Assembly (NCBI RefSeq): GCF_007625115.1
Contig: NZ_VMNH01000018.1
Span: forward strand, 1 to 64,000
Source: Sedimenticola selenatireducens
GTDB lineage: Bacteria > Pseudomonadota > Gammaproteobacteria > Chromatiales > Chromatiaceae
DNA: 64,000 bases
Direction of reading: 5' to 3'
The notes beneath the pieces are model-generated. The model had not been told where the DNA came from. It saw nothing but the letters and a program-made list of their open reading frames with translations, and made no database searches. Each line of letters begins with the position of its first letter. Positions within the stretch are counted from its first letter, which is position 1. Made by a program: the position numbers and the translations under genes. Of the stretch, positions 1 to 64,000 are shown one piece after another.

Positions 1-96
1 ACCAGAACCTAAACCAGAACCTAAACCAGAACCTAAACCAGAACCTAAACCAGAACCTAAACCAGAACCTAAACCAGAACCTAAACCAGAACCTAA
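1..96 (+). repeat. 12-bp tandem repeat inside tonB-like gene
   Basis: Eight perfect head-to-tail copies of the 12-mer accagaacctaa fill positions 1-96 and may continue left of the window. In the reading frame of the TonB-like gene they encode Pro-Glu-Pro-Lys units, the stiff proline-rich spacer that TonB proteins use to cross the periplasm. A degenerate tail (cctaaacct) follows. The copies are identical at DNA level, so slippage-driven length variation is plausible. Confidence 0.95.
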
Positions 97-490
97 ACCT
101 AAACCTCGTATTCAAAAGGAAGCGATAGCAGAAGCACAGCCGGTTAAGCCGTTACCAAGATCACAGCCTGTATCTAAGCAGCCCCCTCAGGCTGTCGATC
201 AGGATCAAATGCGGAATCTTTATGTGACGCAATTGCTGAAACATATTGAGCAGTTTAAAAATTATCCCTTGCCGGCAAGAAAGCGAAATATTGAGGGGCA
301 AGTAAAGGTCAGTTTTAGTTTGTCAGCGAGTGGCATTCTTAGTGGCCTCCAGGTTACGGGTGGTCATGCGCTTCTCAACAAGGCGACACAACGAGCCCTA
401 GAGCGGGCACTGCCATTGCCGCCATCACAAGTACCAGTAGAGTGGCCGATTCAGGTTAGCTTCTATTTGAAATATTCACTCTCGATGTAA
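2..490 (+). CDS. TonB-family energy transducer, 3' part (5' end outside window)
   Basis: This frame is open from the window edge to the TAA at 488-490, so the N-terminal membrane anchor is missing from view. What remains is a Pro-Glu-Pro-Lys spacer, a Lys/Gln/Pro-rich linker, and a C-terminal domain of about 85 residues that looks like the TonB C-terminal fold, with a YPLPARKRNIEGQVKVSF block and a final beta strand ending WPIQVSFYLKYS. TonB couples the inner-membrane proton motive force (with ExbB/ExbD) to outer-membrane receptors for siderophores, vitamin B12 or other ligands. exbB/exbD may lie to the left but cannot be seen. A TlpA-like gene follows after 64 bp. Family assignment is fairly secure; the substrate is unknown. 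Confidence 0.85.
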   Translation, partial: PEPKPEPKPEPKPEPKPEPKPEPKPEPKPEPKPKPRIQKEAIAEAQPVKPLPRSQPVSKQPPQAVDQDQMRNLYVTQLLKHIEQFKNYPLPARKRNIEGQVKVSFSLSASGILSGLQVTGGHALLNKATQRALERALPLPPSQVPVEWPIQVSFYLKYSLSM

Positions 491-554
491 GTTGGATACG
501 AAAGAAATTGATGTGGCAGTTTAATGGTCAGCGTTTATCAAGGATCTACTGTAT

Positions 555-1022
555 ATGAGAAACCTGCGGAAAGTACTGGTGGTGATTATTATCTCCTGTT
601 TTCTGTTCTCAGTTGGATGGGTTTATGCAAATGACCCCAGGCACTATGACCTCTTGGGTACCGAAAGGTCTTTCGATGAGTTTCGTGGCAAGTGGTTGTT
701 GGTGAATTATTGGGCAACGTGGTGTGTTCCCTGCTTGGAGGAGATCCCGGAACTCAATAAATTGCATACTGAGCATTTTGATACTGATGCCGTGGTTGTC
801 GGTATCAATATGGAGGGTTTTGATTCAGCTGCATTGCAGCTCTTCATTGAAGAACAGAAGATCATTTACCCTGTCTGGACTGCCATGCCCTCCGATCAAA
901 CCGCCTTTGGTTCCTTGTCTGGAATGCCCACCTCTTATCTAGTTTCGCCAGAGGGTGAGGTGGTTGCAAAACATGTTGGTGTGCTCACTGCTCAGATGGT
1001 CGAGCGGTTTATTGCACGGTAA
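555..1022 (+). CDS. TlpA/ResA-like periplasmic thioredoxin-fold protein
   Basis: A 155-residue exported thioredoxin-like protein. Residues 1-25 form a signal peptide or anchor with a hydrophobic core (VLVVIIISCFLFSVGW). The thioredoxin fold carries the redox motif Trp56-Cys57-Val-Pro-Cys60 preceded by NYWATW, and the expected cis-proline at Pro125 (GMPTSYL). Such proteins reduce periplasmic disulfides, often in cytochrome c or oxidase maturation. AAGGA upstream of the ATG at 555 is a reasonable ribosome site. It is distinct from the ccmG gene at about 39 kb, so the genome has at least two TlpA/DsbE-type proteins. The target is unknown. Confidence 0.85.
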   Translation: MRNLRKVLVVIIISCFLFSVGWVYANDPRHYDLLGTERSFDEFRGKWLLVNYWATWCVPCLEEIPELNKLHTEHFDTDAVVVGINMEGFDSAALQLFIEEQKIIYPVWTAMPSDQTAFGSLSGMPTSYLVSPEGEVVAKHVGVLTAQMVERFIAR

Positions 1023-1214
1023 ATGATCTGATTGAGTTTGGCTGGGGGTATCTGTTGCTGAGCGAGTGAAGAGGCGTCATCTAGACTTGTATTAGCGTTA
1101 AGGGTATTCCAACGAGGTGATTGGTACGCCTTGGATTCCCTTTTCTGACCGAAGTGTTACCTATCTTTCCGGTATAAAGTGTGACCTATGTGCTCGGTAC
1201 ACACCATTGAAAAG

Positions 1215-1291
1215 TGGCGCGCCCGACAGGATTCGAACCTGTGACCCCTGCCTTCGGAGGGCAGTACTCTATCCATCTGAGCTACGGGCGC
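1215..1291 (-). tRNA. tRNA-Arg (anticodon CCG)
   Basis: On the minus strand a full cloverleaf is visible. The acceptor arms are GCGCCCG (1285-1291) and CGGGCGC (1219-1225), followed by discriminator G and an encoded CCA (1215-1217). The anticodon stem is CTGCC/GGCAG with loop CTCCGAA, giving anticodon CCG for the Arg codon CGG. The T arm contains GGTTCGAATCC. The length is 77 nt including CCA, normal for this tRNA. It lies alone between a TlpA-like gene and gabD, reading opposite to both. Confidence 0.96.
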
Positions 1292-1301
1292 TGAGGGCGT
1301 G

Positions 1302-1307
1302 ATTATA
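1302..1307 (-). promoter_or_regulatory. -10 element of tRNA-Arg promoter
   Basis: On the minus strand TATAAT lies ten bases before the tRNA 5' end. It is followed by a GC-rich stretch (CACGCCC), the kind of discriminator found at stringently controlled stable-RNA promoters. A good -35 is not obvious, so this is a moderate call. Confidence 0.5.
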
Positions 1308-1461
1308 TAAGAAGAGTTGTCTGAAAGGCCACCTCCGCTTGCATCTTGGGGTATATTTTTCAGGCCTGCCGATATAGCCTTTGTGTTTGTCGTTAGTATT
1401 CCCTTCACACGATGGTAGGGATGAATCTGGTGCTTTCGAATACTCAATGAGGAAATTACGC

Positions 1462-2919
1462 GTGAAACTTAATGACAGCCTGCTGTTACGACAGGAGAAT
1501 TATATTAATGGCGAGTGGGTCGCTTCCTCTGATGGTGCGACGCTCTGTGTGACCAACCCCGCGACGGGGGAGCAGATTGCCACTGTTCCATCATTGAACG
1601 TGGAGGATGTGCGAAACGCCATCGCTTTGGCAGAAGAGGCCTGGGTTCTCTGGCGGGAGTATTCGGCAAAAGAGCGCTCTGTACTGTTACGTCAGTGGTT
1701 CGATCTGATTATTGATCATCAAGATGACCTGGCAATGCTGATTACCACCGAACAGGGCAAGCCACTGGCTGAGGCACGAGGTGAGGTGCTGTACGCCGCC
1801 TCGTTTATCGAGTGGTTTGCTGAGGAAGCCAAGCGCGTCTACGGTGATGTGATTCCCCATTCTGCCCGTGGTAAACGGATCATGGTGCTGCGCCAGCCGA
1901 TCGGTGTAACGGCGGCGATTACCCCTTGGAATTTCCCCGCAGCGATGATCACGCGCAAGTGCGCGCCTGCCCTGGCTGCCGGCTGTCCAATGATCGTTAA
2001 GCCGGCCGATCAAACGCCCTTGACAGCATTGGCGTTGGCGGAACTTGCCTCACGCGCAGGTATTCCTAAAGGTGTGTTCAATGTCGTTACGGGTGAGGCC
2101 TCTGTTATTGGGCCTGAGCTCACTTCCAACCCGATTATACGCAAGCTCAGTTTTACCGGCTCAACACCGGTCGGGAAATTGTTGATGGCACAGTGTGCCT
2201 CCACCGTAAAAAAGCTGTCGCTGGAGCTTGGCGGTAATGCGCCCTTTATCGTATTTGATGATGCGGATCTGGATGCGGCCGTTCAGGGGGCCATGCTGAG
2301 CAAGTATCGGAACTCAGGGCAGACTTGTGTCTGTGCCAACCGGTTTTTGGTCCAAGCGGGGATTTACGATCGATTCGCAGAGCGGTTGGCGCAGGAGGCG
2401 ACCAAGCTGAAGGTTGGACAGGGTACGGAGGCGGATGTTCAGCAGGGACCTCTGATTGATGAACGGGCTCTGGCCAAGGTTGAATCGCATATCTCGGATG
2501 CCCTTGGTAAGGGGGCTTCGGTGGTGGTTGGTGGGGCACGCCATGCCCTGGGGGGGACTTTTTACCAGCCGACGGTCCTGACGGGTGTGACTGAAGATAT
2601 GTTTGTTGCGGCAGAAGAGACCTTTGGGCCGGTTGCGCCACTGATTCGTTTTGATACGGAAGCGGAGGCGCTGGCCATTGCCAACAATACCCGCTCCGGG
2701 TTGGCTGCCTATCTCTATAGTCGGGACATGGCGCGAATATGGCGTGTCTCGGAGGGCCTGGAGTACGGCATCGTGGGTGTTAATGAAGGGATTATCTCCA
2801 CGGAAGTGGCCCCGTTTGGCGGAGTGAAGGAGTCTGGCCTTGGCCGGGAAGGCTCACGCTATGGTATTGATGAGTACTTGGAGATGAAATACATCTGTCT
2901 GGGTGGAATCGATAATTGA
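1462..2919 (+). CDS. gabD: Succinate-semialdehyde dehydrogenase (NAD(P)+)
   Basis: Oxidises succinate semialdehyde to succinate in the cytoplasm, feeding the TCA cycle from 4-aminobutyrate. The aldehyde dehydrogenase fold is complete: TPWNFPAAMITRK near residue 155, catalytic Glu255 in LELGGNAPF and nucleophile Cys289 in SGQTCVCANR. The CVCANR context is characteristic of the GabD branch. I chose the GTG at 1462 because GAGGA lies eight bases upstream and the protein then starts VKLNDSLLLRQ, like GabD proteins. This gives 485 residues, the usual length, and puts the catalytic residues at family positions. The reading frame stays open to 1381, but that start lacks a ribosome site. No gabT is adjacent. 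Confidence 0.92.
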   Translation: MKLNDSLLLRQENYINGEWVASSDGATLCVTNPATGEQIATVPSLNVEDVRNAIALAEEAWVLWREYSAKERSVLLRQWFDLIIDHQDDLAMLITTEQGKPLAEARGEVLYAASFIEWFAEEAKRVYGDVIPHSARGKRIMVLRQPIGVTAAITPWNFPAAMITRKCAPALAAGCPMIVKPADQTPLTALALAELASRAGIPKGVFNVVTGEASVIGPELTSNPIIRKLSFTGSTPVGKLLMAQCASTVKKLSLELGGNAPFIVFDDADLDAAVQGAMLSKYRNSGQTCVCANRFLVQAGIYDRFAERLAQEATKLKVGQGTEADVQQGPLIDERALAKVESHISDALGKGASVVVGGARHALGGTFYQPTVLTGVTEDMFVAAEETFGPVAPLIRFDTEAEALAIANNTRSGLAAYLYSRDMARIWRVSEGLEYGIVGVNEGIISTEVAPFGGVKESGLGREGSRYGIDEYLEMKYICLGGIDN

Positions 2920-3101
2920 TGGAATGGCGTGTGATGCCTGGCTTATCCAGCAGGCCATTTGGCCCATTCGTATAGTGGTATAAAGGGGTTTCAGTCGATC
3001 TTTAGAGCGGTTGTCGTTATACTGCGGCCAATATTGACCATTGGGGGCAAATGTCGACACGTTATCCCCCCTTTTGACCCAGATGTATGAGGAGTTTGAC
3101 A

Positions 3102-3905
3102 GTGAGCCATAAAGTTGTTTCTCAGATCAAGCAGATGGCGGTTGCCGGAATGGCCGCTCTCGTAATCAGCGGCCCCGTTTTGGCAAATGAGCGTGCCGAG
3201 GTGATCGAGCGAATCAAACCTGTAGGGCAAGTGGCCGTTGAAGGCCAGGCCCAGTCTGCGGCACCGGCTACAGCGGTAGCGGCGGCAGCACCGGCGGCTG
3301 CGCCTGCTGCACCCGCAGATCCAGGCGCTGCGCTTTACGCGGCCAAAGGGTGTAACGCCTGTCATGGTGCTGAGGGACGTACTCCGATCATGCCCAGTTA
3401 TCCCAAGGTCGCTTCCTTGCCAGAACCTTACATCGTCAATCAGCTGAAGGACATCAAGAGTGGTGCTCGCAGCAATGGTCAAAGTGCTGCTATGAAAGGG
3501 ATTATGGCGGCAGTATCTGATGAAGATATGAAAGTCATTGCTGCTTGGTTGAGTGCCTTGCCGCGTGCAGCGGCTGCAACGCCAGCCGCCCCAGTCGCTG
3601 CGGCCCCTGCGGCTGCGCCAGCCCCGGCAGCAGCACCCGCTGCTCCAGCCGCGGATCCAGGCGCTGCACTTTATACCTCCAAGGGGTGCTCTGCCTGTCA
3701 CGGTGCAGAAGGCAAGGCGCCGATTATGACGACCTATCCGAAGGTGGCTGCCCTGTCGGAGCCTTACCTTATTAATCAGATGAAAGATATCAAGAGTGGG
3801 GCGCGTAATAACGGTCAGACCGCCGCTATGAAGGGTTTGATGGCCACGGTATCTGAAGAGGATATGAAGGCGATTGCTGGCTGGTTGAGTAAACTGCCCC
3901 GCTAA
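3102..3905 (+). CDS. Periplasmic cytochrome c with two tandem haem c domains
   Basis: An exported electron carrier of 267 residues. A signal peptide (hydrophobic MAVAGMAALVISGPVLA) precedes a charged segment, then an Ala/Pro-rich linker, cytochrome domain 1 with CNACH at 84-88, a second Ala/Pro-rich linker and domain 2 with CSACH at 196-200. Both domains contain an MKG-I/L-MA segment likely to supply the axial methionine. They are nearly identical to one another (PYP/TYPKVA, PY(I/L)(V/I)NQ, KDIKSGAR), pointing to internal duplication. The GTG at 3102 has GAGGAG seven bases upstream; the in-frame ATG at 3087 overlaps that site and is less likely. The gene is monocistronic, with a terminator directly after it. 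Maturation would need the ccm operon at 34-41 kb. Donor and acceptor are unknown. Confidence 0.88.
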   Translation: MSHKVVSQIKQMAVAGMAALVISGPVLANERAEVIERIKPVGQVAVEGQAQSAAPATAVAAAAPAAAPAAPADPGAALYAAKGCNACHGAEGRTPIMPSYPKVASLPEPYIVNQLKDIKSGARSNGQSAAMKGIMAAVSDEDMKVIAAWLSALPRAAAATPAAPVAAAPAAAPAPAAAPAAPAADPGAALYTSKGCSACHGAEGKAPIMTTYPKVAALSEPYLINQMKDIKSGARNNGQTAAMKGLMATVSEEDMKAIAGWLSKLPR

Positions 3906-3926
3906 CGCGTTACTGTGTAATGAGAC

Positions 3927-3957
3927 AAAAAGGGCATGCTGCGGCATGCCCTTTTTT
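3927..3957. terminator. Bidirectional rho-independent terminator
   Basis: The stem GGGCATGC (3932-3939) pairs with GCATGCCC (3944-3951) around a 4-nt loop. It is flanked by an A run on the left and six Ts on the right, so it can terminate both the cytochrome gene (plus) and rep (minus), which converge here. Confidence 0.9.
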
Positions 3958-3973
3958 ATGCGAAACCAACCGC

Positions 3974-5983
3974 TTATTTACCCAGCATGGCACGCATGTT
4001 GGCCAGATGGGCATTGCCTCTGTCCTGTTTCTCCTCTTTGGATAAGACATCGCTTTGGCGTCCTTCCCATTTCAGATCCTCTTCTGGTAGCTCGGCAAGA
4101 AAGCGGCTGGGCTCACAGGCAATGATCTCTCCAAAGCGCTTGCGCTTCTGCGCGAAGCTGATGGTCAGTGTTCGTTGTGCTCGGGTAATGCCAACATAGG
4201 CGAGTCGGCGCTCCTCTTCAATATTGTCTTCCTCAATACTGCTCTTGTGGGGCAGCAGCTCCTCTTCAACACCGACCAGAAAAACATGGGGGAACTCCAA
4301 TCCCTTGGAGGCATGCAGGGTCATCAGGTGTACCTGGTCATTACCACTCTCGTCGTCTTGGCGTTCTAAGATATCCTGCAGGGCGAGGTGGCTGACCATC
4401 TCGCTCAGGCTCTCGCCGACGCGATCTCCTTTGTGCAGTTGCTCCAGCCACTGAACCAGCTCCAGGACGTTCTCCCAACGTCGTTCGGCCACCTTGTCGC
4501 TGGAGGCCTTCTCGTAAAGCCAATCTTCATATTGCAGCTCTTTTAGCATGTCCCGCACCGTCTGAACCGGGTGGTCCTCTTCTGCGCGGCGTTGGAAATG
4601 ATCTATCCAGCGGGCAAACTCCTGGAGTCGTTCCAGGGGGCGCTTGGCGAGTTGCTGTTCCAGTCCCAATTCGTTACAGGCCGTGAGCAGGCTGATGTCG
4701 CGTTCAGTGGCGTAGGTTCCGAGCTTTTCCATGGTGGTGGCACCCACTTCGCGACGTGGGGTGTTGACGATCCTAAGGAAGGCCGCATCATCATCCGGGT
4801 TGGCCAGCAGCCTGAGATAGGCCATGACATCTTTGATTTCTGCGCGACTGAAGAATGAGGTACCGCCACTCAGGAAATAGGGGATGTTGTGCTGTCGCAG
4901 GGCCGATTCAAACAGCTTGGCCTGATGGTTGCCGCGATAGAGAATGGCATAGTCGCCATGGGCTGCACCGGATGTAAATTTATGGTGAATGATCTCTGAA
5001 ACCACCTTTTCCGCTTCATGAAGCTCATTTTTACAGCTCATGATACGAATCATCTCCCCCGGTCCAAGATCACACCAGAGTCGCTTTTCAAACACATGGG
5101 GATTGTTGGCAATCAGGGTATTGGCGGCCTTGAGTATGCGTCCTGATGAGCGGTAGTTTTGTTCCAGCTTGACGACTTTAAGGCGCGGGAAGTCCTCTTT
5201 TAATCGAATCAGGTTTTCCGGTCTGGCGCCGCGCCAGGCATAAATCGACTGATCGTCATCACCCACAACGGTCAAGGCTTCCCGGACGCCGACTAATTGT
5301 CTGACCAGTTCGTACTGACTGAGATTGGTATCCTGGTACTCATCCACCAGCAGATGGCGTATCCGGTTCTGCCAGTTTTCCAGGGTTTCTGGCGAATCAC
5401 GAAACAGCCTCACGGGCAGCAGTATGAGGTCATCAAAATCGACCGCATTAAATGCCCGCAGTGAACGTTGATAGTGGGCGTAAAGCAGTGCGGTGCGCTG
5501 ATCCAGATCACTCTCGGCAGAAGCGAGTGCCTGCTCGGGTGAAAGCATGTCATTTTTCCATTCGGAAATTCGCCATTGATAGCTGGAAGCGACTTCATCA
5601 TCCCCTTTGCCCTTGCGTAACAACTCCTTCATAAGTCCCTCTGCATCTTGGGCATCGAAAATACTGAAGCCCGCTTTTAACCCCAGCAGTTTATGCTCCC
5701 GGCGAATGATGTTGAGGCCCAGGGTATGGAAAGTAGAGATGCTGAGGCCTTTGCTTTTTTTCCCCTTCAGCAACTCTGCAACGCGCTCTTTCATCTCTCT
5801 GGCCGCCTTGTTGGTGAAGGTGACAGCTGTGATATGGCGTGGGTCGAGGCCGATTGTCTCAATCAGGTAAGCGATCTTGCGGGTAATGACGCGCGTCTTT
5901 CCAGACCCTGCGCCGGCTAACACCAGTAGCGGGGAGTTTGTATGTCGTGCAGCCTCTTGCTGACTACTATTCAGGTCAGACAT
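3974..5983 (-). CDS. rep: ATP-dependent DNA helicase Rep (UvrD/Rep superfamily 1)
   Basis: A 3'-to-5' helicase that clears proteins ahead of the replication fork. The 669-residue length fits Rep (about 670) better than UvrD (about 720). Visible motifs in order: Walker A GAGSGKT at 24-30, AVTFTNKAAREMKERV (Ia), LLVDEYQDTN (II), GDDDQSIYAWRGA (III), the QNYRSS block (IV), MTLHASKGLEFPHVF (V) and RLAYVGITRAQ (VI). The opening MSDLNSSQQEAA is typical of the family. No clear ribosome site precedes the ATG at 5983, but the start fits homologues. It stands alone, convergent with the cytochrome gene and divergent from the LOG-family gene. Confidence 0.93.
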   Translation of the reverse strand: MSDLNSSQQEAARHTNSPLLVLAGAGSGKTRVITRKIAYLIETIGLDPRHITAVTFTNKAAREMKERVAELLKGKKSKGLSISTFHTLGLNIIRREHKLLGLKAGFSIFDAQDAEGLMKELLRKGKGDDEVASSYQWRISEWKNDMLSPEQALASAESDLDQRTALLYAHYQRSLRAFNAVDFDDLILLPVRLFRDSPETLENWQNRIRHLLVDEYQDTNLSQYELVRQLVGVREALTVVGDDDQSIYAWRGARPENLIRLKEDFPRLKVVKLEQNYRSSGRILKAANTLIANNPHVFEKRLWCDLGPGEMIRIMSCKNELHEAEKVVSEIIHHKFTSGAAHGDYAILYRGNHQAKLFESALRQHNIPYFLSGGTSFFSRAEIKDVMAYLRLLANPDDDAAFLRIVNTPRREVGATTMEKLGTYATERDISLLTACNELGLEQQLAKRPLERLQEFARWIDHFQRRAEEDHPVQTVRDMLKELQYEDWLYEKASSDKVAERRWENVLELVQWLEQLHKGDRVGESLSEMVSHLALQDILERQDDESGNDQVHLMTLHASKGLEFPHVFLVGVEEELLPHKSSIEEDNIEEERRLAYVGITRAQRTLTISFAQKRKRFGEIIACEPSRFLAELPEEDLKWEGRQSDVLSKEEKQDRGNAHLANMRAMLGK

Positions 5984-6082
5984 ATCAATGAATCAAAAAC
6001 AGGATAGAATCTAGTTAAGGGTGTGGTGAGCCGAGCAGGTCTCTCTACCACCATTATGCGGAAAAGATGAGGGATAGACCAG

Positions 6083-6796
6083 ATGTCGAAGCATAAAGAT
6101 TACAGTGAGCGTCCTCGGCAGAGCCAGCTTTCCAGGGAGTCTTGGAAGGTGTTTCAGATCATGGCTGAATTTGTCGAGGGTTTTGAGCAGCTTTCGGGTA
6201 TCTGGCCGGCGGTGAGTATCTTTGGGTCGGCGCGGGAAAAGGCGGGTACTGTTGACTATATCAAGGCCGAGCAGATTGCCTATTTGCTCTCAGAGAGTGG
6301 CTTTGCCGTGGTGAGTGGTGGAGGCCCGGGTATTATGGAAGCGGCCAATAAGGGAGGGCACCGGGGACGGGCGCCCAGTATCGGCCTTAATATTGAACTA
6401 CCCAGAGAGCAGACGCCGAATAGCTATCAGGATATATCACTCAATTTCAGGCACTTTTTTTCCCGCAAGGTCATGTTCGTCAAATACGCCTCAGCCTATG
6501 TGGTGATGCCGGGTGGTTTCGGCACACTGGATGAGTTGGCAGAGATACTAACGCTGATCCAGACCGGCAAAACCCGCCGTATCCCGGTTATTTTGGTGAA
6601 TGGTGAATTTTGGGGTGGTTTATTGGGTTGGATGCGGGAGACGATGTGCAAGGCGGGGACTATTTCTGCCCATGATCTTGACCTCATAGAGGTGTGTGAG
6701 GAGCCTCAAGAGGTGGTAGATGCGATTTTTGCACACTACGAATCGCGCAGTTTTGAGCCTTCACTCTCGGAGCGGGAAATTCTATTGGAACTGTAA
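6083..6796 (+). CDS. LOG-family protein (nucleotide 5'-monophosphate phosphoribohydrolase type)
   Basis: A 237-residue Rossmann-like protein with the two family signatures SGGGPGIMEAAN (about 78-89) and PGGFGTLDE (about 143-151). Members once annotated as lysine decarboxylases hydrolyse nucleoside 5'-monophosphates or cytokinin ribosides to free base plus ribose 5-phosphate, and the conserved Arg, Gly and Glu residues in these motifs form that active site. The start at 6083 has GAGGGA upstream. It is a single gene divergent from rep. Substrate specificity in bacteria without plant hosts is poorly defined, so only the family is asserted. Confidence 0.85.
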   Translation: MSKHKDYSERPRQSQLSRESWKVFQIMAEFVEGFEQLSGIWPAVSIFGSAREKAGTVDYIKAEQIAYLLSESGFAVVSGGGPGIMEAANKGGHRGRAPSIGLNIELPREQTPNSYQDISLNFRHFFSRKVMFVKYASAYVVMPGGFGTLDELAEILTLIQTGKTRRIPVILVNGEFWGGLLGWMRETMCKAGTISAHDLDLIEVCEEPQEVVDAIFAHYESRSFEPSLSEREILLEL

Positions 6797-7019
6797 TATG
6801 ATTCCAGTTCCGACCGGTCTGATAGTTTATAGTGTCGTGGCGCAAACACTTTTGCCCCCGGGACGCTACTATTAAGTAAAGGGAATCGCATGTTGTAGGT
6901 TGGGCGTCGGTTTATCCTCCATGGATGTGCTCCTCAGGATTGAATCTTGATCTCGGAATAGTCCGGCCTCATCTGGTATCTAATAAGTCTTATATGTCCA
7001 GAGTTAAGGAATAGAAACA

Positions 7020-7352
7020 ATGAAAAGAACATTACTCGCCACCCTGCTTTTGCTGGTGCTACCATTTGGTGCGGTCGCAGAAGAGCCTGCCCCTCTGCCT
7101 GCGCCGCCGGAGTTGCCGCCTCAGGTAGAGAGTGGTGAAGTGCTGGAACCTGAAGTGACCATTATCGAGAGCGATAAGGGTACTGTTCAGGAGTATCGTA
7201 TCAACGGTCGCCTCTATATGGTCAAGATCACGCCTGTGGCGGGCCCTCCCTACTATCTACTTGATAATGATGGTGACGGTACATTGGATGTACGCCAGGA
7301 AGCTCATCCGGGAAAAATAGCTATACCCCAGTGGGTGTTGTTTAGCTGGTGA
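7020..7352 (+). CDS. Small exported DUF2782-like protein
   Basis: A 110-residue protein with a signal peptide (residues 1-20, ending GAVAEEP), a Pro/Glu-rich segment, and a compact domain with EYRINGRLYMVKITP and YYLLDNDGDGTLDVRQ. This pattern matches the DUF2782 family of small gammaproteobacterial periplasmic proteins. The DNDGDG stretch resembles a calcium-binding loop but this is not demonstrated. AAGGAA lies upstream of the ATG. It precedes phoB by 141 bp in the same direction but a Pho box lies between, so it is probably not part of the Pho operon. Function unknown. Confidence 0.75.
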   Translation: MKRTLLATLLLLVLPFGAVAEEPAPLPAPPELPPQVESGEVLEPEVTIIESDKGTVQEYRINGRLYMVKITPVAGPPYYLLDNDGDGTLDVRQEAHPGKIAIPQWVLFSW

Positions 7353-7407
7353 GGTGACCTATTTTTCAGCAGGGTCTTTGGCATGTGAGTTGCCGTGGTA
7401 AGAAAGG

Positions 7408-7425
7408 TTGTCATCAAACTGTAAT
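7408..7425 (+). promoter_or_regulatory. Pho box upstream of phoB
   Basis: Two 7-bp direct repeats, TTGTCAT (7408-7414) and CTGTAAT (7419-7425), are separated by 4 bp (CAAA). This matches the PhoB half-site CTGTCAT with its 11-bp helical period. A -10-like TAATAT begins at 7438. The position about 70-85 bp before phoB implies autoregulation by phosphate starvation. Confidence 0.8.
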
Positions 7426-7493
7426 GAAGCAACGGTGTAATATTCACTTCACACACTAAAGCTGATTAATTACAGAAGGCAGAGTAATTTACC

Positions 7494-8192
7494 ATGGCGA
7501 CAAAAATTCTGGTCGTTGAAGATGAGTCCGCGGTTCGCGAGATGATCCACTTTGTACTGGAGCAATCCGGGTATGATGTGCTCTGCGCCGAGAGCGTTGA
7601 AGAGGCAAAATCTGCGCTTGCTGATGCACCACCCGATCTTATCCTGATGGACTGGATGCTACCCGGTATCAGTGGTGTTGAGTATACCCGCGAATTGAAA
7701 CAGGATTCGGTCACCCGTGACATTCCTGTCATCATGCTCACCGCCAGAGGTGAGGAGGATGATAAGGTGCGGGGGTTGGAGTGTGGCGCGGAAGATTACG
7801 TCACAAAGCCCTTTTCTCCGAAGGAGTTGGTGGCACGTATTAAGGTGATACTGCGGCGTGTGGCGCCACATGCCACTGAAGAAGCGGTGCAGGCGGGGGA
7901 GATGCGGCTGGATCCCGTCTCCTACCGTGTCACCATGAGCGATCAACCGATCGAGTTGGGGCCTACCGAGTTTAAACTGCTGCATTTTTTCATGACCCAT
8001 CGGGAGAAAGTCTATAGCCGCTCCCGTCTGCTTGATAAAGTCTGGGGCACGAATGTCTATATTGAGGAGCGTACGGTAGATGTGCATATACGCCGCCTGC
8101 GCCAGGCATTGGAGCCGTTTGAAATGGATGGTCTGATTCAGACTGTTCGTGGTGCTGGCTACAGATTTTCGGAGCAGGTCTCTGCTCGATGA
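7494..8192 (+). CDS. phoB: Phosphate regulon response regulator PhoB
   Basis: OmpR-family transcription factor that activates phosphate-scavenging genes when phosphorylated by PhoR. The receiver domain (about 1-120) has the acidic pair Glu9-Asp10, phospho-acceptor Asp53 in LMDWMLPG, and conserved Lys in YVTKPF. A winged-helix DNA-binding domain follows (about 130-229) with [12 protein letters not shown] and [11 protein letters not shown]. The 232-residue length is normal. The gene overlaps phoR by 4 bp (ATGA), so both proteins are made from one message. A Pho box lies upstream. Confidence 0.96.
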
Positions 8193-9484
8193 ATCTCCCG
8201 GAGGCCTGGAGGAGTGAGTTGGTTGGTGTTGGGTTTGTTACCCTTCTGCTCATTCCTCTCGGCTTGGGAACCGGCCATCTGATCCCATTTCTTTGGGGTG
8301 GATTGACCCTCTATCTTGTCTGGCACTTCTATCAGTTGATTCGATTTACCCGCTGGCTGACTAAGCCCAAAGTTCATCCCCGGCCTCATGCAGTGGGTGT
8401 TTGGCGTCCACTTTTGCAGCGCATTGATCAATTGTCCGGTAGAGGCCAGAAACGCAAGCGTAAACTTAATCGCATGCTAACGGGCTTTTTGGAGTCTACG
8501 GGGGCGCTGCCAGACGCTACCGTAGTGTTGAATGATCAAGGCTGTCTGGACTGGTGGAATAGTGCCGCGTCGGAGTTTCTTGGGCTGGATAGAAAACAGC
8601 ACAAGGGTGTCTTGATTGATGATCTGATTACTGATTCGGTGTTTCTCAGCTATCTGCATGCGGGCCACTACAGTCGTCCACTGCATATGCCTGCACCGGT
8701 CAATGACAACATCAGTCTTGAGGTACGGATTGTCCCCTACGGCAAAGGTAAGCGCCTGCTTCAGGCGCGCGACATTACCCGCCTGCATCAGTTGGAAATT
8801 GTTCGACGGGACTTTGTGGCCAATGTATCCCATGAAATACGTACCCCGCTAACAGTGGTGCATGGTTATGTCGAGACCATGCAGGAGAGTGACACCTTTC
8901 AAGGACCCTGGAAGCGAATCATTGAGCAAATGCGAACCCAAACTTTGCGTATGCAGCGCATCGTGGAAGACCTGCTACTACTCTCTCGTTTGGAGACGCG
9001 TAGCAGTAATGAAGGACAGGGTATTGTGGGTGTCTACCCCATGCTGCGGGGCGTGCTGGAAGGGGCTCGGCAGCTCAGCGGGGACAGAGGGCACGAGATC
9101 CTTTTGGATGCGGATGAGCGCCTTCGTTTAGTGGGAAATAGCCATGAGTTGGAGAGTGCTTTTACTAACCTCGTCTATAACGCGGTTCGTTACACACCGG
9201 AACAGGGCCGGATTGAGATGCGCTGGTGGCTCTCGGGGAGTGGTCCCTGTTTTTCGGTGACCGACAGTGGTATCGGCATTTCACCCGAGCACCTCCCCCG
9301 GTTGACGGAGCGCTTCTATCGTGTGGATGTGGGTCGATCGCGGGAGAGTGGCGGTACCGGGCTCGGCTTGGCGATCGTCAAACATGTGCTCACCCGCCAT
9401 GATGCCCGTTTGGTGGTCGAGAGCGAGCCGGGTAAGGGCAGTATATTCACTTGCCGGTTTCCCCACTCCCGTGTGGCCTCTTGA
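8189..9484 (+). CDS. phoR: Phosphate regulon sensor histidine kinase PhoR
   Basis: Inner-membrane kinase controlling PhoB. Two hydrophobic segments at about 10-28 and 31-50 have almost no periplasmic loop, as in known PhoR, which senses phosphate through PstSCAB-PhoU rather than directly. A PAS domain lies at about 105-200, then the H-box with His215 ([12 protein letters not shown]), the N-box ([10 protein letters not shown]), and G-boxes DSGIGI and [12 protein letters not shown]. It is 431 residues long and translationally coupled to phoB. Confidence 0.96.
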
Positions 9485-9506
9485 TTTCTCCGCTGGCCTC
9501 GATTAA

Positions 9507-9546
9507 CTGTCATAAATATGTAACATAAATCCAAGATTCCTGTAAC
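9507..9546 (+). promoter_or_regulatory. Extended Pho box and -10 upstream of pstS
   Basis: Half-sites CTGTCAT (9507-9513) and ATGTAAC (9518-9524) are 11 bp apart, and a third, CTGTAAC (9540-9546), lies two further turns away. GATAAT at 9557-9562 is a plausible -10, about ten bases beyond the last half-site, the geometry of PhoB-activated promoters in which the box replaces the -35. Confidence 0.88.
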
Positions 9547-9610
9547 AAAGCAAACCGATAATTTCCTCCAGGTTAACAACGCCAATTTATTTAATGACCT
9601 GGAGGTCAAA

Positions 9611-10660
9611 GTGATCAAAAATCGTATCGTCCTGGCTGCTGCGCTGACTGCCGCGGCAGTCTCTACCGTAAATGCCGCTTCGCGCGACTACATCTCAGTC
9701 GTGGGATCCTCCACTGTTTATCCTTTTGCAACGGTTGTTGCTGAAAACTTTGGTAAAACAACGGCTTTTAAGACGCCAAAGATTGAATCTACCGGTTCGG
9801 GTGGTGGTCTCAAACTGTTTTGCGCCGGAGTTGGTGTTGAGCATCCTGATATCACCAACGCTTCACGTCGTATCAAAAGTTCCGAAGTTGAGAAGTGTGC
9901 CAGCAATGGTGTAATGGATATCGTTGAAGTGAAAGTCGGTTATGACGGTATCGTTATGGCCAATGCCAAATCCGCAGAACAGATCAAGCTGACTCGTCGT
10001 GATGTGTTCCTGGCACTGGCCAAGCAGGTTCCGAACCCCAAGGGCGGTGAGGATCTGGTCGAAAACCCCTATAAAACCTGGAAGCAGGTGAATGCAGCAC
10101 TGCCTGATATGGACATTGAAGTCTTGGGTCCACCGCCGACCTCTGGCACCCGTGATGCCTTTGTTGAGCTGGCTATGGAAGGGGGTTGTAAGACGTTTGA
10201 TTTCATCAAGGCGATGAAAAAGAAAGATAAAAAGGCCTACAAAGGCATCTGTCACACGATTCGTGAAGACGGTGCCTTCATCGAAGCAGGTGAAAATGAC
10301 AACCTGATCGTGCAGAAACTGGAGAGCAACCCCAAGGCAATAGGGATCTTCGGCTTCAGCTTCCTGGATCAGAACTCGGATAAGGTACAGGGCTCTTCGG
10401 TTGACGGTATAGCCCCAACCTTCGAAGCGATCGCTGATGGCTCCTATCCTGTATCGCGCCCCCTCTACTTCTATGTGAAGAAGGCCCATGTCGGCAAGAT
10501 CCCGGGCATTCAGGAGTACTTGGCTGAGTTCACCAGTGACAAAGCGTGGGGCGATGAGGGTTACCTGGTTGATAAAGGCATGATTCCAATGCCGAATCAG
10601 GAGCGCAATCAGTTTGCGGCCGATGTGAAAGGTTTGAATGTTCTTAAGCTGACTAAATAA
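9611..10660 (+). CDS. pstS: Periplasmic phosphate-binding protein PstS
   Basis: High-affinity phosphate-binding component of the Pst ABC transporter. Signal peptide residues 1-22 end VNA before SRDYISVVGSSTVYPF. The phosphate-binding signatures are GSSTVYP, STGSGGGLKLF and PPTSGTRDAF. The start is a GTG at 9611 with a strong GGAGG at 9601-9605. It contains a lysine-rich insert (KAMKKKDKKAYKG). A strong Pho box precedes it. A stem-loop separates it from pstC, consistent with higher expression of the binding protein than of the membrane subunits. Confidence 0.95.
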   Translation: MIKNRIVLAAALTAAAVSTVNAASRDYISVVGSSTVYPFATVVAENFGKTTAFKTPKIESTGSGGGLKLFCAGVGVEHPDITNASRRIKSSEVEKCASNGVMDIVEVKVGYDGIVMANAKSAEQIKLTRRDVFLALAKQVPNPKGGEDLVENPYKTWKQVNAALPDMDIEVLGPPPTSGTRDAFVELAMEGGCKTFDFIKAMKKKDKKAYKGICHTIREDGAFIEAGENDNLIVQKLESNPKAIGIFGFSFLDQNSDKVQGSSVDGIAPTFEAIADGSYPVSRPLYFYVKKAHVGKIPGIQEYLAEFTSDKAWGDEGYLVDKGMIPMPNQERNQFAADVKGLNVLKLTK

Positions 10661-10677
10661 GCTTTCACACTAACTGT

Positions 10678-10709
10678 CCCTGCTCAGGTTATGGTTCAAG
10701 TGAGCAGGG
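10678..10709 (+). other. Intercistronic stem-loop pstS-pstC
   Basis: CCCTGCTCA (10678-10686) pairs perfectly with TGAGCAGGG (10701-10709) around a 14-nt loop. No U tract follows, so it is more likely a 3'-end stabiliser or partial attenuator for the pstS message than a full terminator. Confidence 0.6.
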
Positions 10710-10784
10710 AGGCAAAGCCCTCTCCCGGTCTGCCGATGAGGGCGTTGCCGTTCTTAAGTCTGGAAGATTAGTTGCTGACGTATT

Positions 10785-12173
10785 ATGACTAACACACTCC
10801 TGATCCTCATACTGTTAGGCCTGATGGCACTTGCCTACCATCTGGGTGTTCGCCGATCCCAGAAGTTGGTGGGTGGGCCTGGCGGGGTGCGTGGATTACA
10901 CTCTTTGCCCTCCTACTATGGCTTCTTTACCGCGCTGTGGTGCGGCCTGCCCGCGTTGATCATGCTGCTGTTGTGGGTTTCATTGCAGGGTAGTGTGATT
11001 CGGGACTTGATCGTTTCTGATCTGCCTGAGGCTGTTCGTAACTTGCCAGAGGCGCGGTTAGGTTTGGTGATCAATGACATCCAGAATCTGGCGCAAGGAA
11101 ATATTGTCTCGGGTGAAGTAAGTCCTGAGATGGCGCAGGCCGCGGAACATTACAAAAGCCTGCTGCGGACCAGCTATGCTGCATCATTTGTTGTTATTCT
11201 GAGTCTTGCCATCGCCGGACTCTCACTTGGCTGGCGATTGATCTCCCCCCAGTTTCGCGCTCGCAACCGGGTTGAATCGGTACTCAAGTGGTTGCTGATT
11301 GGATGCTCTACTATCGCCATATTCACCACACTGGGTATTGTACTTTCTGTGCTCTTTGAATCGATCCGTTTCTTTGGACAGATTCCTATTACAGAGTTTC
11401 TGTTTGGGCTTGAGTGGAGTCCACAGATGGCGATCCGAGAGGATCAGGTCGGCTCCTCGGGTGCCTTTGGCGTCATTCCGCTATTTGTGGGTACGCTGCT
11501 GATCGCGCTGATTGCCATGTTGGTTGCAGTACCCATCGGTCTCATGTCGGCTATCTATCTGTCGGAATATGCCGGCAGTCATTTTCGTGCCTACGCCAAA
11601 CCGCTGTTGGAAATCCTCGCGGGTATCCCCACGGTTGTTTACGGTTTTTTTGCCGCGCTGACCGTGGCGCCTTTCATTCGGGACAACGGTGAACTTCTGG
11701 GTCTGGATGTTTCATCCGAGAGCGCCCTGGCCGCGGGATTGGTGATGGGGATCATGATTATCCCATTCATCTCATCACTGTCAGATGATGTGATCAATGC
11801 AGTACCTCAGACCATGCGTGATGCCTCGCTCGGCATCGGTGCTACCCATTCTGAGACCGTTAAAAAAGTGATTCTCCCTGCTGCCCTGCCGGGGATTGTT
11901 GGTGGCATATTGCTGGCGGTTTCCCGCGCAATTGGTGAGACCATGATCGTGGTAATGGCGGCAGGGCTCTCAGCCAATCTCACCGTCAATCCATTGCAGA
12001 GTGTCACCACAGTCACCGTTCAGATCGTTACGCTGCTGGTGGGTGACCAAGAGTTTGACAGTCCCAAGACACTGGCGGCCTTCGCGCTCGGACTGTTGCT
12101 GTTTTTAGTGACATTGATTCTTAACGTCGTTGCCCTGCGTGTGGTCAGGAAGTATCGAGAAGCCTATGAGTAA
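10785..12173 (+). CDS. pstC: Phosphate ABC transporter permease PstC
   Basis: Inner-membrane permease that forms the phosphate channel with PstA. At 462 residues it is longer than the E. coli protein (about 320). The extra length is an N-terminal part with a membrane segment at 1-16, another near 45-68, a periplasmic-looking stretch (about 69-125) and further membrane helices. The C-terminal half carries the transporter core, with the EAA loop in MRDASLGIGATHSETVKK followed by ILPAALPGIVGG. Such extended PstC/PstA pairs occur in other gammaproteobacteria. It overlaps pstA by 8 bp. Confidence 0.92.
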   Translation: MTNTLLILILLGLMALAYHLGVRRSQKLVGGPGGVRGLHSLPSYYGFFTALWCGLPALIMLLLWVSLQGSVIRDLIVSDLPEAVRNLPEARLGLVINDIQNLAQGNIVSGEVSPEMAQAAEHYKSLLRTSYAASFVVILSLAIAGLSLGWRLISPQFRARNRVESVLKWLLIGCSTIAIFTTLGIVLSVLFESIRFFGQIPITEFLFGLEWSPQMAIREDQVGSSGAFGVIPLFVGTLLIALIAMLVAVPIGLMSAIYLSEYAGSHFRAYAKPLLEILAGIPTVVYGFFAALTVAPFIRDNGELLGLDVSSESALAAGLVMGIMIIPFISSLSDDVINAVPQTMRDASLGIGATHSETVKKVILPAALPGIVGGILLAVSRAIGETMIVVMAAGLSANLTVNPLQSVTTVTVQIVTLLVGDQEFDSPKTLAAFALGLLLFLVTLILNVVALRVVRKYREAYE

Positions 12174-13464
12174 GTCGGAACAACAGCAGGCACGCACGAT
12201 TGACCGTGTGAATACCACACTTGCCCAACGCTATGGCCGGGAGAGACGTTTCCGTCGATTTGGATTTTTTGCTGTCGTGTTGGGATTGGCATTTGTTGGC
12301 GTCATGTTCTTGAGCATTATTGGCAAAGGTTACAGCGCCTTTCAGCAGACCCGAATCCTGTTGGATATCGAGTTCACCGAATCAGTGATTGATCCATCGG
12401 GTGAACGTGACCCTGCGGTACTCTCGTCGGCAAACTATTCTGCGCTGATAAAAAATTCACTGCGGGCGTTATACCCTGAGGTGAAAGATCGCAAAGAGAA
12501 GCGTGAGCTATACGGAATTGTTAGCAACGGTGCGGCATTGATACTGCGTGCAAAAGTAATGGCAGATCCCACTCTGCTGGGCAGTCAGGCACAATTATGG
12601 TTGCCCGCTGATGATGATATCGACATGTTGGTCAAGGGCTATATAGATCGTACCGTTGTTCAATCGGAGCGTCGCGTAAAAGACAATGTGATTGCATGGA
12701 TCGAGAAGCTGGAATCAGAGCAAAAAATCGGTAAATTTTTTAATACCACCTTCCTGACCGGTGGCGATTCCCGTGAGCCTGAATTGGCCGGTATCGGTGG
12801 TGCGGTGATGGGGTCGCTCTATACCTTGATCGTTACCCTGCTATTGTCATTTCCCATTGGTGTGGCGGCGGCGGTTTATCTTGAAGAGTTTGCCCCGCGT
12901 AATCGCTGGACCGATCTGGTTGAAGTGAATATCAATAACCTTGCTGCCGTACCGTCGATTGTGTTCGGTCTGCTGGGTTTGGCTGTTTTTATTAACTTCT
13001 TTGGATTGCCTCGTTCTGCACCCTTGGTGGGCGGTATGGTGCTGACCCTGATGACATTGCCCACCATCATTATTGCCAGTCGTGCTGCACTCAAAGCCGT
13101 ACCGCCTTCCATACGTGAGGCCGCATTAGGTGTCGGCGCTTCAAAGATGCAGACGGTGTTCCATCATGTATTGCCGCTCTCCATGCCGGGTATGCTTACT
13201 GGAACCATCATTGGTATGGCGCAGGCCTTGGGCGAGACAGCACCTCTGCTGATGATCGGTATGGTGGCCTTTATCGTGGATATTCCGGGGAGTGCCATGG
13301 ACCCGGCTACCGTATTGCCCGTACAGATTTTTCTCTGGGCAGATAGCCCAGAGCGCGCCTTTTTGGAAAAGACCTCTGCGGCCATCATGGTGCTTTTGGG
13401 TTTCCTTATTGTGATGAATGTGCTTGCCGTCATTTTACGTAAACGCTTTGAACGGCGTTGGTGA
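12166..13464 (+). CDS. pstA: Phosphate ABC transporter permease PstA
   Basis: Partner permease to PstC, 433 residues from the ATG at 12166, which overlaps the pstC stop (ATGAGTAA). An earlier in-frame start at 12130 lies inside pstC and is less likely. A helix at about 40-60 is followed by a large extracytoplasmic region (about 65-215) rich in charged residues, then the permease core with AVPSIVFGLLGLAVF and the EAA motif IREAALGVGASKMQT. The long soluble insert parallels the extended PstC and may be a specific interaction surface; that role is inference. Confidence 0.92.
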   Translation: MSKSEQQQARTIDRVNTTLAQRYGRERRFRRFGFFAVVLGLAFVGVMFLSIIGKGYSAFQQTRILLDIEFTESVIDPSGERDPAVLSSANYSALIKNSLRALYPEVKDRKEKRELYGIVSNGAALILRAKVMADPTLLGSQAQLWLPADDDIDMLVKGYIDRTVVQSERRVKDNVIAWIEKLESEQKIGKFFNTTFLTGGDSREPELAGIGGAVMGSLYTLIVTLLLSFPIGVAAAVYLEEFAPRNRWTDLVEVNINNLAAVPSIVFGLLGLAVFINFFGLPRSAPLVGGMVLTLMTLPTIIIASRAALKAVPPSIREAALGVGASKMQTVFHHVLPLSMPGMLTGTIIGMAQALGETAPLLMIGMVAFIVDIPGSAMDPATVLPVQIFLWADSPERAFLEKTSAAIMVLLGFLIVMNVLAVILRKRFERRW

Positions 13465-13556
13465 TCATAACCTGATCTGAGTGGTTGGCAGAATTTTTAC
13501 TGTATGACAAATAAAAGAATAGAGTCGATACCTGAATGCAAAACAGGAGTAATGAA

Positions 13557-14441
13557 ATGTTAAGTGTAACGCCCAATACAGCTGGTGTTGTGACCCTTCC
13601 CAAAGGTTTAGTAGGGGCGGGCTTCGCGCCGGTTGCTGATGAGTCCCGTGCTATCAATGGAACCGTCGGCGATATCACTGCGGTAGATCCACGTATGACT
13701 GCCCGTAACGTCAATGTCTATTACGGTGACAAACTGGCGATCAATGATGTCAGCCTGGATATTGGCAAGAATGAAGTGATCGCCATGATCGGACCATCCG
13801 GCTGTGGTAAGTCGACTTTTTTGCGTTGCCTGAATCGCATGAACGATACGATCGATATCTGCCGTGTCGAAGGTGAGATCAAACTGGACGAGCAGAATAT
13901 CTATGACAGCTCACTGGATGTTGTGCCTTTACGTGCCCAGGTTGGCATGGTCTTCCAGAAACCTAATCCGTTTCCAAAGTCTATCTACGATAACGTGGCC
14001 TATGGCCCACGCATTCATGGGCTGACCAGCAGCAAATCTGAGCTTGACGATATTGTTGAAGAGTCACTGTTGAAGGCCGGGCTCTGGGATGAGGTGAAAG
14101 ATCGACTGGCCGAAACAGGAACAGGCCTCTCTGGTGGTCAGCAACAGCGCCTCTGTATTGCCCGCACTATAGCGGTTGCTCCGGAAGTGATCTTGATGGA
14201 TGAGCCCTGTTCGGCGCTTGATCCCATTGCGACAGCGCGCGTTGAAGAGTTGATTGATGAACTGCGTGAACAGTTCACTATCGCGATTGTAACTCACTCT
14301 ATGCAGCAGGCCGCTCGCGTGTCACAACGTACCGCCTATTTCCACTTGGGACAGCTGGTTGAAGTGGGCAAGACGGATGATATTTTTACCAACCCTCGTC
14401 ATGGATTGACGGAGGATTACATCACCGGACGTTTTGGATAA
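13557..14441 (+). CDS. pstB: Phosphate ABC transporter ATPase PstB
   Basis: Cytoplasmic ATPase that drives the Pst transporter. Walker [11 protein letters not shown]-loop [10 protein letters not shown], signature [16 protein letters not shown], Walker [13 protein letters not shown] and the switch His in VTHSMQQA are all present. The ATG at 13557 has AGGAG seven bases upstream; the in-frame ATG at 13536 has no ribosome site. The protein is then 294 residues, with an N-terminal extension of about 50 residues before the ABC fold compared with E. coli (257). PhoU follows after 3 bp. Confidence 0.94.
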
Positions 14442-14444
14442 GGT

Positions 14445-15170
14445 ATGAATAAAATGACCGACGGCCACATCGTCAGTAGCTACAACAAAGATCTGAATCA
14501 TCTTCACCAGTTGGTTATTGAAATCAAGGATCTGGCTTGCAAGCAGATTCTTGAAGCCGCCCAATCACTGATTGAAGAAGATGTAGAGACTGCCAACAAG
14601 GTAATTCTGGGTGATCGGGCTATCGATGAGCTGGACATTAAGGCCGATGAAGAGATTATTCGGCTGATTGCAAAACGCCAGCCCGTTGCTCGCGATCTGC
14701 GTGAAATCATGACCATCGCCAAGGTGGTGAGTGATCTGGAACGGATTGGTGATCAGGCGCGTCGACTTGCCCACCTCACGATTCGTTTCTACGATGGAGA
14801 TGCTAACCCACCTAATCATCATCTATTGGATGACCTGATCAAGATGACTGGCTTTGTCAACCTGATGGTTGAAGATGCCGTTAGTGCATTCGATGAACTG
14901 GATCTGACAATGGCGCTGGATGTGATCCGCCGTGATGGCGCCGTGAGTGATGATTTCCGCTCAGCCCTGAGGCGCCTGTCCACTTATATTATGGAAGATT
15001 CACGCAGTGTCGGGCACATGGTTGATGTGGTGCTGGGATTACGCGCCCTGGAGCGTATTGGTGGTCATGCCAAGAACATCAGCCGGCATGTGGTGTTTCT
15101 TGTAAAGGGCAAGGATGTCCGGCACGAAACGCTGGAACAGGTAGAAGCGGAGATTGCTTCAAGGCACTAA
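14445..15170 (+). CDS. phoU: Phosphate signalling protein PhoU
   Basis: All-helical cytoplasmic protein of 241 residues that links the Pst transporter state to PhoR and represses the regulon when phosphate is plentiful. It contains the two metal-binding (E/D)xxxD-type repeats of the family, seen in VVSDLERIGDQARRLA and in LRALERIGGHAKNIS. It starts three bases after pstB and is the last gene of the phoB-phoR-pstSCAB-phoU block. Confidence 0.95.
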   Translation: MNKMTDGHIVSSYNKDLNHLHQLVIEIKDLACKQILEAAQSLIEEDVETANKVILGDRAIDELDIKADEEIIRLIAKRQPVARDLREIMTIAKVVSDLERIGDQARRLAHLTIRFYDGDANPPNHHLLDDLIKMTGFVNLMVEDAVSAFDELDLTMALDVIRRDGAVSDDFRSALRRLSTYIMEDSRSVGHMVDVVLGLRALERIGGHAKNISRHVVFLVKGKDVRHETLEQVEAEIASRH

Positions 15171-15282
15171 TTATCGCCAATATCCTTTGTCCTCTCGGAA
15201 AGGTTCTGCTAGCTTTGTTGTAATTGCGATTCAGCTTGGCTGCTGAACTTTGCATTTTTACTGCGACGAGAGGAGAGTGCCT

Positions 15283-16257
15283 GTGACACATGCTATTCGC
15301 ATCCATCAGTATGGTGGGCCCGAAGTACTCAGCTGGGATGAAGTGGACGTGGGTGAGCCTGCTTCTGGTGAAGTGAAGCTACGGCATACTGCCATTGGGC
15401 TCAACTTTATCGATGTCTATCAGCGCACGGGGCTTTATCCGGTAGGTGATTTTCCTCAGGCCCTGGGTATGGAGGCGGCCGGGATTGTTGTGGCGGTCGG
15501 CGAGGGTGTTCCTGACCTCTCTCCAGGCGACCGGGTTGCGTATGCGATGGTGTTGGGGGCTTACACTACCGAGCGGCTGATTGATGCGGATAAACTCGTC
15601 AAGCTGCCCGACAGCATTGATGATGAAACCGCTGCTGCCATGATGCTTCAGGGTATGACCGCCCGCTATCTTCTAAAAAATTCCTATCCGGTAAGATCTG
15701 GCGACGTAGTGCTGTTGATGGCCGCTGCAGGTGGTGTCGGGACGCTCCTGAGTCAATGGGCGCGTCATCTGGGTGTTACCGTGATTGGTTGTGTTGGATC
15801 AGAAGAGAAGGCGAAGCTGGCACAAGCTCAAGGCTGTCATCATACGATTCTCTACCAGGAAGAAGATGTGGCCGCCAGGGTGCGAGACATCACCGGTGGT
15901 GAAGGTGTGGCGGCCGTTTATGATTCAGTCGGCCAGGCAACCTTAATGGCATCGCTCGATTCATTACGTCCCACGGGTACATTGGTCAGCTTTGGCAGTG
16001 CGTCCGGACCGATTACGGACTTCAATATTGGCTTGTTGGCGCAAAAAGGATCGCTTTATATACAGCGGCCGACCTTAGGAACCTATATTCGCAATAGGGC
16101 CTTATTGATTGAGTCCGCCAAGGATCTGATGGGCGTGGTTGCCCAAGGCGCAGTCAAGGTACAGATTGGTCAACGTTATTCACTTGCTGATACAGCCCAG
16201 GCGCATCAGGATCTAGAGGCGCGACAGACCACGGGTGCAACGGTGTTGTTACCCTGA
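15283..16257 (+). CDS. NADPH:quinone oxidoreductase, zeta-crystallin type
   Basis: Zinc-free medium-chain dehydrogenase/reductase that reduces quinones with NADPH. The nucleotide-binding signature AAAGGVGTLLSQWAR lies near residue 148-162, and the family block LNFIDVYQRTGLYP near 42-55. The GTG at 15283 is preceded by AGGAG (15271-15275) and gives 324 residues, matching QorA length (about 327) and the typical start THAIRIHQYGGPEVL. The 3' end overlaps the convergent nhaA by 9 bp. Physiological substrate not established. Confidence 0.88.
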   Translation: MTHAIRIHQYGGPEVLSWDEVDVGEPASGEVKLRHTAIGLNFIDVYQRTGLYPVGDFPQALGMEAAGIVVAVGEGVPDLSPGDRVAYAMVLGAYTTERLIDADKLVKLPDSIDDETAAAMMLQGMTARYLLKNSYPVRSGDVVLLMAAAGGVGTLLSQWARHLGVTVIGCVGSEEKAKLAQAQGCHHTILYQEEDVAARVRDITGGEGVAAVYDSVGQATLMASLDSLRPTGTLVSFGSASGPITDFNIGLLAQKGSLYIQRPTLGTYIRNRALLIESAKDLMGVVAQGAVKVQIGQRYSLADTAQAHQDLEARQTTGATVLLP

Positions 16258-17445
16258 TTGATGATCCCCGTTTCGTAAACTACTGCGGAGTACAAGATAG
16301 CCGACAATGCCCGAAGCGAGTGAGCCGATGATAATTCCAAGGCGCTCGTCAAAAATCAGGTTGACGTCGGTTTCTTCAAAGGCCAATGAGCCGATAAACA
16401 GACTCATGGTGAAGCCAATGCCACAGAGGGCGGCAGTACCATAGAGGGATTGCCAAGAGATTCCTTTTGGTAGACGCGTCAGGTTGAGTTTGATAGCGAG
16501 CCAACAAAATCCAAATACGCCAATCTGTTTCCCCAGGAACAGACCGAGTGCGATGCCCAGTGGCACGCTGTGGAGCATCTGCTCCAGCCCCACACCGGTA
16601 AAATTGATCCCGGCATTGGCAAATGCAAAAACCGGTAATATCCAGAATGCCACCACCGAATGCAGGTCATGCTCAATCTCTTTTAATGGCGAGTGATCTG
16701 GGTTGTTCTTCGAGTGCATGGGAATGAATAAGGCCAGGATAACGCCGGCCAATGTCGCATGGACGCCTGACTTAAGCATGGCGGTCCACATGATGATACC
16801 AACAAAGATATACAGGCTTTTCGATTCGACTTTTCGATAGTTTAAAAAGCCCAGCAGCGGTATGCAAATCGCCACGACGATTAATGATGAAAATGAGATC
16901 TTTGCAGTGTAGAAAATGGCGATGATCAGTATGGCGCCGATATCATCAAAGATCGCCAGCGATGTCAGGAAAATCTTAATAGTGGTCGGTACTCTGGAGC
17001 CAAGCAGCATCAACACACCCAGGGCGAAGGCAATATCGGTCGCTGCCGGGATGGCCCAACCTGCCATCGCCCTGCTGTTGTCAAAATTGAAGATGGCATA
17101 GACCAGAGCAGGTATAGCCATGCCCCCTAACGCACCAAATCCGGGTAGTACAATATTTCTTTTGTCCGCGAGCTCGCCTTCAACCAGTTCGCGTTTTAGT
17201 TCCAGCCCAACAAGAAAAAAGAATACCGCCATAAGGCCGTCGTTGATCCACAGCAACAAGGGTTTTGCAATCTGTAGTGCGCCTATGCGGACCTCAACCG
17301 GTGTATCTAGGATCAGGGAATAGTAGGGCTGCAGCGGCGTATTGGCGCAGGCAATGGCTAGCAGGGCCGCTAGCATCAGGATAATGCCGCTGGAAGATTC
17401 CAGTTTAAAAAATGTAGTAATAAAAGAGGGTTGTTCTTGATTCAT
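16249..17445 (-). CDS. nhaA: Na+/H+ antiporter NhaA
   Basis: Inner-membrane antiporter exporting sodium for protons, with about 12 membrane helices in 398 residues. The ion-binding aspartates are present: Asp137 in AIPAATDIAFALG, and the pair Asp167-Asp168 in LAIFDDIGAILI. The N-terminal LESSSGIILMLAALLAIA is typical. Sodium extrusion suits a marine or brackish organism, but that is inference. The 3' end overlaps the quinone oxidoreductase gene by 9 bp, a convergent overlap without room for a separate terminator. Confidence 0.94.
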   Translation of the reverse strand: MNQEQPSFITTFFKLESSSGIILMLAALLAIACANTPLQPYYSLILDTPVEVRIGALQIAKPLLLWINDGLMAVFFFLVGLELKRELVEGELADKRNIVLPGFGALGGMAIPALVYAIFNFDNSRAMAGWAIPAATDIAFALGVLMLLGSRVPTTIKIFLTSLAIFDDIGAILIIAIFYTAKISFSSLIVVAICIPLLGFLNYRKVESKSLYIFVGIIMWTAMLKSGVHATLAGVILALFIPMHSKNNPDHSPLKEIEHDLHSVVAFWILPVFAFANAGINFTGVGLEQMLHSVPLGIALGLFLGKQIGVFGFCWLAIKLNLTRLPKGISWQSLYGTAALCGIGFTMSLFIGSLAFEETDVNLIFDERLGIIIGSLASGIVGYLVLRSSLRNGDHQSG

Positions 17446-17576
17446 GCTTGTTCTTTATGGCGTGTTTGGTATAACAGTATACGACATACATCACCGCCTG
17501 GCGTTTCCTTTATGTTGCCCAGTGAATTATGTCATAGTGAATTCAACTGTCGTAGTGGTTTTGTGAGGCCCAGAGA

Positions 17577-18500
17577 TTAGCTTTTCTTTGGGCGTTTCTT
17601 ATCCTTTCGCTGTGCCCGCTTTATCGCCTTTTCCGCTTGTATGCGCAAGGTTTCTTCCTGCTCTTTGCTCATCATGGCGGGAGTTTCAAGTGTGATTCGC
17701 CCAAGGTTGCCAGAGCGCAGTTCGGTCAGCAACAACTTGCTTACCTTATCCATGTCGACACCACCGCCACCGCGTAGACAGCCCCGTTTTTTTCCAACAG
17801 CCTCTAACAGCTCATAATCTGTAGCGGGAAGTGTGTTCAGTTGATAGCGCTTCAAGAGTGCTTCGGGATAGGCTTTGAGAAGATACTCGGCCGTGAAGAG
17901 GGCAACGTCATCATTTTGCATGGCTGTCTCTTTAATCGCCCCGGTGGCTGCCAACCGGTAACCGCTGTTACGATTTTCGATGTTCGGCCATAACACGCCA
18001 GGTGTGTCAGAGAGTACAATGCCATCGCCGAGGTTGATGCGCTGTTGGTGTTTGGTTATGGCCGGCTCATTACCTGTTTTTGCAATGACACGCTTTGCCA
18101 GGATATTGATCAAAGTGGATTTGCCCACATTAGGTATGCCCACGATCAGGGCATGAATGCCTTTCAGGCTTTTTGCCTTGGCCGGGAACATGCTGCGGCA
18201 GAGTTCAGTCAATTGCTTGAGTGAGGCGGGTTGTTCGCTTGAGATGGCCAGACTTCTAACGCTCTGTTCCTGTTCCAGGTAGGCCTGCCACTGCGCTGTC
18301 AGAGTGGGGTCGGCGAGGTCACTTTTGCTCAGCACTTTAATGCAGGGCTTATCACCGCGTAGTGTGGCGAGCATCGGATTAGTGCTGCTATAGGGGATGC
18401 GCGCATCCAATACCTCAATGATGACATCGACCTGCGGCAGGGTCTCTTTAATCTGCTTACTGGCCTTGTGCATGTGGCCTGGATACCACTGGATTTGCAT
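17577..18500 (-). CDS. ylqF: Ribosome biogenesis GTPase YlqF/RbgA-like
   Basis: Circularly permuted GTPase that assists large ribosomal subunit assembly. The permuted order is clear: G4 LSKSD at 57-61 comes before G1 GIPNVGKS at 121-128, G2 region (AITKHQQ) and G3 DTPG at 165-168. The N-terminus IQWYPGHMHKA is the family hallmark. The C-terminal domain is shorter, with a lysine-rich tail (KRAQRKDKKRPKKS) likely to bind rRNA. Length 307 residues. It is transcribed alone, between nhaA and a chemoreceptor. Confidence 0.92.
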   Translation of the reverse strand: MQIQWYPGHMHKASKQIKETLPQVDVIIEVLDARIPYSSTNPMLATLRGDKPCIKVLSKSDLADPTLTAQWQAYLEQEQSVRSLAISSEQPASLKQLTELCRSMFPAKAKSLKGIHALIVGIPNVGKSTLINILAKRVIAKTGNEPAITKHQQRINLGDGIVLSDTPGVLWPNIENRNSGYRLAATGAIKETAMQNDDVALFTAEYLLKAYPEALLKRYQLNTLPATDYELLEAVGKKRGCLRGGGGVDMDKVSKLLLTELRSGNLGRITLETPAMMSKEQEETLRIQAEKAIKRAQRKDKKRPKKS

Positions 18501-18579
18501 GGATTCCCCTGGTGAAGAGCGTTTGGGCGATCAGTAAAAGTGCTATGGTGGGGATTATACCGGAGATTAGGTTGCTATT

Positions 18580-18602
18580 GGGACAGCATCTGATGCTGTC
18601 CC
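18580..18602 (-). terminator. Perfect hairpin 3' of chemoreceptor gene
   Basis: A 23-nt perfect palindrome has arms GGGACAGCATC and GATGCTGTCCC around a single central base, 27 bp beyond the stop codon of the minus-strand chemoreceptor. There is no U tract, so termination is likely but not certain. Confidence 0.5.
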
Positions 18603-18628
18603 GTTTACATGGCGTTTACTCGTCTTAA

Positions 18629-20443
18629 TTAACCGCGCTCCAGGAGTTGTTCTGGCTTGAAGCCCAGAATCAGGGCACCCCAGTGTTTACCGTTGATATA
18701 GAGCGGGAAGGAGAGGTCATTCAGCACCTCACCGGTATCCCTGATGTAGGTCTGCAGCAGGAAAGGCTCGGTATTGGCCGCGCGGCGTATTTCTGCACGG
18801 TTAGTATTGTAAATCTTCAGATGGCGGCTGTTAACGTTGTCGGTCTCAAAGTCGCCGGTCATCGGCTTTGACAGGTGACTATGGTGTGCGGGAAGGTAAC
18901 CGTTTTTGTCTACTGGTACAGCATAGATAAAGTCAGGCCGTTCTTTAACGAAGGTATCGATAAGTGGCTGGATGACCGGCTCATAGGCACTGCCGTATGA
19001 GATGGTGTACTTCTGTGGATTGGTATTGGGCACGGCCTTGTAGTTAGTATCAAACAGGTTTACACCACGACCGGCCATCTCATTGAGTACCTGTTGTATT
19101 TGTCCAGCCCACCCGCGTGCGGTTTGGATCATATTTTCAAATCCGCCGTGCCCAATGATAAATCGAGAGAGCAGTTCTTGGGTTTGCTCTGTGGCCACTT
19201 CAAGCTCTTCTGAATATTGTTGGGAATCATCCATGTCGGCTTTGATGCTTTTACTCAAATCGGCAATGGCGCTGACATTACGATGGGACTCTTTGTTGGT
19301 AATCGACAACTCTTCGATAGCCGCGCTGATTTCGATCAGCTGGGCATTCACTGTGTCGAAATCATTCACCATCTTCTGGAATTGCATAGAGGTATCATTG
19401 ATCGCCTCTTGGGTTTGCTCAGTGTACTGCTGGATCTCTAAGGTACCCTTTTTGGTATTTTCTACCAGGTTGGACATCTCACTGATGTTTTTACTGATCT
19501 CGCCGGTGGCGCTGTTCACTTTATGGGAGAGATTGCGTACTTCATCGGCCACTACGGCAAATCCCCGGCCATTTTCCCCGGCGCGTGCGGCTTCAATGGC
19601 GGCGTTTAATGCAAGCAGATTGGTCTGATCAGAGAACTCCTGAACCATGGTGAGGATGGTGCGGATATTTTCGGAGTTTTTGCTCAGCAGGTTAACTGTT
19701 TCATTGAACCCGCTGAGTAGTTTGCTGACAGCTGATACCTGCTCAGTAACCTTGGTCAGGCGTGATGAGGAGGCGTTGGCCTCCTCCAGGTTGGCGCTGT
19801 TTTGCTCAGAAATCGTGTTGGTATGCCGGGCGATCTCATCAATCGCACGGGTAGCTTCACTACTGGATTGGAATACCTGCTTGGCATTCATCTCCTGTTG
19901 ATCGACGCGGTCGTGGGCGCTGTGAATCATTTTGTCAAGCTTGGTTGATCCGAGGGCTACGCTGACGGTACGGCGCCGTGTCTTATCAATGATATTGCGC
20001 AGGTTGTCCGCGAAGGCATTGTAGCTGCGTGCCATATCGGCAATTTCATCTTGTGTCGTGATAGGAAGAGTGGCTGAGATGTCGCCGTCCTTCTCGGTAA
20101 TGCTGCGTAATATCCGGGTGATATCCTTGATCGGCCGCAGAAAAAGGTGACGCATGTAGAGCATGATCCCTATAGCTGCGATGAGGCTGATCAGTGTCAG
20201 GGCAACAATCAATGTTAGATGATCATCCAGCTTTAGGCTGAGCTGTTCAATCAATCCGGCGTCAGGTGAACGGGTTTTCAGTAGCGCTCGTGTGTCTTGA
20301 ATGTGGCTGAAGACTAACCACAGGGAGAGCAACTGAAACAACACCAGGAAACCAATATTCCCCACAATTTTGCGCGTTAGGGTGAAGAAGAAGTGTTTCT
20401 CGATCTGCGTATAAAGGCTCATCGTTTGTCTCTGACTTAACAT
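18629..20443 (-). CDS. Methyl-accepting chemotaxis protein with C-terminal sensor-like domain
   Basis: A 604-residue chemoreceptor. Membrane helices at about 27-47 and 76-97 enclose only a short periplasmic loop. A HAMP domain follows (about 98-150), then the coiled-coil signalling domain whose conserved tip region includes [21 protein letters not shown] (270-290) and [13 protein letters not shown]. After the signalling domain comes an extra domain (about 440-600) with [48 protein letters not shown] and [13 protein letters not shown], shared with the chemoreceptor at 42 kb. It resembles a Cache/PAS-type ligand module placed in the cytoplasm. An alternative start at Met8 is possible. A sigma-28-like promoter lies upstream. 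Confidence 0.9.
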
Positions 20444-20817
20444 GATTGCAAAAAGGGATCAAAACCCCCGGTTCTCTTGTGCTAATCGTTCCTTCGTCAT
20501 TGATCACTGATGCTGCTCGATCGTTTCATACTCCCTTTTATTCTGGCAGTTACCGCTTCAGGCTACTCTGGTTGTCGGGTAGATGGGACAATACTTTAGT
20601 AATTTAATGTAATTAATCGGTCGATTGCCGCATATAGGCGTTATTGTCCTCGTTACAATCCTATACGGACGATGTGGGTTGTCTATACTCTGAGAGGTAG
20701 GCTAGCACTATGGCATAACTCAATGGAGCGAGTTTATTTTTCGTGCATACACCCTGCGGGCGTATGGTCAAGTCCTGATCATGGTAGGCGATTAGGGGCT
20801 GTTGAGAGAGTGAGTAG
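20444..20817. other. Divergent intergenic region, 374 bp
   Basis: No gene is seen between the chemoreceptor (minus) and the HD-GYP gene (plus). The part near 20570-20600 holds a sigma-28-like promoter reading toward the chemoreceptor. The remainder has AT-rich tracts (near 20595-20625) and an imperfect CATAC/GTATG inverted repeat at about 20743-20765, without a clear function. Confidence 0.5.
20572..20598 (-). promoter_or_regulatory. Candidate sigma-28 (FliA) promoter for chemoreceptor
   Basis: On the minus strand TAAAGTAT, an 11-bp spacer and CCCGACAA compare with the flagellar sigma consensus TAAAGTTT-N11-GCCGATAA, with three mismatches in total and exact spacing. It lies about 130 bp upstream of the chemoreceptor start, the expected kind of target. 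Confidence 0.5.
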
Positions 20818-21417
20818 ATGAAGACTTCATCCGATGGTTGTGTACTGGATGCTGGTTCAAAGGCACTGGTTGCAGCGTTGGGCGAACGCGATAGGTATAC
20901 CCAGTTTCACTCCAAGCGGGTCGCAGAATTTGCTCACCAGATTGGGGTGGCCTGTAATCTTGCTTCTGATGACCTGATCATACTCAATATCAGTGCCTAC
21001 TTTCACGACATAGGAAAGATCGGCATTCCTGATAAGGTCCTGTTGAAGCCGGTACGTTTTACCCTGGATGACATGCAGGTCATGAAAAGCCACCCGGAAA
21101 AAGGTGAACGGATTGTTAAGGAGTTGGGCCTAAGATCGGGTGATTGTATTGCCTTGGCGGTCAGGCATCACCACGAACATTTTGATGGTGCGGGTTATCC
21201 TGATGGGCTACAAGGAGAGGCGATTCCCTTTATTTCTCGAATTATCTCGGTGGCTGATAGTTATGATGCCATGAGCAAGGCGCGACCCTATCATGCTGCG
21301 AGACCGGTCTTCGAGGTTATGGACATCATGCAGCGCGAATCTGGGACGAAGCTGGATGCTTATGTGGTGTCAAAGTTGTGTGCTTTGATCGAGGCCAGAG
21401 AGGGCTTCTTAAATTGA
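20818..21417 (+). CDS. HD-GYP domain protein (c-di-GMP phosphodiesterase)
   Basis: A compact 199-residue protein consisting of almost nothing but an HD-GYP domain. The metal site is intact: His31 region, His63-Asp64 in YFHDIGKIGIPD, His92, the HHHEHFDGAGYPDG stretch with Gly126-Tyr127-Pro128, and Asp147 in ISVADSYDAM. Such domains hydrolyse cyclic di-GMP to pGpG or GMP. No receiver or sensor domain is attached, so activity control must come from a partner or from expression. It lies divergent from a chemoreceptor and upstream of a Crp/Fnr gene by 150 bp. Confidence 0.9.
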   Translation: MKTSSDGCVLDAGSKALVAALGERDRYTQFHSKRVAEFAHQIGVACNLASDDLIILNISAYFHDIGKIGIPDKVLLKPVRFTLDDMQVMKSHPEKGERIVKELGLRSGDCIALAVRHHHEHFDGAGYPDGLQGEAIPFISRIISVADSYDAMSKARPYHAARPVFEVMDIMQRESGTKLDAYVVSKLCALIEAREGFLN

Positions 21418-21567
21418 TCAACGATACAGGTCACTCATGGCCCATTTAACCGACATCATGGGTGAAACAGGTTTAGGCGTTATTTTCATTGAATGTTATG
21501 TTAATCTTTTAATCGGCAGGAGGCTCAAAACCCAACACAATCAACAAGACCATTAAATACTACGACC

Positions 21568-22281
21568 ATGATTGATGCACATATTCTTGAACAGATTCCC
21601 CTTTTCTCTGGTATGACCGGCGAAGATCTGGGGCAGGTAGCCCGACATGCAACGGAGGTGGCATGTGACAAAGGAAACTATCTGTTTCGCGAGGGGGACA
21701 AGGCCGACCATCTCTATGTCTTGCTGAGTGGCCTGGTGCAAATGACTGCTCAAGGACCCGAGGGGCAGCGGACTGTCATTGAAATCCTCTATCCGGGCGA
21801 CTCTTTTATTCTGGCCGCAGTCATTACGCATAAGCGCTTTCTGATGTCTGCCGAAGTGGTCAAGTCAGCCCGAGTACTCAAAGTACCTGGGGATGAGCTG
21901 GTTGAACTGATTCGTCATGGAGGGGATTTTGGCCTTACTATGATGGCAACCCTCTCCACACAGTTTCGGTCGATGGTCCGTCAGGTAAAGAATCAGCGCC
22001 TCAGGACAACGGCTCAGCGCGTTGCTGCTTTTTTACTGGATTTGGCTTATGAGCAAGGTCGCGGTGAGAATCGGATTACCCTCCCTCATAGTAAAAAAAT
22101 GCTAGCCGCTCTGCTGGGTATGTCCCAGGAGGGCTTGTCGCGTACCTTCACCGCATTAAAGGAGCAGGGTGTGGATATTGATCATAATCAGGTCCACATT
22201 GATTCCATCGTAAAACTGCGTAGATTCTGTGGTTTTAGTAACATGCTGGATGCAAGCGACCGTTTAAGTCGTAAGGATTGA
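21568..22281 (+). CDS. Crp/Fnr-family transcription regulator
   Basis: A 237-residue regulator with a cyclic-nucleotide-binding-like domain (about 10-125: LFREGDKADHLYVLLSGLV and ILYPGDSFIL) and a C-terminal winged helix (about 145-215) whose recognition region is SKKMLAALLGMSQEGLSRTFTAL. The cysteine cluster that would hold an FNR-type iron-sulfur cluster is absent from the N-terminus. The SQEGLSRTF recognition helix resembles that of Dnr/CooA-like haem or NO regulators, so sensing of NO or redox state is possible but unproven. A hairpin terminator follows. The neighbours are c-di-GMP enzymes. Confidence 0.85.
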   Translation: MIDAHILEQIPLFSGMTGEDLGQVARHATEVACDKGNYLFREGDKADHLYVLLSGLVQMTAQGPEGQRTVIEILYPGDSFILAAVITHKRFLMSAEVVKSARVLKVPGDELVELIRHGGDFGLTMMATLSTQFRSMVRQVKNQRLRTTAQRVAAFLLDLAYEQGRGENRITLPHSKKMLAALLGMSQEGLSRTFTALKEQGVDIDHNQVHIDSIVKLRRFCGFSNMLDASDRLSRKD

Positions 22282-22291
22282 TCGCTTCTAT

Positions 22292-22320
22292 ATAAGGGGT
22301 CCAGTGGCCTGCCCTTATTT
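22292..22320 (+). terminator. Rho-independent terminator after Crp/Fnr gene
   Basis: ATAAGGG (22292-22298) pairs with CCCTTAT (22312-22318), followed by a short T run, 11 bp past the stop codon. The loop is 13 nt and the stem is only moderately GC-rich. Confidence 0.5.
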
Positions 22321-22435
22321 CCCCGTACTAGGCTAAAGAACCTTTGCATTGAGCCGATAGTTGGGTAATGACCTGATCGGTTCAGATTGTCGTGGTCGAA
22401 GATACCCCTGTTCCATGCTGTTAAGAGGTTGCTGT

Positions 22436-25400
22436 ATGAATGTTTGCTCCAGGCGAACAGGGATGTTTAGCAAAGTTACCCGCTCTTTTTTCGTGCTCTT
22501 TCTATTCGGCTTGCTCTGGACAAATCTGTCTGCGTGGGCGGGTGCCCAATCAAAAATTCAGTTAACCGATGCAGAGCAAGCCTGGATGGCCACACATCCA
22601 GTTATTCGTGTTGGTCCCGATCCTGAATTCAGGCCAGTAGAGTTTTTTGATCAGGAGGGAGCTTATCAGGGGCTGGCGGCCGACTATATTTCCGCTGTTG
22701 CCGATCACTTGGGTCTGCATTTTGAGATTGTTCGTCTAGACAGCTGGGATGAAGTTGTTAGGCAGGCGAAGCGCCGTGATATTGATATGTGGAGTGCGGC
22801 CAGCGCTACACCACAGCGACTCGAGTATATGAGTTTTACCCAGCCGATGATTGAAGTGCCCGCCGTAATATTGGTCCGTAATCAGGTCAAGGAAGATCTG
22901 GAAATGAAAGATTTAAAGGGCATGAAAATAGCGGTTGTTTCTGGCTATGCGGCCCATGATTTTATTCTGGATCGCTATCCAGAGCTGATCCTTGATCCTG
23001 TCCCCGATTTGGAAACCGCCCTGCGAAAACTATCCTTTGGGATGGTCGATGCGATGGTGGGAAATCTTGCAACGGCCACCTACTACATGGAGCAGCAAGG
23101 TATAACCAATCTTCGGGTGGCAGGAAACTCAGGCTATTTCTATCGTTTGGCATTTGCTGTAAGAAATGACTGGCCTGAGTTACGCAGCATTCTCGATAAG
23201 GGTTTAAACAGTCTGAGCGCCGAAGATCGTAAGATAATATTCAGTCGGTGGATTCATTTGCAGTCTCAGGAGTGGAAGCCAACACTGCGGTTTTATCTGC
23301 TGTTATTTCTCCTCTTGCTATCGTTGAGTTTGATAGGCGGGTACTTGTGGAATCGCACCCTCAAGCGAGTTGTTGTGCAACGTACTCATCAATTAAAAAA
23401 GGAATTAGAGGGGCGTGAACGTACCGAGGTTGCACTCGCCATCAGAGACCGGGCTATCACTGCCGCAAGTAATGGGATAGCGATCTTGGATTCTCGGTGG
23501 CAGGGTAACGCCATTATCAACGTCAATCCGGCCTTTGAAGCGATGACAGGTTATACTGCCGATGAGTTATTAGGGCGCGCACTCCCTTTTTTCGATGGCA
23601 AGGATGAAGATGAAAATCAGGAGGCGATATCCCAATCGATCAGGGCAATTAAACAAGGTCATTCCTGCCAGGTTCAACTGCATTGCACGCGCAAAGATGG
23701 CAAGCGGTTTTGGTGTGAGTTATTTCTTTCTCCTGTGCACGATGCCGACGGCACACTGACCCACACGATTGCCACCATCAATGACATCACTCAACGTATT
23801 CGCAATGAATCGATGCTGCGACAAATCGCCATGGGTGTTTCGGCGGCTACGGGCAATAGTTTTTTTGATCAACTGGTAGCCCATTTGGCCGAGACATTGG
23901 ATGTTAGCTATGTGCTGATAGGTCAGATAGCCTCAGAAGATGTTGATCAAATCAAGACGCTTTCTGTTTGGGCAAAAGGGCTGCCAGGTGAGAACTTTAC
24001 CTATGATTTAGTCAACACCCCTTGCAGTGATGTGATACATGCCGGGGCCTGTGCTTTTCCTGGGAATATCCAGACACTGTTCCCGGATGATCATCTTTTG
24101 CAGGTGATGGAGGCCGAGAGTTATGTGGGATTGCCTCTTCACTCAACTCAGGGCCAGGTGTTGGGTGTCTTGGTGGTATTAGATATACGGCCACTGGCTA
24201 ATCCGGATTTTATTCTCTCTATGCTGACGATATTTGCCTCAAGGGCTGCAGCAGAGCTTGAACGTCAGCATGCCGATATGGCACTGCGCAGTAGCGAAGA
24301 ACACTACAGAGTACTGTTTGATTCATCCAATGATGGCATCCTCACTTTTGATAATAACCGTTTTATCAGTTGCAATGCCCGGATTGAAGAGATCTTTGGT
24401 TGTCCAAAAGATGAAATAATTGGCTATGGCCCGGAGAAGTTTTCCCCGCCAGTTCAACCGGATGGGTCTCTCTCCAATGAAAAGGCACATAACCATATCA
24501 GGGCGGCTTTGGCTGGGACTCCGCAAGTGTTTGAATGGTTGCATTTACAGTTGGATGGTACGCCTGTGTATACCGAAGTGAGTTTGAACCGAGTCTACAG
24601 TGAAGGCTCTTCTGCCTTAACTGCACGTATCCAAGATATTTCAGATCGCAAACGGCGCGATGAAGAGACACGGCTTGCGGCCAGTGTATTTAATGGAACT
24701 ACAGAAGGCATTGTGATCACGGATGCGCGAGGTGTCATACTGCAAGTGAACAGTGCGTTTAGTGATATCACCGGATTTCAAGCCGACGAAGTGTTGGGTA
24801 AGACACCCAGGATTTTAAGATCTGACTACCACGATGATGATTTCTATACGGGTTTCTGGTCTGAGCTAACCACCACTGGATTCTGGCAAGGAGAGCTATG
24901 GAATCGCCGTAAGGATGGCGAGGCTCATCCCGTCTGGCAGAACATTTCTGCCATCAGGGATGATACGGGTGATATCGTTCAGTACATCAGCATTTTTTCA
25001 GATATTACGGATAAAAAACTCTCCGAACAACGTATAGAACACTTGGCGCATTATGATGTACTGACCGATCTTCCGAATCGCGTGCTGTTTAATGAACGCT
25101 GTGAGCATGCATTGATTAGGGCGCGACGTGAAGGGAAAGAGCTGGTTGTTATGTTCCTTGATCTGGATCGTTTTAAACATATCAATGACAGTCTTGGGCA
25201 TCCGGTTGGGGATCGTTTGCTGCAACAAGTAGCGAAGCGATTAAACGCCTTGATTCGGGAAGAGGATACCGTTGCTCGGTTAGGGGGGGATGAATTTGTA
25301 CTGATTCTGGAAGATGTGGTGGATACTAATATCATTGTCCCTGTTGCTGAAAAAATACTGGCCGCCTTCAATGAGCCCTTTGACCTGGAGGGTAGCCAGT

Positions 25401-26356
25401 TGCATGTCTCATCCAGTGTGGGTATCTCGATCTATCCGGCGGATGGGCAGGATGTGACGACACTGGTACGTAATGCCGATGCTGCGATGTACCGCGCCAA
25501 GGAGAGTGGTCGAAATAACTATCAGTTCTATACCCGTGAGATGACTGCTTCGGCTCGTGCACGGGTCTCCCTTGAGAGCCGTCTTCGCCAGGCAGTTGAG
25601 CAGCAGCAATTAGTGCTTCACTATCATCCGCAGTTTGACCTGAAGAGTGGCAAGCTGACGGGTGCAGAGGCCTTGGTACGATGGCAACATCCTGAGATGG
25701 GTCTGGTTCCTCCAGATAGCTTCATACCCTTGGCAGAGGAGACAGGATTGATTCTGCCGATCGGTGAATGGGTATTGCGAACAGCCTGTAATCAAGCGAG
25801 AAAGTGGCTGGATTCTGGCAGGCAATTTGGTGTCGTTGCAGTCAATATTTCAGGTAATCAGATTGAACGCGGCGATATTGTTGAGCTGGTCAGGCAAGTG
25901 CTTTGGGAGACCCATTTGCCCGCCCATCTACTTGAACTTGAAATCACTGAGAGCTTCATCATGAAGCATGCGAATGAGGCGCTCGATACCCTTTTGGCAT
26001 TGCGAAATTTGGGCGTTTCTTTGGCAATTGATGATTTTGGTACAGGGTATTCGTCACTGAGTTATCTGAAGCAGATGCCCATCAACAAGCTGAAGATTGA
26101 CCGGTCATTTGTCAGTGATGTTCCCAGTGGTAAGGCGGATACAGCCATTACACGTGCGGTAATTGCGTTAGGCAAGGGGCTCTCGCTGCGTGTCATTGCT
26201 GAGGGTGTTGAGAGTGAAGCGCAACGACAATTCCTTGAGGAAGAGGGTTGTCATGAGGCACAGGGTTTTCTCTATACCCAACCCATTCCTGCTGAAGCGT
26301 TTCAGGCGATGATGGATCAGTTGCAGATTAGTTCAGCTCAATTCAACAGACAATGA
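22436..26356 (+). CDS. Multi-sensor diguanylate cyclase/phosphodiesterase (SBP-PAS-GAF-PAS-PAS-GGDEF-EAL)
   Basis: A 1306-residue membrane protein. Domain order: signal peptide (1-37), periplasmic solute-binding type 3 domain (about 45-275), membrane helix (about 285-305), PAS (340-455), GAF (460-615), PAS (628-745), PAS (755-870), GGDEF (880-1045) and EAL (1055-1300). The GGDEF motif at about 950-954 is preceded five residues earlier by an RxxD inhibitory site (REED). EAL at 1078-1080 and the later motifs IDDFGTGYSSL and KIDRSFV are intact, so both activities are possible. The start at 22436 has AAGAGG seven bases upstream; earlier in-frame starts to 22361 lack this. It would couple a periplasmic ligand to c-di-GMP level; the ligand is unknown. 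Confidence 0.92.
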   Translation: MNVCSRRTGMFSKVTRSFFVLFLFGLLWTNLSAWAGAQSKIQLTDAEQAWMATHPVIRVGPDPEFRPVEFFDQEGAYQGLAADYISAVADHLGLHFEIVRLDSWDEVVRQAKRRDIDMWSAASATPQRLEYMSFTQPMIEVPAVILVRNQVKEDLEMKDLKGMKIAVVSGYAAHDFILDRYPELILDPVPDLETALRKLSFGMVDAMVGNLATATYYMEQQGITNLRVAGNSGYFYRLAFAVRNDWPELRSILDKGLNSLSAEDRKIIFSRWIHLQSQEWKPTLRFYLLLFLLLLSLSLIGGYLWNRTLKRVVVQRTHQLKKELEGRERTEVALAIRDRAITAASNGIAILDSRWQGNAIINVNPAFEAMTGYTADELLGRALPFFDGKDEDENQEAISQSIRAIKQGHSCQVQLHCTRKDGKRFWCELFLSPVHDADGTLTHTIATINDITQRIRNESMLRQIAMGVSAATGNSFFDQLVAHLAETLDVSYVLIGQIASEDVDQIKTLSVWAKGLPGENFTYDLVNTPCSDVIHAGACAFPGNIQTLFPDDHLLQVMEAESYVGLPLHSTQGQVLGVLVVLDIRPLANPDFILSMLTIFASRAAAELERQHADMALRSSEEHYRVLFDSSNDGILTFDNNRFISCNARIEEIFGCPKDEIIGYGPEKFSPPVQPDGSLSNEKAHNHIRAALAGTPQVFEWLHLQLDGTPVYTEVSLNRVYSEGSSALTARIQDISDRKRRDEETRLAASVFNGTTEGIVITDARGVILQVNSAFSDITGFQADEVLGKTPRILRSDYHDDDFYTGFWSELTTTGFWQGELWNRRKDGEAHPVWQNISAIRDDTGDIVQYISIFSDITDKKLSEQRIEHLAHYDVLTDLPNRVLFNERCEHALIRARREGKELVVMFLDLDRFKHINDSLGHPVGDRLLQQVAKRLNALIREEDTVARLGGDEFVLILEDVVDTNIIVPVAEKILAAFNEPFDLEGSQLHVSSSVGISIYPADGQDVTTLVRNADAAMYRAKESGRNNYQFYTREMTASARARVSLESRLRQAVEQQQLVLHYHPQFDLKSGKLTGAEALVRWQHPEMGLVPPDSFIPLAEETGLILPIGEWVLRTACNQARKWLDSGRQFGVVAVNISGNQIERGDIVELVRQVLWETHLPAHLLELEITESFIMKHANEALDTLLALRNLGVSLAIDDFGTGYSSLSYLKQMPINKLKIDRSFVSDVPSGKADTAITRAVIALGKGLSLRVIAEGVESEAQRQFLEEEGCHEAQGFLYTQPIPAEAFQAMMDQLQISSAQFNRQ

Positions 26357-26362
26357 TATTGC

Positions 26363-27976
26363 TTAGGCTGGCTCTTTGATCTCATGGATAGGCAGCTCTA
26401 TGGTGAACAGCGTCCCTTTATTCGGTTCAGAGGTGAAGTAGATTTCGCCGCCATGCTTTTTCGTCACAATATTGCGGGCTATTGAGAGTCCCTGGCCGGT
26501 GCCTTTCCCTACTTCTTTCGTAGTGAAGAAGGGTTCAAATATTTTGTCCTGCAAGTCGCCGGGGATTCCAGCACCATTGTCGCTGATCTGTATTTGTATT
26601 TTGTCCTCCCGCTGAGTCGTTTTGATGGTGATTTTACCGCCGTCATGTGGCTTTGCCTCTTCGATCGCGTGACTGGCATTCACCAAAAGATTGAGAAACA
26701 CTTGATTCATCTCTCCTGGCTGACAGCTGACATGCGGCAGTGTCGGGTCAAACGCTGTGTTTACTGTGGCAACATCTTTCCATTGACTGCGCGAGATGGT
26801 CAGGGTGTTCTCCAGCATGTGATTAATATCGATGATCGATTTACTGCCTTCACCAGGATGGGAGAACTCTTTCATGGCAAGCACGATGCGTGAAATATCC
26901 GAAATGCCGGTGATAGACTGATTGATGGCGGCAGGGACTTCACTCAAGAGGTAGTCGAGGTCAATGGACTCACTTTTTTCTCGGATCTGGTCACATGCCG
27001 ATTTCAGTGCGCTGTCTGGGTTTACCCGTTCCACCAGCGACAGGCAATCTCCCAGTAAGTCACGCAGATCTCTTTGTGCTTCATGCAGGAATTTCAGATT
27101 GTCCCAGACGTATTGTGAGGGTGTGTTGATTTCATGTGCAATACCACCTGCCAGCTGGCCTATCGCTTCCAGTTTCTGGGCCTGATTCAGTTCGCGCTCG
27201 AGTTCAGCCTGAATCGATTGAGCTTCTTTGAGATTGGAAATGTCATATATCCAGGAGAAGAACGAGGGCTCATTCTGGTACGTAGTGGGATAAAGTGATA
27301 TCAGCGCGGCAAACTCGTCTCCATTTTTACGCTTGAACATGATCTCACTGTTGCTGACTTTTTTATGCGCCTGAACCTCTTTCAATATCTTGTCCCGATC
27401 TTCCTGGTTGGCGTAGAGGTTGCGGGCACTGAAACCAATCATTTCCCGTACTGGCATACCATACATCTCGGCCAAACGGGTATTCAAAAAGGATATCTTT
27501 CCATCGCTGTGTCGTGATATGCCAAAACCGGCTGGACTGGCTTCGATGATGCTCTTGAGGAAGGCCTCATAGCGCACTTTTTCCGTAATGTCGGTGTAGG
27601 TGGTGACAAAGCCGCCGCTGGACATGGGGCTACCATCAATCTGAATGACGGTGCCATCCGGACGTTCGCGCTGAAAACTATGGGGGGTAAACTGTTTTGC
27701 CAGGGCAACCCGTTCACTCACCTGCTGCTCTATATCACCTTCCCCGTACTCACCGCGCTTGGCATTGTAGCGAAACAGCTCGGCCACATTGGTGCCGACA
27801 TGTACCAGCTCGGTTGGAAAATCGAGCAACGCTCTGAATCGATCATTGAAGAACACGAGGTCAAGATTTTCATCACAGACGCTGAGCCCTTGTACTAAAT
27901 GCCCAAAGGCATCCCTTGCTACGTTGACTAGATAGGTCACATCATCTTGCTCATCTTCAGGTATGGCGTTATCCAC
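26363..27976 (-). CDS. PAS-PAS sensor histidine kinase, soluble
   Basis: A 537-residue kinase with no membrane segment. Two PAS domains (about 15-135, the first of the PAS-7 type with GLSVCDENLDLVFFNDRF, and 140-255) are followed by a coiled coil, the H-box with His281 (GGIAHEINTP), N-box VFLNLLVNASHAI and G-boxes DNGAGIPG and GKGTGQGLSIARNIV. The HEINTP form of the H-box is typical of the HWE/PAS-linked cytoplasmic kinases with a long insert before the ATPase domain. The start is a GTG with GGAG nine bases upstream. It converges with the large GGDEF-EAL gene with a gap of 6 bp. No response regulator is adjacent. Confidence 0.9.
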   Translation of the reverse strand: MDNAIPEDEQDDVTYLVNVARDAFGHLVQGLSVCDENLDLVFFNDRFRALLDFPTELVHVGTNVAELFRYNAKRGEYGEGDIEQQVSERVALAKQFTPHSFQRERPDGTVIQIDGSPMSSGGFVTTYTDITEKVRYEAFLKSIIEASPAGFGISRHSDGKISFLNTRLAEMYGMPVREMIGFSARNLYANQEDRDKILKEVQAHKKVSNSEIMFKRKNGDEFAALISLYPTTYQNEPSFFSWIYDISNLKEAQSIQAELERELNQAQKLEAIGQLAGGIAHEINTPSQYVWDNLKFLHEAQRDLRDLLGDCLSLVERVNPDSALKSACDQIREKSESIDLDYLLSEVPAAINQSITGISDISRIVLAMKEFSHPGEGSKSIIDINHMLENTLTISRSQWKDVATVNTAFDPTLPHVSCQPGEMNQVFLNLLVNASHAIEEAKPHDGGKITIKTTQREDKIQIQISDNGAGIPGDLQDKIFEPFFTTKEVGKGTGQGLSIARNIVTKKHGGEIYFTSEPNKGTLFTIELPIHEIKEPA

Positions 27977-28147
27977 TGTGCTGCTCCGTAATAGCTCAGG
28001 CTTTTTTGTGGCGCGTCCCTATCTGACATGCCTCCATATGCATGCGCCAATAACCATGCTTGGCATTTTATTTCTAGTGTAGATGGTTATTGTTTATGAT
28101 GACGGCCGCTGAGCGTGGATCTTTAATCGCTGTTAACAGGAGGATGA

Positions 28148-28993
28148 ATGGCTGAGTGTTTTGTCATGACCAACGGTATTCGCCTGCACTATCTTGATTA
28201 TCAAGGGACGGGGCCGACCCTCCTGTTAATGCCGGGGCTGACGGCCAATGCCCACTCCTTCGACGGATTGGTTGCCGAGGGTGTCGCTGCTGCCGTTAGG
28301 TTGCTGGCAGTTGATCTGCGTGGGAGAGGCTTAAGTGATAAGCCGGCGATTGGATACACTCTGGCGGAACATGCCGCTGATATCCTCGGGCTTCTTGATC
28401 AGCTTGGTCTTGATCAGGTGATTCTGGGTGGTCATTCGTACGGTGGCCTACTGGGCATGTATATGGCGCACCGCTATCCAGAGCGGGTGGAGAAGCTAGT
28501 GGTCATTGATGCTGCGGCAGAGATGCATCCGGATACCCGGCGACTGATCCAGCCAGCCATAGACCGGCTGGGCAAGCCGGTGTCCTCCTGGGAAACCTAT
28601 CTCGCGGCAGTGAAAGTGATGCCATTCTTTTATCATTGGTGGGATCCGACTATTGAAAGCTATTTTCGTGCAGATGTGGAGACACGGCCGGATGGCACGG
28701 TGATCTCCCGCTCTAAACCCGAAGCCATTGTGGAGGCGGTAGAACATGTCCTTGCTGAAGCGTGGCAGGATAAGCTTTCGCAGATTACTCAGCCAACGTT
28801 GCTGCTCAATGCTACGGGTGCCTATGGCTTGCCTGGGGCGCCACCCCTGTTGCCTCGGGAGCAGGCGATAGCCACGGTTGAAAAGTTGTCTAAGGGGCGC
28901 TATGCGGAGGTGGCGGGTAACCACATCACGATGCTCTATGGGCAAGGTGCCAAACAGATCGTCAAAGAAATAATCAAGTTCGTGGCAGATTAG
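28148..28993 (+). CDS. Alpha/beta-hydrolase fold protein
   Basis: A 281-residue hydrolase with nucleophile Ser97 in the elbow GGHSYGG, oxyanion region MPGLTAN, the VDLRGRGLSDKP strand-loop, and a C-terminal His in AGNHITMLY that would complete the triad. A perfect AGGAGG lies upstream of the ATG. Substrate cannot be deduced: esterases, lactonases, haloalkane dehalogenases and ring-cleavage hydrolases share this pattern. It is a single gene between a kinase and a PilJ-like gene. Confidence 0.82.
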   Translation: MAECFVMTNGIRLHYLDYQGTGPTLLLMPGLTANAHSFDGLVAEGVAAAVRLLAVDLRGRGLSDKPAIGYTLAEHAADILGLLDQLGLDQVILGGHSYGGLLGMYMAHRYPERVEKLVVIDAAAEMHPDTRRLIQPAIDRLGKPVSSWETYLAAVKVMPFFYHWWDPTIESYFRADVETRPDGTVISRSKPEAIVEAVEHVLAEAWQDKLSQITQPTLLLNATGAYGLPGAPPLLPREQAIATVEKLSKGRYAEVAGNHITMLYGQGAKQIVKEIIKFVAD

Positions 28994-29163
28994 ACGCTAA
29001 AGTTCTCAACCGGTAGTGAATCCACCCCTAAGTGAGATCGCTTGAGTACCCAATTGTGCCGGCATGCAGCTCCTGGGTAGGGGTATTATTATTCTTTTTC
29101 ATCGAAAAAATTTGTTATAACCGGCTCACTGGCCAGGTCCAGTATGAGGGGATGAGGATACTA

Positions 29164-29967
29164 ATGAACACCAAAATAAAAGCAGTTGCACTCTTTTGGC
29201 TGGCAACGCTGATATGCCTGCCATTGGCCATGTCAAATGTGTTGGCGGCTGACATGGCTTCGCTGGTAAATACTGCAGGTATGCAACGCATGCTGACGCA
29301 GCGTATCACTAAAGATTACTTGTTTTTGGGCAGCCAGATTCGGGCGGGAAAGGCCGGTAGACAGATGAAAGGCAGTGTAGCACTGCTGCGCAGTAATCAT
29401 GATGTGTTGAAGCAATCAGTCACCGACAGCAAAGTAAGCAGTCTGCTGGTTGAGGTTGATCCACTGCTGGAAAAGATGGAGAAAATTACCAAGGCCGCGT
29501 ATGTAAAGTTTAGCGGTGCCACAATGCTTGAGCTGAGTGAATCGATGCTCGAACTCTATCAAGCGATTGTAGTTGAGCTTGAAGGCAAGCAGGCAGAGAA
29601 GACCGTGGCTGCGGTAAATACCGCGGGTAGGCAGCGTATGCTGTCGCAACGTATTGCCATGTTTTATGCAGCCCAGCAGGCCGGTTTTCAGAGTGATACC
29701 ACCATTAATCAGATGAAGCAGTCTGTGGATGAGTTCGAGAGCGCACATAAAGCCCTTGAGGTAAACAGTCTGAATTCAGAAGAGATTAACCGAGAACTGC
29801 AGGGCGTGGAAAATGTCTGGAAGACGGTAAGGCCCTATTTTGCGGGGGATGCTGAAGAGAGCTTCCCGGTCACTATCTTTGTTACGACCGATGACATTAT
29901 GAAACGGATGAATAAGGTCACCCTGCTCTATGTGAAAGCACATTGGGCAAGCAAGCCCAAGCAGTAA
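29164..29967 (+). CDS. Periplasmic protein with two PilJ/NarX-type sensor motifs
   Basis: A 267-residue exported protein with a signal peptide (ending SNVLA) and no further membrane segment. It contains two copies of the P-box-like helix of NarX/PilJ sensors: VNTAGMQRMLTQRI (about 36-49) and VNTAGRQRMLSQRI (about 155-168). In NarX this helix binds nitrate or nitrite. Here the sensor region is not attached to a kinase or chemoreceptor, so it is a free periplasmic sensor-like or adaptor protein. The ATG at 29164 has GAGG six bases upstream; the open frame extends to 29032 but without a ribosome site. A terminator follows. Ligand and partner unknown. Confidence 0.8.
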   Translation: MNTKIKAVALFWLATLICLPLAMSNVLAADMASLVNTAGMQRMLTQRITKDYLFLGSQIRAGKAGRQMKGSVALLRSNHDVLKQSVTDSKVSSLLVEVDPLLEKMEKITKAAYVKFSGATMLELSESMLELYQAIVVELEGKQAEKTVAAVNTAGRQRMLSQRIAMFYAAQQAGFQSDTTINQMKQSVDEFESAHKALEVNSLNSEEINRELQGVENVWKTVRPYFAGDAEESFPVTIFVTTDDIMKRMNKVTLLYVKAHWASKPKQ

Positions 29968-29993
29968 TCTCTTAATCAAAACCTGATACACAT

Positions 29994-30030
29994 AACACCT
30001 GCTTTGCCCTAACCGGCGGCAGGTGTTTTT
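29994..30030 (+). terminator. Rho-independent terminator after PilJ-like gene
   Basis: AACACCTGC (29994-30002) pairs with GCAGGTGTT (30019-30027) and runs into a T tract. It lies 27 bp past the stop codon, before the ketopantoate-reductase-like gene. Confidence 0.82.
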
Positions 30031-30125
30031 ATTTGTACACAATTTTAGTTCTGGCCAAATGTGGTGTGATTGGTACGTCTTGCGTTGTATTATTTTTTAA
30101 TAGTCAGAAGCAAAGAGGTGTCCAG

Positions 30126-31061
30126 ATGAAGATAGCCGTCTACGGCAGTGGAGGCGTCGGTGGTTATTTCGGCGGTCGATTGGCCAGCACAGGGCAGGAT
30201 GTGGCCTTTATCGCCCGAGGCGATCATCTCAAGGCGATGCGTCAGAAGGGGCTGGCGGTTGAAAGTATCAATGGTGATTTCCATATGGCCTCGCCTACAG
30301 TGACCGATGATCCGCAAACCATTGGCCCGGTGGATGTGGTGCTGGTGGCCGTTAAGAGCTGGCAGGTGCCGGAGGTGGCTTTGGCAATGCGTCCACTGAT
30401 GGGGCCGGATACTTTAGTCGTCTCTCTTTTGAACGGTGTTGAAGCAGTGGGTCAACTGAGCGCAGTGCTCGGACAGGATAGGGTGCTTGGTGGTGTGGCG
30501 AAGATTTTTAGTTTTATCGGCAAACCCGGCCTGATTCGTCACATCGGACATGAACCTACTCTGATGTTGGGAGAGCAGGGTGGCGGCTCAAGTAAGCGCC
30601 TCGATCGTCTTGCTGAATTATTAGAAATGGCGGGGGTTGTGGTGGAGTGCCCTGCCGCTATTATGGTTGAAATTTGGAAGAAATTTCTCTTCACCACGGG
30701 TTGGGGTGGGTTGGGTGCAATCAGTCGGGCCCCGATAGGCGTGTTGCGTGAAGAGCCGGCCACTCGATCAGTGATTCAGGCCTGTATGCTGGAAACGGAG
30801 GCAGTAGCTCGGGCTGCTGGTATTTCTTTACCGGCGGATATTATTGGGCGTACATGGGCTTTTATTAATGGTCTTGAACCAGCCGGAACCAGCTCTCTGC
30901 AGCGTGATATTGCGGCGGGTCGTCCATCTGAGCTTGATGCCTGGAACGGCGCGGTAGTGCGTATTGGCCAGCACTATGCTGTGGCCACGCCAACCCACGA
31001 CCTGATCGTGAGTGCCTTGACGCCACTGGAGCGAAGGGCACGAGGTGAGCTAAACTTCTGA
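30126..31061 (+). CDS. 2-dehydropantoate 2-reductase family protein (PanE/ApbA)
   Basis: A 311-residue NADPH-dependent reductase. It has the N-terminal nucleotide motif YGSGGVGGYFGGRL (6-19), the VAVKSWQ block with a conserved Lys, the SLLNGVE segment, and a C-terminal domain with EIWKKFLF and PSELDAWNGAVVRIG. In pantothenate synthesis the enzyme reduces ketopantoate to pantoate, but paralogues act on other 2-oxo acids. The start at 30126 has GAGGTG upstream; the frame is open back to 30033 across the terminator region, which is not a plausible coding extension. No panB/panC nearby, so the panE symbol is withheld. Confidence 0.85.
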   Translation: MKIAVYGSGGVGGYFGGRLASTGQDVAFIARGDHLKAMRQKGLAVESINGDFHMASPTVTDDPQTIGPVDVVLVAVKSWQVPEVALAMRPLMGPDTLVVSLLNGVEAVGQLSAVLGQDRVLGGVAKIFSFIGKPGLIRHIGHEPTLMLGEQGGGSSKRLDRLAELLEMAGVVVECPAAIMVEIWKKFLFTTGWGGLGAISRAPIGVLREEPATRSVIQACMLETEAVARAAGISLPADIIGRTWAFINGLEPAGTSSLQRDIAAGRPSELDAWNGAVVRIGQHYAVATPTHDLIVSALTPLERRARGELNF

Positions 31062-31171
31062 TATATGATGTAAGTTGGCGTGTTTTTTAAGAATCGCCCT
31101 ATAGCCAAAGCTATTATTTAAGTTAAGAATACGCGCCAGATTTATTTTTAGCCTGATATAGAGATGTAGAA

Positions 31172-31627
31172 ATGGTATTCGCAGAATTTCGGCGCTTGTT
31201 TCAGCGCAATCGTACAACCAGTGCCCAGGATCGTAGGGTGAATAGGAGGGTTGTGCCAACAGAGGGCACTACGGTGCTCATTGTTGACGACTCTCGAACC
31301 GTTCGTCGGGTGATGGGTACGATGCTACGCCAGTCGGGCTATAAGACGCTTGAGGCTGAAGACGGCGCGCAAGGCATTGAGTTGGCACGGGCTCACAAAC
31401 CCAATCTGATATTTATGGATGTCATGATGCCGGGCATGGATGGATTTCAGGCAACCCGAAAGCTGCAAACCCATGTGGATACCCAGGATATCCCGGTGAT
31501 TATCATCAGCGGAAATAAGCAGGCCACTGTGCAAACCTGGGTAGAGAAGATAGGGGCCAGGGACTTTATGGCCAAACCCTTTGAGCGGGGGGAGTTCTTC
31601 CAGCGGCTGGAAAACGTTATCTACTAG
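31172..31627 (+). CDS. CheY/PilG-like single-domain response regulator
   Basis: A 151-residue protein. An N-terminal arginine-rich tail of about 33 residues (FRRLFQRNRTTSAQDRRVNRR) precedes one receiver domain with the acidic pair Asp39-Asp40, phospho-acceptor Asp83 in IFMDVMMPG, Ser113 and Lys135 (FMAKPF). No output domain follows. The receiver sequence resembles PilG and other regulators of twitching or chemosensory systems. The basic tail is unusual and could bind nucleic acid, a membrane or an acidic partner. The cognate kinase is not adjacent. Confidence 0.85.
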   Translation: MVFAEFRRLFQRNRTTSAQDRRVNRRVVPTEGTTVLIVDDSRTVRRVMGTMLRQSGYKTLEAEDGAQGIELARAHKPNLIFMDVMMPGMDGFQATRKLQTHVDTQDIPVIIISGNKQATVQTWVEKIGARDFMAKPFERGEFFQRLENVIY

Positions 31628-31720
31628 TTTTAATTCCCACTTCCCATTTCTCCCAACTGGCTGTCCTGGTCTGGGGGTGAGAGAATGTTCCTCGTTCAGG
31701 GTAACCGATAAAAAAACACC

Positions 31721-32905
31721 ATGGGGCCACTACACGGCATAAAGATTCTCGATCTCAGTCGAATACTGGCTGGTCCTTGGGCCACCCAAGTGTTAGCCGA
31801 TTATGGCGCCGAAGTCTGGAAGATTGAGCGCCCCGGCGTAGGGGATGATACCCGGCATTGGGGCCCTCCCTTTCTCAAGGATGGGGAGGGGGCGGATACG
31901 GCTGAGTCGGCCTACTTTTTGTCAGCCAATCGCGGTAAGCGTTCATTAGAACTGGATATCACTACGGATTCTGGGCAGGAAGCGATCTGCAAGCTTGTTA
32001 TAGAGGCTGATATTCTGGTGGAGAACTATAAGGTTGGCGGGCTGAAGAAGTATGGTCTTGATTATGATTCGTTGGCCAAGATTAACCCTCGCCTGATCTA
32101 TTGCTCTATCACCGGTTTTGGCCAAACAGGGCCCGATGCGGAATTGGCCGGATATGATGCCATGATCCAGGCCCGGGGTGGTTTGATGAGTATTACGGGT
32201 GAGAAGGATGGCCTGCCCGGTGCGGGCCCGCAGAAGGTTGGGGTCGCGGTTGCCGATCTCATGGCGGGCATGTATGCCGTCAGTGCCATGCTTGCGGCCC
32301 TGCACCATAGGGAGAAGAGTGGCCAGGGTCAGCAGATCGATATCGGCTTGCTGGATACGCAAGTCGCCTGGCTGGCCAATCAGAACATGAATTATCTCGT
32401 GGGAGGAGAGGTACCCGTGCGACAGGGTACGGCCCATCCCAATATCGTACCCTATCAGGCATTACCTACCCAGGATGGCTTTCTCATGTTGGCGGTCGGG
32501 AATGATCGTCAGTTTGCCGCCTGTTGTCAGGTCCTGGGTGAGTCATCACTTGCGCAAGATTCCCGCTTTACAACCAATCGACTGCGGGTTGAGTACCGTG
32601 AGGTGCTAATCCCCTTGCTGGAAAAGGCCTTTAAGACCCGCTCAACAGCTGAGTGGTCACGGATGCTGGGTGCTGTAAAGGTGCCCTGCGGTCCTATCAA
32701 TACCTTACATGAGGTGTTTCAGGATGAGCAGATTCAGTTTCGGGGTATGCGGTTGAATCTGCCTCATCCTATTGCAGGCACTGTCCCGCAAGTGGCGAAT
32801 CCGGTGAAATTTTCAGCGACGCCCATCGAATATCTGCTCGCCCCTCCTCTCCTGGGAGCGGATACTGAGAGGGTGCTGGAGCGTATTCAAAAGAAAAAAC
32901 ATTAA
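31721..32905 (+). CDS. Class III (CaiB/BaiF family) CoA-transferase
   Basis: Transfers CoA between carboxylic acids. The 394-residue protein begins MGPLHGIKILDLSRILAGPW, the standard N-terminus of the family, and has the catalytic Asp179 in VGVAVADLMAG, equivalent to Asp169 of formyl-CoA transferase. Other family blocks are LSANRGKRSLELDI and YCSITGFGQTGP. No dedicated substrate gene (such as an acyl-CoA dehydrogenase or decarboxylase) is adjacent, so the acid is unknown. It converges with a small PilZ-like gene with a 4-bp overlap. Confidence 0.88.
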   Translation: MGPLHGIKILDLSRILAGPWATQVLADYGAEVWKIERPGVGDDTRHWGPPFLKDGEGADTAESAYFLSANRGKRSLELDITTDSGQEAICKLVIEADILVENYKVGGLKKYGLDYDSLAKINPRLIYCSITGFGQTGPDAELAGYDAMIQARGGLMSITGEKDGLPGAGPQKVGVAVADLMAGMYAVSAMLAALHHREKSGQGQQIDIGLLDTQVAWLANQNMNYLVGGEVPVRQGTAHPNIVPYQALPTQDGFLMLAVGNDRQFAACCQVLGESSLAQDSRFTTNRLRVEYREVLIPLLEKAFKTRSTAEWSRMLGAVKVPCGPINTLHEVFQDEQIQFRGMRLNLPHPIAGTVPQVANPVKFSATPIEYLLAPPLLGADTERVLERIQKKKH

Positions 32906-33243
32906 CGGAGAAGTGTTGCCTCAGGCTTGCGCTGTATGGGTGGCCGAAAGGCTAATGTGCAGTCATTGCGGGCGACGGAGAAGAGCTTGTGCTGTGAATG
33001 TTTGAACATCAGTCCTATTTCATGCGGTGTGGTATGCGTGATGAGGGCCTTTATCAGCCAAGGCTCGCGCGCGATGGTGACTGAAAGCTCTACTTCCATG
33101 CCGCTTGGCAGAGTCAGGCCATAGGTCTCCAGTAGCGCGCCCTCGGGGGTCAGGCTGCCCAATGTGGCTGCGAAGCTACGCCCATGATAGTTGATCTGGG
33201 CGGGATACATTGTGTTGATATGGAACGATTGTGTATGGCTCAT
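32902..33243 (-). CDS. Small PilZ-like domain protein (divergent)
   Basis: A 113-residue soluble protein with alternating short strands, including YPAQINYHGRSFAATLGSLTPEGALLE and a strand block IGLMFKHS. The layout resembles PilZ c-di-GMP receptors, where an RxxxR segment precedes (D/N)xSxxG. Here the second motif reads LGSLTPEGALL, lacking the acidic residue, and no clear RxxxR precedes it. Binding of c-di-GMP is therefore doubtful. It overlaps the end of the CoA-transferase gene by 4 bp, convergently. Assignment is tentative. Confidence 0.5.
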   Translation of the reverse strand: MSHTQSFHINTMYPAQINYHGRSFAATLGSLTPEGALLETYGLTLPSGMEVELSVTIAREPWLIKALITHTTPHEIGLMFKHSQHKLFSVARNDCTLAFRPPIQRKPEATLLR

Positions 33244-33367
33244 GTTTATGCCCTTGTTTTTGTCTCTAGTCTATTTAGAGCGGCAGGCTACAGGAGCTAA
33301 ATGTCAGCCAGGTTTCATTCCGATGAAAGTTTCATTGCAAATCACTGGGTGAATCGACCGTAGTAGG

Positions 33368-33976
33368 TCATTCTGAGAGTGCGGCCATTAACTTGCGCAG
33401 GGCTTGGCCGCGGTGACTCAGCGCATTTTTCTGCTCGGGTGTCAGTTCGGCAGAACTGCAACCATGTTCGGGGACCAGGAACAGAGGGTCATAGCCAAAG
33501 CCATTTGCACCCTGCTCCGCATGAAGGATGCGTCCCTCCCAAGTTCCCTGACAGATAATGGGTGTTGGGTCATCGGCATGGCGTAGATAGACCAGGACGC
33601 ATTGGAAGCGGGCTGTTCTAGCGTCGTCTTCTACGTCCTTTAGGTCAGCCAGTAGCTTCTCGTTGTTTGCCTGGTCATCGCAGGCGGGGCCGGCAAATCG
33701 GGCAGAGTAGATGCCAGGAGCCCCCTTCAGTGCATCGACTTCGATGCCAGAGTCATCGGCAATGGCTGGAAGGCCGCTGTGTCGGGCGGCATTTCTTGCC
33801 TTCAGGATGGCATTCTCGACGAAAGTCAGTCCGGTCTCTTCTGCCTCTGGGGTATCAAACTCGCTTTGCGGTATGACTTGAATCTGCTGTTGAGCCAGCA
33901 GTTGATTGATCTCTCGAACTTTTCCGGCATTGCCGCTGGCCAGTACGATCTTTTCACCACGATGACTCTGAGACAT
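33368..33976 (-). CDS. rdgB: XTP/dITP pyrophosphatase (RdgB/HAM1 family)
   Basis: Hydrolyses non-canonical purine nucleoside triphosphates (dITP, XTP) to the monophosphate plus pyrophosphate, keeping them out of DNA and RNA. Family blocks are present in order: [64 protein letters not shown], the [15 protein letters not shown] loop and a C-terminal [10 protein letters not shown]. The 202-residue length is normal. It is divergent from the ccm operon, with about 120 bp between. Confidence 0.95.
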
Positions 33977-34096
33977 GACACACTTTCCTGCGAGTTAATT
34001 TCAAGCCTGAATTCTACCTCGAATCACGGCTTTATGGGAAAGCGGGTTCAGGCTGTGTACAATCGGGCGGTTTTTTGTGTAAAGAAGGTGTGATCA

Positions 34097-34732
34097 ATGC
34101 TTGAAGTCTCGGGGCTGGCCTGCGTGCGGGGCGACCGAAAACTATTTTCTGATCTCAGCTTTTCCCTTGCGGCAGGGGAGCTGCTGCATTTGCACGGTCA
34201 TAATGGCAGTGGCAAGACCACCCTGATGCGTACTTTGTGTGGTCTGATCAAGGAGAGTGACGGCGAGATCCGCTGGAACGGTGAGTCGATCCACCGTTTG
34301 GGAGAGGAGTATACCCAGGATGTGGTCTATATTGGCCATAAAAATGGTATCAAGGATGACCTGACAGGCGTGGAGAATCTGCGTGTCTGCAGTGCCTTGG
34401 ATGGCTATCCTATCAAAGAGCGTCAGGCGTGGGATGCCTTGGAGAAGATGGGCCTCAGAGGGCACGAGGATCTCCCCAGTCGCGTGCTTTCTCAAGGACA
34501 GAAACGGCGTGTTGCCTTGGCGCGTCTACTGGTCAATCAATCGAAACTCTGGATATTGGACGAGCCCTTTACCGCGCTTGATGTGGCGGCAGTCGATTTT
34601 TTGCAGTCGATTATCCGTACCCATATTGAAGCGGGTGGCATGGTGATCCTGACGACTCACCAGGAAGTAAATATCACCAAAGAGCAGGTGAAAGAGTTGC
34701 AACTCGGTTGGAAGGAGGCGGGTCATGTTTAA
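34097..34732 (+). CDS. ccmA: Haem exporter ATPase CcmA
   Basis: First gene of the System I cytochrome c maturation operon. The 211-residue ABC ATPase has Walker A GHNGSGKTT, signature LSQGQKRRVALARLL, Walker B LWILDEPFTALD and the switch His in TTHQEV. With CcmB, CcmC and CcmD it drives release of haem-loaded CcmE in the periplasm. AAGGTG lies upstream of the ATG, and the end overlaps ccmB by 8 bp. Confidence 0.96.
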   Translation: MLEVSGLACVRGDRKLFSDLSFSLAAGELLHLHGHNGSGKTTLMRTLCGLIKESDGEIRWNGESIHRLGEEYTQDVVYIGHKNGIKDDLTGVENLRVCSALDGYPIKERQAWDALEKMGLRGHEDLPSRVLSQGQKRRVALARLLVNQSKLWILDEPFTALDVAAVDFLQSIIRTHIEAGGMVILTTHQEVNITKEQVKELQLGWKEAGHV

Positions 34733-35393
34733 CGCCTTCAGAACGCTGGTAGGTCGCGATCTATTATTGGCCATGCGGCGGCGATCAGATCTATTCACAA
34801 CACTGTTTTTTTTCGTGATTGTAGTCAGTCTGTTTCCCCTGGGTATTGGGCCTGAACTGAATACACTGCGCCTGATTGCGCCAGGCGTGTTCTGGGTGGC
34901 GGCGCTGTTAGCCTCTATGCTGGCCCTTGAACGCCTGTTTGCCATTGATTATGAAGACGGCGCCCTGGAGCAGATGCTGCTGGCTCCCCAGCCGCTTTTC
35001 GTTCTGGTACTGGCCAAGGTGACAGCGCACTGGCTGGTTACTGGGCTTCCGCTGGTTTTGATGGCCCCCCTGCTGGGTTTGCAATATGACATGGCCAATG
35101 ATGCCTTGTTGGCCATGGTGATATCACTGCTCTTGGGAACGCCAGCGTTGAGCTTGATCGGCGCTATTGGTGCTGCGCTAACGCTGGGACTAAGGGGAGG
35201 AGGGGTGCTGGTTTCATTGCTCGTGCTGCCGCTCTATATCCCCGTGCTGATCTTTGGTTCTGGTTCGGTTGAGGCGACAGCTTCTGGACTGGGTGGGCAA
35301 GGGCATCTCCTCATGTTGGGTGCCATTCTGATATTATCACTGCTGTTTGCGCCTTTGGCGGCCTCAGCCGCATTGCGGATTTCTGCCGAATAA
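34725..35393 (+). CDS. ccmB: Haem exporter membrane protein CcmB
   Basis: A 222-residue inner-membrane protein with about six helices. It has the family N-terminus FNAFRTLVGRDLLLAMRRRSD and the cytoplasmic DYEDGALEQMLLAPQPL segment that contacts the ATPase. It is the permease partner of CcmA. The gene overlaps ccmA by 8 bp, while 167 bp separate it from ccmC. That gap is AT-rich in part and may hold a second promoter, but none is clear. Confidence 0.95.
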   Translation: MFNAFRTLVGRDLLLAMRRRSDLFTTLFFFVIVVSLFPLGIGPELNTLRLIAPGVFWVAALLASMLALERLFAIDYEDGALEQMLLAPQPLFVLVLAKVTAHWLVTGLPLVLMAPLLGLQYDMANDALLAMVISLLLGTPALSLIGAIGAALTLGLRGGGVLVSLLVLPLYIPVLIFGSGSVEATASGLGGQGHLLMLGAILILSLLFAPLAASAALRISAE

Positions 35394-35560
35394 ATGAGAA
35401 TTAAAGGCGTTGCTTTTGATCTTTGTTTTGTTTTTGGTCAATGCCGGTTAGCGCCAGAGTTCGGTATAAAGGTAGCTCGTTGTAATAATTTCACACTATC
35501 GGGAACCAAACCCTGTTTCTATCATCAAACCACGGACAAAGCAGGCCTCACTCAATCCTA

Positions 35561-36310
35561 ATGAATGCTCGATTATTAAACTGGTTTAAATTCTCATCAC
35601 CGGCCACTTTTTATCCACTGGCGGGGCGTTTGGTTCCAATCTTTACACTTATCGCAGTGGCGCTGATTGGTGTGGGGCTCTATATGAGCTTTTTCGTGGC
35701 GCCAACGGATTATAAACAAGGCGAAGGCTACCGGATTATCTTTGTCCATGTGCCGGCCGCCTGGATGTCCATGTTTATCTACCTGATCATGGCCTTCTGG
35801 GCTGGATTGGGCCTGGTGTTCAATACCCGCCTTTCCGGCATGATGACGCGCGCGTTGGCGCCAACCGGTGCAATCTTTGCCTTTCTGGCGCTCTGGACCG
35901 GGGCTTTCTGGGGTAAGCCGATGTGGGGGACCTGGTGGGTCTGGGATGCCCGACTCACTTCTGAGCTCATACTCCTGTTCCTCTACTTGGGATATCTGGC
36001 GTTGCAGGGTGCGATTGATGATACTCGCCGCGCCGATCGTGCCGGTGCGCTTCTGGTGCTGGTGGGCGTGATTAATATACCCATCATCTACTACTCGGTG
36101 CAGTGGTGGAATACGCTACATCAAGGGGCCACCATTAGCATGGATAATGGTTCCAAGATGGGTGTTACCATGCTCTGGACCATGCTGATTATGGCCTTGG
36201 GTTTCTGGGCTTATACAATAGCTGTGGCGCTGGTCCGTGTACGTTCGATTATCCTGGAGCGTGAAGCCGATACCACCTGGGTCAGCGAGTTGGCGGAGGT
36301 GCGGAGATGA
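35561..36310 (+). CDS. ccmC: Haem handling protein CcmC
   Basis: A 249-residue membrane protein with six helices and the tryptophan-rich haem-handling motif WGTWWVWDARLTSELIL. Periplasmic haem ligands are expected at the His in IIFVHVPAAW and the His in WWNTLHQG. It loads haem onto CcmE. The stop overlaps the ccmD start (ATGA). The first codons lie 167 bp after ccmB. Confidence 0.95.
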   Translation: MNARLLNWFKFSSPATFYPLAGRLVPIFTLIAVALIGVGLYMSFFVAPTDYKQGEGYRIIFVHVPAAWMSMFIYLIMAFWAGLGLVFNTRLSGMMTRALAPTGAIFAFLALWTGAFWGKPMWGTWWVWDARLTSELILLFLYLGYLALQGAIDDTRRADRAGALLVLVGVINIPIIYYSVQWWNTLHQGATISMDNGSKMGVTMLWTMLIMALGFWAYTIAVALVRVRSIILEREADTTWVSELAEVRR

Positions 36311-36480
36311 GCGTGGCAGAGTTCTTTGATATGGGAGGCTACGCCCTCTACGTGTGGGGCTCGTTTGGCGTCACCGCACTGTTTATGGTAATTGAACCGA
36401 TCATGTTACGAGGTCATCGTCGAGCAGTATTGCAGCGAATCTCGCGCATTGTTCGGATGAAGGCCGAGGAGAAGGTATGA
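36307..36480 (+). CDS. ccmD: Haem exporter protein CcmD (57 aa)
   Basis: A short gene that automated calling can miss. It starts at the ATGA overlapping the ccmC stop and ends in the ATGA that starts ccmE. The product has a conserved N-terminal segment GGYALYVWGSFG, one membrane helix (about 18-33) and a basic cytoplasmic tail (RGHRRAVLQRISRIVRMK), exactly the CcmD layout. CcmD stabilises the CcmABC complex and helps release haem-loaded CcmE. Confidence 0.92.
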   Translation: MSVAEFFDMGGYALYVWGSFGVTALFMVIEPIMLRGHRRAVLQRISRIVRMKAEEKV

Positions 36481-36926
36481 AGGCAAGACACAAACGACTT
36501 GGGTTTCTCGCGGCAGGGCTGGTTGGCCTTGGTGTGGCTGCTACATTGGTATTCAATGCATTGGATAGCAATCTCTCCTATTTTTTCTCGCCAACGGATG
36601 TCGTACAAAATAAGGCCCCTGCAGATCACGTCTATCGACTGGGTGGTATGGTTCAGCAAGGGAGTCTGGAGCGAGGCCAAGAGCTAACAGTGAAATTTTT
36701 AGTGACGGATACGGCGAACACCGTCAAGGTGGCCTATACCGGCATTCTGCCGGATCTGTTTGCTGAAGGCCAAGGCGTTATTGCCCAAGGTCGGATGGGG
36801 CCTGAAGGTGTTTTCGTTGCCGATGAAGTATTGGCAAAGCATGACGAGAACTATATGCCACCAGAGGTGGCCGATGCCTTGGATAAGGCCCACAAGGGGG
36901 CGCCCACAGGGGTGGCTAACAAATGA
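36477..36926 (+). CDS. ccmE: Haem chaperone CcmE
   Basis: A 149-residue membrane-anchored periplasmic chaperone. It has a basic N-terminus, one helix (about 9-27), an OB-fold beta barrel with RLGGMVQQGSL and VAYTGILPDLFAEGQGVIAQG, and the covalent haem-binding histidine His122 in LAKHDENYMP. It passes haem from CcmC to CcmF. It overlaps both ccmD and ccmF by 4 bp. Confidence 0.96.
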   Translation: MKARHKRLGFLAAGLVGLGVAATLVFNALDSNLSYFFSPTDVVQNKAPADHVYRLGGMVQQGSLERGQELTVKFLVTDTANTVKVAYTGILPDLFAEGQGVIAQGRMGPEGVFVADEVLAKHDENYMPPEVADALDKAHKGAPTGVANK

Positions 36927-38896
36927 TTCCTGAACTCGGGCATGTGGCTTTAATTCTGGCTTTATCGCTGGCCCTTATCCAGGCAACCCTGCCGATTATC
37001 GGTGCGCATAAAGGTATAGCCAGCTGGGTCGCGGTGGCTCGGCCGGCGGCTATGGGGCAGCTCTTTTTTATGCTGGTCTCTTATGGTTGCTTGACCTATG
37101 CGTTTTTGGTCCACGATTTCTCCGTCAGTTATGTGGCGCAGAACTCCAACACTCAATTGCCTACCCTCTATTTGATATCGGGTGTATGGGGTGCCCATGA
37201 AGGCTCGCTCTTGCTGTGGGCCTTGATGTTGTCCCTTTGGACAGGGGCTGTGGTGCTATTCAGTCGCAGTATGCCTGAGACGATGATCGCACGCGTGGTC
37301 GGGGTGATGGGTTTCATCAGTGTGGGTTTTTTGTTATTCATGCTGTTTACGTCCAATCCCTTCGACCGGTTGATCAATGCGCCTATTGAGGGTCGGGACC
37401 TTAATCCACTGTTGCAAGATCCTGGTTTGGCGATTCATCCCCCGATGCTTTACATGGGATACGTTGGCTTTTCGGTGGCGTTTGCCTTTGCCATTGCGGC
37501 GATGTTGGGTGGCCGACTGGATGCCGCATGGGCGCGTTGGTCGCGTCCCTGGACCAATGTCGCCTGGTCGTTTTTGACGCTGGGGATTGTATTAGGGAGC
37601 TGGTGGGCCTATTACGAACTGGGCTGGGGCGGCTGGTGGTTCTGGGATCCAGTGGAAAATGCCTCCTTTATGCCGTGGTTAGTAGGTACTGCACTGATTC
37701 ACTCTTTAGCCGTGACGGAAAAGCGGGGAGCCTTCAAGGCGTGGACCGTATTGTTGGCGATCTTTGCCTTCTCCCTCAGTCTCCTGGGTACGTTCCTGGT
37801 ACGCTCAGGCGTTCTAACCTCGGTACATGCCTTCGCTTCTGATCCATCGCGCGGTATCTTTATTCTGATCTTCCTGATCGTGGTCATCGGTGGCTCACTC
37901 TTGCTCTACTCCTGGCGCGCTTCGCAGATCCGCAGTAGCGTCAGTTTTAATCTGGTCTCCCGTGAAACGGGTTTGTTGCTGAATAATGTTATTTTGGTGG
38001 TGGCTGCCAGCAGCGTCCTGCTCGGGACACTCTATCCACTGGCTATTGATGCCTTGGGATTGGGCAAGATTTCCGTTGGACCTCCCTACTTCAACAGCGT
38101 ATTTATTCCGCTGACGGCACCGCTTGCGGCATTGGTCGGTGTTGGTGCGCTGACGCGTTGGCGTCAGGATAGCGGGAAACGGCTGTTTGCCCGGCTGCAA
38201 CTCTCGTTGCTGGTCAGTGTGGTGGCTGGTTTTGCACTGATGCTGTTTGCCCCCTTCTTTGCGTGGGGTGCAGTCATCGCCTTGATTTTGGCAATCTGGG
38301 TACTCATGAGCACGCTGCAGTGGCTGTTGGATAGAAAGACAGCGGGCCGCTCGCTGTTGCAGGCCATGGAGAATACGCCTCGTTCAGGCTGGGGCATGGT
38401 CTGTGGTCATTTGGGCATTGCGGTCTTTGTTGTGGGCGTTACCCTGACCTCAATCTATAGTGAGGAGAAGGATGTTCGTCTTGAGCCTGGACAGTCTTAT
38501 TCCTTGGGTGGATATGACTTTATCTTCCATGGCGCCAAGAGGTCGCAGGGTCCGAATTATCAAGCGTTCCGTGCTGAAGTGGATATTGAGTTCCAGGGCA
38601 AACACATTGCCCATCTCAACCCAGAGAAGCGAAATTACAAGACCGGTATGCCAATGACTGAAGCGGGTATTGATGACGGGCTGTTCAGAGATCTTTTCGT
38701 TGCCCTGGGTGAGCCATTGGGCACGGATGGTGCCTGGAGCGTCCGGCTTTATCACAAGCCCTTTGTACGTTGGGTATGGCTTGGTGGGCTCTTTATGGCC
38801 CTTGGCGGTCTTTTGGCCGCCAGTGATCGTCGTTATTACCGGCTGAAAAAGAAGGCTAGTGAGACTGTTGGTGAAGCCGGGGTGAGTGCAGCATGA
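36923..38896 (+). CDS. ccmF: Cytochrome c haem lyase subunit CcmF
   Basis: A large (657-residue) polytopic membrane protein, about 15 helices, that attaches haem to apocytochrome with CcmH and CcmI. The WWD motif is GWGGWWFWDPVENASFMPWL, followed by the conserved HSLAVTEKRGAFKAWT segment. A soluble periplasmic loop near the C-terminus (about 515-610) precedes the last helix. It overlaps ccmE and ccmG by 4 bp each. Confidence 0.96.
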   Translation: MIPELGHVALILALSLALIQATLPIIGAHKGIASWVAVARPAAMGQLFFMLVSYGCLTYAFLVHDFSVSYVAQNSNTQLPTLYLISGVWGAHEGSLLLWALMLSLWTGAVVLFSRSMPETMIARVVGVMGFISVGFLLFMLFTSNPFDRLINAPIEGRDLNPLLQDPGLAIHPPMLYMGYVGFSVAFAFAIAAMLGGRLDAAWARWSRPWTNVAWSFLTLGIVLGSWWAYYELGWGGWWFWDPVENASFMPWLVGTALIHSLAVTEKRGAFKAWTVLLAIFAFSLSLLGTFLVRSGVLTSVHAFASDPSRGIFILIFLIVVIGGSLLLYSWRASQIRSSVSFNLVSRETGLLLNNVILVVAASSVLLGTLYPLAIDALGLGKISVGPPYFNSVFIPLTAPLAALVGVGALTRWRQDSGKRLFARLQLSLLVSVVAGFALMLFAPFFAWGAVIALILAIWVLMSTLQWLLDRKTAGRSLLQAMENTPRSGWGMVCGHLGIAVFVVGVTLTSIYSEEKDVRLEPGQSYSLGGYDFIFHGAKRSQGPNYQAFRAEVDIEFQGKHIAHLNPEKRNYKTGMPMTEAGIDDGLFRDLFVALGEPLGTDGAWSVRLYHKPFVRWVWLGGLFMALGGLLAASDRRYYRLKKKASETVGEAGVSAA

Positions 38897-39426
38897 AGGC
38901 GCGATTTCTGATGCCGCTTGTGATCTTCCTGGGTTTGGCGGCGTTACTGGGCGTGGGGCTAACCCTTAATCCACGTGATGTTCCCTCTGTGCTGATTAAT
39001 GAAAAGGCCCCGGCATTTGATCTGCCTGATCTGTTTGATCCGCAAAAACGGGTCAGTACGGAATCGATGAAGGGAAAGGTCTGGCTCCTGAATGTGTGGG
39101 GAACCTGGTGCCCGGAATGCTGGAAGGAACATGCGTTTCTTAATCAGCTATCAAAAAAAGAGGGTGTAACCCTTGTTGGCATCGATTGGCGCGATGAGCG
39201 GGAAGAGGCTAAGGCGTTCCTGGCTAAAAAAGGTAATCCCTTTGTGGCTGTTGGCTTCGATCCTGAGAGTGAGGCCATTATGGATTGGGGTGTCTATGGT
39301 GCACCGGAGACCTTTGTGATCGATAAACAGGGGATGATCCGCAAGAAGCATACAGGGCCCCTCTATCCGCAGATATGGGAGAGTGAATTCAAACCACTGC
39401 TTAAACAGCTAGAGGCTGAATCATGA
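38893..39426 (+). CDS. ccmG: Thiol:disulfide interchange protein CcmG/DsbE
   Basis: A membrane-anchored thioredoxin-fold protein of 177 residues that keeps apocytochrome and CcmH cysteines reduced. It has an N-terminal helix (about 6-24), redox motif Trp72-Cys73-Pro-Glu-Cys76 and the GVYGAPETFVID segment with the cis-proline. The acidic Glu in WCPEC is typical of CcmG. It overlaps ccmF and ccmH by 4 bp. Confidence 0.95.
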   Translation: MKARFLMPLVIFLGLAALLGVGLTLNPRDVPSVLINEKAPAFDLPDLFDPQKRVSTESMKGKVWLLNVWGTWCPECWKEHAFLNQLSKKEGVTLVGIDWRDEREEAKAFLAKKGNPFVAVGFDPESEAIMDWGVYGAPETFVIDKQGMIRKKHTGPLYPQIWESEFKPLLKQLEAES

Positions 39427-39884
39427 TCCGTGGATGGCTATTTGCGCTGCTGTTATTGCCGTTTTTCGCTCAGGCCGCTATTGAGACGGCCCAGTTTGAT
39501 GACCCGGATAAAGAGGCGCGCTATAAGCAACTGATAGCCGAGCTGCGCTGCCTGGTCTGCCAGAACCAAAACTTGGCAGACTCCAATGCTGAGTTGGCTC
39601 AGGATATGCGTCGCAAGACCTATGACCTTGTTCAGGGCGGGGCGTCCAGTGAGGATGTGGTCGATTACATGGTGAAGCGCTATGGTGATTTTGTGCTTTA
39701 CCGCCCACCCTTGCGAAGCGCCACACTGCTGCTCTGGGTAGGGCCTTTTGTCATCCTTGGCGGCGGCATTGTGATTCTGGTTGTTATAATACGGCGCAGA
39801 TCGCAGCAGAAATCTAAAGCTACATTGAGTGACAGTGACCTTAAACGCGCCCGAACACTACTCGGCGAAGAAGACAATACCTGA
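39423..39884 (+). CDS. ccmH: Cytochrome c biogenesis protein CcmH
   Basis: A 153-residue protein with a signal sequence (1-19), the redox motif LRCLVCQNQNLADSNA (Cys43, Cys46), the KRYGDFVLYRPP block and one C-terminal helix (about 103-125). It reduces the apocytochrome haem-binding cysteines and presents them to CcmF. Here it is separate from CcmI, unlike in enteric bacteria where the two are fused. The stop shares a base with the ccmI start (TGATG). Confidence 0.95.
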   Translation: MIRGWLFALLLLPFFAQAAIETAQFDDPDKEARYKQLIAELRCLVCQNQNLADSNAELAQDMRRKTYDLVQGGASSEDVVDYMVKRYGDFVLYRPPLRSATLLLWVGPFVILGGGIVILVVIIRRRSQQKSKATLSDSDLKRARTLLGEEDNT

Positions 39885-41125
39885 TGATACTTTTCTGGAT
39901 ACTTTTGGCGGCCATGGTTTTGGTCGGGCTTGCTTTTCTTGCGCCAGCACTGCTGCGTTCTACAGATCTTAAAGCATCTGATCGTGATCAGCAGAATGTG
40001 ATGATCGGCCGGGAGCGTTTGGCAGAGTTGCAAGCCGACCATGCGGCGGGGATTTTATCTGAGGCTGAATATGAGCAGACCAAGGGTGAACTGGAACAGG
40101 CCCTTCTAATCGACCTGGAGGGGGGGGATGAGCCAGATTCGCCTCGTGAGTCAAGTCGTGGTGGCCGAGCCACTCTTTTGTTGTCAGCACTGTTTGTGGT
40201 GATAGCCACAGTAACAGTTTACCTCTATCTCGGATCGCCACAAATGGTTGACCCGGAGGCGATGCTGGCGCAACAACAATCCTCGGAGGAATTACCATCC
40301 GTTGAAGAGATGATGACTGCTCTGGTCGAACGGCTGAAGGAAAACCCTGAAGATGCCGAAGGGTGGTATCTGCTTGGCCGTACCTATATGGCGATGCAGG
40401 ATTATCAGAAGGCGGCCTTTGCATTTGATAAGCTGAATCAGCTGGTGAGTGATCAGCCATCCATTATGCTGGCTTTGGCCGATGCCTTGGCCATGTCATC
40501 GGGAGGGGATATGCAGGGGCGCCCTGCTGATCTTATCCGTAAGGCGATTAAACTGGCCCCTGAAGATCAGACAGCCCTCTGGCTGGCGGGTATGGTTGAA
40601 GATCAATCAGGCAATTATCCTGTGGCCCTTAACCATTGGCGTCATTTGAAGACGCTCATTACCGATGATGAGGAATCACTTCAGCGGGTCGATATGTTGA
40701 TCGCGGGGGCTGAACGGAAGCTATCGGCTTCGGGCCAAACGGATGCTATAGAGTCTGCCAAGGTGCCGGCATCCGTGGTTAAGGCGATTACAGCACGAAT
40801 CTCTCTGGCCAGTGATTTGGCTGCCAAAGTGGATCCGGATGAGAGCCTGTTTATCTATGCGCGAGCTATGGAGGGTCCCAGAATGCCCTTGGCAGCGGTC
40901 CGCATGAAGGTACGGGATCTGCCTGCTACCGTGGAATTAAGTGACACCCAGGCGATGGTTCCAGGTATGAATCTCTCACGTTTCAAGCAGGTTGTGGTGG
41001 GGGCAAGGATTTCCAAGTCAGGCAATGCCATTGCGGCAAGCGGTGATCTGTTAGGTGAGGTCTCGCCTGTCGAAGTCGATGGTGATGCAGTGGTCGAACT
41101 GGTCATTAACTCAGTTTTACCCTGA
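39884..41125 (+). CDS. ccmI: Cytochrome c biogenesis protein CcmI (TPR)
   Basis: A 413-residue protein that captures apocytochrome c by its C-terminus. Two N-terminal helices (about 1-22 and 90-110) flank a cytoplasmic leucine-zipper-like loop (RLAELQADHAAGILSEAEYEQ). Periplasmic TPR repeats follow (LKENPEDAEGWYLLGRTYMAMQDYQKAAFAF), and a C-terminal beta domain has LFIYARAMEGPRMPLAAVR. It is the last gene of the ccm operon, and a strong bidirectional terminator follows. Confidence 0.92.
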   Translation: MILFWILLAAMVLVGLAFLAPALLRSTDLKASDRDQQNVMIGRERLAELQADHAAGILSEAEYEQTKGELEQALLIDLEGGDEPDSPRESSRGGRATLLLSALFVVIATVTVYLYLGSPQMVDPEAMLAQQQSSEELPSVEEMMTALVERLKENPEDAEGWYLLGRTYMAMQDYQKAAFAFDKLNQLVSDQPSIMLALADALAMSSGGDMQGRPADLIRKAIKLAPEDQTALWLAGMVEDQSGNYPVALNHWRHLKTLITDDEESLQRVDMLIAGAERKLSASGQTDAIESAKVPASVVKAITARISLASDLAAKVDPDESLFIYARAMEGPRMPLAAVRMKVRDLPATVELSDTQAMVPGMNLSRFKQVVVGARISKSGNAIAASGDLLGEVSPVEVDGDAVVELVINSVLP

Positions 41126-41143
41126 TTGTTACTGATAGCGCAC

Positions 41144-41179
41144 AAAAAAGGCCTTGTCTGATCAGACAAGGCCTTTTTT
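41144..41179. terminator. Bidirectional terminator, 36-nt perfect palindrome
   Basis: The 18-bp arms are perfectly complementary (core GGCCTTGTCTGA on the left arm) and are bounded by six As on the left and six Ts on the right. It serves both the ccm operon (plus) and the pentapeptide-repeat gene (minus), which converge here. Confidence 0.95.
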
Positions 41180-41203
41180 AGCTTCAGCAGAAGGGTTGTA
41201 TTT

Positions 41204-41734
41204 CTAGAGGCACTCGCCCTTGGAACCTGCCGCACAAACTCGACCATCGGTCCAGGTTGCGCCATCCAGCTTTGCGGCAATGAGGATGGCTCCTTCCAGA
41301 TTGGCGCCGCGCAGGTTGGCACCACTTAAATCAGCATCCAGAAAATTTGCCCCTTTCAGGTTTGCCAGCATCATATTGGCGTTCTGAAGGTTTACCGCAT
41401 GCAAAGTTGCATGTTCCAGATTACTCAACATCAGGTTGGCGCCTTGGAGGTTGGCCAGATGCAGCACGGCGCGGGAGAGGTTGGCGCCTTGCAAGTTGGC
41501 ATTATCCAGTCGCATGGAGGCCATGGAGGCCTCGTGCATATCAACACCCGGGATCTGAGCGCCGATGCGAACGGCCCAGGAACACTGTGCTTCGGGCTCA
41601 TATTTACAGGTGGTGTTCTTTATCCGCCCGGAAGTTTCGATATCACTGCGCCACGCATTCGCTTCAATGGCATAGCTGGATAGGAAAGCCACGGCTATGC
41701 CTAAAACCGGTTTTCGTAGATTGCGAGATAGCAT
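41204..41734 (-). CDS. Exported pentapeptide-repeat protein
   Basis: A 176-residue protein with a signal peptide (cleavage likely after ANA, residue 27), a short region with Cys43 and Cys51, then about 18 consecutive pentapeptides (about 68-162) of the A(N/D)LxG kind, and a C-terminal tail with Cys167 and Cys175. Pentapeptides fold into a right-handed square beta-helix. The paired cysteines suggest disulfide caps in the periplasm. The second ATG (41734) has GGAG eight bases upstream and is preferred over the ATG at 41740. Function unknown; DNA-mimic roles known for cytoplasmic relatives do not apply easily to an exported protein. Confidence 0.85.
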   Translation of the reverse strand: MLSRNLRKPVLGIAVAFLSSYAIEANAWRSDIETSGRIKNTTCKYEPEAQCSWAVRIGAQIPGVDMHEASMASMRLDNANLQGANLSRAVLHLANLQGANLMLSNLEHATLHAVNLQNANMMLANLKGANFLDADLSGANLRGANLEGAILIAAKLDGATWTDGRVCAAGSKGECL

Positions 41735-41963
41735 GATCATTTCTCCGTATTCCTCTGCCTGATCTTCTCAGCGCAGCTATTAAAAATAGCTTTATTACTC
41801 ACCAGTGATGTGAATAAAGTCATTAAAAATGCTAATGTTACCTAAATATTATTCTATCAGACTTGATCAAGATCTATAGCATGGAATATTTTTTGTGACG
41901 CCTGATAAGAATTTAATGAGTGTACCGTGCCTGGTATGTGATTTGACGGAAGTGAGATCGGAC

Positions 41964-41990
41964 TAAAGTTCATTCTCATTTCGCCGATAT
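41964..41990 (+). promoter_or_regulatory. Sigma-28 (FliA) promoter of second chemoreceptor
   Basis: TAAAGTTC (41964-41971), an 11-bp spacer and GCCGATAT (41983-41990) match the flagellar sigma consensus TAAAGTTT-N11-GCCGATAA at 14 of 16 positions with exact spacing. It lies 38 bp before the chemoreceptor start. Confidence 0.85.
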
Positions 41991-42028
41991 GATTTGTATC
42001 CACACATAGAGCGGATTTATAGATTCAC

Positions 42029-43717
42029 ATGGATAAGCTAAAGAAATCATTGTTTATTAACTTGTTGGCGGCCCTGGTCGTGGGTATGGGTTTCGCCGTG
42101 ATCATCAGCTTCATGACGACAGACAGCTCACTCGTGCCGTTGATGGGTGTCGCTTTCGTATCGGTTGCCGTCACCCTGTTGTTGGTTTATCTGTTGCAGA
42201 TAAAGCCGATTTCGAAAGAGATTCGATTCATGCGGACTCTGGTTGATGCAAAAGGGCATTTGGACGCCGAGCAGGCTAAGCAGCTCTCCAGCCTCGAACA
42301 GGGCATGGGGGGTAAAGACTTCCAGGTGGTGGGTGATGCCGTTCATCAATACTACAGTTGCAGTGTTGGTGTAGTGGGTCGTAGCGGCAAGATCGCAATT
42401 GCGGGTGCTGAGGTTTCCTATGCCGCGGATGTGCTGAAGAAACGTATCGATGATCAGATTGAGCATATCCAGAAGATTACTGATGCAACAAGTAATATCT
42501 CCAATAATATTGAGCAGGCTGTTACCAATTCCGAAACGCTGAAAGAGCTATCACGCCAGACACGCCGCGCCAGCTATATTGGGCAGGAGGCTATTGGTGA
42601 GGCCGCCGAGCAGATGCGTAATACGGGTACGCACGCGCAACAAGCCGCCGAGTTGATTGCCAAACTCGAGGATCGGGCTGGGCAGATCTCCCAAATTACC
42701 AAGGTAATCAGTGAGATAGCGGATCAGACCAATCTTCTGGCGTTGAACGCGGCTATTGAAGCGGCGAGAGCGGGTGAGCAGGGGCGCGGTTTTGCTGTTG
42801 TCGCTGAAGAGGTGCGTAACCTGGCTACAAGAACCTCCAGTGCTACCACCGAAATTGGCCAAATGGTACAGCGGATCAATGAAGAGACCGGAAATGCCGG
42901 CAATACGATGCGCTCCTTGGTGGGCGAGGTAGAAGAGAGTCGGTCGCGCACTGAGAAAGTTGATACACAGCTGCTGGAGATTCTTGAGCACGCCAGGGAA
43001 GTTGAGCAGCGTGTTATAGCCGCAGCTGAGCGTTCAGAGCAAAATCGGGAACATCAGGGGCAGATTAATCAATCGCTAGAGGTCTTTAGCCAGAGCCTCA
43101 ACAGTAGTTTTGAAAAGGTGGAGTCGGTTGCAGATCAGTCTCTGGCTCTTTCAGAGATGGCAGAATCGATCTATGAGCTGCTGGGTGATACTGGTCTTCA
43201 AGGTGAGCATGGTATTGCTTTTGATGAGGGGCGTGCAGCCGTTGAGGCTATTCAGAAGACTTTTGAGCAGGCGGTTGAAAAGGGTCAGCTGACCCTGAAC
43301 CAGGTTTTTGATCGTGATTATAAGGCGATCCCAAATTCTAATCCTCCGAAATACAAAACCCAATTCGATGATTTCACCGATGCCCATTTTCCGGCAATTC
43401 AGGAACCCATTCTGTCACGGCATTCGTTTATGGCCTACGCGGGTGCTGTGGATAACAACGGATATTTTCCAACCCACAATAAACGTTTTTCGCAACCGAT
43501 TACTGGAGACTATGCTAAGGATCTGCTGACTAATCGGACTAAACGGATCTTTAATGATCGTACCGGCGCCCGCTGTGGCTCCAATACGAAACCGTTCCTG
43601 CTACAAACCTACAAGCGTGATACCGGTGAGGTGATGCATGATTTGACCATACCCATCTATGTGTCGGGTCGTCATTGGGGTGGTTTCCGCATAGGCTATC
43701 AGTCCTCTGATCATTAA
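42029..43717 (+). CDS. Methyl-accepting chemotaxis protein with C-terminal sensor-like domain
   Basis: A 562-residue chemoreceptor. Two adjacent helices (about 10-30 and 38-57) leave almost no periplasmic loop, so sensing must be in the membrane or cytoplasm. A conventional signalling domain follows, with [21 protein letters not shown] and [13 protein letters not shown]. The C-terminal domain (about 425-560) carries [70 protein letters not shown] and [13 protein letters not shown]. It is clearly related to the end of the receptor at 18.6 kb. The sigma-28 promoter upstream puts it in the flagellar regulon. Ligand unknown. Confidence 0.92.
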
Positions 43718-43734
43718 TTTTCGGTAGGCGATAG

Positions 43735-43778
43735 TAATAACCATTAAACCCAGCCAAGGCTGGGTTTAATGGTTATTA
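43735..43778. terminator. 44-nt perfect inverted repeat between convergent genes
   Basis: Arms of 21 bp (43735-43755 and 43758-43778) pair without mismatch around a 2-nt centre; the inner part is AAACCCAGCC/GGCTGGGTTT. It sits between the chemoreceptor (plus) and the LysR gene (minus), and the LysR stop codon lies in the right arm. It probably acts as a two-way transcription end, although there is no T tract. Confidence 0.65.
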
Positions 43779-44699
43779 ATCAGATGTATTGTCCTGTTTG
43801 AGCTCATCCAGGTAGGTCTGGAGAATCAGATTGGCGGGTGCGCCACGGCGAGTGATGGCTGAGTAGTGGGTAATGTAAGACATATCACTGGCATGTAATG
43901 CGCGCATTTTTCCCTGCGAAACCCAGCGATCGGCGAAGTGCGTGGGTAAAAAACCGATGTAACAACCAGTCATGATGAGAAAAGCGATACCCTCCCTGTC
44001 AGTAGCCGTGGCACTGGCGTTGAGTATTTGATGCTGTGCCTTTATCGCGGCCGTCTGGGCATAGGCAGGAACCACGGCATCTTGCTTAGAGAGCGCGTTC
44101 ATATCAGGCTGTGGCTGGTCAAACAGTGGGTGCGTCTGGCTGCAGTAGAGTTGGGATGTCTCGCCATAGAGCGGCAGGTAATCAAGTCCCGAGAGTGTAC
44201 GGAGATCTGGCACTACACCTAGATGCAGGCGGCCATCCAGAACACCCAGTTCAATCTCATTGGGCGGCAGCATGCTGATATTGATGCGGACTTCAGGGCC
44301 CTTTTGCTTCAATCGGGTGAGGGCGTTGGTGATTCGCATATGATGCATGGTGACCAGATTATCGGTAATCCCGATATTAAATTCGCCCTTCAATTGGGCA
44401 TGAATGGCATTCACTTGGGTCCTGAAACCCTCCAGAGAAACCAATAGTTGCAATAGCGCGTCATAGACTTGCGTCCCTTCCGGTGTCAGTGCGAATCCGG
44501 CCCGGCCCCGCTGGCAGAGCCGCAATCCTAACCGTTGTTCAAGATCTGACATGCTGATGCTAATCGCGGAGCGGCTGATATTAAGTTGAACTTCTGCGGC
44601 AGAAAACCCTCCGCACTCCACCACGGCCTTGAATATCCGCAGATGCCGGATCTCCATGTCAGTGATCTGACTACTCAGGGGGGGTGGTTGAGTCTTCAT
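43776..44699 (-). CDS. LysR-family regulator, probable BauR (beta-alanine catabolism)
   Basis: A 307-residue LysR regulator: winged helix-turn-helix at about 17-76 (EIRHLRIFKAVVECGGFSAAE, with helix ISRSAISISMSDLEQRLG) and a substrate-binding effector domain (about 105-300). It is divergent from the aminotransferase-dehydrogenase pair, the classical layout for a LysR activator and its targets, and the layout of bauR in Pseudomonas. A candidate operator with TAGTTA/TAACTA half-sites lies in the gap. An internal Met15 is a possible alternative start. Confidence 0.82.
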   Translation of the reverse strand: MKTQPPPLSSQITDMEIRHLRIFKAVVECGGFSAAEVQLNISRSAISISMSDLEQRLGLRLCQRGRAGFALTPEGTQVYDALLQLLVSLEGFRTQVNAIHAQLKGEFNIGITDNLVTMHHMRITNALTRLKQKGPEVRINISMLPPNEIELGVLDGRLHLGVVPDLRTLSGLDYLPLYGETSQLYCSQTHPLFDQPQPDMNALSKQDAVVPAYAQTAAIKAQHQILNASATATDREGIAFLIMTGCYIGFLPTHFADRWVSQGKMRALHASDMSYITHYSAITRRGAPANLILQTYLDELKQDNTSD

Positions 44700-44720
44700 T
44701 GTTCAGGATCGCGCGCTAAT

Positions 44721-44753
44721 TAGTTAAGTAATATTGTAACTAAAGATTAGTTA
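44721..44753. promoter_or_regulatory. Candidate LysR-type operator
   Basis: Three alternating half-sites, TAGTTA (44721-44726), TAACTA (44737-44742) and TAGTTA (44748-44753), form overlapping inverted repeats in the AT-rich gap between the divergent LysR gene and the aminotransferase gene. LysR regulators bind such dyads, and the T-N11-A geometry is approximately met. Confidence 0.5.
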
Positions 44754-44826
44754 ATTCAAATTTATTTAACTGAGTGAATGAGGCAGACTAAAATTTGTTG
44801 ACAATCGCAGGAGCGAGGCAGGCCTT

Positions 44827-46167
44827 ATGACCACATGTAAAACCGACCTGAGTGCAGGCCTGAGCCGAGAGGCGTTAGAGGCGCATTGGATGCCTTTTAC
44901 TGGCAACAGGGAGTTCAAACAGAACCCTCGAATGGTGGTGGCTGCAGAGGGGAACTATTATCAGAGTGCTGATGGCAGGCAGATCCTGGATGGTCTTTCC
45001 GGACTCTGGTGTTGTGGCGCTGGGCATAACAGGAAAGAGATTGCCGAGGCCATTACCAAGCAGCTTGCTACTCTGGACTATTCACCGGGTTTTCAGTTTG
45101 GCCATCCCCTCTCTTTTGAGCTGGCCAATCGTCTCAAGGCGATGACACCCGAGGGGCTTGATTATGTCTTCTTCTCAAATTCGGGATCAGAGGCGGTTGA
45201 GACATCTCTGAAGATGGCTCGGGCCTACTGGCGATTAAAAGGTATGCCGACAAAGACCAAGTTGATTGGTCGGGTCAAGGGCTATCATGGCGTCAACTTT
45301 GGCGGCATCAGTCTGGGTGGCATTGGTCCCAATAGAAAACTGTTTGGTACTTTGCTCGATGCCGATCATCTGCCGCATACTTTGTTGTCAGAGAATGCCT
45401 TTAGCAAGGGGATGCCCGAGCAGGGTGCGGAGCTGGCGGATCAACTCGAAGAGTTGGTAGCGCTGCATGATGCCTCCAACATTGCGGCGGTGATTGTTGA
45501 GCCGTTCGCGGGATCTGCTGGAGTCATCGTGCCACCCAAGGGGTATCTGCAGCGTTTACGCGCTATCTGTGACAAGCATGACATCCTGCTGATCTTTGAT
45601 GAGGTGATTACAGGTTTTGGGCGCACCGGTCACCTCTTCGGTTCTGATGCATTTGGTGTGATTCCCGATATCATGAATGTGGCTAAGGGGTTGACCAATG
45701 GTGTGATACCCATGGGGGCTACTATCGCCCGACATGATATCTACCAGACCTTTATGTCCCAGGGCGGCCCCGACTATATGGTGGAGTTTCCCCATGGGTA
45801 TACCTACTCGGCCCATCCGGTTGCCTGTGCGGCGGGGCTTGCCGCGTTATCCCTGTTTGAGCGGGAACATCTTGCTGATAGCGCACGCGAGATGGCACCT
45901 TATTTTGAGTCAGGCCTGCATAGTCTGAAAGGGCATCCGCTGATTACTGATATCCGCAATTTTGGGCTGGCAGGTGCCTTGCAAATTGCGCCCTATCCTG
46001 GTGAGCCGGCACGACGTCCTTTTGAAATCGCCATGAAATGTTGGGAGCGCGGCGTCTATGTTCGCTATGGTGGGGATACGATTCAGTTAGGCCCTTCATT
46101 GGTTATTCAGAAGGATGAAATCGACCAGTTGGTGAATGTCTTGGGCGATGTAATGAGTGAGTCCTAG
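44827..46167 (+). CDS. bauA: Omega-amino acid (beta-alanine):pyruvate aminotransferase
   Basis: Class III PLP-dependent aminotransferase of 446 residues that converts beta-alanine plus pyruvate to malonate semialdehyde plus alanine. It shows the features of the omega-amino acid:pyruvate subgroup: WMPFTGNREFKQNPRM, GLSGLWCCGAGHNRKEI, FFSNSGSEAVETSLKMA, RVKGYHGVNFGGISLGG, PLP-contacting Asp258 in IFDEVITGFGR and Schiff-base Lys287 in NVAKGLTNG. A dehydrogenase gene follows by 69 bp and a LysR gene diverges. Taurine or hypotaurine as alternative donors cannot be excluded. Confidence 0.88.
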   Translation: MTTCKTDLSAGLSREALEAHWMPFTGNREFKQNPRMVVAAEGNYYQSADGRQILDGLSGLWCCGAGHNRKEIAEAITKQLATLDYSPGFQFGHPLSFELANRLKAMTPEGLDYVFFSNSGSEAVETSLKMARAYWRLKGMPTKTKLIGRVKGYHGVNFGGISLGGIGPNRKLFGTLLDADHLPHTLLSENAFSKGMPEQGAELADQLEELVALHDASNIAAVIVEPFAGSAGVIVPPKGYLQRLRAICDKHDILLIFDEVITGFGRTGHLFGSDAFGVIPDIMNVAKGLTNGVIPMGATIARHDIYQTFMSQGGPDYMVEFPHGYTYSAHPVACAAGLAALSLFEREHLADSAREMAPYFESGLHSLKGHPLITDIRNFGLAGALQIAPYPGEPARRPFEIAMKCWERGVYVRYGGDTIQLGPSLVIQKDEIDQLVNVLGDVMSES

Positions 46168-46236
46168 TCATGTTGGGAGCAACCCGGCTTGGCTAATTTT
46201 CTAAGCTAATAATTTGTGGCATTACCAGGAGTCTTC

Positions 46237-47730
46237 ATGAACAGTGTTGGACACTTTATCAATGGTCGTACCATAGCGTCCGATGATCGTACAGAGTCGG
46301 TCTATAATCCGGCGACGGGAGAGGTTACCAAATCTGTTTCACTGGCATCGATCCGGACTGTTAAACAGGCTATTACTGCCGCTGAGGCTGCTTTCCCGGC
46401 TTGGCGGGATACGCCACCGCTTAAGCGGGCGCAGGTCATGTTCCGTTATAAACAGTTGCTGGAACAGCATGCTGATGAGATTTGCGGATTGATCACTGAT
46501 GAACATGGCAAGGTGCTGGATGATGCCATGGGCGAACTGGTCCGTGGTATTGAAGTGGTTGAATATGCCTGTGGAGCACCCGAGTTACTAAAGGGAGAAT
46601 TCTCCAAAGGAGTAGGGCCTGGAATTGACTCCTGGTCAGAATTTCAACCGCTCGGCGTGGTAGCGGGCATTACCCCGTTTAATTTCCCGGTGATGGTGCC
46701 GATGTGGATGTTTCCTCTTGCATTGGTTTGCGGAAATACCTTTATTCTTAAACCCTCTGAGCGGGACCCTTCCGCCCCCATGCGTATCGCAGAGCTGTTG
46801 CACCAAGCGGGTTTACCAGAGGGTGTATTCAATCTGGTGAATGGCGATAAGGAGGCCGTTGATTGCTTACTGACGGATCCTCGGGTCCAGGCCGTCAGCT
46901 TTGTCGGATCAACCCTGGTGGCGGAGTCCATTTACCGGACGGGCACAGCGGCAGGGAAGCGGGTGCAGGCGCTCGGTGGTGCGAAAAATCACGCCGTGGT
47001 GATGCCGGATGCCGACCTGGATAATGTTGTGAATGCTTTGATGGGGGCGGCCTACGGTTCCTGCGGTGAGCGCTGTATGGCGATCTCCGTGGTAGTTTGT
47101 ATCGGCGATGAAGTGGCGGATGAGCTAGTTGCAAAACTGGCAGATCAATTGTTGCGATTAAAGATTCGCCCGGGGTGTGAGAGTGGCAGTGAAATGGGTC
47201 CCCTTGTCACCGAGCAACATCTGCAAAAGGTACGAAGTTATGTTAATCAAGGGGTAAGGGAAGGGGCTGAATTGGTCGTTGATGGGCGGAATCTGCAAGT
47301 TGACGGCCATGAAAAAGGTTTTTTCCTGGGCGGCTGTCTGTTTGATCGTGTGACACAGACGATGTCAATCTACCGGGAAGAGATCTTCGGGCCAGTGCTT
47401 TGTGTCGTCAGGGCAGAGAGCCTGCAGCAGGCGATGACGTTGATTAATGACCATGAATATGGAAATGGCACCTGCATCTTCACTCGGGATGGTGAGGCGG
47501 CGCGCTATTTTAGCGATCATATTCGTGTGGGCATGGTCGGGGTAAATGTGCCACTTCCTGTCCCTGTCGCTTACCACAGTTTTGGCGGTTGGAAGCGCTC
47601 ACTGTTTGGTGATCTTTATGCCTACGGGCCGGATGCTATTCGCTTTTACACGCGGCGCAAGACCATCACCCAACGCTGGCCCTCAGCTACCCTCCGGGAG
47701 GGGAGTAAGTTCAGTTTTCCGACACACTGA
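46237..47730 (+). CDS. mmsA: CoA-acylating (methyl)malonate-semialdehyde dehydrogenase
   Basis: Converts malonate semialdehyde to acetyl-CoA (or methylmalonate semialdehyde to propionyl-CoA) with NAD+ and CoA. The catalytic Cys280 lies in YGSCGERCMAISV. The general-base Glu of hydrolytic aldehyde dehydrogenases is replaced by Asn in LGGAKNHAVVMPDAD, the marker of the CoA-dependent subfamily. The ATG at 46237 has GGAG six bases upstream and gives 497 residues, the usual length; the GTG at 46216 is less likely. After the bauA-like gene this is the bauC/mmsA step of beta-alanine degradation. Confidence 0.92.
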   Translation: MNSVGHFINGRTIASDDRTESVYNPATGEVTKSVSLASIRTVKQAITAAEAAFPAWRDTPPLKRAQVMFRYKQLLEQHADEICGLITDEHGKVLDDAMGELVRGIEVVEYACGAPELLKGEFSKGVGPGIDSWSEFQPLGVVAGITPFNFPVMVPMWMFPLALVCGNTFILKPSERDPSAPMRIAELLHQAGLPEGVFNLVNGDKEAVDCLLTDPRVQAVSFVGSTLVAESIYRTGTAAGKRVQALGGAKNHAVVMPDADLDNVVNALMGAAYGSCGERCMAISVVVCIGDEVADELVAKLADQLLRLKIRPGCESGSEMGPLVTEQHLQKVRSYVNQGVREGAELVVDGRNLQVDGHEKGFFLGGCLFDRVTQTMSIYREEIFGPVLCVVRAESLQQAMTLINDHEYGNGTCIFTRDGEAARYFSDHIRVGMVGVNVPLPVPVAYHSFGGWKRSLFGDLYAYGPDAIRFYTRRKTITQRWPSATLREGSKFSFPTH

Positions 47731-47931
47731 TTCAGCAGGTCAAAGACTCAACTAAAATTCAAAACATATCTAAATTCCCTTAAGAATTTACTAATGTGAC
47801 CGCTAGAAACTGTGAACCGGCTCACATGGTCGTCGGTGCAGCACCCTGATTGTATTGGGTAGGTGAAGTTATTTCCGGGCAGGATGAACCCGATCTACAG
47901 GTAGCATAATAGGCTGCCTGAATGATTCCAT

Positions 47932-50121
47932 ATGAAAAAAATCCACTGGGATGAAGGGCTTAGTATTGGTGAGTCTGCTCTTGATGAGGAGCACCGGCAA
48001 CTCATCGCACTACTGAATAGTCTTATTGATCTGATTGATGAATCGCCTGATCTTGAGCGGGTCCACCGAATTCTGGATGAGCTGGAGTCACAAGCCGCAC
48101 GTCACAGTCGACATGAAGAGACATTCAGCGTCCATGCAGGTGCTGCGTTTAAGGAGGAGCAGCGTCGAGAGCACCACGAGTTCCGCAGCGCAATCATTGG
48201 GGCGCGCAGTCAGCTCAATCCCAAAGATCTTGAGAATTCACTCATTGATCTGACCGAGTCACTGGTCAGTCTGTTGATCAATCATATCATTGACCAGGAC
48301 CTTGACCTTGCTCCTCTCCTGGCTGAGCGTGAGGTGAAAGAACACTCTCTCGCCGAATTCCTGGTGCGCCGATTCCAAAAGATATCCTTGGTGCGTGGAC
48401 TTGAGATGCTGGTGTTTATCTCCCTGCTGCCCATGCTGGTTTTTGCCGGGATGATTATGTATGAAGCCTGGCAGGTCGCGGTACGAGCCAATGATGTGGC
48501 GCACTTGGCTTCATTCAGTGAACGCGTTGGTAATCTGGCCCACGAACTGCAAAAAGAGCGAGGCCTGAGTGCCGGCTATCTCACGAGCGATGATAAGGCT
48601 TATAGGGCGGCGCTAACGCTGCAGCGAAAATACAGTGACGATTCATTGGCCCAGCTTAGCAGGAGTGTCACTACGCAGAGACTGGAAAATAGGTTATCCA
48701 CGATAGGTGATATGGCTGCTGTGGCAATGGTGCGAATGAAGCGATTGGAGGGGGTCCGTGAGAGGGTGGATCGCAACGGTTTGGCCCCGCAAGTGAGTTT
48801 TAATCTGTTTACTGAGTTGATCTCTGAATTGACGGGGCTGTCCAATCAAATCGCCAATGTTTCAAGGCATGAGGGCGCTTCTGAACTGTTTCAGGCCAAT
48901 GCAATATTAATTCATCTCGGTGAAATGGCTGGCCAGGAACGCGCCGTCAATGCAGCAGCCTTCGGTCGCGGCAAGCTGACTCCCGCCGAGTATCGTCTTT
49001 TGGTAACGCTTACGTCAGAGCAGCAATCACTAAAGCGGCAGTTTAGAACCTTTGTGAATGAAGAGACCTGGCTGACATGGCAGCAATGGTTTAATTCCGA
49101 CGTAATCACAGATTATCAGCGATTCAGTGACTATGCCTTGGAGCAGGGTAGCGACAGAGCGGCACTGTCGATCGACAGTTATACCTGGTTCAAGGCGGCG
49201 ACCCAAAGGATAAATTTAATTAGGGATTTTCAACGAGAATTGATTAAGCAGCTGCTGAAAGAGATGAGCCGTCAACGGAGCCGGTCCACAGCTTTGTTTA
49301 TGGCCACAGTTTTTGGTGGGGGGGCTATGGTGTTGTTTATCGGTTATATGGCACTTCAGCTTGCGCGCTCGATCAGACTGCCAATTGTCAGCCTTACGGA
49401 AGGTATGCGTGGACTCACTGAAGGAGATAAGACGGTGCGGATCCCCTTTTCCAGCAGACAGGATGAGTTGGGGGATATGGTGTCTGCTTATGAGACGTTT
49501 CGTCGTAAGTTGATCCGTTCTGATGTGCTGTCCATGGGGCAAGAGCTAAAGCCGCTCGCGACGAGTAGATATGCGTTGGCATTGAGACGTACAACAGAAA
49601 AGGGTGAAGAGTATAAGCGGCTTGCCAGTATTGATGCCCTAACGGGCGTTTCTAATCGAAGAGAGTTCATGGCGCTTGCCAAGAAAGAAGTGTCCCGATT
49701 GCAGCGGCACGAAGATCAGTTGTCCGTGCTGATATTGGATGTGGACTATTTCAAGCGGATTAACGACACCTATGGTCATTCAGAAGGGGACCGGGTGCTC
49801 AAGATTGTGGCGCAGTCGATAGCGGCCGCTTTACGAGAAGCAGATGTGCTCGGCCGTATCGGGGGCGAGGAGTTTGCGGTTTTGTTACCGTCGACCGATG
49901 AAACGGCGGCACAGGTCACAGCAGAGCGGATTCGCAGTGCCATTGAAGGGTTGCGTATACAGATAGGGGAGCAAGAGATTCAGATCACCATCAGTATTGG
50001 AGTGACTGAGTATCAAGTGACAGAGAGCCTTATCGATCCCGCTATGTTGAGGGCAGACAAGGCGCTTTATCAGGCAAAGCATGGAGGGCGAAACAGGATC
50101 TGTTTTGAGCGACCAGCCTAG
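47932..50121 (+). CDS. Hemerythrin-NIT-HAMP-GGDEF diguanylate cyclase
   Basis: A 729-residue membrane protein. Order: N-terminal bacteriohemerythrin domain (1-130), helix 1 (about 155-177), periplasmic NIT nitrate/nitrite-sensing domain (about 185-445, with NLAHELQKERGLSAGYL), helix 2 (about 452-475), HAMP (476-525) and GGDEF (about 560-725). The catalytic motif GGEEF is at 644-648, with an RxxD inhibitory site (READ) five residues before. Hemerythrin ligands His21, His58, Glu62, His81, His118 and Asp123 are present, but the first His of the usual HxxxH pair is Gln77 (QRREH). The protein may combine oxygen or redox sensing inside with nitrogen-oxide sensing outside to set c-di-GMP. It is alone in its transcription unit, with a terminator after it. 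Confidence 0.9.
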   Translation: MKKIHWDEGLSIGESALDEEHRQLIALLNSLIDLIDESPDLERVHRILDELESQAARHSRHEETFSVHAGAAFKEEQRREHHEFRSAIIGARSQLNPKDLENSLIDLTESLVSLLINHIIDQDLDLAPLLAEREVKEHSLAEFLVRRFQKISLVRGLEMLVFISLLPMLVFAGMIMYEAWQVAVRANDVAHLASFSERVGNLAHELQKERGLSAGYLTSDDKAYRAALTLQRKYSDDSLAQLSRSVTTQRLENRLSTIGDMAAVAMVRMKRLEGVRERVDRNGLAPQVSFNLFTELISELTGLSNQIANVSRHEGASELFQANAILIHLGEMAGQERAVNAAAFGRGKLTPAEYRLLVTLTSEQQSLKRQFRTFVNEETWLTWQQWFNSDVITDYQRFSDYALEQGSDRAALSIDSYTWFKAATQRINLIRDFQRELIKQLLKEMSRQRSRSTALFMATVFGGGAMVLFIGYMALQLARSIRLPIVSLTEGMRGLTEGDKTVRIPFSSRQDELGDMVSAYETFRRKLIRSDVLSMGQELKPLATSRYALALRRTTEKGEEYKRLASIDALTGVSNRREFMALAKKEVSRLQRHEDQLSVLILDVDYFKRINDTYGHSEGDRVLKIVAQSIAAALREADVLGRIGGEEFAVLLPSTDETAAQVTAERIRSAIEGLRIQIGEQEIQITISIGVTEYQVTESLIDPAMLRADKALYQAKHGGRNRICFERPA

Positions 50122-50138
50122 GCCCCTTTTCTCATGAG

Positions 50139-50167
50139 GAGTGTCCCGGCCAAAAGCCAGGACACTC
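50139..50167. terminator. Hairpin between convergent GGDEF and rph genes
   Basis: GAGTGTCC (50139-50146) pairs with GGACACTC (50160-50167), and an inner GGC/GCC extends the stem. It lies in the 69-bp gap between the two stop codons. The U tract is weak in both directions. Confidence 0.55.
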
Positions 50168-50190
50168 GTTTAGCGGCGGATTAACCTGTG

Positions 50191-50907
50191 CTAGGGATTG
50201 AGTGCCGACTGTTGTACGCTCATGATCTCCCGGATACCTTTGTCAGCCAGTGCCAGCATGTCGTTCAGCTCTTGCATATGGAAGGCATGTCCCTCGGCGG
50301 TTCCCTGGACTTCAATAAAGGCGCCCGCATCATTCATCACCACATTCATATCGGTCTCTGCCTGAGAATCCTCGGCGTAATCAAGATCGAGTACCGGAGT
50401 ACCCTGGTAGATGCCGACAGAGACCGATGCCAGTTGACCGTGTATCGGGTCCTTTTTCAGGCGTCCTGACTGGGTGAGGTTGGTAATGGCGTCACAGAGT
50501 GCCACATAGGCCCCGGAGATTGAGGCGGTACGTGTGCCGCCATCGGCCTGAATGACATCGCAATCAAGTGTGATGGTGCGTTCACCCAAGGCAGTAAGGT
50601 CTGTTACAGCGCGTAGACTGCGGCCGATTAATCGTTGTATCTCCAGGGTGCGACCGCCCTGTTTTCCCCGGCTTGCCTCCCGCCCCATTCGGCTGTCTGT
50701 TGAACGGGGCAGCATGCCGTACTCGGCTGTCACCCAGCCTTTTCCGCTACCTTTCAGAAATGGGGGAACACGCTCCTCGACAGAAGCGGTGCAGATCACC
50801 TTCGTGTCTCCAAAACAGATCAGCACGGAACCCTCTGCGTGTTTGGTGAAGTTACGGGTGATCTGGATGGTGCGCATTTGATCTGGCGTTCTGCCGCTGG
50901 GTCTCAT
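50191..50907 (-). CDS. rph: Ribonuclease PH
   Basis: Phosphorolytic 3'-to-5' exoribonuclease that trims tRNA 3' ends. At 238 residues it has the family length. Typical blocks are [62 protein letters not shown] and [16 protein letters not shown]. It is the last gene of the minus-strand kinase-phosphatase-rph unit, its start overlapping the phosphatase stop by one base (TAATG) with AGGAG before it. Confidence 0.96.
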
Positions 50908-51785
50908 TATTTCTCCTGCTTGGTTTCGGTTTCAAAATTACTGATAGCATTCTGAAGTTCGGCAATCGCCTGGGCCAGATTGCTCTCTTCCTGGGTGGTC
51001 TTGGTATCAGATTGTTGGGGAGTGGTACGATCCTGATCGTCTTCCTGCATCTTGAGCGCGATCAGCGTGATGTTATCACTGTCTGGGAATGCCTTATGCG
51101 CCGCCTGCTCTGCCAGCGACTGGATCGCTTCTGCCAGTGGTAGATGGCTAAATAGCGCGTTCAAAATATCGGTCTCATTGATGCTGCCCCAAAGCCCATC
51201 ACTGCACAGGAGCAGGATATCTCCCTTCTCAAGTATCTGCTTTCCCAGGGTGACATCGGGAGAGTTCAGTGATCCACCTAAACATCGCGTAACATAGTTG
51301 CGTTGCGGGTGGGCCTTTTGCTCTTTGGCGGTGATCACACCCTGCTGCTTTAGGCGCTCGACATAAGAGTGGTCGATGGTTTTTGAGAGTACCCTGCGTT
51401 CTCTCAACAGATAGAGCCGGCTATCTCCTGCATGTGCCCAATGCGCTACATTCTTCTGAACCAGGCAGGCCACTGCTGTAGTGCGTGGATCAATCGCGGG
51501 TTGCTGGTCGTAGCCGAAGGCAATAATATTTTCATGTGCCTTGTGCAGCAGGCGTGTCAGAAAACCGTTCGGATTGAGTATCGGGTGGGGTGTGCGATCA
51601 AAATAGTTACGGCAGGTGTCGACCAGTACCTGAGCCGCTGCTTCACCGCGTGGGTGTCCGCCCATACCGTCAGCGAGACCGAGAAGCACGGTGTCTCCAT
51701 CACTGACCAGGATGCATCGATCCTGATTGATTTTTCGGTCACCTATCAGACTGCTATGAGCCGATTCTCCGGGTCTAATGCTCAT
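50907..51785 (-). CDS. PP2C-type serine/threonine protein phosphatase
   Basis: A 292-residue metal-dependent phosphatase: metal-binding Asp22 (NQDRC), Asp39-Gly40 in [39 protein letters not shown] and [11 protein letters not shown] charged C-terminal tail (about 245-292) is predicted to be a flexible or coiled segment. It overlaps the upstream kinase by 4 bp and rph by 1 bp, so the three are one operon. It most likely reverses the neighbouring kinase's phosphorylations. Confidence 0.92.
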
Positions 51786-52759
51786 TTCTGGTTATTCTCC
51801 GTGAAAAGGTTGTCCGCAGTTTCAAGTTTCGGTTGCTGATTGTTCTCAGGGCGACCCTGCTGTTGGGTAAGGGCATCCAGCATGATGCCGGCATTCTGCG
51901 GCCGCAGAAGGGGGTCAACCTCCATCGCCCAATCGATGACCTCGAGCAGAAATGCCGGATACTGTTTCTTGTAGAGACTGGCGATCGGTTTCATGGAATC
52001 TTTAGCGTGACGCTCGATCGCAGAGGGGGGTGGTTTACCCTCAATACAGGAACGCATTGTCGCGCCTATGGCATAAACATCACTCCAGGGGCCGACATAG
52101 CCAGAGGAATAGTACTGCTCAACCGGGGCAAATCCAGGTGTCACTACCTGGGAAGATTGGCGGCTGCGGGTCGTGGCAAACTGATGGACGGCGCCAAAAT
52201 CGAGCAGCAGTGGATTACCGCCGGGTCTCAAATGAATGTTACTTGGCTTGATGTCCAGGTGCAGGTGGCCCTCTGAATGGATGAGATTCAGTGCATCGAG
52301 TACTGCCGGAAAGACCGTTAACAGGAAGGTGGTACTGAGTCCGCCATTGCGCTTTTTGACATAGCTGCCGAGATTTTTTCCATGTTCGTAGTCCATGACC
52401 AGGTAGGCGGTGTTATTGGCCAGAAAGAATGTGCGCACATTGACGATGTTGGGATGGCGCAGCATGGCCAGCGCCTTGGCCTCCTGGTAGAAGAGCTTGC
52501 GGCCATTATGGAATGCGTCGCGTTGAGCGTCTCCACTGATCTGCACTTCGCCTGAGCTGTCACGTACGGCGAGTTTCTTCGGCAGATACTCTTTGATCAC
52601 TACGTGGTCCAGGCTATCTTCATCCTCGGCGAGGTAAATCAGGCTGAAACCGCCGCTACCGATCAGTTTAATGATCGAGTAGCAATCAATAACGACACCG
52701 GATGCTAAGCTGTCCCTGTTTTGTTCAGCGGATGAAGAAATGTTCTGCTCCAGATGCAC
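51782..52759 (-). CDS. Hanks-type serine/threonine protein kinase, soluble
   Basis: A 325-residue kinase domain without membrane anchor or extracellular repeats. Catalytic features: Gly-rich loop GSGGFS (34-39), ATP Lys56 in VVIKEYL, helix-C Glu93, catalytic loop HLDIKPSN (167-174) and metal-binding DFG at 187-189. The catalytic loop has His-Leu-Asp instead of His-Arg-Asp, so it is a non-RD kinase, possibly not regulated by activation-loop phosphorylation. The start is a GTG. It is translationally coupled to a PP2C gene and then rph, and is divergent from yicC. Substrates unknown; RNA-processing or stringent-response proteins are only suggested by location. Confidence 0.9.
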   Translation of the reverse strand: MHLEQNISSSAEQNRDSLASGVVIDCYSIIKLIGSGGFSLIYLAEDEDSLDHVVIKEYLPKKLAVRDSSGEVQISGDAQRDAFHNGRKLFYQEAKALAMLRHPNIVNVRTFFLANNTAYLVMDYEHGKNLGSYVKKRNGGLSTTFLLTVFPAVLDALNLIHSEGHLHLDIKPSNIHLRPGGNPLLLDFGAVHQFATTRSRQSSQVVTPGFAPVEQYYSSGYVGPWSDVYAIGATMRSCIEGKPPPSAIERHAKDSMKPIASLYKKQYPAFLLEVIDWAMEVDPLLRPQNAGIMLDALTQQQGRPENNQQPKLETADNLFTENNQK

Positions 52760-52905
52760 TCTGTTTCAATGCGCATTATGATACACGTATCCCTATCAGT
52801 AGTGCCGCTTGGTTTTTTGTGAAACTGATAGATGCATATGCATTACTGCGATGTTTTTATGAATAATACGCAGTACTCTTCCAAGTATAAATAATAGGTG
52901 CGCTC

Positions 52906-53772
52906 ATGATATGTAGTATGACCTCATTTTCAAGAAGGGAAAGCCGGGACGAGCAGGGTGAGCTGGTCTGTGAGCTGCGCTCAGTAAATCATCGTTATCT
53001 GGAGCTGTTTGTCCGTTTGCCTGAAGAGCTGCGTGCGCTGGAACCGCTGGTGAGAGAGCGGGTGGCAGCACGGCTGGGGCGCGGTAAAGTGGACTGTCTC
53101 TTTCGCTTTGTGCCATCAAAAACAGCGTCTGCCGGTGTTGCCGTTAATGAGCGCTTTGCACAACAGATCATTGATGCGGCAGGCGAGGTGGGACGATTGC
53201 TGCATGAGTCAGTACCTCCCCGTGCCATGGATATTCTCCGCTGGCCTGGTGTCCTGGAGACCGAAGAATTGGATCTGGGGCCTGTGCATAAAAGTGCGGC
53301 GGTGCTCCTTGAGCAGACCCTGGATGGGATGGTGGAGTCCAGGCAGCGCGAAGGCGGGCGATTGGCGGAGTTGATCGTTCAGCGTTGTGGCAGCATGCGG
53401 GAAGAGATCGCAAAGGTTAAAGTGCTGATGCCTCAGCTTCTAACCTCGCTGCGTGAGCGCTTGCGTAATCGTCTGGCTGAATTGACCGCTGAGTTAGATG
53501 AGGGGCGGATTGAGCAGGAGATGGTGTTGTTGACCCAGCGGCTGGATGTGGATGAGGAGATGGATCGTCTCCAGACTCATCTGGACGAGGTCGAGTCGGT
53601 CCTGACCCGTGATGAGCCGGTAGGGCGGCGGTTGGATTTCCTGATGCAGGAGTTGAATCGAGAGGCGAATACCCTGGCATCGAAATCCAATGACGTTGAG
53701 ATGACTCGGGTCTCGGTCGAACTGAAAGTACTGATCGAGCAGATTCGAGAGCAAGTGCAGAATATCGAATAA
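52906..53772 (+). CDS. yicC: YicC-family endoribonuclease-associated protein
   Basis: A 288-residue protein beginning MICSMTSFSRRE and containing ELRSVNHRYLELFVRLPEELR, the standard N-terminal block of the family. The C-terminal part has LDVDEEMDRLQTHLDEVESVL and GRRLDFLMQELNREANTLASKSND. Members have been linked to stress-related RNA turnover and act as endoribonucleases in some species. It heads the yicC-gmk-rpoZ-spoT series, a conserved gammaproteobacterial order. Confidence 0.92.
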   Translation: MICSMTSFSRRESRDEQGELVCELRSVNHRYLELFVRLPEELRALEPLVRERVAARLGRGKVDCLFRFVPSKTASAGVAVNERFAQQIIDAAGEVGRLLHESVPPRAMDILRWPGVLETEELDLGPVHKSAAVLLEQTLDGMVESRQREGGRLAELIVQRCGSMREEIAKVKVLMPQLLTSLRERLRNRLAELTAELDEGRIEQEMVLLTQRLDVDEEMDRLQTHLDEVESVLTRDEPVGRRLDFLMQELNREANTLASKSNDVEMTRVSVELKVLIEQIREQVQNIE

Positions 53773-53839
53773 CAGTTTGTGTATTGATAACGCCTTCTGG
53801 CATTGGCCAGATGGCGCAGTCCAAGTTAATGGAACAAGT

Positions 53840-54454
53840 ATGACTATAGGAACCCTGTTTATTGTGTCTGCTCCCTCGGGTGCAGGAAAGACCAGTTTGT
53901 TAAAGGCGCTCGTGGAGACTGAAGATCGGGTAAAGGTCTCGATCTCGCACACAACCCGACCAAAACGCCCGGGTGAGGTGGATGGCGTGGATTATCATTT
54001 TCTCGATACTGCAGCCTTCGAGCAGATGGTGGAAGCCGGCGCCTTTTTAGAGCACGCTGAGGTCTTTGGAAATTTTTATGGTACATCGGAAGCGGGTATC
54101 CGCGATCAGCTGGCTGCTGGGAATGATGTCATTCTGGAGATTGACTGGCAGGGAGCTCAGCAAGTGCGTAAGCGTATACCTGATACCGTATCGGTCTTTA
54201 TCCTGCCACCCACCCCGGAAGCGCTTCGCCAGAGGCTTGGTAGTCGTGGTCAGGATAGTGAGGCTGTGATCAGTCGACGTTTGGCGGAGGCGCGGGAGGA
54301 GATGTCCCACTTTGCTGAGTATGATTTTATTGTCGTCAATGATCTGTTTGAACAGGCGTTGGGCGAGGTACGCTCAATCATTACCTCCAGGCGGCTGTCA
54401 CAGGCCATCCAGGCAAAACGACTGCAGGGGCGTTTGCGTTCCCTTTTGGCCTAA
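53840..54454 (+). CDS. gmk: Guanylate kinase
   Basis: Phosphorylates GMP to GDP. It has the P-loop SAPSGAGKTS, the GMP-binding segment HTTRPKRPGEVDGVDYHF, and FLEHAEVFGNFYGTS. The 204-residue length from the ATG at 53840 is usual; an earlier in-frame start at 53777 adds residues absent from the family. The gene sits between yicC and rpoZ, upstream of spoT, whose product also uses GTP/GDP. Confidence 0.95.
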   Translation: MTIGTLFIVSAPSGAGKTSLLKALVETEDRVKVSISHTTRPKRPGEVDGVDYHFLDTAAFEQMVEAGAFLEHAEVFGNFYGTSEAGIRDQLAAGNDVILEIDWQGAQQVRKRIPDTVSVFILPPTPEALRQRLGSRGQDSEAVISRRLAEAREEMSHFAEYDFIVVNDLFEQALGEVRSIITSRRLSQAIQAKRLQGRLRSLLA

Positions 54455-54607
54455 AACGACTCGTGTCTGGGTAATATTGCTGTCGTCACCGCTGGTGCAG
54501 AATGCGCCGTTGATATATTATTAAAAGTTCCGGCTCAATATGGCTGGTTACAATTTTAATCATGCTCGTCCTGTGGCGGGTGGTTCGAACATCGGAGTGA
54601 ATTGATC

Positions 54608-54889
54608 ATGGCCCGCGTTACAGTAGAAGATTGCCTCGAACATGTGGATAACCGTTTTGACCTGGTATTGCTGGCAACCAAGCGTGCGCGTCAGTTGAGT
54701 CATGGTGTTGCGCCATTATTGGCTTGGGAAAATGATAAACCAACCGTAGTAGCGTTGCGTGAAATTGCAGCCGGGTTGGTTGATGATGATGTGGTTGCCC
54801 CAAAGGCTGATTCCGAAGTGGATATGTATGCATTGGATGACAGTTTTGGTAGTGGTGAATCGGCCGATGATCAGGCATTTGCCCGATAA
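54608..54889 (+). CDS. rpoZ: RNA polymerase omega subunit
   Basis: A 93-residue subunit with the conserved start [30 protein letters not shown] and the [13 protein letters not shown] block. Omega helps assemble the polymerase and forms part of one ppGpp site. The C-terminal acidic tail is variable. The ATG at 54608 has GGAG upstream at ten bases. A TTG two codons earlier is less likely. Confidence 0.95.
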
Positions 54890-54988
54890 AAGGACCTGTT
54901 GCAGCGAACCTTCAACGGCTATCCATAACCCGTACTTCACAGCGGCTGTGCCCGGTCAAATGGGTGCAGCCTGTCGCCCGATGATCAG

Positions 54989-57157
54989 ATGACCCACACC
55001 AGCGGCGCACAAACCTCCGAGCAAAGTAACAAACCCCGCTTTCTTATTAGCGATCTCTGCGCCTATCTCGAATCTTATTTGAGTGTTGAGCATGTTCGTG
55101 AAGTCTATCGGTCTTACGTATTCAGTGCAGAGGCACATGAAGGGCAAAAACGCCTCAGCGGTGAGCCCTATATCTACCATCCCCTGGCGGTTGCCCGCAT
55201 TCTGGCCGATATTCGGCTAGATCATCGTTGCATCATGGCCGCCATCATGCATGATGTGTTGGAGGATACCACGGTCACCAAGGCTCAATTGGCCGAGGAG
55301 TTTGGTGAAGAGGTGGCCGCGCTGGTTGATGGTGTGAGCAAGTTGAATCAGATTAACTTTCCCTCAAAGGCCGAGGCTCAAGCGGCTAGCTTCCGTAAAA
55401 TGCTTCTGGCGATGACCCAGGATATCCGCATCATCCTGATCAAGTTGGCGGATCGTCTGCACAATATGCGTACCTTGGAGGTAATGCGGCCTGAGAAATG
55501 TCGCCGTATCGCCCGCGAGACGCTGGAGATCTATGCGCCAATTGCCCATCGCCTGGGTATCTATCGTCTGCGTACCGAACTGGAAGAGCTCTGTTTTGCC
55601 GCCTATTGGCCGATGCGGTATCGCGCCCTGAAGGAGGCGGTGAGTACGGCACGTGGCAATCGAAAAGAGGTGATGAGCAATATTGATGCGGCACTGGTCG
55701 GTCGGTTAGAGCAGGAAGGCATTGTCGGTGTAGTGCGTGGGCGTGAGAAGCATCTATACAGTATCTATACCAAGATGCGGGACAAGAAGCGTTCGTTCTC
55801 AGAAGTCGTTGATGTATATGCCTTTCGCATCATTGTTGATCGGCTGGATACCTGCTATCGGGTGCTGGGTGTTGTTCATAACCTCTATAAGCCTGTCCCG
55901 GGTCGATTCAAGGATTACATCGCCATTCCCAAGGCTAATGGCTATCAGTCGCTGCATACCTTGCTGTTTGGTCCTCACGGTTTGCCTATTGAGATACAGA
56001 TTCGCACGGTAGAGATGGACCGGATGGCTGATTCGGGCATTGCCGCCCATTGGCTATACAAATCCAGCGAAAATCAGAGCGGAATGGCTCAGGCCGATGC
56101 CTCCAGCTGGTTGAAGAATCTACTGGAGTTGCAGAAAGATGCGGGTGACTCCATGGAATTCCTGGAACATGTCAAGGTGGACCTGTTCCCGGATGAGGTC
56201 TATGTCTTCACGCCGCGTGGGAAGATTATGGTGTTGGCCAAAGGGGCGACGGTCATCGATTTTGCCTATGCGGTGCATTCCGATGTTGGCAATCATACGG
56301 TGGCTGCGCGGGTCGATCGACACATGGTGCCGCTGCGTACCCGCCTCTATAGTGGGCAGACGGTTGAGGTGATCACATCCGAAACGGCCAATCCCAGTGC
56401 CGCCTGGCTCAATTTTGTTGTTACCGGAAAGGCGCGGGCCAATATTCGCGGCTATCTGAAGAATCTGCGGCATCAAGAAGCGATCACTTTAGGGCGCCGA
56501 TTATTGAATAAAGAGCTGGCCCAGCACGAACTGAATATTGATCAAATCCCTCTTGAGAGTCTTGCTCAACTCCTCAAAGATTTTCACCTTACGACTAAGG
56601 ATGCGCTGCTGGAAGAGATTGGTCTGGGCAACCGGATGCCATTTCTGGTGTCACGCCGATTGGTTGATTCTGCTATCGATCTACCAAAGGGGGAGGCGGT
56701 TGTTCCGAGTGCTGATTCAGCGCCACTGGCGATTACCGGCACTGAAGGTATGGTGGTACGTTTTGCCAAGTGTTGCCGTCCGCTGCCGGGAGATGAGATT
56801 GTGGCAATATTCAATCCCGGCAAGGGGATTGTTGTGCATCGCCATGAGTGCAGAAATCTGGGTGATTTCCGTAAGAGTGACAGTTGGTTGGATGTGAAAT
56901 GGGAGGCAGAGCCGGCAGGTGACTTCACCACCGAGATCAAGGTGGATGTTGGTAACAAGCGAGGGGCATTGGCCTCGGTTGCCTCAGCAATCTCAGAGAT
57001 GGGCTCCAATATCAAGAATGTGGTCATGGAGGAGCGTGATGGACTTACCTCTACGCTTCACTTTATTGTAGCGGTGGATAGCCGCAAACATCTGGCCAAT
57101 ATCATGCGTCGGCTGCGCTTGTTGAATACGGTATTGCGTATTTATCGGGTCGGTTAA
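54989..57157 (+). CDS. spoT: Bifunctional (p)ppGpp synthetase/hydrolase SpoT
   Basis: A 722-residue RelA/SpoT homologue controlling the alarmone pool. The HD hydrolase domain (about 50-150) keeps [11 protein letters not shown], so hydrolysis is expected. The synthetase domain (about 240-355) has [28 protein letters not shown] and [20 protein letters not shown] (about 400-460, [22 protein letters not shown]) and ACT (about 650-720) regulatory domains follow. The start at 54989 lacks a clear ribosome site, so the exact N-terminus is uncertain. Gene order gmk-rpoZ-spoT-ridA-recG is conserved in gammaproteobacteria. Confidence 0.94.
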
Positions 57158-57182
57158 AGGCAACTTATTCAGAGTACAGCAG

Positions 57183-57563
57183 ATGGACCGAGAGATTATT
57201 CGCACTGACCAAGCACCCCAGGCCATAGGTACTTATTCCCAGGCCGTCAAAGTAGGGGCGACTGTCTATCTCTCAGGTCAGATTCCGCTGGTACCTGAGA
57301 CCATGGAGATGGTTGAGGGGGATATTGAAGCGCAGATACGACGGGTGTTTGATAACTTGTTAGCGGTTGCCCGTGCGGCGGGTGGTGATCTGAGTAATGT
57401 GGTGAAACTGAATGTGTTCCTCACGGATCTGGCGCATTTCCCGGTTGTTAACAGCGTTATGGCAGACTATTTCAGTCAGCCCTATCCTGCCCGCGCAGCG
57501 ATAGGTGTGGCGGCTCTGCCCAAGGGTGCGCAGGTGGAAATGGATGCGGTGATGGCGCTCTAA
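57183..57563 (+). CDS. ridA: RidA-family enamine/imine deaminase
   Basis: A 126-residue trimeric enzyme that hydrolyses reactive 2-aminoacrylate and related imines. Conserved elements: [43 protein letters not shown] and [21 protein letters not shown] with the substrate Arg. It lies 26 bp after spoT and likely shares its message. Its end overlaps the convergent yjbQ gene by 4 bp. Confidence 0.95.
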
Positions 57564-57982
57564 CGTGCTTCTCCCTGGACAGTGACCGTCACGGATCGAC
57601 GCTGTTTCCCGGTCCTGTGCTCCCATAGATAGATCCCTTGCCAGGTTCCTCTGGCGCAAAGTCCCTGAGTGACAGGCAACGTCAGATCCATATTGGTTAG
57701 GATGGCGCGGATATGTGCGGGCATATCATCCGGCCCTTCCATGCTGTGCTCATAGATAGGATCGCCATCAGGGATCAATCGACTCATGAATGTTTCCAGG
57801 TCTCGGCGTACGGCGGGGTCTGCATTTTCACATAATGTCAGTGATGCACTGGTGTGGTGTGTAAACACATGGCAGATACCAACCTCAATGCCGGAGTCCT
57901 TTACGATCTGTTCGACTTCACGCGTAATGTTATAGGTGCCGCGGCCGTTGCACTGGATCTGTAACTGAGCCTGATGAATCAT
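57560..57982 (-). CDS. yjbQ: YjbQ/UPF0047-family protein
   Basis: A 140-residue protein of the secondary thiamine-phosphate synthase-like family, with the signature [25 protein letters not shown] and [14 protein letters not shown], and QGIYLWEHR near the end. The His pair and acidic residues form a possible metal site. The start at 57982 (MIHQAQLQI) fits the family; an earlier start at 58018 overlaps the upstream gene. It is paired with a thiamine-binding MTH1187-family protein 16 bp upstream, an interesting match of two thiamine-related families. Confidence 0.85.
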
Positions 57983-57998
57983 TTTTATACTTCTCTGG

Positions 57999-58313
57999 TT
58001 AACTACGGATATCGCCAATCTTGTTGCGTACCGATTCCACCTTGCCTTTAAGTCGGTTGCTTTTACCCTTACGAATATCCAGCTTCAGTGATGAATAGAC
58101 GCGATCGCAATCTGCCTGATCCAGTATGTTATAGGCTGATTCGACCAGGGTCATGGCCTGTGACAGGCTTTCAGTCTCAATGATGGTTCCCATTGGGGTG
58201 AGTTGGTAGTCAGCACCGCTCTCATGAATCATTTTGATGATTTGACTGACGTACTCACTGACACTCTCCCCTTTATCTGTTGGGAACATGGCGAACTCAA
58301 GTAGTACAGACAT
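57999..58313 (-). CDS. MTH1187-family thiamine-binding protein
   Basis: A 104-residue protein of the family related to YkoF/MTH1187, with the characteristic LEFAMFPTDKGESVSEYVSQI and YQLTPMGTIIETESLSQAM segments. Family members bind thiamine or hydroxymethylpyrimidine-like ligands in tetramers. It is followed after 16 bp by yjbQ, so the two probably form an operon and may act together in thiamine precursor handling; that is inference from neighbouring families. Divergent from recG. Confidence 0.82.
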   Translation of the reverse strand: MSVLLEFAMFPTDKGESVSEYVSQIIKMIHESGADYQLTPMGTIIETESLSQAMTLVESAYNILDQADCDRVYSSLKLDIRKGKSNRLKGKVESVRNKIGDIRS

Positions 58314-58403
58314 AGAGGTGACTCCTTAATTTGTTCTCTATACGTTTTCTATCCAGGGAATTCTGGTAATATTATCACGCCACAGCCACTCACTGATCTG
58401 AAT

Positions 58404-60533
58404 ATGGATGCGAAAGGTAATAGTCTAACGCCAACGGGCAAGCGAGCCGAGAGCCTGAGTCTGGATAAGATGCCGGTTAATGCCCTCAAAGGCGTTGGGC
58501 CACGCAATGCGGAAAAGCTGGCCAAGATCGGTATTAACAGTGTTCAGGATATCCTGTTTCATCTGCCGTTTCGGTATCAGGACCGCACCCGGGTTGTGCC
58601 AATCGGTTCGCTCCGTCCCGGTGACAGCGTGGTGATCGAGGGTGAGATTGAGTTGGCCGATATCCGTTTTGGCCGACGCCGTTCGCTGCTGGTGAGATTA
58701 GCTGATGGGACCGGTAGCCTTATTCTGCGGTTCTTTCATTTCTCCACTGTTCAAAAGGCAGCGCTGGTAAGGGGAAATCGACTGTGCTGTTATGGTGAGG
58801 TGCGTAATGGGCCGAGCTGTTATGAAATGGTGCATCCCGAGTATCAGCTCATAACCGAAGGCGCTGATACCGGTGTTGAGGATGCATTGACACCGGTTTA
58901 TCCATCGACGGATGGGATGCATCAGTTAAGTTGGCGGGGTATGGCAGCGCGCGCAATGGTGCTGCTTGATGCCCACCCGGAGTCGTTACCCGAGTGGCTA
59001 CCCGATGAGCTGTTACAGCGTTTTCGATTGCCTGATCTGGTGGCTGCCCTTACTTATCTGCATCGGCCACCACCTGATGCCCCCCGGGAAAACCTACTGG
59101 CAGGCACGCATCCGGCACAGCAGCGTCTCGCGTTTGAGGAGTTAATGGCTCATCAACTCAGCCTGCGTGAAACCCGTGGCCGACAAAAAAGACTCATGGC
59201 AACAGTATTGCAGCCTACGGGTGTATTGACGGAGTCGCTACTATCCCAATTGGCCTTTCGTCTGACGGCAGCCCAACAGCGGGTGCTGGGTGAGATTTCG
59301 GATGATCTCGCGCTGGATCATCCGATGTTGCGTCTGGTTCAGGGTGATGTGGGTTCGGGGAAAACAGTAGTGGCGGCACTGGCTGCGCTTCAATCTATCG
59401 AGGCGGGATATCAAGTCGCCCTCATGGCGCCGACTGAACTGCTTGCCGAGCAGCATCTGCGCGTATTCAAACAGTGGTTTGAGCCGCTTGGGCTAGAGGT
59501 TTCATGGCTCACGGGTCGGCATAAAGGTCGGGTGCGCGAACAGCTGCTGGGTGATCTTGCAGAAGGGCGGTCACCGATTGTGGTTGGTACTCATGCGCTG
59601 TTTCAGTCTGATGTGGTTTTTGAAAAACTGGGACTGATCATTATTGATGAGCAGCACCGGTTTGGTGTGCACCAGAGGATGGCGCTACGTAATAAGGGTG
59701 CCAACGAAAAAGTACCTCACCAATTGATCATGACGGCTACGCCGATCCCGCGGACACTGGCTATGACAGCGTACGCTGATCTGGATCTGTCGATTATTGA
59801 TGAGTTGCCACCGGGACGTGCACCGGTGGCCACTGTGGTGATCCCGGATAGTCGTCGGGCCGATGTGGTTGAGCGGGTGCGCAGTGCCTGTCTTGATGGG
59901 CGACAAGCCTATTGGGTTTGCACCTTGATTGAAGAGTCCGAGGCATTGCAATGTCAGGCGGCTGAAGAGTCCCGAATCACCCTGCAGGAAGTCTTACCAG
60001 AACTGCGAATTGGACTGGTGCATGGGCGGTTGAAGGCGGCGGAGAAAGAGGCGGTCATGGCGGCCTTTAAACAGGGTGAGTTGGATCTTCTTGTGGCTAC
60101 CACGGTCATTGAAGTGGGTGTGGATGTGCCAAAGGCGAGCCTGATGATTATTGAGAATCCTGAGCGACTGGGTTTGGCGCAGTTGCATCAACTGCGTGGT
60201 CGTGTCGGGCGTGGTGCGGTAGAGAGTCACTGTGTCCTGATGTATCACCCGCCCTTGTCCCAGAATGCCCAACAGCGCTTGGGTGTCCTGCGTGAGACTA
60301 ATGACGGTTTTGTCATTGCACAGAAAGATCTGGAGTTGCGTGGACCAGGTGAGGTGCTGGGCACCCGGCAGACGGGAGAGATGCAGTTTCGGATTGCAGA
60401 TCTTCTGCGTGATCAATCACTGTTGGATGAAGTCCAGGAGGCAGCTCAATTGCTGCTTGAGCATTACCCTGAGCGGGTAGAGCCTTTAGTGCGACGTTGG
60501 ATTGGTGATAGGCAGCATTATATCAACGCCTGA
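58404..60533 (+). CDS. recG: ATP-dependent DNA helicase RecG
   Basis: A 709-residue helicase that reverses and processes stalled forks and branched DNA. N-terminal wedge (OB fold, about 60-160), then motor domains with Walker A GDVGSGKT (about 314-321), MAPTELLAEQH, Walker B IIDEQHRFGV, TATPIPRTLAM, and motif VI HQLRGRVGRG. The C-terminal TRG segment follows in LRGPGEVLGTRQTGEMQF. Length and order are standard. Confidence 0.96.
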   Translation: MDAKGNSLTPTGKRAESLSLDKMPVNALKGVGPRNAEKLAKIGINSVQDILFHLPFRYQDRTRVVPIGSLRPGDSVVIEGEIELADIRFGRRRSLLVRLADGTGSLILRFFHFSTVQKAALVRGNRLCCYGEVRNGPSCYEMVHPEYQLITEGADTGVEDALTPVYPSTDGMHQLSWRGMAARAMVLLDAHPESLPEWLPDELLQRFRLPDLVAALTYLHRPPPDAPRENLLAGTHPAQQRLAFEELMAHQLSLRETRGRQKRLMATVLQPTGVLTESLLSQLAFRLTAAQQRVLGEISDDLALDHPMLRLVQGDVGSGKTVVAALAALQSIEAGYQVALMAPTELLAEQHLRVFKQWFEPLGLEVSWLTGRHKGRVREQLLGDLAEGRSPIVVGTHALFQSDVVFEKLGLIIIDEQHRFGVHQRMALRNKGANEKVPHQLIMTATPIPRTLAMTAYADLDLSIIDELPPGRAPVATVVIPDSRRADVVERVRSACLDGRQAYWVCTLIEESEALQCQAAEESRITLQEVLPELRIGLVHGRLKAAEKEAVMAAFKQGELDLLVATTVIEVGVDVPKASLMIIENPERLGLAQLHQLRGRVGRGAVESHCVLMYHPPLSQNAQQRLGVLRETNDGFVIAQKDLELRGPGEVLGTRQTGEMQFRIADLLRDQSLLDEVQEAAQLLLEHYPERVEPLVRRWIGDRQHYINA

Positions 60534-60629
60534 AACGGGTGGCCCTCGGTGCCCTCCAATTGTAGGAGAAAAGCGCTGTGAAATCGGAGATAATGCTCGC
60601 TTTGCAGTAACGGGGTCGGGTTATTTTTG

Positions 60630-61190
60630 ATGGGTTTACAGGGCAAGCGAGAGCCACACTGGGCGACATGGGGTCGGATGCGGCAACGTGATGTGCCTAG
60701 CGGGATTGAGCATTGGTTGCGTGACCGAGGATCGCTTACCGCGCGCCTTAAGTCTGTTTCTGGCAACCAATTCCGGGTTAATGTACTCAGTCAGGGGTGG
60801 GCAAGGCCACTCGATAGTGAGCGGCGGTTACTGGGGATGCGGCAGGGTAGCATTGCCATTGTTCGTGAGGTGGAGTTGGTCTGCGCTGGCGTCCCCTGGG
60901 TGTTTGCCCGTACCTTGATCCCGGTGCGAAGCTTGATCGGCCCCGCCAGGCGTCTAGCTAAGCTGGGTTCACGGCCCTTGGGTGAGGTACTGTTTGCAGA
61001 CCCCTCTATGCAGCGTGGGGTGACCCAGATGGCACGATTGGTTCCTGGACATTGCCTGTTTACCTCGGCTACGCAACATCTGCCAGAGGCTAAGGTGATT
61101 TGGGGGCGGCGCACCCTGTTTCATCTGTCTAAAAAACCGTTACTGGTGAATGAGATTTTTTTACCCGATATTCCTGAGAGTCCTGCATGA
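60630..61190 (+). CDS. ubiC: Chorismate pyruvate-lyase UbiC
   Basis: Produces 4-hydroxybenzoate and pyruvate from chorismate, the first dedicated step of ubiquinone synthesis. The 186-residue protein has the family blocks HWLRDRGSLTARLKS, GMRQGSIAIVREVELVCAGVPWVFARTLIP and LGEVLFADPSMQRG, followed by WGRRTLFHLSKKPLLVNEIFLPDIP with the C-terminal Glu. The ATG at 60630 is preferred over the adjacent TTG. It overlaps ubiA by 4 bp (ATGA). Confidence 0.92.
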   Translation: MGLQGKREPHWATWGRMRQRDVPSGIEHWLRDRGSLTARLKSVSGNQFRVNVLSQGWARPLDSERRLLGMRQGSIAIVREVELVCAGVPWVFARTLIPVRSLIGPARRLAKLGSRPLGEVLFADPSMQRGVTQMARLVPGHCLFTSATQHLPEAKVIWGRRTLFHLSKKPLLVNEIFLPDIPESPA

Positions 61191-62092
61191 ATCACCCCGA
61201 ATTTGAGATCAAGGAGGTCATGGCTCCCCGTACTTGGCAGCAACAGTTCGATGGCTATATTCGCTTGATACGGCTGGATAAACCGATCGGCATTTTACTG
61301 TTGCTCTGGCCGGCCCTCTGGGCGCTCTGGATGGCGGGTGCAGGACAACCGCGGTGGGGTGTGGTGCTGATCTTTATTCTGGGTGTTGCGCTGATGCGTT
61401 CGGCGGGATGTGCGATCAATGATTATGCCGATCGGCATTTTGATGGAGAGGTGGCGAGAACCTGTGGGCGGCCGCTGGCGACAGGTCTGGTTAGTCCAAA
61501 AGAGGCCCTATGGATTTTTGCCATACTCTGTTTGATCGCCTTTGGCTTGGTACTATTGCTCAATCAACAGACAGTTGTGATGTCATTTGTGGCAGTGTTA
61601 CTGGCCGCGCTCTATCCCTTTATGAAGCGCTTTACCCACCTCCCACAGCTGGTGCTGGGGATGGCCTTTGGTTGGGCTGTACCCATGGCCTATATGGCAC
61701 TGACAGAGGCGATACCGCTGATCGCCTGGGTATTGTATGTCGCGACAATCGTCTGGGCGCTGATCTACGATACAGAATATGCCATGGTAGATAGGGATGA
61801 TGACCTGCGGATTGGGGTGAAATCGACCGCAATCCTGTTTGGCCGATATGATCGGTTGATCATTGGACTGTTGCAGTTGGTCATGATAGGACTGATGATT
61901 ACAGTGGGTATACAGGTGGGGCTGGGTCTTTACTACTATCTCGGTTTAACAATCGCATCGCTGTTGTTTGTCAGGCAGCAGCAGCTGATTAGCAACAGAG
62001 AACCCGCTGCTTGCTTCACCGCTTTTCTGAACAACAATTGTGTCGGTATGATGATATTTTTTGGATTGCTGTTGGATTATTTTATCGGCTGA
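61187..62092 (+). CDS. ubiA: 4-Hydroxybenzoate polyprenyltransferase UbiA
   Basis: Inner-membrane prenyltransferase, about eight to nine helices in 301 residues. It attaches the polyprenyl tail to 4-hydroxybenzoate. The two Asp-rich diphosphate-binding motifs are present: NDYADRHFDGEVARTCGRPL and YDTEYAMVDRDDDLRIG. It is coupled to ubiC by the ATGA overlap. A second ATG twelve codons in (after AAGGAGG, too close) is an alternative. It converges with dsrA. Confidence 0.94.
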   Translation: MNHPEFEIKEVMAPRTWQQQFDGYIRLIRLDKPIGILLLLWPALWALWMAGAGQPRWGVVLIFILGVALMRSAGCAINDYADRHFDGEVARTCGRPLATGLVSPKEALWIFAILCLIAFGLVLLLNQQTVVMSFVAVLLAALYPFMKRFTHLPQLVLGMAFGWAVPMAYMALTEAIPLIAWVLYVATIVWALIYDTEYAMVDRDDDLRIGVKSTAILFGRYDRLIIGLLQLVMIGLMITVGIQVGLGLYYYLGLTIASLLFVRQQQLISNREPAACFTAFLNNNCVGMMIFFGLLLDYFIG

Positions 62093-62106
62093 GGCAGATG
62101 AAGTGA

Positions 62107-62127
62107 CCCGGTGGATTGACCACCGGG
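62107..62127. terminator. Hairpin between convergent ubiA and dsrA
   Basis: CCCGGTGG (62107-62114) pairs with CCACCGGG (62120-62127) around a 5-nt loop, within the 51-bp gap. It has no U tract, but the position between two stop codons suggests a two-way transcription end. Confidence 0.5.
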
Positions 62128-62143
62128 CCGTGGTATTGTCAGC

Positions 62144-63391
62144 TTAATGGGCCTGAGATTTTCGCTCGTTCCATTTGGCCGCTTCGTCATCCCAGTCGTC
62201 GGTACGGACGTAGGGGTTAGTGCGCGGTTGTGAGATCATCTCTGGTTCGATCTCAAGATCAAGGCCTTCAAGGAAGTTGATCAGACCGATGCGTTCAATC
62301 ATCTCGCCTGTACGCTCATGTTCCAGCGCGTTCTCAGCGAAGAAGTCGAGGATTCCGGTACTCAGTTCTTCAAGCCACTCAAAATCCTCATCGGTTTCAA
62401 GCTTATGGAATGGTACGATCACTGTGCCCATCAGATCGCCGATCTTCAATGTACGCTTGCCACCCACCAGGATACTGACGCCTTTATCTTCACCAGGAGA
62501 GAGTGCCTTGGTCATGACGTTAATGCAGTGCATGCAACGCACACAGTTGTGATTGTCCACCTCTAGGGTGTCGTCGTCATTGAGTGACAGAGCCTGAGTA
62601 GGGCAGCGGGTGATGACGTTGTCGATGACATACTTCCGCCCCTTTTTGGCGACATAGTTCTGTACTTCGACCTGATCAACCTTCATCGCATCTCGCCAGG
62701 TGCCGATCATTGCCACGTCGGCGCGCTGAATGGAGTTCATGCAGTCGTTGGCACACCCTGAGGCCTTAAATTTCAGCTTGTAGGGGAGTGCGGGGCGATG
62801 CATGTCATCCAGGTTGGCATTGACGCAGGTGCGCATGGCGCGTGCTTCGTCATAGCAGGATTGTTCGCAGCGTGCAGCACCGACACAGGACATACCGGTA
62901 CGAACCGCAGGGCCCGCGCCACCCATGTCAAAACCGGCCTTGTTAATCTCATCAAACGCCTTCTGTACATTCTCAGTGGTACAGCCCTGGAACATGATGT
63001 CACCGGACTGCCCATGAAAGGCGATCAGACCGGAGCCATATTTTTCCCAGATATCGCATAGGGTCCGAATGGTCTTGCTATCATAGTGCATGCCGGGTGG
63101 TGGCATGATGCGCAGCGTGTGAAACTCGGCGGCATCAGGAAACAGGGGTTTGTTGTTGGCATCTTTCAGTTCTGTGAAGCGGGGGATGACACCGCCACCA
63201 TAACCAATGACACCGACTGTGCCACCCTTCCAATAGCCTTTGCGTGTCTCATATGAGGTCTCAAGCTGACCCAGCAGGTCGACCATCATGTTGTTGTCTT
63301 TTGCCAGGCGCTTGAGCCCGGTTACAAAACTTGGCCAAGGGCCGCCCTCCAGCTGATCCAGCATCGGGGTATCATGCATCGGTTTTGTCAT
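62144..63391 (-). CDS. dsrA: Dissimilatory sulfite reductase, alpha subunit (oxidative type)
   Basis: A full-length 415-residue DsrA. Sirohaem-[4Fe-4S] cysteines are Cys169 and Cys175 (SCVGAARCEQSC) and Cys213 and Cys217 (SGCANDCMNS). The inserted ferredoxin domain carries Cys263 (TRCPTQAL) and Cys283, Cys286, Cys289 (NCVRCMHCINVM). The sequence follows the sulfur-oxidiser type (ETRKGYWKGGTV, FHGQSGDIMFQG). In that pathway DsrAB oxidises sulfane sulfur to sulfite. A strong GGGAGGTG precedes the ATG. No dsrB, dsrE/F/H/C or other dsr gene is adjacent: ubiA converges downstream, and a phasin gene lies 302 bp upstream. This is unusual, since dsrA and dsrB normally form one operon. Confidence 0.94.
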   Translation of the reverse strand: MTKPMHDTPMLDQLEGGPWPSFVTGLKRLAKDNNMMVDLLGQLETSYETRKGYWKGGTVGVIGYGGGVIPRFTELKDANNKPLFPDAAEFHTLRIMPPPGMHYDSKTIRTLCDIWEKYGSGLIAFHGQSGDIMFQGCTTENVQKAFDEINKAGFDMGGAGPAVRTGMSCVGAARCEQSCYDEARAMRTCVNANLDDMHRPALPYKLKFKASGCANDCMNSIQRADVAMIGTWRDAMKVDQVEVQNYVAKKGRKYVIDNVITRCPTQALSLNDDDTLEVDNHNCVRCMHCINVMTKALSPGEDKGVSILVGGKRTLKIGDLMGTVIVPFHKLETDEDFEWLEELSTGILDFFAENALEHERTGEMIERIGLINFLEGLDLEIEPEMISQPRTNPYVRTDDWDDEAAKWNERKSQAH

Positions 63392-63538
63392 ACTTCACCT
63401 CCCAAAATCACCTACGCTACTTTATTTGTAAAGGGCAGCGCTTGCCCGTCCGGGCTGTCTGTATATTATGAGCCCCACCGTTAAATGTGGGTTCTGCTGT
63501 TAATCCAACAGCTTGACGATGATGATAGATCAAAAGAA

Positions 63539-63559
63539 TACCAAGTAAACCACTTGGTA
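63539..63559. promoter_or_regulatory. Inverted repeat, candidate operator before dsrA
   Basis: TACCAAGT (63539-63546) and ACTTGGTA (63552-63559) are perfect complements with a 5-bp spacer. The site lies about 150 bp upstream of dsrA, beyond the phasin terminator as read toward dsrA. There is no U tract, so an operator is likelier than a terminator; the binding factor is unknown. Confidence 0.4.
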
Positions 63560-63570
63560 ATTGGGGTAGG

Positions 63571-63598
63571 TAAAAAAATGCCCGGCGGGGAGCCGGGC
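63571..63598 (-). terminator. Rho-independent terminator of phasin gene
   Basis: Arms GCCCGGC (63580-63586) and GCCGGGC (63592-63598) flank a 5-nt loop. On the minus strand the stem runs into a stretch of Ts (ATTTTTTTA), the correct orientation to end the phasin transcript about 95 bp after its stop codon. This also separates it from dsrA. Confidence 0.85.
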
Positions 63599-63693
63599 GA
63601 AAATCTCTCTATGCACTGTTCAGAGAGAGGAGGATCTCTGCCTGGGCCGGTTAATGACCGTCACAGGACGTTGATAAGGTGTTGCCGCTAGCG

Positions 63694-64000
63694 TTACTTT
63701 TTGAAGGCTTCGCCGGCTACTGCAGACACTTTGCTGTTGAAGGTGTTGATGCCATTCTCCAGCCAGCTGCGGTACTCGTTACTGGCCTGACTGGCCAGAT
63801 CGACGGCTTCACGGCCTTTAACAGCCATGTTCTCGCTCAATGCTTTACCCAGTGCGGCCTGGTTTTCCAGTACAGTCTTGATATCCTGTGGGTTGCCGTT
63901 GGCTGCGATCTGGTCTATACCTGCATCAACAAACAATCCAAATGCATCCATCTGTTTTTCAACCAATTTCTCCCAGGTGCGGAGGTTGATTTCAGCCAGC
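63694..64000 (-). CDS. Phasin family protein, C-terminal part (5' end outside window)
   Basis: The frame is open to the right edge, so the true start is not visible. The seen part (about 102 residues) is a helical phasin C-terminus: LAEINLRTWEKLVEKQMDAFGLFVDAG, then LENQAALGKALSENM, AVDLASQASNEYRSWLENGINTF and a short tail. Phasins coat polyhydroxyalkanoate granules, implying carbon storage. The gene lies upstream of dsrA with a terminator between, so they are probably not one message. PHA synthase genes are not in view. Confidence 0.85.
   Translation of the reverse strand, partial: LAEINLRTWEKLVEKQMDAFGLFVDAGIDQIAANGNPQDIKTVLENQAALGKALSENMAVKGREAVDLASQASNEYRSWLENGINTFNSKVSAVAGEAFKK

Follow-up and report, generated by a model that had tools for sequence, protein, structure and literature searches.

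DsrAB is the key enzyme with which many symbionts and bacteria of sediments oxidise sulfur. Its genes serve as a marker, as described in a passage of Loy et al. 2009 (PMC2702494). The same passage, citing Beller et al. 2006, mentions extra dsrA unlinked to dsrB in Thiobacillus denitrificans. Phages also carry dsrA, in some cases together with dsrC, and the relevant passages of PMC8190135 report that dsrB was not found on phages and raise the question of why. Second complete dsrAB pairs occur in Moorella and Magnetococcales, according to excerpts of PMC10504309 and PMC6783814.

Herein, we describe a solitary dsrA in a window of 64,000 bp (the whole stretch of DNA analyzed) from the genome of Sedimenticola selenatireducens, referred to below as the host. 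An unlinked extra dsrA of this kind is already known, in the passages cited, from T. denitrificans, and phage dsrA without dsrB is another instance. Like T. denitrificans (PMC2702494, in that passage), the host is a sulfur oxidiser with a dsrA unlinked to dsrB besides a clustered dsrAB; however, two copies with DsrA identities of 78%–83% are described there, whereas Sedimenticola has one copy at 90%. The Sedimenticola copy also has a place shared across genera, its own upstream DNA, and traces of conversion with the cluster copy, with T. denitrificans being known here from the published passage. Like the phage genes (Lauvirus lau218 and IMG/VR contigs; excerpts of PMC8190135), it brings no dsrB, and DsrB would be supplied by the cluster of the host; unlike them, it is chromosomal, lies among housekeeping and PHA genes, and comes from its own lineage. 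More than one dsrA per genome is shared with Moorella and Magnetococcales (same excerpts of PMC10504309 and PMC6783814) and with genera g7, g20, g46, and g53 of our samples, but the second copies there have their own dsrB. Compared with the standard clustered dsrA-dsrB of sulfur oxidisers, the gene is alike in sequence, length, and cofactor motifs, and differs in location, upstream DNA, and the lack of an adjoining dsrB.

In the literature searched, as far as the passages retrieved extend, the solitary Sedimenticola dsrA was undescribed, including in PMC10952691, PMC4971068, PMC11406059, PMC9796809, and PMC4472907 (S. thiotaurini); the term "dsr" was absent from the retrieved text of PMC5052931. 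A conserved place, distinct upstream DNA, gene conversion, and an asymmetry between chromosomal dsrA and dsrB were likewise not met in those passages. Among the carriers of the gene are isolates, S. selenatireducens DSM 17993 and S. hydrogenitrophicus, a bacterial parallel in which the question of dsrA without dsrB on phages becomes testable.

The solitary dsrA and the dsr cluster of the host

The solitary dsrA, a second and unpaired copy, occupies 62144–63391 on the reverse strand as an ORF of 415 aa with an ATG start. Its product scored 535.4 bits against the TIGR02064 dsrA model (cut-off 392.85, residues 11–410) and only 128 bits against the dsrB model, and both Pfam NIR_SIR and NIR_SIR_ferr matched. 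A near-full-length alignment with solved DsrA chains covered the cysteine motifs, in which cysteines for both the siroheme-coupled and the ferredoxin-type cluster were present; the assignment of individual cysteines to one cluster or the other is our assumption. A ribosome site, GGGAGGTG, lies directly 5' of the start, within a ribosome-binding region at 63392–63403 (reverse strand) that reads GGGAGGTGAAGT ahead of the ATG. The nearest relatives among named organisms, mainly sulfur oxidisers, and the gene trees place the gene with the oxidative (reverse) type. No dsrB was found next to it at the locus, which is in the middle of a contig of 98,948 bases. An earlier note, made from the DNA letters alone, had described an intact, full-length, oxidative-type dsrA with all cluster cysteines and a strong ribosome site, lacking dsrB, flanked by a phasin gene upstream and a convergent ubiA 51 bp away, and this description was borne out in each part.

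The note had left it open whether the gene is a second copy, a relocated gene, or a subunit with a separate partner, and had suggested a search for dsrB and a complete dsr cluster in the rest of the genome (41 contigs, 4.03 Mb, 99.99% complete). A second dsrA was located on contig 28 (G000:C28:32106-33341), encoding a DsrA 90% identical to the solitary one and followed directly by the sole dsrB found in the host (E up to 1e-60). In this cluster, dsrE, dsrF, dsrH, dsrC, dsrK, and dsrO scored over the cut-off, and dsrM, dsrJ, and dsrP were matched under it. The place of dsrL is taken by a PRK12771-type protein, the type to which DsrL belongs. With dsrEFH and dsrL, the cluster has the make-up of the oxidative type. 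The reading as a second copy was thus upheld. Relocation was ruled out because the cluster retains its own dsrA. A separate partner gained no support as far as tested: the host and the other five Sedimenticola genomes showing dsrB have one dsrB each, with no further dsrB for the solitary DsrA at E up to 1e-60 in any of the six. Since there is a single dsrB per genome, the likely partner of the solitary DsrA is the ordinary cluster DsrB.

Place of the gene in related genomes

The solitary dsrA converges on ubiA (61187–62092, forward strand), whose stop at 62092 leaves a gap of 51 bp and which is the same neighbor in 12 other genomes from four genera. Preceding ubiA are ubiC (chorismate lyase-like, 60627–61190, forward strand, under the model cut-off) and recG (58404–60533, forward strand), and all three form a conserved flank. 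On the other side lies the phasin gene (63694–64000 in the window and up to 64104 in contig coordinates, past the window end; reverse strand), which matched Pfam Phasin_2 and stayed under the cut-off of the NCBIfam phasin model. Beyond it, phaR and the acetyl-CoA acetyltransferase gene phaA are on the same strand, followed by phaE and phaC on the other. The overall order is hisG-phaC/phaE-phaA-phaR-phasin-(phaB)-dsrA, convergent to ubiA-ubiC-recG.

This place between the PHA genes and ubiA holds a dsrA in 13 genomes of four genera, complete on one contig in 10 (three genera) and split at contig ends in three. Within the Sedimenticola sample, the solitary dsrA was beside phasin and ubiA in all nine genomes, host included; in eight, a single contig carries the locus, and in G004 it is divided between two. 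A cluster dsrA was also found in six of the nine; in the remaining three (65%, 78%, and 90% complete), neither cluster dsrA nor dsrB passed the thresholds applied. The family sample comprised 146 genomes, 124 with dsrA and 25 with two or more dsrA matches. The second copy was at the PHA-ubiA place in 10 of these 25, namely six Sedimenticola and G043 (g36), G023 (g16), and G017 and G070 (both g10, both split at contig ends). In 13 of the other 15, dsrB followed both copies; in G118, an 83% dsrA had no dsrB within the 1.4 kb left on the contig, and in G012, a 49% copy stopped at the contig end. Of the 80 named loci listed, three were solitary Sedimenticola copies (L044, L045, and L100), 75 had dsrB behind dsrA, and two (L055 and L087) ended before dsrB could show. 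All 10 solitary copies of full length have an open reading frame. The solitary dsrA is a real, conserved, and constrained second alpha-subunit gene.

The locus is not retained everywhere. It is reduced to phaR-dsrA-ubiA-ubiC-recG in G043, and G086 of the same genus has only a 3' dsrA remnant beside ubiA, whose best stretch of 99 bp is 91% identical to its own cluster dsrA. In several sister genera, a search next to ubiA gave no dsrA. G101 belongs to genus g7, as does Ca. Thiodiazotropha endoloripes; its ubiA is 0.9 Mb away from the PHA genes, with no dsrA beside either. The remnant, together with the lack of a copy beside ubiA in those sister genera, indicates that the gene is dispensable there.

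The earlier note had raised two doubts, a misjoin at the locus and a dsrB following this dsrA in homologous genomes, and neither held. A misjoin was excluded by synteny: 10 genomes from three genera show the same arrangement within a single contig, and dsrB followed in none of these 10. That the solitary dsrA as a whole is an assembly or binning artefact has next to no probability. An artefact would fit with the contig breaks that occur at dsrA in this family and at tuf copies in the host genome; against it, the host locus is mid-contig, and among the 10 one-contig genomes G043 and G007 are assembled in 1–2 contigs. In genus g11 (G071, G018, and G102), contigs end at dsrA, dsrB, or ubiA; in G071, the terminal 23 bp of the contig with ubiA match its dsrA end exactly. 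Such stops, which the tuf genes of the host show in the same way, probably reflect a near-identical second dsrA collapsing in assembly. In the three g11 genomes and in G341, dsrB was present, with the adjoining dsrA wholly or partly missing at contig stops. Surveys based on dsrA could miss organisms of this sort, the gene may look absent from a draft genome, and counts of dsrA can be misleading.

A phage origin was also rejected. The phage DsrA found were distant, 60%–68% identical to the solitary DsrA (63% for Lauvirus lau218), and the neighbors are recG, ubiC, ubiA, and PHA genes; the gene is not carried by a phage genome. A search of a plasmid collection gave no match to the solitary dsrA.

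Upstream DNA and coding sequence

Upstream of the solitary dsrA is a palindromic element at 63522–63566 (reverse strand), CCCCAATTACCAAGTGGTTTACTTGGTA ... TATCAT, which resembles a promoter and may act as one. Its sole match with zero mismatches in the host genome was this site. The four further matches, all with two mismatches, compare with five in the control, so we claim no co-regulated genes. A sigma-70 scan of the upstream region gave two sites against 1.4 expected, which is not above chance. Comparison of the upstream DNA of seven solitary loci with block shuffles, in which two-base blocks were moved (not strictly preserving dinucleotides), revealed that 15 of 17 between-genus pairs and four of four within-genus pairs were more alike than the shuffles, no more than 7 of the 300 shuffles equalling any significant pair; the exceptions were G007-G043 and G002-G043. 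The upstream DNA of the solitary copy was not like that of the cluster dsrA of the same genome in any of the seven (18 to 292 of 300 shuffles as good, the closest being G070 with 18). It therefore differs from that of the cluster while being shared between genera, and it may contain a promoter.

Between this region and the phasin gene, a hairpin with an intrinsic terminator at 63572–63635 (reverse strand) would end the phasin transcript ahead of dsrA and is a possible small RNA. The phasin 3' element CCTCCTCTCTCTGAACAGTGCATAGAGAG with its terminator hairpin was nearly identical across three genera, with 0–1 mismatches in 25 bases (window, L138, L142, L143, and L202). It folded better than shuffles (z −3.25), occurred once in the host genome, and gave weak matches, under the gathering cut-off, to RF02278, RF02837, and RF02784 of Rfam. 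It was also found behind phaB, and in G073, with no dsrA inside the following 1.8 kb. It is possibly a small RNA from the PHA transcript.

The earlier note had proposed a DsrA tree including any second copy. In our trees, the eight Sedimenticola solitary copies formed a clade (100/100) beside the six Sedimenticola cluster copies, and a single clade of all 10 full-length solitary dsrA was rejected (p-AU 2e-10 for DNA and 3e-8 for protein). Both dsrA copies of G043 were sisters (100/100), and in g10 the 5' part of each solitary copy was sister to the cluster copy of its own genome. With codons 1–105, sol_G023 grouped weakly with the Sedimenticola solitary copies (88/60), and the tree of codons 1–170 disagreed. 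The trees are of a chosen set of 38 rows and omit most of the 80 named loci listed, with L056, L058, and L064 as the only distant relatives; the cluster copies of G014, G122, G141, G027, and G104 and the second dsrAB pairs of g7, g20, g46, and g53 were left out, and the cluster rows include frag_G071 as well as frag_G118, which may be a lone copy. Converted sequences, moreover, violate the assumption of one tree.

Scans of third codon positions revealed such conversion. In G043, codons 171–375 formed a tract of low divergence, with 16 of 205 positions differing inside and 81 of 209 outside, and both S. hydrogenitrophicus genomes had tracts, at codons 101–375 and 151–365. Tracts were thus seen in three of eight solitary-cluster pairs (p 0.0033 each, the smallest possible with 300 shuffles), and in neither the other five (p 0.21–0.78) nor six ortholog control pairs (p 0.09–0.97). 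The two S. hydrogenitrophicus tracts, from sister genomes, may be one event, which would leave at least two overall. Taken with coding sequences that are not monophyletic, the shared upstream DNA indicates an old place with a homogenised gene body, with sequence passing from the cluster copy or to it. Another way to explain the split tree, namely that each genus acquired the gene independently at this site, is made unlikely by the shared upstream DNA and the mosaic divergence.

Across six Sedimenticola genomes, NG86 dN/dS was 0.023 for solitary dsrA, 0.034 for cluster dsrA, and 0.010 for dsrB, values that are approximate with dS near saturation in many pairs; the ratio of 0.023 indicates purifying selection on the solitary gene. 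At 17 positions, all eight solitary Sedimenticola DsrA differed consistently from all six cluster copies. None of these was a cysteine, and most were near the protein ends or in residues 110–152. Of the 210 columns that do not vary among 20 cluster DsrA from outside the genus, Sedimenticola solitary copies changed 1–5 (mean 3.1, eight copies) versus 1–3 in cluster copies (mean 1.8, six copies); sol_G043 changed none and sol_G023 six. The codon adaptation of the solitary dsrA was higher than that of 42 of the 50 window ORFs and lower than that of the cluster dsrA in five of six genomes (ribosomal reference set from the host genome only), a weak hint that the gene may be weakly expressed.

The divergence of cluster DsrA relative to DsrB was 4.6 within Sedimenticola and 2.3 in g10 (one pair), compared with 1.17 between genera and with 0.88 and 1.00 in two genera that yielded no solitary copy, g7 and g20. 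In g36 and g16, the ratios were 0.91 and 1.00 (single pairs, one member each with an intact solitary copy). Conversion between the copies or a shared workload could have raised the divergence of cluster DsrA.

Possible role and lone dsrA in the class

To place the host in a wider frame, 370 genomes of the class were sampled, with dsrA in 124 and dsrB in 125 at E up to 1e-100; two or more dsrA occurred in 19. A lone dsrA, off contig ends and without dsrB behind it, was found in six of the 124 dsrA-bearing genomes: the host and five genomes from four other families, G340 and G492 (f86), G426 (f88), G506 (f109), and G224 (f77). At least 6.7 kb behind the gene was free of dsrB in these five; in G224, the sole dsrB match was a fragment at the start of another contig. 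The lone copies of G340, G492, G426, and G506 have open reading frames and lie in differing, unrelated places, none of them the PHA-ubiA place, and neither a PHA gene nor ubiA was found beside that of G224. In G340 and G492, the lone copy was nearest to its own cluster copy (94% and 96%), versus 91.5% between the two lone copies. The extra dsrA of G457 and G493, at or near a contig end, were not assigned as lone or paired, nor were those of G432, G458, and G480. Among the 125 dsrB-bearing genomes, contig ends aside, dsrB was never seen alone. Every dsrB adjoined dsrA or sat at a contig end, as read by eye and checked in the DNA for multi-copy and doubtful genomes only; in G341 and G386, which had no dsrA match, dsrB ended within 280 bp of the contig end. 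Within the limits of small numbers and fragmented genomes, dsrA alone appears to have been gained repeatedly, and dsrB alone was unseen.

Sequence comparison revealed a duplication, a conserved place, distinct upstream DNA shared across genera, purifying selection, conversion tracts, and a single dsrB. We consider it somewhat better than an even chance that the solitary gene is an old duplicate encoding a separately regulated, alternative or supplementary alpha subunit that uses the cluster DsrB and is kept compatible by gene conversion. The cluster dsrA would have been duplicated before several genera diverged, and the copy would have stayed in its place ever since, with PHA genes on one side and ubiA-ubiC-recG on the other. 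From its own promoter, it would make a normal DsrA (alpha) subunit that most likely pairs with cluster-made DsrB; the resulting reverse sulfite reductase would replace or supplement the usual form under conditions unlike those that drive the cluster, while repeated conversion with the cluster dsrA would keep it compatible with the single DsrB. Expression, assembly with DsrB into an alpha2beta2 enzyme, differing regulation, and any catalytic difference are predictions from the DNA. The explanation is supported by the second dsrA, the single dsrB, the shared place, purifying selection, the few changes at columns invariant in cluster DsrA and none at a cysteine among the 17 fixed differences, the upstream likeness, the mosaic tracts, the DsrA/DsrB divergence ratios, and the recurrence of lone dsrA. 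It is weakened by the lower codon adaptation, the near-saturated dS, the G086 remnant, the sister genera with no copy beside ubiA, the chance-level sigma-70 scan, the two non-significant upstream pairs, and the g36 and g16 ratios.

Several of these observations are also compatible with other explanations. The very similar protein and its repeated homogenisation would suit plain dosage, in which the same subunit is simply made in larger amount because alpha is limiting, with no different condition or property. The recurrence of dsrA-only copies at unrelated places and in other families agrees with this, as does the addition of dsrA without dsrB by phages (passages of PMC8190135). However, mere dosage does not lead one to expect upstream DNA that is common to genera yet unlike that of the cluster, 17 positions that separate all eight solitary from all six cluster Sedimenticola copies, or codon adaptation below that of the cluster copy in five of six genomes, and we regard it as unlikely, though at roughly one chance in four it is the foremost alternative.

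Gene conversion alone could keep the copies similar without a separate role, and the gene might then be a neutral leftover or a conversion reservoir that persists by chance. The 3' remnant of G086, the related genera with no copy beside ubiA, and the tracts themselves are in line with this, but the open frame in all 10 full-length copies, the strong purifying selection in the six Sedimenticola copies compared, and the conserved upstream element and ribosome site make it improbable. Still less probable is a role independent of DsrB, as a DsrA homomer or with another partner. The lack of a linked dsrB and the one dsrB in each of the six Sedimenticola genomes showing any are what it can draw on; yet the solitary copies have kept nearly every residue that does not vary in cluster DsrA, and homogenisation with a dsrB-linked copy argues for the same DsrB interface.

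Beyond the alternative or supplementary alpha subunit proposed for Sedimenticola, we tentatively suggest, with somewhat less than even confidence, that DsrA may be an exchangeable subunit of the reverse sulfite reductase, which several families and phages would have added separately, apparently never dsrB alone, with the Sedimenticola-type copy kept under its own promoter and compatible by conversion. If this is true, a cell would change the amount or properties of a central sulfur enzyme through an alpha-subunit swap only.

The lone copies outside the host are on contigs C25 of G340, C68 of G492, C90 of G426, C5 of G506, and C218 of G224 (L253–L256 and L262); that of G340 is beside an ABC transporter-like gene set, as judged by eye. 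Two dsrA-dsrB pairs of different lineages were observed in g7 (G101, G014, G122, and G069) and g20 (G027, G124, G074, G141, and G104; L124–L132 for both genera), with DsrA about 80%–84% and 64%–67% identical to the solitary DsrA. These genera hold Ca. Thiodiazotropha and a Lamellibrachia symbiont. A divergent dsrA (about 47%–54% identical) with its own dsrB occurred besides the usual type in G053, G092, and G118 (g46), G060 and G096 (g53), and G322 (L133, L134, L136, L137, and L224).
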